From: Gammaproteobacteria bacterium
GTDB lineage: Bacteria; Pseudomonadota; Gammaproteobacteria; Pseudomonadales; Pseudohongiellaceae
Assembly (NCBI GenBank): GCA_028825335.1
Contig: JAPKAI010000025.1
Span: forward strand, 1 to 32,505
Length of the DNA stretch: 32,505 nucleotides
Direction: 5' to 3'
The notes under the pieces were generated by a model, which searched no databases, was not told the DNA's origin, and saw only the letters and a list, made by a program, of their open reading frames with translations. Below are positions 1 to 32,505 of the stretch, in pieces; position 1 is the first letter of the stretch; the number at the start of each line of letters is the position of its first letter. Made by a program: the position numbers and the translations under genes.

Positions 1-573
1 GCTTTAGATAACGAAGATCAGTCACGTTTCGATTGGGAAGTCACAGTATTTGACAGCGAGCAGGCTAACGCCTTCGCCCTTCCCGGCGGCAAGATTGGTG
101 TTTATAACGGCCTTTTCACAGTAGCAGTCAATCAACATCAATTAGCTGCTGTAATGGCCCATGAAGTCGGACACGTATTGGCTAGCCACAGCAATGAGCG
201 CGCCAGCCAGTCAGCATTGCGCAATATTGGTGTCGCGGCTGCCAAGATCCTCGGCGCATCGGATGCGGCACTGCAGGTCTTTGACGTAGGTGCACGCTAC
301 GGTATCTTTCTTCCGTTTAACAGAACACAGGAAAGCGAGGCGGATCTCATCGGCGTAACTCTAATGGCTGAAGCAGGCTTTAACCCCGAAGAGAGCATCA
401 ACCTCTGGGTAAATATGAGCGCTGATGGCGGCCCTAGGCCACCCGAATTATTGTCTACTCACCCATCGCCCTCATCACGAATTACTGAATTACAGCACCT
501 CATGACCTTCGCAAATACCCTAAGGGGCTCTGCCAATAGCCGGGGTATGAATCCGGATTGCTTCTTTGATTAA
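1..573 (+). CDS. M48 family metallopeptidase, 5' truncated
   Basis: C-terminal 190 codons of a zinc peptidase; the frame is open from base 1, so the start lies outside the window. The zinc-binding motif HEVGH (bases about 160-174) and the downstream third-ligand region ESEADLIG, where glutamate is the expected ligand, are both present. The segment before HExxH (NAFALPGGKIGVYNGLF) is typical of the family. The protein ends shortly after the catalytic domain with no TPR tail visible, which suggests the short LoiP/YcaL-like envelope proteases rather than BepA. These proteases act in the periplasm on misfolded outer-membrane proteins. Whether this one carries a signal peptide or lipobox cannot be seen here. 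The family call is firm; the subfamily is inference. Confidence 0.9.
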   Translation, partial: ALDNEDQSRFDWEVTVFDSEQANAFALPGGKIGVYNGLFTVAVNQHQLAAVMAHEVGHVLASHSNERASQSALRNIGVAAAKILGASDAALQVFDVGARYGIFLPFNRTQESEADLIGVTLMAEAGFNPEESINLWVNMSADGGPRPPELLSTHPSPSSRITELQHLMTFANTLRGSANSRGMNPDCFFD

Positions 574-597
574 TCTTTCTTTGAATACTTAGTAAGA

Positions 598-646
598 TAT
601 ATACTATATTATATAGTAATTACTTTACTATATAATATAGTATATA
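598..646. repeat. Perfect 22-bp AT-rich inverted repeat with 5-nt loop
   Basis: Arm 598-619 and arm 625-646 are exact reverse complements around the loop TTACT (620-624). Each arm contains two G/C bases and is otherwise A/T. It begins 25 bases after the stop of the M48 gene. As RNA it would form a long A-U hairpin. There is no following T-run, so it is not a standard intrinsic terminator. Possible roles are a transcript-end stabiliser, a weak terminator or a small mobile-element relic. Confidence 0.85.
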
Positions 647-722
647 GGAAAGCGCCTGCCTTTAACAAAGCCGCAACCGCAGTTTGACCATACAGGGCTG
701 CAACTAAAGAGACATAGGTCAT

Positions 723-896
723 ATGGCGATATTGTCTGCTCTGGAATCCAGTAAGCGAAGACTCAATAGTTTCTCAGTGAGTGAGGCCAGAATATTGACG
801 AACCTCAGCCCGAAAATAATTACGGCGAGGGTGGAGACAGCTTTAGGCCATAGGAGATTAGTATTACGATCAGCTCAGCAGCGCCGAGTTTCATAA
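723..896 (+). CDS. Possible small basic protein (57 aa)
   Basis: An ATG at 723 opens 57 codons ending in TAA at 894-896. The product is basic, with many Arg and Lys residues in the second half. A weak AGG lies about 5 bases before the ATG. A strong plus-strand terminator starts 27 bases after the stop, which is the layout of an expressed small gene and is the main reason for listing it. I recognise no family, and the codon choice is not clearly coding. It could equally be a chance ORF inside a noncoding transcript. Confidence 0.25.
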   Translation: MAILSALESSKRRLNSFSVSEARILTNLSPKIITARVETALGHRRLVLRSAQQRRVS

Positions 897-923
897 TATT
901 GTCTTTACGTCTATCACAAAGCA

Positions 924-957
924 GAAACGGGGAAGATCAATTGACCTTCCCCGTTTC
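924..957 (+). terminator. Intrinsic terminator
   Basis: GAAACGGGGAAG (924-935) pairs perfectly with CTTCCCCGTTTC (946-957). The loop bases can extend the stem through a G-T pair. The plus strand continues with TTT, so it best fits termination of plus-strand transcripts. It may also act on the minus-strand cytochrome operon, which ends at 1033, but there is no T-run in that direction. Confidence 0.7.
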
Positions 958-1032
958 TTTAGTTAAACACTAGTTTCGATTTCGCGAACTAATACGATTT
1001 GTTCTCATCGAGCACGCCTTTTTTGACTGCTC

Positions 1033-1857
1033 TTATAGTGAACTAAGAAAAGCCAACAGCTTTTCTTGCTCGCTCACACTAAGGTTGGCGAAAGTATCGG
1101 GCATAAGAGACTCATCTAAATCCCGAACCGCCGTTACTCGCTCCTTAAAATAAGTTACCCAGCGCCGTCCGTCTTCACTCTGTATTTGCACGGCCAGCTC
1201 TGAGTCATTACGAAAGCGGCCGCGAACTACAGTGCCGTCCTCTTGCTCGACTTCTTTGGCACCATAACCACTAACTATAGACGCCGATGGATTCATCAAC
1301 GCCTGCCGCAGCGCATCGTCACCTAGTCGACTGCCTAGACCGTCTAGTGATGGCCCGACACTGCCACCTTTCTCATCATAAGAGTGACAAGTGGCACAAT
1401 CAGCTGAGCCGTTGAATAGCATCTCGCCGGCAATAACATTTGGGTCGTCACTTGGGCCGGAGTCGTTGTCACCTAGTACCAGGGCAGGCCTGCCTTGTAA
1501 GTTGCGAATGTAGCTAGCGATATCGAAAATCTCGATTTCACTTAATGAGCCTTCCCAAGCGGCCATGCCGGTACCCGCACGGCCGTCAGTGATAACATCG
1601 ATTAGCTCCTGATCCGCCAGTCGATTGGCCGGAGCATCGGTCAAGGGCTTGCCCATAGTTTGACCTTCTCCCAGAACGCCGTGGCATATCTGACAATACG
1701 CATTGTAGAGTTCCTGCCCTTCACCAACGCCGGCCAACGACCCAGCCGAAAGGGCACTGAGGATTAAAATAGCCGTCACGCCCTTAATGCAACGAGTAAG
1801 TAATACTGTGAAAGATGATTTCAAGTTTTCGCCTATCTGTTTAGTCATAGTACTCAT
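1033..1857 (-). CDS. Diheme cytochrome c, partner of the PQQ dehydrogenase
   Basis: Periplasmic electron-transfer protein of 274 aa. A hydrophobic export segment covers about residues 26-43. There are two c-type heme sites: C55-Q-I-C58-H59 and C154-A-T-C157-H158. Met98 (GTGMAAW) and Met252 (ESLMPD) are plausible axial ligands for the first and second heme. The second half (SIVSGYGA, then DGTVVRGRF) resembles cytochrome domains that accompany sugar or alcohol dehydrogenases. It starts 34 bases after the stop of the PQQ dehydrogenase on the same strand, so it probably receives electrons from that enzyme and passes them to a terminal oxidase or soluble cytochrome. An in-frame ATG three codons in is an alternative start; neither has a clear ribosome binding site. 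Confidence 0.88.
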   Translation of the reverse strand: MSTMTKQIGENLKSSFTVLLTRCIKGVTAILILSALSAGSLAGVGEGQELYNAYCQICHGVLGEGQTMGKPLTDAPANRLADQELIDVITDGRAGTGMAAWEGSLSEIEIFDIASYIRNLQGRPALVLGDNDSGPSDDPNVIAGEMLFNGSADCATCHSYDEKGGSVGPSLDGLGSRLGDDALRQALMNPSASIVSGYGAKEVEQEDGTVVRGRFRNDSELAVQIQSEDGRRWVTYFKERVTAVRDLDESLMPDTFANLSVSEQEKLLAFLSSL

Positions 1858-1891
1858 TTAGTTTGAGTACGCAATTTTGCGTTAGTCTCTC

Positions 1892-3529
1892 TTACAGACT
1901 GAACAGAATATAGTTGCCCGTTGAGATACCAGTAGCGACACCCGCTCGCGTTACAGGGTTTCGAGTGCCCGAAGCTACGCCGATGTATTGCTTACCGTCG
2001 ATGGTAAAGCTCGTAGGCGGCGCATATATCCCACTGCCTGTCTGGAATTTCCACAGAACTTCGCCTGTTTCATCGTTCATGGCGTAGACGTGACCATCTG
2101 GCGCACCAGAGAAAACCAATCCACCGCCTGTTGATAGCGTTCCAGCCCAGTTGAAGTTACCCGGCATCTCTTTCTGCCAGGCGATCTCGCCGCTGAGCAT
2201 ATCGAAGGCTACGACCCAGCCCGTACCCGTGGTGTCGAACTGCGGAATGCCGCCTAGATCCATAGTCCCCGCACGAGCATCGCCCTCGCGACGTATGAAA
2301 CGAGTACCCCACTCGGTCGTTGGGATATAGAGCATATGCGTATCAGGGCTGTAGGAGGCAGGAGGCCAGTTCTTGCCGCCGTAAAGACCAGGAAAGACCA
2401 TGGTATCTGCTGGCTCATATAGCGATTCCTTCAATACGGGCTTGCCGCGTTCGTCTCGCTCTGCCCAATTCACTCTGGTGTACTCACCAGCATACAGGAA
2501 GTCACCGTTCATGCGATCGAGTGCATAGACGTGTCCGTTTCGGGAAACCTGCACGATCATCTTGCGCATTTCACCTTCGAACATCTCTTCGATGATCATC
2601 GGCTCCGAGGTGGAGTCATGATCGAATTCGTCTCTGGGTGAGGTTTGGAAATACCAGCGCAGATCGCCGCTATCGGCATCCAGCGCAACTACGGAGTTGG
2701 AATACAGATTGTCACCTGCACGCACCGCATTGTTGATGTCTGGCCAAGGATTACCCGTGCCCCAGAACACCATGTCGGTCTCAGGATCGTAGGTGCCTGT
2801 CACCCAGGTAGGGGCGCCACCGGTCTTCCAGGAGTCGCCTAGCCAAGTTTCGTTGCCAGGCTCGCCTTCTGCAGGCGTGGTGTAGAAGCGCCAGCGACGC
2901 TCGCCTGTGTTGACATCATAGGCATCGATGTAGCCGCGAATACCGTATTCGCCGCCGCCCACGCCGATCAAGACCATATCTTTAACGACTAGTGGCGCGC
3001 CAGTTACCGAAAATGACTCACGGTGATCGCCTACTTCGGCATCCCATAATTGGATGCCTGTGGCGGCGTCAAAAGCCAATAGGTGGGCATCTAGTGTTCC
3101 ATAAAACACCTTGTCTTCATGCAGCCCTACACCCCGATTGTGAGGTCCACAACAGAGATCTACATTTTCGAAGTCATGGTCGTAGCGCCACAGCTCATCG
3201 CCCGTCAAGGGATCAACTACGAGCAGATGGCTATTCGCCGTAGTTAGGTACATGCGACCATCGTTTACTAGGGCAGTAACCTCATAGGCACCTCCAGTCA
3301 CGCCATTCTGCTTGATCCAAACAGGGCGAAGATTGGCCACTGACTCACGGTTTATCTGAGCATCCGGCATATAGCGCCATGCACCGTAGTTCTTGCCATA
3401 GGTAACCCAGCGGTCTGAATAGTCCTGGGCATTCTCCAGAATGTCAGAGGTCACGTCTTGCGCTGTGCTAGCCGATGCGAACAAACCCAATCCGAGCAAC
3501 ACCAACAATGACTTTGAAAATTTACTCAT
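1892..3529 (-). CDS. PQQ-dependent alcohol dehydrogenase (quinoprotein)
   Basis: Periplasmic quinoprotein of 545 aa that should oxidise a primary alcohol or similar substrate with pyrroloquinoline quinone. I chose the ATG at 3529 because it gives a clean signal peptide (MSKFSKSLLVLLGLGLFASA) and has AAGG 9 bases upstream; a longer frame opens at 3622. Repeated tryptophan-docking segments (TGDELWRYDH, TGIQLWDAEV, TGERRWRFYT, TGEVLWKFQT) mark an eight-bladed propeller. The vicinal disulfide pair is Cys126-Cys127. Metal and active-site residues match Glu194 (GGGEYG), Asn260 (GTGNP) and Asp303 (DEFDHD). Asp305 makes a D-x-D motif, which in XoxF and ExaF-type enzymes coordinates a lanthanide; metal use here is inference. 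The substrate cannot be read from the sequence. Confidence 0.92.
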   Translation of the reverse strand: MSKFSKSLLVLLGLGLFASASTAQDVTSDILENAQDYSDRWVTYGKNYGAWRYMPDAQINRESVANLRPVWIKQNGVTGGAYEVTALVNDGRMYLTTANSHLLVVDPLTGDELWRYDHDFENVDLCCGPHNRGVGLHEDKVFYGTLDAHLLAFDAATGIQLWDAEVGDHRESFSVTGAPLVVKDMVLIGVGGGEYGIRGYIDAYDVNTGERRWRFYTTPAEGEPGNETWLGDSWKTGGAPTWVTGTYDPETDMVFWGTGNPWPDINNAVRAGDNLYSNSVVALDADSGDLRWYFQTSPRDEFDHDSTSEPMIIEEMFEGEMRKMIVQVSRNGHVYALDRMNGDFLYAGEYTRVNWAERDERGKPVLKESLYEPADTMVFPGLYGGKNWPPASYSPDTHMLYIPTTEWGTRFIRREGDARAGTMDLGGIPQFDTTGTGWVVAFDMLSGEIAWQKEMPGNFNWAGTLSTGGGLVFSGAPDGHVYAMNDETGEVLWKFQTGSGIYAPPTSFTIDGKQYIGVASGTRNPVTRAGVATGISTGNYILFSL

Positions 3530-3801
3530 TTGAATAACCTTTTTTTGCGATAAATAGCTGAATTCTTTACTGTTACGACGGTGGGCTGGCTTCAGATTGC
3601 CGCTCACAAATTTGAGCGGCAATTAAGCTATAAACCTCCCGCTTCTGTCAATTAAGATGCCTCTAAATATTGCAAATTTCAGGTTAAATTAGCTGCAATA
3701 AAAGTCAGATCATGCAAATTGCACAAAAAGCAGCTCCGTCATATCATCAGGCACTAGTGACGCGCCTCCCGCGACGTGACCAATAAGAATAAGGATAAAA
3801 A
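3530..3801. promoter_or_regulatory. Divergent promoter region between PQQ dehydrogenase and madL
   Basis: This interval must hold the promoters of both divergent operons. Two near-identical elements are visible: TGCAAATTTCA at 3671-3681 and the perfect palindrome TGCAAATTGCA at 3713-3723. They match at 10 of 11 bases and are offset by 42 bp, about four helical turns, as expected for paired operators. No regulator gene is next to them. I could not assign -35 and -10 boxes with confidence. Confidence 0.4.
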
Positions 3802-4182
3802 ATGATTGTCTACGGTGTAGCACTACTTTCCGCCTGCTTGATACTAGGAATGCTCCTCGGAGAGTTGCTGGGAGTGGCTCTCGGCGTTGAGGCCAACGTG
3901 GGTGGCGTCGGCATAGCCATGCTGTTTCTGGTGCTCGCTAGCAATTCTGACAAGTTTAAAGCACTGGTTGATGGCGCATCAGGAACTGGCATTCAGTTCT
4001 GGTCTGCCATGTATATACCGATAGTCGTCGCCATGGCCGCCAGGCAGAATGTCGTAGCGGCATTCGAGGGCGGCATGTTGGCCGTTGTAGCGGGGGTCGC
4101 CGCGGTGATCGTCAGCTTTGCATTGGTTCCCGTCATCAGCAAGATTGGCAACTCCGAAACTTCTAGCGAGGAGAGCCAATAA
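3802..4182 (+). CDS. madL: Malonate transporter subunit MadL
   Basis: Small inner-membrane protein of 126 aa. The hydrophobic segments cover about residues 3-28, 35-47, 65-82 and 88-117, with GVALLSACLILGMLLGELLG at the N-terminus. Length and sequence match MadL, which together with MadM forms a sodium-dependent malonate importer. The stop overlaps the next start as TAATG (4180-4184), which indicates translational coupling to MadM. An AAGGATAAAA ribosome binding region precedes the ATG. The C-terminus is short and acidic (SETSSEESQ). Confidence 0.88.
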   Translation: MIVYGVALLSACLILGMLLGELLGVALGVEANVGGVGIAMLFLVLASNSDKFKALVDGASGTGIQFWSAMYIPIVVAMAARQNVVAAFEGGMLAVVAGVAAVIVSFALVPVISKIGNSETSSEESQ

Positions 4183-4940
4183 TGGAAATCTTAGAAACTG
4201 TCTTTGTTCGTAACTCGCTCGTAGTCGCCTTCGCGGTTGTAGGCTTAACTATCTGGATATCCTATTTCCTCGCGGACAAATTGACCAAGGGTCGAATCCA
4301 TGGCTCGGCCATCGCTATTGCGCTTGGTTTGTTGGCTGCCTATTTTGGTGGCAAAGCAACGGGAGGCAGCACCGGCGTCGCCGATATCACTTTGCTTGGC
4401 GGCATCGGCTTAATGGGTGGCGGCATGATGCGCGATTTCGCGATCGTCGCTACAGCCTTCGGCGTCAAACTCAGTGAATTAAAGAAAGCCGGACTGGCCG
4501 GGGTTGTTTCGATCTTCGCCGGCGTCATCGTTTCCTTCGTTGTCGGTGCCGTCGTCGCCGTGCTGTATGGTTACACTGACCCTGTTGCGGTCACCACCAT
4601 CGGAGCGGGCGCGGTAACTTATATCGTTGGTCCGGTCACTGGCTCAGCCTTGGGCGCCGACTCAGATATTATTGCACTGAGCGTCGCTGCTGGACTCATC
4701 AAATCCATTCTAGTAATGATCGGCACGCCGCTGGTTGCCAAGACAATTGGCTTAAATAATCCGCAATCTGCTATGGTATTCGGTGGGCTCATGGGCACTA
4801 CTTCAGGCGTGGCCGCAGGGCTTGCCGCGACAGACCCCAAGCTTGTACCGTACGGTGCGATGACTGCTACGTTCTATACAGGCGTAGGATGTTTGTTAGG
4901 GCCATCGATCTTGTTTATCATCGTCAACGCAATCTTATAG
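4182..4940 (+). CDS. madM: Malonate transporter subunit MadM
   Basis: Polytopic inner-membrane protein of 252 aa, the usual MadM length, with about seven to eight hydrophobic helices and many Gly/Ala-rich stretches (LLGGIGLMGGGMMRDFAIVA, VGPVTGSALGADSDIIALSV). With MadL it should import malonate with sodium. It overlaps madL by one base and lies 77 bases before the malonyl-CoA synthetase gene, so imported malonate would be activated by the neighbouring product. Confidence 0.9.
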   Translation: MEILETVFVRNSLVVAFAVVGLTIWISYFLADKLTKGRIHGSAIAIALGLLAAYFGGKATGGSTGVADITLLGGIGLMGGGMMRDFAIVATAFGVKLSELKKAGLAGVVSIFAGVIVSFVVGAVVAVLYGYTDPVAVTTIGAGAVTYIVGPVTGSALGADSDIIALSVAAGLIKSILVMIGTPLVAKTIGLNNPQSAMVFGGLMGTTSGVAAGLAATDPKLVPYGAMTATFYTGVGCLLGPSILFIIVNAIL

Positions 4941-5017
4941 TATTTAACTAGACACATAACAATCTCTGCGCCTGTCACGACTGCCCAGGATCAAAGACTC
5001 ATAGAAAAGGTACGCGA

Positions 5018-6502
5018 ATGTCAGAACAAGTTTATCCACACTTAAATAATTCCAATAATAAAATAGCCCTGACCGAGGGAGATGATTCCTATAGCTACAC
5101 AGATGTGAATCAGCGTATAGACAAGTTCGCAACGGGGCTTCTCAATGGCAGCGACGATCTGAATGAGGAGCGCATCGCTTTCTTTATCCCTGCCAGCGTC
5201 GACTACGTAACAACCATGCACGGAATTTGGAGAGCTGGCGGAATAGCTATTCCATTGAATGTTGCATCTGCCGTCGCCGAATTGGAGCACTACTTAAGCT
5301 GCGCAAGCGTTACGCGTATGATCGCCAACGGGAAATACCAAGAGTCTCTGACCGAACTCTGCGCCCAGATGAATATCGAACTACTCTCTGTTGCCGATGT
5401 GATGGCGGAAGAAACTAGGCAGTTGCCAGTGATTCTTCCCGAACGTCGAGCGATGATGTTGTTCACGAGTGGTACGACGAATAAGCCCAAGGGTGTAGTA
5501 AGCACGCACAAGACAATTCACGCACAAATAACCACGCTCATAGAAGCATGGAGCTGGACTGACCAAGATTCCATCCCCCTATTTCTGCCAGTGCATCATA
5601 TTCACGGCATCATCAATATTCTCAGCTGCGGCCTATGGGCTGGCGCGACGGTGCATCTGTTTGCCAAGTTCGATATCCCGAAGATTACAGCCGAAATCGT
5701 TGCAGGCACTTACAACGTCTTCATGGCGGTGCCCACTATTTATGTAAAACTCATGCAGTATTTCGACACCATCGATGAGAGCGAAGTAATGAAGATCTGT
5801 GATGGCTTCAGACCAATGCGCCTAAATATATCAGGCTCCGCCGCATGTCCGGTTAAGCTATTTAATCAATGGAAAGAACTGACTGGTCAGGTCTTGTTAG
5901 AACGCTATGGAATGACTGAGATCGGCATGGGCATTTCTAATCCCTACGACGGCGAGCGCCGGGCTGGACATGTTGGCCAACCTCTCCCCGGTGTAGAGGC
6001 GCAGCTCTTCGATGAAGACAATAATCCTGTCACTGAGGAAAACATACCCGGCGAGATTCGCGTCAAGGGCGACAACGTTTTCCTCGAGTACTGGGCGAAT
6101 GAAAAAGCCACCAAGGAAAGTTTCCATGACGGCTGGTTCTGCACCGGCGACGTGGCTGTTCTCGACAATGGCTATTATCGCATCATGGGTCGCTCTTCGA
6201 TCGATATCATAAAGTCCGGCGGCTATAAATTATCGGCGCTGGAGATTGAGGGCACGCTACTCACCCATGACGACATAGCCGAATGCGCTGTTATCGGTGT
6301 TGAAGACGAAACCTGGGGCGAATCAGTTATGGCCTTTATAGGCCTTAAGGCCGGCAAATCAATGGAATATGGTGACTTGAAGGCATGGTGTGATGGCAAG
6401 ATGTCTTCCTACAAGATTCCAAAGGCCATACAGATAATCGATGCCCTCCCTCGAAACGCGATGGGAAAAGTAACCAAACCTGACTTGAAAAAATTGCTGT
6501 AA
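5018..6502 (+). CDS. matB: Malonyl-CoA synthetase (MatB-like AMP-binding ligase)
   Basis: Cytoplasmic acyl-CoA synthetase of 494 aa that should convert malonate, CoA and ATP to malonyl-CoA and AMP. The phosphate-binding loop FTSGTTNKPKG lies at 149-159, and the segment LFLPVHHIHG at 188-197 is characteristic of MatB enzymes (consensus LPLHHVHG). YGMTE, the FCTGD hinge region and the C-terminal NAMGKVTK with the catalytic lysine are all present, so the enzyme looks intact. It follows madLM on the same strand, which supports malonate as substrate. No malonyl-CoA decarboxylase (MatA/MdcABC) is in the window, so malonyl-CoA may feed fatty-acid or other synthesis or be decarboxylated by a product encoded elsewhere. 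Confidence 0.87.
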   Translation: MSEQVYPHLNNSNNKIALTEGDDSYSYTDVNQRIDKFATGLLNGSDDLNEERIAFFIPASVDYVTTMHGIWRAGGIAIPLNVASAVAELEHYLSCASVTRMIANGKYQESLTELCAQMNIELLSVADVMAEETRQLPVILPERRAMMLFTSGTTNKPKGVVSTHKTIHAQITTLIEAWSWTDQDSIPLFLPVHHIHGIINILSCGLWAGATVHLFAKFDIPKITAEIVAGTYNVFMAVPTIYVKLMQYFDTIDESEVMKICDGFRPMRLNISGSAACPVKLFNQWKELTGQVLLERYGMTEIGMGISNPYDGERRAGHVGQPLPGVEAQLFDEDNNPVTEENIPGEIRVKGDNVFLEYWANEKATKESFHDGWFCTGDVAVLDNGYYRIMGRSSIDIIKSGGYKLSALEIEGTLLTHDDIAECAVIGVEDETWGESVMAFIGLKAGKSMEYGDLKAWCDGKMSSYKIPKAIQIIDALPRNAMGKVTKPDLKKLL

Positions 6503-6531
6503 CCAAGTCAACTCAACAAGGAGCTGTAGCA

Positions 6532-6999
6532 ATGTTTAAATTCTTAGCCTCGATGGCTTTTCTTATAATGCTACCAATACAATCTCAGGCGGCAGATACG
6601 TTGCAAGACATAGAACAGAAGTTTCAAGGGGATTTCGAATTAGTTAGCTATATCCAATTCCCAGAACAAGGCAATCCGATAGACATGAACTATGTGGGCC
6701 GGCTGAGCTACGATGCATTCGGAAATATGGCAGGCCTCGGCATGCCCCGCGACCTTCCCAAGAGAAATCAAGCCGCTGAAGAACGTGTAACTGGCGGATT
6801 CGGCTATTGGGGCAAGGTGTCATTCGACCTAGTGAATAGTCTGGTGATTCACCACGTTGAAGGCTCGCCCATGGTGCCGGAATGGGTAGGCGGCGACAAT
6901 ATACGTCATTTTGAATTCACAGATGGCCTGCTAAAACTTTCGCTGAAAAACAGCTCGGGCAGAACGACCGGCACGCTGAGCTGGAGAAAGCTGAAGTAA
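6532..6999 (+). CDS. Secreted lipocalin-like domain protein
   Basis: Protein of 155 aa with a signal peptide (LASMAFLIMLPIQSQAA, cleavage near residue 21). The remainder resembles the lipocalin-like domain family: F-x-G-x-F-E-L-V-S-Y near the N-terminus, then NYVGRLSYDAFGNMAGLGMP, then SLVIHHVEGSPMVPEWVGGD. Such domains bind small hydrophobic ligands, but the ligand here is unknown. A strong AAGGAG ribosome binding site precedes the ATG, and the gene lies 29 bases after the ligase stop, so it is probably the last gene of the malonate operon. Confidence 0.72.
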   Translation: MFKFLASMAFLIMLPIQSQAADTLQDIEQKFQGDFELVSYIQFPEQGNPIDMNYVGRLSYDAFGNMAGLGMPRDLPKRNQAAEERVTGGFGYWGKVSFDLVNSLVIHHVEGSPMVPEWVGGDNIRHFEFTDGLLKLSLKNSSGRTTGTLSWRKLK

Positions 7000-7161
7000 G
7001 CATAGATATTTAGAGTCTCGGTCCTTAGATTCATCCCTCTGGGTGCTTACAGCGGGTCGCGGCCTTTACAATTTCTACTGAAAGTATTACGCCGCACGCA
7101 GGTCTTATTCAAGCAATTGACTGCACAGTGTAGTGAGAAATAACCGGGGCAAGGAAAATAC

Positions 7162-8232
7162 ATGGAATCCATTTACTACGTGCTTTGCTGGCATTGCCAT
7201 CGCCGCTGCAAGCATTGCTATGAGTCTCGTTTTCGACCCTATATTAGGGATGAACTGGAGGCAGTCGTTGCCGAGGCGGAAACGAATTTCCCGAACATAA
7301 TCGCCAACCTGCCAGAACGCATGACCTTTCTGGAGGAAAATCCCGATTCTTCAAAATCAGAAGACTATATCGAAAAGACAGGAAAAATAATTCTATCCGG
7401 CGGTGACGTACTAACCGAACCCGTTCGCGAAAGAATCCTCTATCCGGTGTTAGAAGCGCTGCAAGAAAAATACCAAGACAATGGTGGAATAAAAGTGGTG
7501 GTACAAACCACTGGCGACTTGCTAACGCCGAAGATTATAGATGAGTTATTGAGCCGCAACATCTGGTCTATCTCTGTATCTGGCATGGATGATTTTCATG
7601 TAGGGATGGAAGGTGATAAGAAGGATGCTCTCGCAGAAAAAGTTACGGCGATGCTAGAAGATGCAGGCATCAAACATGCCGATGGGGAAAGGGACGAGCG
7701 CGCATTAGAGAAGGGGCCGATCTTCAGCATGTTTGGTGCGAGCGAAGATTCCTGGATCGGCAAGCTTTGGCCTCGCGGTCGAGCCTGGGAGAACGGTCTT
7801 TCTCAAGCAACGATCGAAGACAATTTCTGCGATGCTTGGTCCGGTGGGCTTAATTTCTTACAGCACGGCTACGCAGGCTCGGAAGTTTCGATCGACCCTA
7901 CTGGCGATGTTTACCCGTGCTGCATAAAGACCGCTCATCCGCTAGGAAACCTTACCGAAGAGCTTCTTGTAGAGATCCTCGACGACTTAGCCGGCATACC
8001 GGCTATTGAAGCTATCAATGCCGGCAGACCCGAACGCATGGGGTTAACTCATGGATGGGATGAGGAAAAATTCATAGCCGAATCTACAACCAAGACGCCC
8101 AAAGGAGACGACTATAGTAACCTCTGCATCGGTTGCGACAAATTTCATGTAGAGGTATTGGGCGCAGCCCTCGATGAAAAGCGACGCGATCGGCGCGCTC
8201 AACGCATGGGCGTATTAGCTACTAATGGATAA
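7162..8232 (+). CDS. Radical SAM protein with C-terminal SPASM-like cysteines
   Basis: Cytoplasmic iron-sulfur enzyme of 356 aa. The radical SAM cluster motif is at the extreme N-terminus: C12-HRR-C16-KH-C19-Y. LSGGDV (79-84) matches the GGE-type SAM-binding strand. Further cysteines sit at C223 (NFCDAW), C253-C254 (DVYPCC) and C322/C325 (LCIGC), spaced like an auxiliary cluster of SPASM or twitch type. The segment SIDPTGDVYPCC is typical of that domain. AAGGA precedes the ATG by 6 bases. It lies 33 bases upstream of a YnjB-type binding protein, so it is probably co-transcribed with the ABC importer. The substrate is unknown; no short precursor-peptide gene is evident nearby. Confidence 0.85.
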   Translation: MESIYYVLCWHCHRRCKHCYESRFRPYIRDELEAVVAEAETNFPNIIANLPERMTFLEENPDSSKSEDYIEKTGKIILSGGDVLTEPVRERILYPVLEALQEKYQDNGGIKVVVQTTGDLLTPKIIDELLSRNIWSISVSGMDDFHVGMEGDKKDALAEKVTAMLEDAGIKHADGERDERALEKGPIFSMFGASEDSWIGKLWPRGRAWENGLSQATIEDNFCDAWSGGLNFLQHGYAGSEVSIDPTGDVYPCCIKTAHPLGNLTEELLVEILDDLAGIPAIEAINAGRPERMGLTHGWDEEKFIAESTTKTPKGDDYSNLCIGCDKFHVEVLGAALDEKRRDRRAQRMGVLATNG

Positions 8233-8265
8233 ATCAATTTCGCCATCAGCTATCTTGAGATATCA

Positions 8266-9498
8266 ATGGCGCACCTGAGACCATCAACTCCACTTATTCG
8301 AATATTTCTTCTATTCGTTCTACTGCCTCACTCTTCGCTAACAACAGCACAAGCTATTGATGTTGCAGATTGGTCGGCATTGGAACAGCAGGCGCGGGGG
8401 CAAACTGTCTACTTCAATGCCTGGGGCGGCGAGCCCAGAATAAATAGCTATCTTAACTGGGTTGCCCAGACGCTAGAGCAACGCTTTAACATCACTCTTC
8501 AACATGTGAAAGTCGCTGACACTGGCGAAACTGTCTCGAAGATAGTTGCTGAACGAACCGCTGGCAATGATACGAACGGCAGCATTGATCTGTTGTGGAT
8601 CAACGGAGAAAACTTCGCGGCACTTAAACAGAACAAATTACTGTTCGGCCCTTGGGCGGAAGAGCAGCCCAACTTCAGTTTAGTTAATGCGAATCGATTC
8701 CCCGAGATGCGCGAAGATTTCACCGTGCCCACTGATGGCCTAGAGTCGCCGTGGACCCGATCGCAACTCGTTTTCTATCACGACAGCCAATGGCTGGCAG
8801 AGCCCCCTCAAACGATAGCTGCAATATTGGATTGGTCGACATTTAATCCTGGGGAATTCACCTATCCCCGCCCACCGGCATTCCTAGGAAGCACCTTCCT
8901 CAAGCAGGCGGTTCTCGAGATCTCCAACAATGATCCAGCACTGTTTGCTCCGGTCACTGATGATCAATTCCAGCGAGTCACAACTGAATTGTGGGATTAC
9001 CTCGATGCGCTTCATCCTACTTTACTGCGAGCGGGTAGATACTTCCCCAACTCCGCCGCTGAACTGCGACGGCTCATGGGCGACGGCGAAATTTCTCTGG
9101 CGCTAGCATTCAATCCAAACGAGGCCTTGCTCTCGGTTCGAACGGGAGAGTTGCCAGACAGTGTACGAACCTACGTACTGCAAGGCGGCACGATCGGCAA
9201 TGTCAGTTTTCTCGCGATTCCCTACAACGCACAGCACAAAGCCGCTGCGATGATCACAGCTAACTTTCTTCTCTCCATCGAAGCACAGGCCAGGGCCAGC
9301 AATCCGAATCATATGGGAAGCACGACCGTGATTTCTATCGAGGATTTAGACGTAAGTGCCCGCCAGCAATTTGAACCAGTAAGCACTGATTTAGCAGCTG
9401 CTAGCCCAGATGAGCTAAGCCGCAAGCTGCAGGAACCCCACCCCTCTTGGACACCCGCCCTTGAGCGCGCCTGGATCCAGCGCTACAGCGCAAGATAA
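8266..9498 (+). CDS. ynjB: ABC transporter substrate-binding protein, YnjB-like
   Basis: Periplasmic binding protein of 410 aa with a signal peptide (IRIFLLFVLLPHSSLTTAQA). The start of the mature protein (GQTVYFNAWGGEPRINSYLN) and the segments DLLWINGENFAALKQ and GLESPWTRSQLVFYHD resemble the E. coli YnjB family, annotated in some databases as a putative thiamine-type importer component. Its stop lies 3 bases before the permease start, and the ATPase follows, giving the gene order ynjB-ynjC-ynjD. The transported ligand is not known from sequence; iron, thiamine or a thiamine-related compound are only database guesses. Confidence 0.8.
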   Translation: MAHLRPSTPLIRIFLLFVLLPHSSLTTAQAIDVADWSALEQQARGQTVYFNAWGGEPRINSYLNWVAQTLEQRFNITLQHVKVADTGETVSKIVAERTAGNDTNGSIDLLWINGENFAALKQNKLLFGPWAEEQPNFSLVNANRFPEMREDFTVPTDGLESPWTRSQLVFYHDSQWLAEPPQTIAAILDWSTFNPGEFTYPRPPAFLGSTFLKQAVLEISNNDPALFAPVTDDQFQRVTTELWDYLDALHPTLLRAGRYFPNSAAELRRLMGDGEISLALAFNPNEALLSVRTGELPDSVRTYVLQGGTIGNVSFLAIPYNAQHKAAAMITANFLLSIEAQARASNPNHMGSTTVISIEDLDVSARQQFEPVSTDLAAASPDELSRKLQEPHPSWTPALERAWIQRYSAR

Positions 9499-9501
9499 CC
9501 G

Positions 9502-11181
9502 GTGCTACGCTGGGCAGGCCATAGTCTCATCTTCCTGCTAGCCGCACCGATCCTGCTGGGCACGCTTATTGCGAGTTTGCCAGCCTTTGGCTACTTTCCA
9601 CCCTTGGGAAGCTCGGATTTTTCCCTCGAGGCATGGCGCGAGTTATTCGAAGTGCCAGGACTAACTCGAAGCGTATTGATCAGCCTGATTTCGGGGGTCT
9701 TAACGCCGCTGATTTCTCTGGCACTAGTATTCCTCTATCTCGCTAGTGCAACGGGGAGTAAATTGGATCTGTGGATTCGCCGACTCGTTTCCCCCTTACT
9801 CTCATTTCCACATGCTGCTGCCGCATTCGGGCTCGCCTTCTTAATCGCGCCCTCCGGACTATTGAGCCGAATTATATCCCCAGAGCTGACAGGCTGGGAG
9901 CGGCCGCCGGATATTCTTATTGTTAATGACACATGGGGCCTCACTTTATTGTTCGGGCTTATTGTTAAAGAAGTACCATTCCTTCTCTTAATGTCCTTAG
10001 CAGCTCTACCGCAGCTACAGCCCAGGCATCGTATTGAGGTTGCCCGAACTCTCGGTTACCGGCCCACAATAGCCTGGCTCAAAGTAATCGCGCCCAGCCT
10101 TTATCCCTTGGTCCGTCTGCCCGTGATTGTAGTCATAGTATTCGCCTCTGCCACGGTCGATGTTGCGCTTATTCTCGGGCCGACGCTTCCACCTACATTA
10201 AGTGTTAGGGTCTTGTCGTGGTTCAATGATCCGGATCTTAATCTTCGCTTTCTGGCGGCCGCCGGATCTCTATTACAACTAGGAGTGAGCCTGATAGCCG
10301 TAGCAATCTGGCTAGCGCTAGAGAAATTTGTCGGCCTGCTTTGGCGGTTCTGGCTGGCGGCAGGAAACCTTAATACTGGAGAGGGTCTAGCGTTTGCTAT
10401 AGGCAGAAGTGCGATGCCTCTTGTATTAGTGGTAATTGCAGGAAGCATACTCGCCCTGTTAGCCAATGCTTTTGCTGGCCCCTGGCGCTATCCCTCTGCC
10501 CTACCATCTTCCTGGACGATTCAGCACTGGGCAAACAGTCTTTCAGATCTGTCGACACCACTATTTAACACAGTGCTAATCAGCGTTAGCTCCACACTGC
10601 TTGCCCTGCTATTAGTAGTGGCAACACTCGAATCTGAACGACAATCTAGCAAGAGTAAATCTACCGCATTGTGGTTGTTGTATCTGCCCTTGCTGATTCC
10701 GCAAATTGTCTTTCTGTTTGGCATCATCGTGCTGACCGAATTTGTAGGCTGGCAGGCGAACTTGAGTCTTGTGATATTCGGTCACCTCTTGTTTGTTCTG
10801 CCTTATGTTTTCTTGTCACTCTCTGAGGCATATCGTCAACTGGATCCACGCTGGACGCAGGTGGCATCCACGCTAGGGGCGAGTCAGCTAAAGTCGTTCT
10901 GGCGGATCCGGATTCCTTTATTGCTAGCACCGTGTCTAACAGCTGTAGCAATCGGTATGGCGATTAGCATAAGTCTATTTTTGCCGACTCAATTGTTAGG
11001 AGCGGGGCGAATCACGACTATTACATCTGAAGCTGTGGCATTGACGTCCGGGGCGAGTAGGAATTTGATTTCGGTTTGGGCCGTAGTACAACTTTCATTA
11101 CCAATATTAGGCTTTATGATGGCTCTTTTAATTCCAAAATTTGTTTGGCGCAATCGCAGCGGGATGATCGATACACGATGA
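9502..11181 (+). CDS. ynjC: ABC transporter fused permease, YnjC-like
   Basis: Inner-membrane permease of 559 aa made of two fused binding-protein-dependent transport domains, so one polypeptide can supply both transmembrane halves. The two EAA-type loops are visible as EVARTLGYRPTIAWLKVIAP in the first half and QVASTLGASQLKSFWRIRIP in the second. The start is GTG at 9502, three bases after the ynjB stop. The 3' end overlaps the ATPase start as ATGA. Two-domain fusions of this kind are typical of YnjC and ThiP or FbpB-like iron permeases. Confidence 0.85.
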   Translation: MLRWAGHSLIFLLAAPILLGTLIASLPAFGYFPPLGSSDFSLEAWRELFEVPGLTRSVLISLISGVLTPLISLALVFLYLASATGSKLDLWIRRLVSPLLSFPHAAAAFGLAFLIAPSGLLSRIISPELTGWERPPDILIVNDTWGLTLLFGLIVKEVPFLLLMSLAALPQLQPRHRIEVARTLGYRPTIAWLKVIAPSLYPLVRLPVIVVIVFASATVDVALILGPTLPPTLSVRVLSWFNDPDLNLRFLAAAGSLLQLGVSLIAVAIWLALEKFVGLLWRFWLAAGNLNTGEGLAFAIGRSAMPLVLVVIAGSILALLANAFAGPWRYPSALPSSWTIQHWANSLSDLSTPLFNTVLISVSSTLLALLLVVATLESERQSSKSKSTALWLLYLPLLIPQIVFLFGIIVLTEFVGWQANLSLVIFGHLLFVLPYVFLSLSEAYRQLDPRWTQVASTLGASQLKSFWRIRIPLLLAPCLTAVAIGMAISISLFLPTQLLGAGRITTITSEAVALTSGASRNLISVWAVVQLSLPILGFMMALLIPKFVWRNRSGMIDTR

Positions 11182-11807
11182 GCAATTCTGATCTTGAACT
11201 AAAAGATGTAAGTATTTCGCTAGGCGGCAAACAGTTGCTCGAGATCAATTGCAGCGTAGGTCCGGGAGAGATCCTCACCGTAATGGGTCCATCCGGCTCG
11301 GGAAAGTCTTCCTTACTTGTCTATATAGCAGGGTTCTTAGCGCCCGTGTTTGAGTCCAGCGGTTCGGTACTGGTCAATGGTGCAGACGTTTGTTCATTGG
11401 CAGCTGAACGCCGCCACATAGGGTTATTGTTTCAAGACCCTCTGTTATTTCCTCACCTTAGTGTCGCTGGAAATTTACGCTTTGCCTTGCAAAGCAATGC
11501 AAAACAGAAGAACCAGGCAATCAGCGAAGGGCTTAATGATATTGGACTCGCGGGGTTTGATGATCGTGACCCAAGCACTCTCTCGGGTGGGCAGGCATCA
11601 CGTGTCGCGTTGCTGCGGCTTTTACTCTCTGCCCCAAACGCGGTTCTCCTGGACGAGCCTTTTTCCAAGCTGGATACCCAACTACGCGAAGAAACTAGGA
11701 CTCTGGTTTTCGACAAACTACGAGCCTCTGGGTTACCAACTATTCTCGTAACCCACGATCAAGCCGACGCTGAACAAGCCGGCGGTGAAATTCGCACACT
11801 ACTCTAA
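11178..11807 (+). CDS. ynjD: ABC transporter ATP-binding protein, YnjD-like
   Basis: Cytoplasmic ATPase of 209 aa that powers the upstream permease. I chose ATG 11178, which overlaps the permease stop as ATGA, rather than a longer frame opening at 11076. Walker A is GPSGSGKS (36-43), the signature is LSGGQ, Walker B is AVLLDEP and the switch histidine is in LVTHD. The protein stops soon after the H-loop, so it lacks a C-terminal regulatory domain, as YnjD does. All catalytic motifs are intact. Confidence 0.9.
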   Translation: MSNSDLELKDVSISLGGKQLLEINCSVGPGEILTVMGPSGSGKSSLLVYIAGFLAPVFESSGSVLVNGADVCSLAAERRHIGLLFQDPLLFPHLSVAGNLRFALQSNAKQKNQAISEGLNDIGLAGFDDRDPSTLSGGQASRVALLRLLLSAPNAVLLDEPFSKLDTQLREETRTLVFDKLRASGLPTILVTHDQADAEQAGGEIRTLL

Positions 11808-11820
11808 GAAATTCTGATCT

Positions 11821-11836
11821 GTGCTGTGCACAGCAC
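11821..11836. repeat. 16-bp perfect palindrome between convergent genes
   Basis: GTGCTGTGCACAGCAC is exactly self-complementary and sits in the 30-base gap between the convergent ynjD and aldolase stops. As RNA it could fold on either strand, but neither side has a T-run, so a role as bidirectional terminator is only possible. Confidence 0.6.
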
Positions 11837-11837
11837 A

Positions 11838-12779
11838 CTAACGACCACTCGCGTCGCGCCCGCGGTTAAGCGCATCCTGGGCACCGGTCGATAAGCCTCC
11901 ATCTAGCCCGACGGTAACAAATCGAAAGCCTTCTGCTAGCCGCGCCTCGACGGTGCGTGAGTTTGTCGTTATAGCGCAGGGGACGTCGTGAGCTAAGCAG
12001 CTGCTAAGCACCGCCTGAATAGCGGCCTCGACCTGAGGTGCCGCTGCGCTGGCGTAGCCCATCGACGCGCTTAGATCGGATGGTCCGATAAAGATGACGC
12101 CGGTGCCCGGTACGGAGATAATTTCTTCGATGTTTTCGACTCCTTCCGGCGTTTCAATCTGAATGATCGCGAGCAACTCACCACCAAGATCTAAGGGCCA
12201 CAGATCGGCCTTCGCAATGTAGTCCCTTGTCCCCCAATACCAGACCGCGTTCGACGGGTTGCGTCCACGCAGCCCCGCTGGCTCATAGTCATCCGCACCA
12301 TTGAGTTGTGGATATCTGCTCGCTCGAATCGCCATCTCGGCCTCGGCAGCATTGTTTACAGAAGGGAACATCACGCCGAACGCACCCACATCCAATGCCT
12401 GCTTCACTTGTGACAATACATCCTCGCCACCGCTTGCCGGGATGCGCACGAATGGCACTACATTCGGCTGCAAGCTGCCCTTTTCAAGGATTGCGCGCTT
12501 ATCGGTCATACCCAGCAAGAACTCTCGAATCCGCTCAACATCGAACGGCGCGTGCTCCATATCGATGATGATGAAGTCCAAACCCGATCTAGAAAGAGAT
12601 CGAGCATTGTTGAGTGAATAGTCGAAAGATAAGAGGCCGAAGGCCGGCTCATCATTCTCCAGCAAGGCTATCGCTTTGTTCAAGCGCATATCTGCTTCCT
12701 GCGCTGCTGCTCCGGTCGAGCTAATTAGGAGGGCAAGTGCGAGGCTAGCTACTACGATTGGCTTCATTTGTTTGTTCAT
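11838..12779 (-). CDS. HpcH/HpaI-family aldolase with a signal peptide
   Basis: Class II pyruvate-type aldolase or citrate-lyase-like TIM barrel, 313 aa. I chose ATG 12779 because AAGGA lies 6 bases upstream and the N-terminus becomes a Sec signal peptide (IVVASLALALLISSTGAAAQ, cleavage near residue 27); a longer frame opens at 12854. Likely catalytic residues by HpaI analogy are His76 (IDMEHAPFD), Arg112 (FVRIPAS) and metal ligands Glu209 (IQIETPEG) and Asp235 (GPSDLSASMG), all present. HpaI enzymes are normally cytoplasmic, so an exported version is unusual. It is divergent from the probable selenoprotein gene. Its substrate is unknown. Confidence 0.83.
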   Translation of the reverse strand: MNKQMKPIVVASLALALLISSTGAAAQEADMRLNKAIALLENDEPAFGLLSFDYSLNNARSLSRSGLDFIIIDMEHAPFDVERIREFLLGMTDKRAILEKGSLQPNVVPFVRIPASGGEDVLSQVKQALDVGAFGVMFPSVNNAAEAEMAIRASRYPQLNGADDYEPAGLRGRNPSNAVWYWGTRDYIAKADLWPLDLGGELLAIIQIETPEGVENIEEIISVPGTGVIFIGPSDLSASMGYASAAAPQVEAAIQAVLSSCLAHDVPCAITTNSRTVEARLAEGFRFVTVGLDGGLSTGAQDALNRGRDASGR

Positions 12780-13035
12780 CGATTTTTCCTTGTTAAGCGG
12801 CCCAGTCAAGTGCCTCAATTTAGAGCAGATCAACCAACGCAGCGACTGCCTCACGATCTGACGGATCGGTAAATAGTGCCAGAATCTCCTGACTTTTCAA
12901 TCTCCTAATTCTTCTGCCCGCCATAGATTGCGATACCCTCCGCTTCAGCCAACTGTTATATTGAGGCCGCTACCGACTATTGGTGGCCAATTCAGTCGTT
13001 CAGGAGCTTATTCTGCCCTGATAAAGGAGAACACC

Positions 13036-14172
13036 ATGAAAACTATAAGAAGCATAGCCGGCCTCACCGCCGTCATGCTTATAAGCGGCGCGCTCAACGC
13101 CCAGAGCGCAACTGTGCTCTACAACGAGCGGGTCGTAGAGCTGGAGCAAACACTGCCAGACGCAACTGATCTTTGGGTTAAGCCCGAAGACCTTACCCGA
13201 GTAAACGATTTCATTCTTAAGCCTGAGGGGGCTTGCCTGGACGAATTGTGCGTTCCGGTTCTGCAAGATCGAGACAGCGCCATGTTTATTACCCGGCAGG
13301 GACAATCATGGTTCAACGTTACCGAGCTGGCAGACAAACTGCAGCAAGCCTATGTCACGGATTACAATGACGGCATCTGGAGTTTTGGCACCATGCCAGT
13401 AACGCGTCAGTCTTTCCTACGCGGTGGCGAAGCACCCGATTTCGAACTGATGGGCCGCGATGGCGAGCTAGTTCGTCTTTCAGATTTTCGAGGAAAAAAG
13501 GTATTACTCCTTACTTGGGCCTCGTGGTGAGGATGTCGTCTAGACGTGCCCGTGTGGCAGTCCATATACGAAGAACTCAAGTCTGAAAATTTTGAAATTA
13601 TTTCCGTCGCACAAGATACTGGTGGCGAAGAAGCTGCTGGATACATCTTTGATGATGCGAATGTTAGCTACACAGCGATTATCGATGTTAATCATCAGAT
13701 AAGCTCGCTTTACAATTTGGTCAATGTCCCCTCAGGCGTATGGATTGATGAACAAGGCAAGATCATGCGCATCAATGAAGGCACCTATGCGAAGGAACAT
13801 ATGAATGGCGCATGGGGTACCAATGACTACGTGCCCATCGTCCGTGACTGGGTAGCAAAAGGAGCCGACAGCGAACACGTCTGGGATAGAAGTAAGGTGC
13901 GGGAAAGTATCATTCAACGCACACCTGAAGCCGAGCGTGCACAACCTGCGTTCCGTCTGGGTGGATACTACTTCACCAATGACAACGATGAGAAAGCAGA
14001 ACAATACTGGACCATGGCACAGGAACTAGATCCAACCAGTTGGAACTATCTACGGCAGGATCTACAATATGAAGAAGGTGGCTCTGCTGGGCCCGAATGG
14101 CGTGCCCGTCGCGAACAGATAGAAGGTGCAGGTGGCGCTTACTATGCTCCGCTAGAAATTGAAAACAACTAG
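13036..14172 (+). CDS. Secreted thioredoxin-fold protein, probable selenoprotein (UGA read as Sec)
   Basis: Two open frames in the same phase, 13036-13527 and 13531-14172, are separated only by TGA at 13528-13530. Read through, they give one protein of 378 aa: signal peptide (residues 1-23), an N-terminal domain with C67 and C72 (EGACLDELCVPV), a redoxin domain beginning GGEAPDFELMGRDGELVRLS, and a helical tail. The TGA falls at residue 165 in TWASW-U-GCRLDVPVWQ, where TlpA/AhpC-like redoxins carry the redox cysteine; Cys167 and Arg168 follow. The domain continues normally after it (NVPSGVWIDE). AAGGAG lies 6 bases before ATG 13036. Neighbouring genes use TGA as a normal stop, so general recoding is excluded. 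Otherwise this would be a nonsense-mutated pseudogene. Confidence 0.8.
13528..13530 (+). other. In-frame UGA, probable selenocysteine codon
   Basis: TGA interrupts the redoxin frame exactly between TWASW and GCRLDVP, at the position of the catalytic cysteine. A single-base change in a Cys codon (TGT or TGC to TGA) would also produce it, but conservation of the frame for 214 codons afterwards argues against decay. Confidence 0.78.
13531..13563 (+). promoter_or_regulatory. Candidate bacterial SECIS hairpin
   Basis: Directly after the UGA, 13531-13539 can pair with 13554-13563 with one bulged A (13559) and several G-U pairs; GGAU at the base pairs with GUCC. An inner two-base-pair closing (13544-13545 with 13552-13553) would leave an apical loop GUGCCC that starts with G. 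Position and loop fit the general bacterial SECIS pattern, but the stem is imperfect and was folded by eye. Confidence 0.45.
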
Positions 14173-14200
14173 CAAAGCTTCTTTAGCTTAGTAGTTGCCC

Positions 14201-14242
14201 ATCAAAAAAGCCGACCAAGTTTCCTTGGTCGGCTTTTTTGAT
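14201..14242. terminator. Bidirectional intrinsic terminator
   Basis: A perfect 19-bp stem (14201-14219 with 14224-14242) around the loop TTTC has six A on the left and six T on the right, so it can terminate both the plus-strand selenoprotein gene and the minus-strand NHL gene. It sits in the gap between these convergent genes. Confidence 0.93.
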
Positions 14243-14267
14243 TCTAAAAATCTCTACTGTTATGCAC

Positions 14268-15389
14268 TCAAAGCGCGTTCCAAGCAGGACTGATTAGCAA
14301 GTCAGGGTCGGCACCAGGTTTTGGTACAAATTTCTGCGTGCGACCATATTGGTTGTCGCCACCGTACAAATTGCCAGCAGAATCTACACTGAAAGAATGC
14401 ACTTCGATATAACCATCAGGCAATGCCAACGGCACTAGCCAGGTATATTTTAAGTTGCCTTCGAAATCAAAATTTACAAAGCGAAGTGGACCTAAGTCTG
14501 TAATCCAGAAATCATCTTCATTGACGATGATGTCCAAAGGTAAAGTAAGTTGGCCAATCGATCTTATAAATTCAAATTCTACTGGGTCGTCAGTCGCTTG
14601 CCAAAGATTGACTCGGTTTCCAGTACGATCGAGAACAAAGACACGCCCATCAGGCCCAATTGCAACCGAGTGGATCGTCTTGGTCTGACCCGGACCTTCT
14701 CCTTCGCTGCCGAACTCGCCAAGATAGTTCATCTCACTATCCATGATCATGATGCGATTATTATCTAGTCCATCTGCGATTAGGATACGACCATCTTCCA
14801 TGAAGGCGATATCCTGTGGCCGACCAAAATGAGTGCCGTCGGATCCAGACACGTTTTTCTCGCCGTAGGTCGCTAGTACTTCACTACCGTCGTTCGCAAT
14901 CACATAAATTTGGTGAAATGTTTCATTTACCAACCAAATACGCTTCTCGGGATCGTAAGGATTGATTCGAATTCGGTGAGGGCCAGGGCCCGCCGAGCCT
15001 TCACACAGATAATCCAAATGATCCCAAACTTCGATAGGCTCGCCGTCTGCATTGACTATGAATAGGCAGTTATTCCAGGTGCGACGTGCCGTGTCTCTCA
15101 ACACATTAAGGCCTACATGACCCGCAAAACCTAGAAAGTCATCGGGTAGCGGATAAGGAAGTACGGTTTCACCACGTTGAGCGATGATGATACGGTCCGC
15201 AGACTCGGCCAAGACACCGGAATTGCCGCCGAAAGCATAACCTGCTTCAGCAAAGGGGTCGGCCCATAGGGAGACGACGTTGTAGGGACTCTCTCCAATA
15301 GGCCCACGGGCATTGCCTTGCTGGGAAAATGCGGAGCTAGATACGAAGAATGCTAGCGCGAATAGGGCTAGCCTGTTCAGTTTAAACAT
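14268..15389 (-). CDS. Secreted NHL-repeat beta-propeller protein
   Basis: Exported protein of 373 aa with a signal peptide (LALFALAFFVSSSAFSQQ). Repeats of NHL type are visible: FGRPQDIAFMEDGRILIADG, TIHSVAIGPDGRVFVLDRTG, LPLDIIVNEDDFWITDLGPL and EVHSFSVDSAGNLYGGDNQY. This suggests a six-bladed propeller related to peptidyl-alpha-hydroxyglycine lyase-like and other NHL proteins. A lyase activity cannot be asserted, because no metal-binding set was confirmed. The transcript ends at the shared terminator at 14201-14242. The GAGAGG about 10 bases before the ATG is a weak ribosome binding site. Confidence 0.78.
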   Translation of the reverse strand: MFKLNRLALFALAFFVSSSAFSQQGNARGPIGESPYNVVSLWADPFAEAGYAFGGNSGVLAESADRIIIAQRGETVLPYPLPDDFLGFAGHVGLNVLRDTARRTWNNCLFIVNADGEPIEVWDHLDYLCEGSAGPGPHRIRINPYDPEKRIWLVNETFHQIYVIANDGSEVLATYGEKNVSGSDGTHFGRPQDIAFMEDGRILIADGLDNNRIMIMDSEMNYLGEFGSEGEGPGQTKTIHSVAIGPDGRVFVLDRTGNRVNLWQATDDPVEFEFIRSIGQLTLPLDIIVNEDDFWITDLGPLRFVNFDFEGNLKYTWLVPLALPDGYIEVHSFSVDSAGNLYGGDNQYGRTQKFVPKPGADPDLLISPAWNAL

Positions 15390-15708
15390 AATGATAGAGC
15401 CTCTCTAATGAACTTTGTGGTCACTTGTTGTTGTTTTGATTATTGTTCTGTCTTTTGCTTTCAAGCCTATCATGACAAATAACGCCATAGAAATTCAATA
15501 AACTTCGAAAAAAGCACAAATTGTTGCAAATGGGAGCTTTTCAGCGGTCAGCCCCGGATTGACTTAGACCTCTAAGCTGATAGTGTAATATTCTAATAAC
15601 GCGTGGATTGCAGAAATTCAAGACAGGGCCCAGGTTGCCACTATCCAGAGCAGTCTATCTAACCAACTTTCTGTGCATCTCTATGAATAAGAAGAAGGGA
15701 GCAATACC
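15390..15708. other. Divergent intergenic region, promoters expected
   Basis: 319 bases between the minus-strand NHL gene and the plus-strand gene at 15709. TTGACT at 15559-15564 could be a -35 box for the plus-strand gene, but the best -10-like sequence (TAATAT, 15586-15591) is 21 bases away, longer than ideal. No ORF or RNA gene is seen. Confidence 0.4.
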
Positions 15709-16707
15709 ATGATTAAGAAGATATCTCTCATATCCCTAATGCTCGTTCTTGGCAACGTAGTAGCCGCTCAAGAATATCAAATTCCAAAAACTGAATGGGG
15801 CGTACCCGATTTTCAAGGAGTCTGGAAACACGCGACGGTCATGCCGCTAGAACGTCCAGTCGAACTGGGTGAGAAGCGTGCCTACACAGAGGCAGAGGCT
15901 ATTGCACTCGAGTCTGTAGTGCAGCAAAAATTTGAGGACAACAACGAGCCACTCGATCCGAACAGGCCGCCTCCTGTCGTGGCCGAGTCACTACCTCCGA
16001 TCGGAAACTACGATCTGTTCTGGCGTGACGATGCGAAGTTTATACCCACTATAGATGGCGAATTCAGAACGTCCGCGATCATCGACCCCGCTAATGGGCG
16101 CATGCCCGAACGGACAGCACAGTTCGATGCACGCATGGCGCAGTTTCGTGGAGGCAGACCCGGACGAACTAGCGACGGGCCCGAAGGACGCGGACTTGGT
16201 GAGCGCTGCCTCGTCGGTTTCGGAAATTCGGCTGGCCCGGTCATGAGCCCAGTTATCTACAACAGCCACCTACAGTTCACGCAATCACCTGGCTACGTAA
16301 CGATTACAGCGGAGATGGTTCACGATACACGCATTGTTAAGATTGCTGATGAGCGATCCGCAGCAGCCGAGACACACCGCAAATGGATGGGGGACGCTAT
16401 CGGTCGTTGGGAAGGTGACACCCTCGTTGTCGAGACCAGGTACTTCAACAACTGGCACACATTGCGAGGCATGCCGGTTAACAACATGACCATCACTGAG
16501 ACCTTTCGTCGTGAGTCCGGCAATAAATTGATCTACGGATTTACCGTAGATGACCCGACGCTTTTTACGTCGACGTTCAGCGGCGAATACCCGTTGTCGA
16601 GAATCAACGAACCAATCTACGAATACGCCTGCCACGAAGGCAACTACGGCATGATAGGCATTCTGGCTGGCGCCAGAAAACTGGAAGAACTGGAGAACAA
16701 GGACTAG
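15709..16707 (+). CDS. Uncharacterised secreted protein, paralogue of the gene at 16731
   Basis: Exported protein of 332 aa with a signal peptide (ISLISLMLVLGNVVAAQ). It belongs to a family I know only as hypothetical proteins in environmental bacteria. Hallmarks are G-x-P-D-x-Q-G at the N-terminus (WGVPDFQGVW), PLERPVEL, NGRMPE, ERCLVGFGNSAGPVMSP, WEGDTLVVET and the C-terminal YEYACHEGNYGMIGILAGAR. The conserved Cys-His-Glu near the end could bind a metal or heme, but that is only a guess. It is convergent with its paralogue, only 23 bases apart. GGGAG lies close before the ATG. Confidence 0.7.
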   Translation: MIKKISLISLMLVLGNVVAAQEYQIPKTEWGVPDFQGVWKHATVMPLERPVELGEKRAYTEAEAIALESVVQQKFEDNNEPLDPNRPPPVVAESLPPIGNYDLFWRDDAKFIPTIDGEFRTSAIIDPANGRMPERTAQFDARMAQFRGGRPGRTSDGPEGRGLGERCLVGFGNSAGPVMSPVIYNSHLQFTQSPGYVTITAEMVHDTRIVKIADERSAAAETHRKWMGDAIGRWEGDTLVVETRYFNNWHTLRGMPVNNMTITETFRRESGNKLIYGFTVDDPTLFTSTFSGEYPLSRINEPIYEYACHEGNYGMIGILAGARKLEELENKD

Positions 16708-16730
16708 ACTCTTTCTATGCCCATTAGCTC

Positions 16731-17723
16731 CTAGGGCGAACCAGCATCCTTGGGTGTTCCATCTCCATTCATGCCCTCCGCCTCATAGCGGCGCCAGCCT
16801 GCGAGTATTCCCGCGAGCCCATGATTTCCCTCATGACAGGCATACTCATAAATCGGCATGTCGGTTCGACGCATTGGCACCTTAGCTGACCAAGATACAT
16901 CCCATGTCTCAGGGTCTTCGACGGTAAAGTCATAGTCCAGTGTGTTCTCATCGACACGTGTGAACCGCTCGGTCACGCGCATGCTTGAAGATGCGCCTCG
17001 AGACGTCTGGTTGTAATAGAAATCCTGCGTGTGTACAACGAGCGTATCGCCTTCCCAATGAGCAATCGAATCACCATCCCATTTAACCTGCCGCGTGTGA
17101 TGCTCACTGTCTAGACGAATAATCCGTGCTCGGTGAATCATCTCATTTAGAATCATGATGTGATCTTCGGTCTGCACCAGCTGCATATTGTTGTTGTAGG
17201 CACCTGGCACCATGGGTGGTCCTGCACCATTACTCATCAGACAACGGTCGGCTAGCGTGCGAGCCTCCGGTCCAAGGCTTAATCTTCTATTCTCTGCAAC
17301 CACCGCACGCCTGCTCTGCCCTGCTGCGTTTGCCCGCGGTAGACGACCGTTGGACGGATCGTAGATAAGCGAGGTGCGGCGATCGGCGATCGTCTCGACA
17401 CCACGTTCATACCAGAATTCGTTATAGGAGATTACGCCCGGTGGATAGCCGGCCCCACCTACCGAATCGATGATGAGGTCGCGATTCTGACGTCGATTCT
17501 CGAAATCAGCCCATTCCTCAGCCTCTTGTGCTGTGAGTGTTGCCTTGTCCGCGAGCTCGGGCGGGCGGTTAAGAGGGGTGAGTGTGCGAAACGTGTAGGT
17601 ACCCTGTAAATCAGGATGGCCATATTCCGTGAGTGGAATTACGGATTCCTGCGCTTGTAGTACAGGGGCCAGCAACAGACTGGCAACTGCTAAAGCTAGG
17701 ATAGATGATATCTTGTGCTTCAT
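16731..17723 (-). CDS. Uncharacterised secreted protein, paralogue of the gene at 15709
   Basis: Exported protein of 330 aa with a signal peptide (ILALAVASLLLAPVLQAQ) and AGGAG about 6 bases before the ATG. It shares the whole layout with the convergent neighbour: YGHPDLQGTY, LNRPPELADK, NGRLPR, DRCLMSNGAGPPMVPGAYNN, AHWEGDTLVVHT and YEYACHEGNHGLAGILAGWR. Identity by eye is moderate, so the duplication is old or the two were acquired separately. No function can be assigned. Confidence 0.7.
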   Translation of the reverse strand: MKHKISSILALAVASLLLAPVLQAQESVIPLTEYGHPDLQGTYTFRTLTPLNRPPELADKATLTAQEAEEWADFENRRQNRDLIIDSVGGAGYPPGVISYNEFWYERGVETIADRRTSLIYDPSNGRLPRANAAGQSRRAVVAENRRLSLGPEARTLADRCLMSNGAGPPMVPGAYNNNMQLVQTEDHIMILNEMIHRARIIRLDSEHHTRQVKWDGDSIAHWEGDTLVVHTQDFYYNQTSRGASSSMRVTERFTRVDENTLDYDFTVEDPETWDVSWSAKVPMRRTDMPIYEYACHEGNHGLAGILAGWRRYEAEGMNGDGTPKDAGSP

Positions 17724-17952
17724 TGTGTCTCCTCAATCTTATTCGTTGTATTAAGAGGCCGCCGCTAAAAGCTACTCTTGTTAGCTAGAATCTCCAAGTG
17801 AAATTTTCTAGATCTCAGACTCGGCTCGCTACATAGCAATAGCGTTGATCTAAGTAAACGCCTAAGGAATTAAATAGTTACCGCCGCTTTTCTAGAATCG
17901 TTTGCATACTATTTTTTTTAAACTATGTTATTCGAAAAATCTCGAATATTAA

Positions 17953-20139
17953 TTAGTTAATAGAAGAATCCTGTATTGCTTTGAACTCTCGGCGCCTTGC
18001 ATGCAGTCTAGGTTCTGTATAGCCGCTAGGTTGGTTCACACCATCGAAAATTAGATCGCATGCTGCCTGGAAGGCAATCGAGTCTTCAAACTCGGGAGCC
18101 ATCGCCCGGTAGAGTGAGTCACTCGCATTCTGTTGATCTACAATCTGCGCCATGCGCTCTAACGTTTCTCGAACCTGCTGCGACGTACAAATATTGTGAA
18201 GCAACCAGTTTGTGATATGTTGGCTCGATATACGCAGCGTAGCTCTATCTTCCATCAACTCTATGTTATGAATGTCAGGAACTTTAGAACATCCTATTCC
18301 TTGATTCACCCAGCGTACGACGTAGCCGAGAATACTTTGGCAGTTATTGTCCAAATCTAATTGCACGGAATCAGCACTCATCGCGCTAGGGTCTTTGATA
18401 ACAGGCAAGGTAAGAATGTCATTGAGTTTCGCGACAGGACGCTGTGCAAGCTCCAGCTGACGATCGAAAACATTTACGTAATGATAGTGCATCGCGTGCA
18501 GCACTGCCGCGGTAGGCGATGGCACCCATGCCGTGTTCGCGCCTGACATCGGATGAGAGATTTTCTCATCTAACATCCTCGCCATAAGATCAGGCATCGC
18601 CCACATCCCTTTGCCGATCTGAGCCTTGCCCGACAACCCACAGGCGAGGCCTATATCTACATTGCGATCCTCATAGGCGGAAATCCAGGTTGTGGATTTC
18701 ATCTCAGCCTTTGGCACCATCACGCCAGCTTGCATGCTTGTATGTATTTCATCGCCGGTACGATCTAGGAATCCAGTATTAATAAATGCAACGCGGCTCT
18801 TCGCAGCGCGTATACATTCCTTGAGATTTACACTAGTACGTCGCTCCTCGTCCATGATGCCAATCTTCAGGGTATCAACATCCAGACCTAGAAATTCTTC
18901 TACGGCGGTGAACATGTCGCAGGTAAATTGAACCTCCGCCGGCCCATGCATTTTTGGTTTGACGATGTAAATGCTGCCCGTACGCGAATTGCAGAATTTG
19001 TTCTTCTTTTTTATATCGATTGATGCGATTGAGCTGGTGATAATAGTATCTAATATCCCTTCATAGATTTCTTCGCCGTGCTTATCGAGGATGGCGCTAT
19101 TACGCATCAGATGACCGACATTTCTTATTAGCAGCAGGCTCCTGCCGGGCAGAGTAATCGTGCCTCCCGACACATCCTGGAATTCTCGGTCGGGATTGAG
19201 AGTCCGAGTCAATTGTGAGCCTTGCTTTGCGAACGATTCCGCTAGGTCTCCACGCATTAGCCCTAACCAATTACTGTAAACCTCGACCTTGTCCCTAGCA
19301 TCTACAGCGGCAACGGAATCCTCACAATCCTGAATCGTAGTGAGCGCCGCCTCCAACACGATGTCTTTAACGCCAGCAGGATCGTTGCTGCCAATTTCAG
19401 AGTCACGATCTATTAAAATCTCAATATGCAGGCCGTTATTCACAATCAATAGAGATTCTGGTGCGCTAGCTTCGCCGCGATAACCGCGTAGTTGGTCTGA
19501 ATCTGCCAGTGTCGAAACGCCCTGATCCATTTCCACTAAAAGCTGGTCGCTGATAACTCGATATGCTGCCGCTTGGCCATGGCTGGCATTTATGAGTGGG
19601 CAGGCCTGATCGAGAAAGCCCTTTGCGAAGGCGATGACCTTTTGCCCACGTAACGGGTTATAGCCCTGAGTGCGCTCACAGCCGTCAACTCCTGCGATTA
19701 CATCTGAACCATAGATGGCGTCAAACAGACTTCCCCAACGCGCGTTCGCCGCGTTCAAGGCGAAGCGAGCATTCTTAACGGGCACCACCAGCTGCGGGCC
19801 AGCCATTGTCGCGATTTCAGGATCGACATTCTCCGTACAGATAGAAAAGTCTTCGCCCTCCTCCACCAAGTAGCCACTATCGCTTAGAAATTGCACATAG
19901 GCGATGGAATCGAAAGGTGTATCGCTATGGCTTGTATGCCACTCGTCGATTTGCGCCTGAAGCTTATCGCGCACAGCCAACAGGGCTGTATTGCGTGACG
20001 TAAACTGGTCTACTATCGACTCAAAGCCTAGCCAGAAATCTGCCTCTGCCAGCCCCAGCTCTGGCAATAGCTGCATATTGACGAAGTCCGCTAAATGCGG
20101 ATCAATCTGGAGCGTACCTTGTTGGATTTTCTGATTCAT
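17953..20139 (-). CDS. glcB: Malate synthase G
   Basis: Cytoplasmic enzyme that condenses glyoxylate with acetyl-CoA to malate in glycolate or glyoxylate use. At 728 aa it matches the single-chain G isoform (E. coli about 723). The N-terminus (DFWLGFESIVDQF), SLLLIRNVGHLMRN with Arg339, GIMDEERRTSVNL with Glu431, FINTGFLDRTGDEIHTSMQA and the MEDRATLRISSQ segment expected to hold the catalytic aspartate are all present, so it appears functional. There is no clear ribosome binding site before the ATG. Isocitrate lyase and glycolate oxidase genes are not in the window. Confidence 0.96.
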   Translation of the reverse strand: MNQKIQQGTLQIDPHLADFVNMQLLPELGLAEADFWLGFESIVDQFTSRNTALLAVRDKLQAQIDEWHTSHSDTPFDSIAYVQFLSDSGYLVEEGEDFSICTENVDPEIATMAGPQLVVPVKNARFALNAANARWGSLFDAIYGSDVIAGVDGCERTQGYNPLRGQKVIAFAKGFLDQACPLINASHGQAAAYRVISDQLLVEMDQGVSTLADSDQLRGYRGEASAPESLLIVNNGLHIEILIDRDSEIGSNDPAGVKDIVLEAALTTIQDCEDSVAAVDARDKVEVYSNWLGLMRGDLAESFAKQGSQLTRTLNPDREFQDVSGGTITLPGRSLLLIRNVGHLMRNSAILDKHGEEIYEGILDTIITSSIASIDIKKKNKFCNSRTGSIYIVKPKMHGPAEVQFTCDMFTAVEEFLGLDVDTLKIGIMDEERRTSVNLKECIRAAKSRVAFINTGFLDRTGDEIHTSMQAGVMVPKAEMKSTTWISAYEDRNVDIGLACGLSGKAQIGKGMWAMPDLMARMLDEKISHPMSGANTAWVPSPTAAVLHAMHYHYVNVFDRQLELAQRPVAKLNDILTLPVIKDPSAMSADSVQLDLDNNCQSILGYVVRWVNQGIGCSKVPDIHNIELMEDRATLRISSQHITNWLLHNICTSQQVRETLERMAQIVDQQNASDSLYRAMAPEFEDSIAFQAACDLIFDGVNQPSGYTEPRLHARRREFKAIQDSSIN

Positions 20140-20227
20140 GGGTACTGAGTGTACTAACTACAGACGGGATTTTCACCCTGAGGAATAACAGCTGTAGGGT
20201 AATTGAATATCAAGAGATCAGTTGAAA

Positions 20228-20245
20228 AGCTACCCATGGGTAGCT
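20228..20245. terminator. 18-bp perfect palindrome, probable minus-strand terminator or operator
   Basis: AGCTACCCATGGGTAGCT is exactly self-complementary. Read on the minus strand it follows the 128-aa gene stop and is followed by TTTTC, so a 7-bp stem with loop CATG plus a short T-run could terminate that gene. It also lies about 90 bases upstream of glcB, where an operator would be reasonable. Confidence 0.5.
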
Positions 20246-20266
20246 CTAGGGAAACACTACACGCTG

Positions 20267-20653
20267 CTAACATGAGGTTGCGTAGGGACCATTTTCACGG
20301 GATGCCAGTTCGGCCATACGCTTTACCGAATAATGCATCTCATCAAGCGTAGCCTGAAAACGATCTTCCACATCTTCATCCTGAGCACGCGCAACGGCGG
20401 CAGCGTTGAGTTGGCGAATAAGCTGAATGATGGAGTCTCCCTCTTGCCTGAGTTCGATATAGCGTCTTTCATTTGGAAAAACCATGCTGGACAGACCCCA
20501 GACGCCGACCTCCATTAACAAGACACCTACGAGAGCTATAGGGAGTTGCATCTGAACTGGTAGCGACGGGCTAAGTATTACCGCTGTAAATATTATTCCA
20601 ATACCAAGCCCGGTGAGACCCACGTCTGTGCTGCGCCGAATATTCCGTTTCAA
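20267..20653 (-). CDS. Small membrane protein, unknown function
   Basis: 128 aa starting at TTG with GGAG 6 bases upstream. Two hydrophobic helices (about 11-29 and 35-58) are followed by a charged helical, probably cytoplasmic tail of about 60 residues (RQEGDSIIQLIRQLNAAAVA) with possible coiled-coil character. I do not recognise the family. It is on the same strand as the esterase gene upstream (66-base gap) and may be co-transcribed with it. Confidence 0.6.
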   Translation of the reverse strand: MKRNIRRSTDVGLTGLGIGIIFTAVILSPSLPVQMQLPIALVGVLLMEVGVWGLSSMVFPNERRYIELRQEGDSIIQLIRQLNAAAVARAQDEDVEDRFQATLDEMHYSVKRMAELASRENGPYATSC

Positions 20654-20719
20654 AGTGAGCTCCCATTTTCCCTGTCATCAACTTTTGTGCCATTCACCCT
20701 CATTCCCTAGCCTTACAGA

Positions 20720-21979
20720 TTATGGATTAACCTTCAAACTGAGAGCCGCAGTATAGAACAATGACTTGTCACGATCTCTAACTACCCAATCCAATAGTGT
20801 GTTCATATCTTGTTCAACTTTACCTATAAAAAGAGGGCGGCCGTTAACAACAACGTGCACCTCTTCAGAAAAATCCACCTGTTCGGGGCTTAACAAGAGC
20901 GTGAAGGCAACGACCGACTCTGCGGTAACGGTAAAACTGTTGCCCTGCCTGCTGACAGTCATGATCCCTGGCTGTCCTTCGACGGCCAACTCTTCGATTC
21001 GCATCCAAAGATTGCGATTGTAGCGATCGCTACGGTCAGTAACCCAGCGCAGCTGGTTTGGAAATGGATCACGAGGATTGTCGAGCTTGAATTGCTCTAT
21101 CATGGGTTGTTCGTTGGGAAGCCAATTCGTATTGTGCCCCCCGTCTTCTATCGCTCTGAACACATGATCTATGTTTGCTTCTTGCAAAATACTGATGAAT
21201 GGCTCAATGGACGATACTGGATAGAGAGGGTCATTCTCTCCATTGACGATATACAGAGGCCTGCTCATCAGATTCTCGAAGTAAAGCTTATATCCAGGCC
21301 CGCTCTGTGGATTTCTGAGCACACCGGGATGTCCGATATAGGGTAAGAATGCAGCCCATTCCGTCGACTGCTTAAAGGCAAAAAAATAGGCACCGGTGCC
21401 ACCATCAGACACTCCGCTCAACGTGACACGATTGTCATCTATGTTATAGGTTTGCTTTAACTCTCTTAATATTGAAGGCAGATTGTCCGCCTGGTTCTCA
21501 AACCACCAAAATGCTGCATTCCATGCCGCTGGCACAACTACGATTCGATCTTCCTTCTTCAGTGAATCGTATCCACGCCGCCACCATTCGCCACCTGGCC
21601 GCCATTCTGGCCGACTAACCCCGCCATGCAGCATGAATTCAACAGGATAACTTCGTGTGGCGTCGTAGGTCTCAGGGATCAGATAAACGAAGGGATAACG
21701 GGTTCCATCGAAGTCGACCCTAGCGCTTTCCTGCTGCCCAAGTGCAACGTCTTGCGCAAACGCGGGCCCTGCATCTAGCCACTGATACAATGTTTCGATA
21801 TCCGGTGCTTGCGCCATGAGTTGGCGCTTGCTGCTTTCTATCTCCGCCTCGGTGCTCGCAGACCAGAAGGCAGTAACTAATTCAGAGTCATATGATTCTT
21901 GTGCCGCACAAATCTGCCCGAATGCAAACGTCGGCAAAATAACTAGAGCGGCTAGAATCTGCTTCACATGAGTTTTCAA
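20720..21979 (-). CDS. Secreted esterase-like alpha/beta hydrolase
   Basis: Exported serine hydrolase of about 419 aa. I propose the TTG at 21979, one base after the upstream stop, because it gives a signal peptide (ILAALVILPTFAFGQICAAQ) and has GGAG about 9 bases upstream; a longer frame opens at 22048 but overlaps the upstream gene. The triad is probably Ser191 (LSGVSDGGTG), Asp250 (NGENDPLYP) and His282 (EDGGHN). FMLHGGVSRPEW resembles the oxyanion region. The C-terminal about 110 residues form an additional domain of unknown role. It is tightly coupled to the metallo-beta-lactamase gene. The substrate is unknown. Confidence 0.75.
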   Translation of the reverse strand: MKTHVKQILAALVILPTFAFGQICAAQESYDSELVTAFWSASTEAEIESSKRQLMAQAPDIETLYQWLDAGPAFAQDVALGQQESARVDFDGTRYPFVYLIPETYDATRSYPVEFMLHGGVSRPEWRPGGEWWRRGYDSLKKEDRIVVVPAAWNAAFWWFENQADNLPSILRELKQTYNIDDNRVTLSGVSDGGTGAYFFAFKQSTEWAAFLPYIGHPGVLRNPQSGPGYKLYFENLMSRPLYIVNGENDPLYPVSSIEPFISILQEANIDHVFRAIEDGGHNTNWLPNEQPMIEQFKLDNPRDPFPNQLRWVTDRSDRYNRNLWMRIEELAVEGQPGIMTVSRQGNSFTVTAESVVAFTLLLSPEQVDFSEEVHVVVNGRPLFIGKVEQDMNTLLDWVVRDRDKSLFYTAALSLKVNP

Positions 21980-21980
21980 T

Positions 21981-22847
21981 TTAGAGATCTCCACCAAGTT
22001 CTGTATACAGCGCACGCAGGAATCTGTCTGGATCGCCATACTGTTCATTGTAGGCTGCTGTAGGATCTGCTCTGGCTACTTGCTCGTAGGACATGTTCCT
22101 CGCCATCAGGTCTTCAACCTGTCCCGACACATCCAACACCATATCCCGAAATCCCATAACATCTTCGCGATTGGAAACTACTCCGTGCCCCGGTAGGATC
22201 TTAGTATTCGGGCCGGCGACCCCGATTAGTCTGCCCAACGCCTCCAGCGTGCCTTTTAAGGTGCCGCCATTGTTGGTGTCGATAACCGGGAATGCTGTAG
22301 TTCGAAATACATCACCGGTATGCACTACATCGGAGTCTTTAAAATGGATAAAAGTGTCGCCATCTGTGTGCGCTGGCGGCACCGGGAATGCATAAACTTC
22401 CTCGCCATTGAGGTGAATAGTGATCGCATCACTGTAGGTGAGTACCGGCAGCGCTGCTGCCGGCGCTTGCTGCGCTAGCCTAACTCGTATTTCGTCACGT
22501 GCGAGAATCAGCACACCCATATTGCCGAGGTTTTCATTACCACCGGTGTGATCACCGTGAACATGCGTATTGATCAGGAAACGAATTTCGCCGTCAGATA
22601 GGCCACGAATGGCGGCTACAATTTTCTCAGTAAGGGGTGCGAACTGATCATCGATCATGATGATACCGTCTTCACCGATGGACAAGCCGATATTGCCTCC
22701 GCGGCCCTCTAGATAGTAGACACTGCCTGCAACATGGTGAGGAATAACTTCCACACTACTGAAGTCTTGCTGAGCAAATACGGAACTGGCTAGTGTCAAA
22801 CTTAAGAGAGATAGCACGAGTGATTTCAAGCATTGATGTCGGCGCAT
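21981..22847 (-). CDS. Secreted metallo-beta-lactamase-fold hydrolase
   Basis: 288 aa. I chose ATG 22847 (AGGAG 7 bases upstream, signal peptide LVLSLLSLTLASSVFAQQ) rather than the frame opening at 22988. The complete binuclear metal set is present: His95-x-His97-x-Asp99-His100 (THVHGDH), His160 (PAHTDGD), Asp179 (HTGDVF) and His221 (PGHG). The family includes beta-lactamases, lactonases and other hydrolases; motif spacing suggests the class-B-like secreted group, but antibiotic hydrolysis is not implied. The next gene starts one base after its stop, so both are one operon. Confidence 0.87.
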   Translation of the reverse strand: MRRHQCLKSLVLSLLSLTLASSVFAQQDFSSVEVIPHHVAGSVYYLEGRGGNIGLSIGEDGIIMIDDQFAPLTEKIVAAIRGLSDGEIRFLINTHVHGDHTGGNENLGNMGVLILARDEIRVRLAQQAPAAALPVLTYSDAITIHLNGEEVYAFPVPPAHTDGDTFIHFKDSDVVHTGDVFRTTAFPVIDTNNGGTLKGTLEALGRLIGVAGPNTKILPGHGVVSNREDVMGFRDMVLDVSGQVEDLMARNMSYEQVARADPTAAYNEQYGDPDRFLRALYTELGGDL

Positions 22848-23135
22848 GAGGAAACTCCTAGAGGGAGAGGCATTGATTGACTGGGTTGAATTGAACAATT
22901 CATCTGATGGAAGTATGAGAATAAGATCCTGAAGCCAGAATGTCCAATGACGCCCGTCCGGTTCGACCTTATTTAGATTCGAGCCCAACTAGTTTAAAGT
23001 AAACACTTCTCTTGGTTGTCTGTGACTGCAGGCGCGGCATTTATTGAGTGGTTTTACTCTATACAGCGTATAAGACGTAGCTAAAAGACAAATAGCTAAG
23101 AAAAAGAATTCAAACAGTGGGCGAACTGGAAGCAA

Positions 23136-23918
23136 ATGTTGATCAAAGTTGAGAATCTAGTGCGGAAACTAGGCCGAGGACGCAGCCCTCTCGCCACCAT
23201 TATCGCTACGCTTTGCCTGACTCTAAACGTCTCGGCATTCAGCCAAGATAGCCTGCCGCAACTTGATCTTGACCTGCCTCTACGCTTGGATTTTTCCGGA
23301 TCCTGGGAGAAGGATTTCAGGCGCAGCGACAATTGGGAAGATGAGCTAACCCGAACACTACGTATTCGCCAAGAGTCTGCGATCCGGCAGCAGTCCTCAC
23401 CCGGTTCATCGCGAAGCCGATCGACTCCGCCAATTTCCATTGGCAATCTGAACCTGCCGCGCAGTCGTGGCCGTGGAGCGAACATCGTTGATCTAGCCCG
23501 ACTGGCAGAATACATCAGTCGACAGAGCGTCCTTGATATAGTGCAGACTAGAGATGAAATTAGAATCGAGCGTCGCGGCGAGGCGGCATTAATCTGTGGT
23601 GTTGAGTATGAACGACAGCAGACATTCTCCAGCGAACACGGAGTTGAGGTGTGTGCCTGGGATGGGCAACAGCTAGTCTTTCAGATCATGCTGCCGGATG
23701 ACCTAACCATTATGCATCGCTTCACCGTGTCTTCGAATCAACAGGTACTCAATCTACTTACCCGCATCTACAGCAAGGGCGGCGAGCCATTCAACCTTAT
23801 TCAAGCGTTCAATAAATATGAGGCGCCGCGTGATGAATTTAATTGTATTCAAACCCTGAGCCGCGGCCAGGTTTGCAATCAGTCTGGCGCCGATCTATCT
23901 ACCGTGCTGGACAACTAG
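23136..23918 (+). CDS. Secreted protein of unknown function, first of a coupled pair
   Basis: 260 aa with a hydrophobic export segment (LATIIATLCLTLNVSAFSQ). A polar, Arg/Ser-rich linker (about 80-115) precedes a compact C-terminal domain beginning NIVDLARLAEYISRQSVLDI and containing DEIRIERRGEAALICGVEYE. Four cysteines lie in the second half. GGAAG precedes the ATG. The stop overlaps the next start as TAGTG, so the two products are made together and probably interact. I recognise no family. Confidence 0.6.
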   Translation: MLIKVENLVRKLGRGRSPLATIIATLCLTLNVSAFSQDSLPQLDLDLPLRLDFSGSWEKDFRRSDNWEDELTRTLRIRQESAIRQQSSPGSSRSRSTPPISIGNLNLPRSRGRGANIVDLARLAEYISRQSVLDIVQTRDEIRIERRGEAALICGVEYERQQTFSSEHGVEVCAWDGQQLVFQIMLPDDLTIMHRFTVSSNQQVLNLLTRIYSKGGEPFNLIQAFNKYEAPRDEFNCIQTLSRGQVCNQSGADLSTVLDN

Positions 23919-25120
23919 TGAGTCATACGAGAGACACATCGAGTATTCGATTTCTGACAACATTGTTCGTATTACAGCTACTGACTGCTTGCGCGCTGCC
24001 GGTGCCGGTGCCGGTGCCGGAACCACAACATGTGAAACGCCTCTTAGATCTAGTTGGCGATGTGAATCTAATTCAGGCAATACAAGCTCCATCGGCGAAC
24101 GCATTGCTAGAAATAGGTGTGCAGGTTTTCGGTACCGCACAGAAAGAAGCTGAAGAGTACGAGATAGGCGATTGGGTATTCGACGAGATCATCCGGAAGG
24201 AGACACAATTCCTTCCTCACCTTCTGAAAAACACTCTAGTTGATTCCAGACAATGGGGGGCCATAAGAGTAATTCCAGACCGTGACCCCTCTCTAGACCT
24301 AATCGTTGAAGGAGAAATTGTTCAATCAGATGGCGAGACTCTTGAACTGCAGATTCGCGCATTCGACAGCAGCGGTCGAGAATGGTTGAACAAAACCTAT
24401 GCAGATCAAAGTATTCAGGAGGAGTATCCGGAATCTACAAGGTTTACTCTGGACAATACTTTCGATGCCATAAATTTCGTCGACCCTTTTCAGGATATTT
24501 ATAATCGCATTGCCAACGATCTAGTTGCTGTGAGAACGAACCTAGGAGAACAGACACTTCGCGATCTGAATCTCGTTACTGACATGCTTTACGCAGGCGA
24601 TTTATCTCCCAGTGATTTTTCCGGTGCAGTAAAAGAGAATGAGGATGGCTTGCTGGTGATTGACAGATTGCCATCACTCGACGACCCCATGATGGCTAGA
24701 GTTGCCGATATGAAATACCGCCATCATCTTTTTATCGATACTGTAGATGAGTACTATCAAACACTCTACGAAGACATTCAGCCCGCCTATGTTCTATGGC
24801 GTCGATATTCGATTGATCAGATCACCGAGATTGAAACGTCGCAGCAGGAAGCAAGCCAGAGTGACTATGGCAGCTCGAGCGGGTTCTTATCGCTTAGCCA
24901 GCGCTATGACCGTTTCAAGTGGAGCAAGATATTTGAGAGAGAGTTTAACGACCTGGCTGCTGGCTTCAATAACGAACTTGCACCTGCCTTTCTAGAACTG
25001 AATTCTCAAGTTCATGGACTAACAGGGACAATGGAGCAGCAGTACCGGGAATGGCGTGGCATATTACGAAGGTTATTCGAGCTGGAGAACGGCGAACTAA
25101 CTACAAATGCGACTGAGTAA
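23918..25120 (+). CDS. Probable lipoprotein of unknown function
   Basis: 400 aa from GTG 23918, which overlaps the upstream stop by one base; a longer frame opens at 23843. The N-terminus is a lipoprotein signal with lipobox LLTAC, so the mature protein begins at that cysteine. It is followed by a Pro-Val run (LPVPVPVPE) encoded by a hexamer repeat. The rest is rich in acidic residues, with EGEIVQSDGETLELQIRAFD suggesting a beta domain, then long helices. I do not recognise the family. Confidence 0.6.
   Translation: MSHTRDTSSIRFLTTLFVLQLLTACALPVPVPVPEPQHVKRLLDLVGDVNLIQAIQAPSANALLEIGVQVFGTAQKEAEEYEIGDWVFDEIIRKETQFLPHLLKNTLVDSRQWGAIRVIPDRDPSLDLIVEGEIVQSDGETLELQIRAFDSSGREWLNKTYADQSIQEEYPESTRFTLDNTFDAINFVDPFQDIYNRIANDLVAVRTNLGEQTLRDLNLVTDMLYAGDLSPSDFSGAVKENEDGLLVIDRLPSLDDPMMARVADMKYRHHLFIDTVDEYYQTLYEDIQPAYVLWRRYSIDQITEIETSQQEASQSDYGSSSGFLSLSQRYDRFKWSKIFEREFNDLAAGFNNELAPAFLELNSQVHGLTGTMEQQYREWRGILRRLFELENGELTTNATE
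23998..24021 (+). repeat. Hexanucleotide tandem repeat GCCGGT
   Basis: Three exact copies plus a fourth ending in A instead of T encode the Pro-Val stretch just after the lipoprotein cysteine. Because the unit is 6 bp, slippage would change the linker length without breaking the frame. Confidence 0.8.
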
Positions 25121-25428
25121 AATTCGCATGCTGCAAGCGATCGATTGGATTGTCGCGCCACCTAGACAGCGGCTATAACTGCCCAGCAGACTATTTTTAC
25201 TACAATGGGTGCGATCATCAGAAATGCTAGGCTTTTACGTGGATCATTCTCTTGTCTTCTTCTTTTTCTCTTTGTCAGAAATCCAATATAACACTAAAAA
25301 TATTCAATCCTGTGCCGCTGCGACACTATGATGCGGCCAGCAACTTTCGACTATGTTTCGCACTAAGCTCTATTTAACTGAACGTTCTCTAGGCGTATAC
25401 TCGACTGAAAAAAGAAAAGGTGCTAACT
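25121..25428. other. Intergenic region, little visible
   Basis: 308 bases between two plus-strand genes. Apart from the candidate promoter at 25374-25401 and a pyrimidine-rich tract near 25248-25275, I see no ORF, repeat or RNA structure. Confidence 0.5.
25374..25401 (+). promoter_or_regulatory. Candidate sigma-70-type promoter
   Basis: TTAACT (25374-25379) and TATACT (25396-25401) are separated by 16 bases and lie just upstream of the gene at 25429. The -10 box is good and the -35 box is moderate. Confidence 0.4.
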
Positions 25429-25977
25429 ATGACTGATGCAGAGACCCTTCCCGAGACGGACAAAAAATCACGCAACATCCTCTTCGCCGCTGGCGGCACT
25501 TTGTTAGTTGCCCTCGTTGCCGGCTTTCTAATCTACTCATCAATTTGTCCTTGCGAGCGCACACCCGGCGGCTTTCTATTTGGAGAACGTCCGAGCGAGC
25601 CAGTGAATGATTGGTCATTTGCAAACGAGGTACCCCTCTGTCAGTTACAAATTTGGGCGGGAGTAAGGCCGCACTCAATAAACCTCAACTGCATGTCGAC
25701 TCCCCAAGGCGAACTCTATCTCAGTTGTTCAGTGTGCACGTCAAAATACTGGGCTGATAAAGTAGGAGAGGACGAAACGGGTGTAATGCGATTGAACGGC
25801 ATTGTCTATCCCGTGGTAGTTAATCGCGAGACCGACTCCGCGGCTATGGACCGCGCTTGGACTGCTCGAATTACGAAGCTACAAATTCATGGCGGCGGGC
25901 CGTCCAATCCGAAACCACCATCCGATGCACAGAGACCGGATCACTGGTGGACATTTAGGATTGTCTCCTCCAGCTAG
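25429..25977 (+). CDS. Membrane-anchored protein, distant paralogue of the gene at 28849
   Basis: 182 aa from ATG 25429 (AAGG 8 bases upstream; an in-frame GTG at 25420 is an alternative). One hydrophobic anchor (ILFAAGGTLLVALVAGFLIY) is followed by an extracytoplasmic domain containing TPGGFLFGERPSEPVNDWSF, PHSINLNC, ELYLSCSVCTSKYW and RLNGIVYPVVV. The order of elements (GGxFxxGE, NDWxF, SI/SRT, LYLS/LFVVSG, W, RIDG-Y) parallels the protein at 28849. Cysteines in SCSVCTS are extra here. The function is unknown. The gene ends at a strong terminator. Confidence 0.65.
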   Translation: MTDAETLPETDKKSRNILFAAGGTLLVALVAGFLIYSSICPCERTPGGFLFGERPSEPVNDWSFANEVPLCQLQIWAGVRPHSINLNCMSTPQGELYLSCSVCTSKYWADKVGEDETGVMRLNGIVYPVVVNRETDSAAMDRAWTARITKLQIHGGGPSNPKPPSDAQRPDHWWTFRIVSSS

Positions 25978-25995
25978 CCCTCAAATTCAGCTCCT

Positions 25996-26029
25996 AAAAA
26001 AGGCGATGCCGCACGGCATCGCCTTTTTT
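25996..26029. terminator. Bidirectional intrinsic terminator
   Basis: A perfect stem of 15 bp (25996-26010 with 26015-26029) around the loop GCAC has six A on the left and six T on the right. It separates the plus-strand gene ending at 25977 from the convergent hydrolase gene ending at 26056 and can serve both. Confidence 0.93.
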
Positions 26030-26055
26030 GTTGCGAACTTCTTTGCCGAGGGTAC

Positions 26056-26934
26056 CTAGGCTAGATTTTTCTCAAACAGATTCAACAATCGGCTCCAGGC
26101 GCGCTCGGCCTGAGCCTCGTTATAGACTTGGGAGTCTGGTGGGCACCAGCCATGCAGTGTGTCCCCATAGACTTCGATCTCAGCCAACAGGTCTGCCGCG
26201 GCGTAAGCTTCCCCTAAGGTGACTTTAGCCTCTGGAGTGCTTTCGTCATCATTTGCCGCAACACAGTGCAACATCGCCGATTGCGTCTGAGGGATTAGTA
26301 AATGGGGGCTGTTGTCAGCATCCGTAGCTAGGCCGCCGCCATGGAACGTGCCTCCAGCGCCAAGGCGTTCGGGTACTGCTGCAACTGTGCGCATTACCAT
26401 TGGCCCGCCCATGCAATAACCTGTCGTGCCAATTCGGCGGCTAGTATCTGTAGCCGACTGTTGATCCAACCAGCTCACCATAGTCCGAGCGTCAGTGAAA
26501 TGAGTTTCCGCGTTTAGATTGCGCGCCATTGGCAACACGATCTCACGAATTTCAGGTTGACCGAAGCTTGCACCTTCGCCAACTACAGGCGAGAGGGCAT
26601 CACGATAAAAAGGATTCACAACCAAGACCGTATAGCCGGACTCTGCGAGGCGCTTCCCCATCATGCGAAAGGCAGGTCTTAGTCCAAGAATATCAGGCCA
26701 AACAATTACGGCTGCGTGACTGCCGCTAGAGGGATGAACGAAATAACAATCGGCCACGCCATCAGGAGTCGTGATATTTACGTCTGACTCTGTTACGGAC
26801 TGCGCATTCGCGACCGGGGGGAGCAACATCGCCGCGCTCGCCGTAGCCGTCAGCATATTGAACTTTCGGCGGCTGAGTTTTCCGTCACTATTAATAAATT
26901 CCTCAGCATCTTTCTGGGTATCTAGATCACACAT
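26056..26934 (-). CDS. Dienelactone hydrolase-like protein with Tat signal
   Basis: 292 aa. The N-terminus has a twin-arginine motif (SRRKFNM, residues 21-27) followed by a hydrophobic stretch and a VANAQ cleavage site, so it is probably exported folded. The alpha/beta-hydrolase domain shows Cys174 in GYCMGG as the nucleophile typical of dienelactone hydrolases, an Asp at 229 or 230 (ANDDES) and His261 (LHGW). VWPDILGL is also typical of the family. AAGGAG lies 7 bases before the ATG. Most relatives are cytoplasmic; the true substrate is unknown. Confidence 0.85.
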   Translation of the reverse strand: MCDLDTQKDAEEFINSDGKLSRRKFNMLTATASAAMLLPPVANAQSVTESDVNITTPDGVADCYFVHPSSGSHAAVIVWPDILGLRPAFRMMGKRLAESGYTVLVVNPFYRDALSPVVGEGASFGQPEIREIVLPMARNLNAETHFTDARTMVSWLDQQSATDTSRRIGTTGYCMGGPMVMRTVAAVPERLGAGGTFHGGGLATDADNSPHLLIPQTQSAMLHCVAANDDESTPEAKVTLGEAYAAADLLAEIEVYGDTLHGWCPPDSQVYNEAQAERAWSRLLNLFEKNLA

Positions 26935-27078
26935 GTTGTTCTCCTTGAGCGCTCAGAGTTTGAGCCAATATTGTTTTATTCTATTATCAATGATATGAGA
27001 GTATTTGGGACAGGAAGAAAACTCAATACAATTCTCTAAAATCCCTCTTATGATTTCTATAACTGCTTGGTGAACCCT

Positions 27079-28209
27079 ATGAAAACAAGCCTCAGCAGAC
27101 GACAACTACTCCAATTGAGCCTCGCGGGCCTCAGCACGCTTAGCGCGCGCAAGTTCAGCTATGCCCAGCGCAGCAGTGTTCGAACCATTGCCGGTATCGG
27201 TGTCGCAGGTTTCGAATCTCAGGGAGCTATTGGTAATCTTGCGCAGACGACACGAGTAAACAACCCCTACGGCATTGTAGTCGGGCCCGATTCCTCTCTG
27301 TATTTCTGTGAAGTAGACAGCGGACGAGTCCGCCGCTTGGATCTGAATACCAGACTCTTAAGCACCGTAGCCGGGAACGGTGAGAAGGCCTATCGTGGTG
27401 ATGGAGGTCTCGCCTTAGATGCCTCCTTCTGGTCGCCTCATGAGATCCGTTTCGATACTCAGGACAACCTCTACATGGTCAGCAGGGACTCGCATACAGT
27501 CCGCCGTATAGATAGAAGCAACGGTCTAGTTAGCACAGTGGCGGGAACCGGCGAAGGCGGGTTCTCTGGCGATGGCGGGCCCGCAAATGCAGCGCAATTG
27601 CGCCAGCCTCACAGCATTGCTTTCGATGCACGCGGGGACTTACTCATCTGCGATATTGGCAATAGCCGCCTGCGGCGAATCGATATGAACAGCGGCATCA
27701 TTAGTACTCTATCGGGCACAGGCGAAAGGATTACCACGCCCGATTCCGGACCGATTACTGGAACACCGCTACTCGGACCGCGTTCTATCGATACCGATGC
27801 CGCTGGAAATGCGTATTTAGTTCTGCGCGAAGGCAACGCCGTGTTTCGACTAGATATCGAGGGCAATCGCCTGCAGCGAATCGCGGGTACAGGAGTTCGC
27901 GGATATTTAGGCGATTCAGGTGCCGCTATCAATGCTACTTTCAACGGCCCTAAGGGAATCGCCTATTCAGAACAGGATCATAGTCTCTATATAGTGGACA
28001 CCGAAAATCATGTGATCCGGCGCATGTCTTTGAACACAGGAATCGTCGATACGGTGTTAGGCAGCGGAGAGAGAGGAGACGGCCCCGATGGCGATCCTAG
28101 GCAATGTAAGCTGAATCGACCCCACGGCGTTTGCGTTCACGCGGGCTTGTTGTATGTGACCGATAGTGAAAGTCATCGGGTGAGGGAAGTATCGGGCTTG
28201 CTCGGCTAG
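27079..28209 (+). CDS. NHL-repeat propeller protein with Tat-type signal
   Basis: 376 aa from ATG 27079; upstream in-frame TTG and GTG codons (27067, 27070) are alternatives. The N-terminus MKTSLSRRQLLQLSLAGLST is a twin-arginine signal. About six NHL-like repeats follow, with recurring motifs such as STVAGTGEGGFSGDGGPANA, AQLRQPHSIAFDARGDLLIC, NGPKGIAYSEQDHSLYIVDT and RPHGVCVHAGLLYVTDSESH. This predicts a six-bladed propeller in the periplasm. The function is unknown; it could bind a ligand or partner. Confidence 0.8.
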   Translation: MKTSLSRRQLLQLSLAGLSTLSARKFSYAQRSSVRTIAGIGVAGFESQGAIGNLAQTTRVNNPYGIVVGPDSSLYFCEVDSGRVRRLDLNTRLLSTVAGNGEKAYRGDGGLALDASFWSPHEIRFDTQDNLYMVSRDSHTVRRIDRSNGLVSTVAGTGEGGFSGDGGPANAAQLRQPHSIAFDARGDLLICDIGNSRLRRIDMNSGIISTLSGTGERITTPDSGPITGTPLLGPRSIDTDAAGNAYLVLREGNAVFRLDIEGNRLQRIAGTGVRGYLGDSGAAINATFNGPKGIAYSEQDHSLYIVDTENHVIRRMSLNTGIVDTVLGSGERGDGPDGDPRQCKLNRPHGVCVHAGLLYVTDSESHRVREVSGLLG

Positions 28210-28328
28210 AGATATCTAGGAAGTTAGAACAGATTAATTGTAGGTGCGCGTTGAACTGCTGCAGATTAAAGAACTGACCACTCGACATAAGCTAGAACGG
28301 TTTTGAGCATTGGCAAAAGGATACTCAT

Positions 28329-28587
28329 ATGAATGAAGCGAAGGTAAAGCAGCTCCTTAAGGAACTCTTGGAAGAAATTGGTCAGGGGGAGAACCCGACG
28401 AGCTCAGCGGCCACAAAAAGAAGGTAACAATTACTGTGAAGGGTGAAAAGGCTCAAAACAAGCGATTGCTGCCTCCGCCCCGCTATTTCGGGAGTTCGCG
28501 GAGAACTGCCCACAAGAAAATATCGAATTACAGATCGAAACGCTGCAAAAAATGCGAGAATACTCGTATCAGCGCCGCTACAACTAA
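28329..28587 (+). pseudogene. Small gene with two apparent frameshifts
   Basis: ATG 28329 has AAAAGGA about 7 bases upstream and opens MNEAKVKQLLKELLEEIGQG in one frame, which stops after 32 codons. Coding-like sequence continues in a second frame (GEPDELSGHKKKVTITVKGE, from about 28388) and then in a third (QAIAASAPLFREFAENCPQE, from 28459) to TAA 28585-28587. Adding one G to the run of five G (28385-28389) and one A to the run of four A (28455-28458) restores a single 86-aa reading frame. The family is not recognised. Both repairs are homopolymer corrections, so this may be a sequencing artefact rather than true decay. Confidence 0.5.
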
Positions 28588-28602
28588 CTCGGGCTCTCGG
28601 GC

Positions 28603-28642
28603 AAAAAAAAGGCTACCTTGATCATTTTGACCGTCGGTAGCC
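28603..28642 (-). terminator. Minus-strand intrinsic terminator-like hairpin
   Basis: GGCTACC (28611-28617) pairs with GGTAGCC (28636-28642), and the loop can pair further (GATCA with TGACC). On the minus strand the stem is followed by eight T (28603-28610 are A on the plus strand). The plus strand lacks a T-run after the stem. No minus-strand gene reads into it. Confidence 0.6.
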
Positions 28643-28848
28643 CTAAGTACATCAAATTTTTAGGAGATTGACGCGGAATAGCATGGAGACTCATGCTTTG
28701 AAAGCCTTTAAGCTGTAAAAAGCACTTGTGCTAATTATTGTTACGACTGTTATTTACAATTGGATTAGCTATTTAAAAACTTATAGCCCGAAACATCTAA
28801 TTCAATCCTTTCACCACACACAACATTGAGTCTATTTTGAGGTCCGAA

Positions 28849-29358
28849 TTGAAGAAAATATTGAAATGGATAGGTATCAGCATCGCCGTGCTGATGATCA
28901 GTATCGCCGTGCTTTTAGGTAGCATGCGCTTTCACGACGGGCCGCTCGAGATTCTAAGCGGCGGCCCCTTCAAGACTGGCGAGCTGCGCAGCGCGCCAAA
29001 CGACTGGGATTTTCTCAAAGACCGCGCCACAATTGAATTCCAGACCATGGAGCCGGCACAGTCGCGCACCGTGTGGCTCGCTGCCTTTGATCAACGTTTG
29101 TTCGTAGTGAGTGGGTATATGACAACGAATTACGGAGCTGTCTGGAAACAATGGCCCTACTACCTTGAAGCAGACGATTCTGTAGTACTACGCATTGACG
29201 GCAAGCTCTATGAGCAAAGGCTACAGCGCATCATGAGCGGGCCAGAGGTCATACCAGTGCTTAACGAATTCAGTCGCAAGTACGGCGATGGGGAAGCAGC
29301 GAGTGCCGATTCGGTCGCTAGCGGATATACGTGGATGTATGAAGTCATGGACCGCTAA
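28849..29358 (+). CDS. Membrane-anchored protein, distant paralogue of the gene at 25429
   Basis: 169 aa from TTG 28849, which has GAGG 6 bases upstream and gives MKKILKWIGISIAVLMISIA; an in-frame TTG at 28837 is the alternative. One N-terminal membrane anchor is followed by a domain with SGGPFKTGELRSAPNDWDFL, TIEFQTMEPAQSRTVWLAAF, RLFVVSGYMTTNYGAVWKQW and LRIDGKLYEQRLQRI. I know this pattern from conserved hypothetical proteins. The function is unknown. It lies 51 bases before the disrupted asparaginase gene. Confidence 0.68.
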   Translation: MKKILKWIGISIAVLMISIAVLLGSMRFHDGPLEILSGGPFKTGELRSAPNDWDFLKDRATIEFQTMEPAQSRTVWLAAFDQRLFVVSGYMTTNYGAVWKQWPYYLEADDSVVLRIDGKLYEQRLQRIMSGPEVIPVLNEFSRKYGDGEAASADSVASGYTWMYEVMDR

Positions 29359-29409
29359 GGTTAACGGCTTAGACTTTCAATTAACTAGTACTGCGAGTTG
29401 AGCAGGTAG

Positions 29410-29900
29410 ATGAGCTTGATAAGGATTTTTACGGTAGGCGGCACCATAGATAAGATCTACTTCGATGCGATGCGAAGAGCAGCTACGAGGTGGGCCCTCC
29501 GAATATCACCGAAGTACTATCTGGCCTTAGCCTAAATTTGGACTACGAGGTTGTATCACTGATGCAGAAGGACAGCCTTGAGATGACTGTCGCAGACAGA
29601 GAGGCCGTTCGCCAGGCTTTGAGCGAGACAATCGAGAGCATGATCGTAATTACCCACGGCACAGATGCGATGACCAATACCGCTAATCTCCTGAGCGATA
29701 TTCCAGACAAGACGATCGTTCTCACCGGCGCCCTCAGCCCGGCACTATTTAAAAACTCCGACGCGATGTTCAATATCGGCGAGGCGTTTACAGCAGTTCA
29801 GACTAAACACGCTGGTGTTTACACCCCTAAAAACGTCGTGATTTTCGACCATGACAAGGTCAGAAAAGATGTTGAGAATAATAAATTCGTGGCATTATAA
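29410..29900 (+). pseudogene. Short asparaginase-domain gene broken by a 5-bp duplication
   Basis: ATG 29410 begins MSLIRIFTVGGTIDKIYFDA with the GGT nucleophile region of asparaginases, but the frame then shifts. The rest, VGPPNITEV onward, lies in another frame and includes the second catalytic motif THGTDAM and KTIVLTGALSPALFKNSDAM. The junction contains GATGC twice in tandem (29464-29473). Removing one copy restores IYFDAKSSYEVGPP and a continuous 161-aa protein. That length equals the N-terminal asparaginase domain alone, a known short form. As written, neither piece would be active, because the threonine is separated from the second motif. It may be a recent mutation or an assembly error. 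Confidence 0.82.
29464..29473 (+). repeat. Tandem GATGC duplication causing the frameshift
   Basis: GATGC at 29464-29468 is repeated exactly at 29469-29473. Deleting either copy joins the two asparaginase frames with family-typical sequence. Confidence 0.85.
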
Positions 29901-29942
29901 ATCTCAGGCTAGTCCACGCTACACGTGCTACTGGAGTTACAG

Positions 29943-31166
29943 ATGATCGCAATAAGACCAATAAGCAAACTACTCACACTCTGCACACTTTCGATGGCTC
30001 TCGCTGCCTGTAGCGATGCCAATGAGCCTGAACCGATGCCAAGCTTAAGCTTCGCGGAATCCTTTCAGGCTCAACTTATTCAGGCACAGCCCGGCGACGT
30101 TATCGAGGTTCCTGCTGGCATCCACGAATTCACTCGCAGCCTGTCGCTGACTGTTCCCGGAGTGACCATAAAAGGCGCCGGCATGAACTCTTCGATTCTT
30201 TCTTTCAAGAATCAGGCGCAGGGTGCGGAGGGCTTGCTAGTTAGTGCCGACGACTTTGTCATTCAGGATCTAGCAATCGAGGACACTGTGGGCGATGCGC
30301 TCAAGATCAATCAGAGCACGAATGTCACGATACGCCGCGTTCGCACAGAATGGACGCGAGGTGCCAATACAGAGAACGGTGCCTACGGTATTTACCCAGT
30401 CCAGACTACGAATGTGCTCATTGAAGGCTCAGTTGCTATCGGCGCATCCGATGCTGGAATCTACGTTGGCCAATCTAGCCAGATCATCGTTAGAAACTCC
30501 CGCGCCGAATTCAATGTCGCTGGTATCGAGATCGAGAACTCCACATATGCTGATGTATATGACAACGTAGCAACTAACAATACCGGCGGAATTCTGGTCT
30601 TCGACCTACCGAATCTTGCAGTACAGGGTGGGCAGGCAACTCGAGTGTTCAACAATGAGATCTATGGGAACAACACAGAGAACTTTGCGCCGGAAGGAAA
30701 TATCGTAGGCAATGTACCTCCGGGAACCGGCTTACTAGTTTTGGCAAACGACAACATCGAAGTTTTCGAGAATAATTTTCGCGACAACAAAAGCGTAAAT
30801 ATCATGGTCTATAGCTTCGTCCTAGGCGGGCGCACGATTGAAGACCCGGAATACGATCCCTACCCGGAACAAATCTACATCCACGACAACAATTACGATG
30901 GTGGTGGAACGGTTCCCGGGCACGCTACGCTAAAGGCGTGGCATGCTATCAGCGGATTAGACTCTCCAAATATTGTATGGGGCGGCCTAGTTAAGCCAGG
31001 CGGCAGCACGGAGAACCTTATTTGTCTGGGAGATCCTGCTACGACTAGCTTTATAGATCTGAAGGGCGGCCTAGATCCGAACGATGTCTCTTACGATGTA
31101 TCGCCCCATTCCTGCACACTGCCGCGACTGCCGAGCATTTCCTTCGACTTCCCAGGCGATGACTGA
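29943..31166 (+). CDS. Parallel beta-helix lipoprotein
   Basis: 407 aa from ATG 29943 (GGAG 6 bases upstream; a longer frame opens at GTG 29925). A lipoprotein signal ends in the lipobox LAAC, followed by Ser-Asp, which by E. coli rules could favour inner-membrane retention. FQAQLIQAQPGDVIEVPAGI and IKGAGMNSSIL start a right-handed parallel beta-helix with many N-rich turns (TNVLIEGSVAIGASDAGIYV, IIVRNSRAEFNVAGIEIENS). It resembles the parallel beta-helix family that usually pairs with an SO2930-type diheme cytochrome c, but that partner is not adjacent. Enzymatic activity on polysaccharide cannot be claimed. Confidence 0.8.
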   Translation: MIAIRPISKLLTLCTLSMALAACSDANEPEPMPSLSFAESFQAQLIQAQPGDVIEVPAGIHEFTRSLSLTVPGVTIKGAGMNSSILSFKNQAQGAEGLLVSADDFVIQDLAIEDTVGDALKINQSTNVTIRRVRTEWTRGANTENGAYGIYPVQTTNVLIEGSVAIGASDAGIYVGQSSQIIVRNSRAEFNVAGIEIENSTYADVYDNVATNNTGGILVFDLPNLAVQGGQATRVFNNEIYGNNTENFAPEGNIVGNVPPGTGLLVLANDNIEVFENNFRDNKSVNIMVYSFVLGGRTIEDPEYDPYPEQIYIHDNNYDGGGTVPGHATLKAWHAISGLDSPNIVWGGLVKPGGSTENLICLGDPATTSFIDLKGGLDPNDVSYDVSPHSCTLPRLPSISFDFPGDD

Positions 31167-31192
31167 ACATAACAGTGAGTCTGTATTGGGAA

Positions 31193-32095
31193 TCAGTTCG
31201 GCAAATTTTCGTCGAGAAATTTAAACACTCCATCATAGATTCTCAGCATCTCCTCTGCCGGAAAACCTCCATGCCTACCATTGGGAACGGTAATCAGTTG
31301 GTTCCTGATCTCAACCTCATCGAGTGCCTCGTGCAATTGAACAGCGTGCGCATAGGGCACAGTTGGGTCTGCATTCCCGTGGATGGTGATGATAGGAGGT
31401 AGGTCGGCGCGAACATATTTCATGGGCGAAACACGGTCGGCAATCTCACGCCGATTCGGCTGCGAACCCATCCACCTAACGGCGTATGCCTTTTCGTTAG
31501 CGCCATCGAGTAAATCGACAACGTCAGTGATTCCATACCAATTTACGATGGCTGCCACAGAGGGGCTCTCGGTATCCGGACATTGTAGCGCAAGATCGGT
31601 GTCGCTAGGCAACATGCCGCTAGTCAGGGCTAGGTGGCCTCCTGCGGAGTTGCCGGAAACGACTAGTCTGTCTGTGTCGAAGCCGTATTCTTCGGCGTTG
31701 CGCGCAACCCAGCGCAGTGCGCATAAACTATCTTCCACGGCGGCGGGTGCTAGTGACACCTGGCCCAGCCGATATTGCACATTTACTGCAGCCCAGCCCT
31801 GTTCCAGATAGGGAAGCAGGCGCAGAATGTTTGCCTCCTTAGATCCGCCGACCCAGCCACCGCCATGATAGTAAATAAAAGTAGGTGCCGGGCCTTCTGC
31901 CTTTCGTGGAAGATAGACATCGACTTTTAACTCCATGTTGTTGGCTTTTAGATAGGTTATGTTGGAGATAACTCTAAAATCGTTTTGCACCGTGGCCGTC
32001 CAGCTAGCGGTATCCGAAAGCTGCGCGTGTAGCGATTGCAAAGGGATGAAAAAGAGGCAACTGAGAAGGATTAGTTGAGTGAATTTTCTAATCAT
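31193..32095 (-). CDS. Secreted alpha/beta hydrolase (esterase/lipase, HSL-like)
   Basis: Exported carboxylesterase-like protein of 300 aa with a signal peptide (LILLSCLFFIPLQSLHAQ). The oxyanion motif HGGGW is at 77-81, the nucleophile Ser150 in SGNSAGGH, Asp243 in HGNADPTVP and His275 in NGRHGG, so the triad is complete. HGGG places it in the hormone-sensitive-lipase-like group. GGAG lies 7 bases before the ATG. It is convergent with the beta-helix gene, 26 bases apart, and its natural substrate is unknown. Confidence 0.88.
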   Translation of the reverse strand: MIRKFTQLILLSCLFFIPLQSLHAQLSDTASWTATVQNDFRVISNITYLKANNMELKVDVYLPRKAEGPAPTFIYYHGGGWVGGSKEANILRLLPYLEQGWAAVNVQYRLGQVSLAPAAVEDSLCALRWVARNAEEYGFDTDRLVVSGNSAGGHLALTSGMLPSDTDLALQCPDTESPSVAAIVNWYGITDVVDLLDGANEKAYAVRWMGSQPNRREIADRVSPMKYVRADLPPIITIHGNADPTVPYAHAVQLHEALDEVEIRNQLITVPNGRHGGFPAEEMLRIYDGVFKFLDENLPN

Positions 32096-32394
32096 AATTA
32101 GACTCCGGTTGTTGTGCTGATTAAGATTTCAAAATACTTAGCTTTCTGTTTGACTCTTCTTCTTACTACATAATTTGTAGTCAATTAGCAGGCCAGTGAA
32201 TAAGCTTCCCGTCGCAGATCGGCGGCTGCGGTGAGCACCTTGAAAGAGCAAGAACATCACAAGATTCGGCCAACGAAAGTGAAAACAAAAATCCGACAGA
32301 CAGCTAAGGCTGCGAAGGATAGTTGGTTACAAATTCAGAGAAAGGTTCGTCTATAGCTTCTTTCTCTGAATGCGCTACTGCGCGAGAACTTTAA
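32096..32394. other. Intergenic region with a terminator-like hairpin
   Basis: This 299-base gap between two minus-strand genes must hold the promoter of the hydrolase at 31193, since the upstream gene appears to be terminated at 32333-32371. No ORF or RNA gene is recognised. Confidence 0.5.
32333..32371 (-). terminator. Hairpin downstream of the truncated minus-strand gene
   Basis: ATTCAGAGAAAG (32333-32344) pairs perfectly over 12 bp with CTTTCTCTGAAT (32360-32371), loop 15 nt. On the minus strand it lies 23 bases after the stop at 32395 and is followed by TTTGT, a weak T-run. Confidence 0.55.
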
Positions 32395-32505
32395 CTATTC
32401 GAGTATCGAAGCATTCCTGCGAGCTATTCCCATATAGACTTGTTTGAATCCTGGCAGTAAATAGCCTTCGCTGATCAGAGAGTCTGTTGCGGCTTCGTAT
32501 TGCGT
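32395..32505 (-). CDS. C-terminal end of a minus-strand protein, truncated by the window
   Basis: The minus strand is open from the window end for 36 codons (TQYEAATDSLISEGYLLPGF and so on) and stops at TAG 32395-32397. The sense-like composition and the following hairpin support a real gene. The pattern AATDSLISEGYLLP resembles the C-terminus of large alpha/beta-hydrolase-domain proteins, but too little is present for a firm family call. Confidence 0.6.
   Translation of the reverse strand, partial: TQYEAATDSLISEGYLLPGFKQVYMGIARRNASILE

Follow-up and report, generated by a model that had tools for sequence, protein, structure and literature searches.

The ResA and TlpA thiol-disulfide oxidoreductases are located outside the cytoplasm, where we also propose to place the protein considered here, and they share with it the ResA-type thioredoxin fold. 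The differences lie in the active site, which is CxxC in these proteins and U-x-C (U-G-C) in the present one, and in the extra N-terminal and TPR-like regions that the latter contains. A group of UGC-containing Prx-like or TlpA proteins has been listed in several reports and, in the parts of these sources that were available, is given as predicted selenoproteins only (PMC2398784, PMC9312934, PMC13188914). It appears as 'Prx-like (UGC-containing)', with pfam00578 and the motif UGC, in a table row of PMC2398784 whose first number, 46, we take as a number of sequences, as 'UGC-containing Prx-like protein' in the list of PMC9312934 and as 'UGC-containing TlpA disulfide reductase family protein' in that of PMC13188914. 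The common features, as far as those parts describe them, are U-G-C in a PF00578/cd02966 domain, the status of a predicted selenoprotein and an origin in Global Ocean Sampling data. The same parts state no difference, and the likeness is one of description, PF00578 and U-G-C both being present in this protein. Deposited examples of the published family are MDE0950781.1 and MBL6689828.1.

Natural proteins with the corresponding CGC site also exist. According to the available parts of two papers, the bacilliredoxins BrxA and BrxB (YphP/YqiW; PMC8301015, PMC4360819) resemble the present protein in having one residue between the two redox residues, but belong to the DUF1094 family and carry Cys (CGC) and not Sec. 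A value of -167 mV for CGC peptides is given in a table of PMC2672033, a source likewise seen in part.

Another described group is the NCBIfam equivalog NF041054 ('ResA-like WAxxUGC motif-containing protein'), which matches the present protein with E 3e-73 and is similar to it in the motif, the N-terminal domain and the length (354 model positions). However, at 247.1 bits the match falls short of the curated cut-off of 300, and its best stretch covers only residues 45-254. In a scan of 8 relatives with this model, three WAPYUGC proteins scored 466-489 and the Cys homologues L132 and L129 scored 544.5 and 317.7, while the Sec relatives L079, L081 and L122 remained below the cut-off (292, 254 and 230). 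L122 is a UGA homologue from Candidatus Litorirhabdus singularis IMCC14734, which is a strain according to its record title. Since 247.1 bits is less than 300, the protein is not a member of NF041054 by the model's own rule, and its group, which looks like a sister subfamily, is treated as such here. Literature searches gave no papers under the NCBIfam motif name, nor for selenoprotein together with Pseudohongiella. The kind of protein itself is not new and was predicted before.

The gene belongs to a bacterium of the Pseudohongiellaceae and lies in a stretch of DNA of 32,505 nucleotides (contig JAPKAI010000025.1, positions 1 to 32,505), the whole of which was analysed and is called the window below. 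Positions 13036-14172 of the forward strand form one frame of 378 codons, which runs from ATG 13036 to TAG 14170-14172 and contains TGA only once, at codon 165. The following features were distinguished in the gene and just before it.

13024..13029, + strand: ribosome binding site AAGGAG, read from the sequence, 6 bases 5' of the ATG
13036..14172, + strand: predicted selenoprotein gene of 378 codons, with UGA decoded as Sec and TAG as the stop
13036..13107, + strand: signal-peptide-like N-terminus, residues 1-24, assigned by eye, with a low-confidence helix at residues 8-14 in the structural model
13108..13395, + strand: mainly beta N-terminal domain, residues 25-120, with no clear sequence match in Pfam or the PDB
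13234..13251, + strand: codons of C67 (13234-13236) and C72 (13249-13251), both residues unchanged across the aligned Sec and Cys relatives (12-row and 47-row alignments)
13423..13782, + strand: ResA/TlpA-type thioredoxin domain, residues 130-249, from PF00578, PF08534 and ResA structures
13528..13530, + strand: TGA codon, predicted Sec165, in place of the nucleophilic Cys, from the frame and the codons of homologues
13534..13536, + strand: Cys167, partner in U-G-C, invariant in 47 rows and matching the second Cys in alignments with two thioredoxin-family proteins of solved structure
13547..13559, + strand: proposed bacterial SECIS apex, stem UGCC/GGCA, inner pair C13551-G13554 around GU, unpaired U13555
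13729..13731, + strand: Pro232 in the motif N-V-P, the same in all 47 aligned rows
13924..14067, + strand: C-terminal helical, TPR-like region, residues 297-344, from TPR_2 matches in relatives and helices of the model

An initial annotation, made from the letters of the sequence, had proposed a single in-phase TGA at the redox-active residue of an otherwise continuous gene, and this is borne out by the frame and by the motif at the site, W161-A-S-W-U-G-C167, or ASW-U-GCRLDVP around the TGA. The ribosome binding site that it named is present, and the N-terminus, judged again by eye, is signal-peptide-like as it had said. AGGAG was found no more than 16 bases from the chosen start in 18 of the 30 copies of the gene extracted from other genomes and from the window. 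The continuation of the domain on both sides of the TGA was also correctly seen: the PF00578 redoxin domain, the top Pfam family for this protein, spans it from residue 130 to residue 244 (E 7.6e-16). Ordinary ORF calling does split the gene, as had been foreseen, giving two ORFs, 12928-13530 and 13546-14172, of which the latter starts with GTG. In the six frames of the window this is the sole case of a TAA- and TAG-free run of at least 200 codons with a TGA between two pieces of at least 60 codons.

The conservation of the TGA was studied in several sets of genomes. A search of 117 genomes, including the window's own, at E <= 1e-30 gave a match in 32 of them and 34 matches in all, of which 31 have an internal TGA. 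Thirty of these TGA copies were extracted: 29, counting the window's own, come from its genus, and L045 comes from another family of the order. In every one of the thirty, TGA is at codon 165 and the motif is W-U-G-C. The remaining TGA copy, L048 (G093:C48:26900-30500), is a second copy in genome G093, is 54% identical and contains W-U-I-C. W-C-G-C is found in the three matches that lack TGA, of which G099 has one and G101 has two. A 'TAA inside' the copy of genome G019 was considered as a lesion and rejected, this TAA being the copy's own stop at codon 376.

The search with NF041054 in 390 genomes drawn from the order (E <= 1e-40, five candidates scored per genome) gave a match in 13 genomes, with 18 loci. 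Seventeen loci were read, namely 15 of these 18 together with L048 and L002; TGA was found in 11, and TGC in five C-G-C homologues and in L002, which is the genome's own ordinary CAPC thioredoxin. Finally, 350 named relatives were scanned and the best 80 kept, 79 with TGA and one (L129) with TGC, from which the share of Cys forms is not to be estimated, because many of them are the same genomes as in the 117-genome search and the other 270 are outside the sample. The record titles of these best 80 of 350 include Pseudomonadales, other Gammaproteobacteria, Acidobacteria/Vicinamibacterales, Hydrogenedentota and Planctomycetes. TGC is the codon at position 165 in six Cys homologues (L129, L132, L137, L139, L140 and L145). 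Every homologue examined carries either TGA (U) or TGC (C) here, the two residues that the initial annotation had named in its check on homologues. The spacing of one residue, which it had set against CxxC, is kept throughout the 47-row alignment.

Selection on the two parts of the gene was compared in the 29 genus copies (406 pairs), using codons 25-164 and 181-376. Over all 406 pairs the median pN/pS is 0.163 before the TGA and 0.176 after it. This ratio is given alongside dN/dS because synonymous sites are nearly saturated, with a mean pS of 0.79 in both parts, which leaves dN/dS for only 83 and 74 of the 406 pairs, respectively; the medians in these unsaturated pairs are 0.050 before the TGA and 0.051 after it. 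Both ratios being similar before and after, the two parts are under similar purifying selection as protein in one frame, and read-through of the TGA is thus under selection.

The region that follows the TGA contains a conserved candidate hairpin, described here with the T of TGA as base 1. Synonymous variation is lacking at just 4 of the 195 degenerate codon columns conserved in the 29 copies, namely the consecutive codons of D170, V171, P172 and V173 (bases 16-27), which contain one arm of a stem 20-23/29-32 together with most of its loop. The apex has five pairs, those of this stem and pair 24-27; all five are formed in each of the 78 distinct UGA sequences and in one of six Cys sequences. 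Pair 24-27, with both bases at third codon positions, is C-G in 62 and A-U in 16 of the 78, and columns 24/27 are the strongest covarying pair within 48 bases. The second strongest covarying columns, 19/26, are no base pair of the model and go with the residues at 171 and 173. Bases 19 and 33 are paired in the 25 sequences with Leu171 (C-G in 20, U-A in 5) and unpaired in the 53 with Val171, including the window's copy.

Compensatory changes were counted in 35 of the 78 distinct sequences, near-duplicates having been dropped by eye. Two-sided changes were found in 17 cells against 6.2 +/- 1.6 in shuffles, and pair 24/27 was changed on both sides in 12 of the 35 sequences; these counts are inflated by relatedness, since on a tree of 46 Sec rows the A-U state at 24/27 corresponds to 2 changes, in 2 independent pairs, too few for significance alone. 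When the pairs were slid by +1 as a control, the covariation score was 0.266 versus 0.269 for the model, and 54.8% of cells were paired versus 92.4%. The covariation at pair 24/27 supports the hairpin without being proof of it. A long lower stem (7-14 with 36-43), good in some single sequences, showed no two-sided change and was no better than shuffles in 22 distinct sequences, so the apex alone is claimed as the hairpin.

The initial annotation had seen a plausible hairpin immediately after the TGA, and this stands in part: comparison places a conserved hairpin at 13547-13559, but the minimum-energy fold of the 48 bases of the window's copy is another structure, from which this hairpin is absent. 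An Rfam scan of the window gave no match. The predicted apex provides a hairpin just 3' of the UGA, the position characteristic of a bacterial SECIS, and its binding by SelB would be putative. The SECIS apex of E. coli fdhF exposes GU too. One of the Cys sequences, L129 (JACPPG010000021.1, Planctomycetia, TGC), keeps 4 of the 5 apex pairs, and its hairpin is perhaps a relict of a change from Sec to Cys, a reading made unsure by the long branch and by the 3 to 5 pairs kept in the other five Cys sequences.

The genes for the decoding of UGA as Sec, which the initial annotation had named as a check, were all found in the window's genome: selA (568 bits), selB (379 bits, cut-off 242), selC, encoding tRNA-Sec (68.9 bits, gathering 47), and selD (284 bits). 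The selD match is in an ORF of 757 residues (L046:256-2529), the N-terminal part of which is NADH-dehydrogenase-like, a label given by eye. At E <= 1e-60, selB was found in 33 of 35 genomes with the UGA gene, over the cut-off in 32 of them and below it in G032, and was detected in none of the 4 genomes with C-G-C homologues only. Two genomes with the UGA gene deserve mention. In G061 (84% complete) selA and selB were not found and tRNA-Sec was found; in G019 (85% complete) selA, selB and tRNA-Sec were all not found, which may reflect either missing contigs or a recent loss of Sec decoding. Some members of the genus, for example G011, G014 and G036, have selB but no match to the UGA gene, so the distribution of the gene within the genus is patchy.

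An AlphaFold2 model of the protein, obtained from the 47-row alignment with U written as C, has a mean pLDDT of 89.2 and a pTM of 0.86. Foremost among its PDB matches, found with Foldseek, are ResA (1su9, E 9.1e-12, TM 0.83 by target length) and other TlpA-type proteins, and the closest folds include TlpA in mixed disulfides with ScoI and with a cytochrome subunit II. In two sequence alignments with solved proteins U-G-C is aligned with CxxC, the query being one residue shorter. Residues W161, S163, W164, 165, G166, C167, P232, C67 and C72 are invariant in 47 rows. Pro232 is, we presume, the cis-proline expected beside the active site, and C67 and C72 of the N-terminal domain are a possible second redox pair. 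TPR_2 was matched at E <= 0.1 in 37 of 47 relatives, and the C-terminus, which is helical in the model, has a weak TPR likeness; GSHPx was matched at E <= 0.1 in 47 of 47.

Neighbouring genes were compared at 81 loci, the window included, and the 25 largest clusters were considered, down to those present in 4 loci. The three most widespread begin no more than 1.1 kb from the TGA and seem to represent portions of this gene or reading frames that overlap it. Each of the other clusters among these 25 occurs in 13 loci at most, with members outside the close group at scattered offsets, and no neighbour family at the 81 loci points to a substrate. Among 10 window neighbours scanned, none matched a cytochrome-biogenesis Pfam family. 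One run at 7162-11181 of the window comprises genes for a radical SAM/SPASM protein (7162-8232), an extracellular solute-binding protein (8266-9498) and a transporter membrane component (9502-11181).

Summarizing these data, it may be concluded that UGA almost certainly stands for Sec at the active site of a probably secreted ResA/TlpA-type redox protein; the computed checks on the sel genes and on the codons of homologues support the selenoprotein reading of the initial annotation. If the UGA were a true stop, due to a nonsense mutation, an assembly error or a decaying gene, the 3' half would be a remnant or would have its own start at GTG 13546. The two ORFs obtained by ordinary calling agree with this, as does G019, which has the gene and in which selA, selB and tRNA-Sec were not found. 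We regard it as extremely improbable, because the conservation of this TGA in all 30 extracted copies argues strongly against a stop, purifying selection is similar on both sides, the second ORF would begin within the thioredoxin domain and the Cys versions read straight through. That the UGA is translated as Trp, or through suppression as Cys, and not as Sec is an idea to which we give hardly any credence. Near-cognate read-through happens in general, and beyond this no support for it was found; against it stand the TGC codon for Cys in the examined non-UGA homologues, the use of TGA as the next in-frame terminal stop of gene copies L028, L031 and L038, the presence of selA, selB, selC and selD and the conserved hairpin 3' of the UGA.

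Other alternatives concern the function of such a selenoprotein. Its main task may be peroxide removal of a peroxiredoxin- or GPx-like kind and not thiol-disulfide reduction, which we consider possible but doubtful: the first Pfam family, PF00578, is AhpC/TSA, all 47 relatives show the GSHPx match and the group is named Prx-like in the parts of PMC2398784 and PMC9312934 that were available, but among solved structures ResA and other thiol-disulfide proteins match best, NCBIfam names the neighbouring family NF041054 ResA-like, and the Prx motif TxxU, as given in the available part of PMC13188914, is absent at the site, which has W-U-G-C instead. A thiol reductase for metal centres or cytochrome maturation, like ResA and TlpA proper, with the TPR-like tail binding its partners, would suit both that tail and the closest folds, including the mixed disulfides of TlpA mentioned above. 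It seems unlikely to us, given that no neighbour family occurs in more than 13 of the 81 loci, apart from the three clusters beside or within the gene, and that 0 of the 10 scanned neighbours match a cytochrome-biogenesis family.

The biochemical role of the protein is most likely that of a periplasmic selenol-based thiol or peroxide reductase. As a secreted, probably periplasmic, ResA/TlpA-type thioredoxin-fold selenoprotein, it would be made by SelB and tRNA-Sec decoding UGA 13528 as Sec, as directed by the hairpin, the stem of which starts 16 bases 3' of the UGA. Sec165 would attack a disulfide or a peroxide as a selenol, and Cys167, one residue on, would resolve the product as a U165-C167 selenenylsulfide, possibly a strained one because only one residue separates the two. 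Oxidised thiols or peroxides of the periplasm would be the likely substrates and a membrane thiol donor may re-reduce the protein, which is the direction of electron flow that we infer. We give the reductase chemistry, in this wording, about an even chance.

A further and rather improbable suggestion is that the members of a distinct and widespread subfamily (WASWUGC/WSSWUGC, ~378 residues) might combine Sec-x-Cys with C67/C72 in a three-step periplasmic electron relay, in which the spacing would tune the strain of the selenenylsulfide. The W-U-I-C paralogue L048 is noted beside this suggestion.

A gene truncated by ordinary ORF calling is confirmed here from the raw sequence. With it, a selenoprotein family so far given as predicted in the available parts of the cited lists gains a likely sister subfamily. 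Relatives with UGA and with Cys are provided as well, together with a conserved hairpin in which synonymous positions show compensatory changes and what would be a natural Sec version of the CGC site. The rules of SECIS recognition and the chemistry of the U-x-C site may be directly tested with these sequences.
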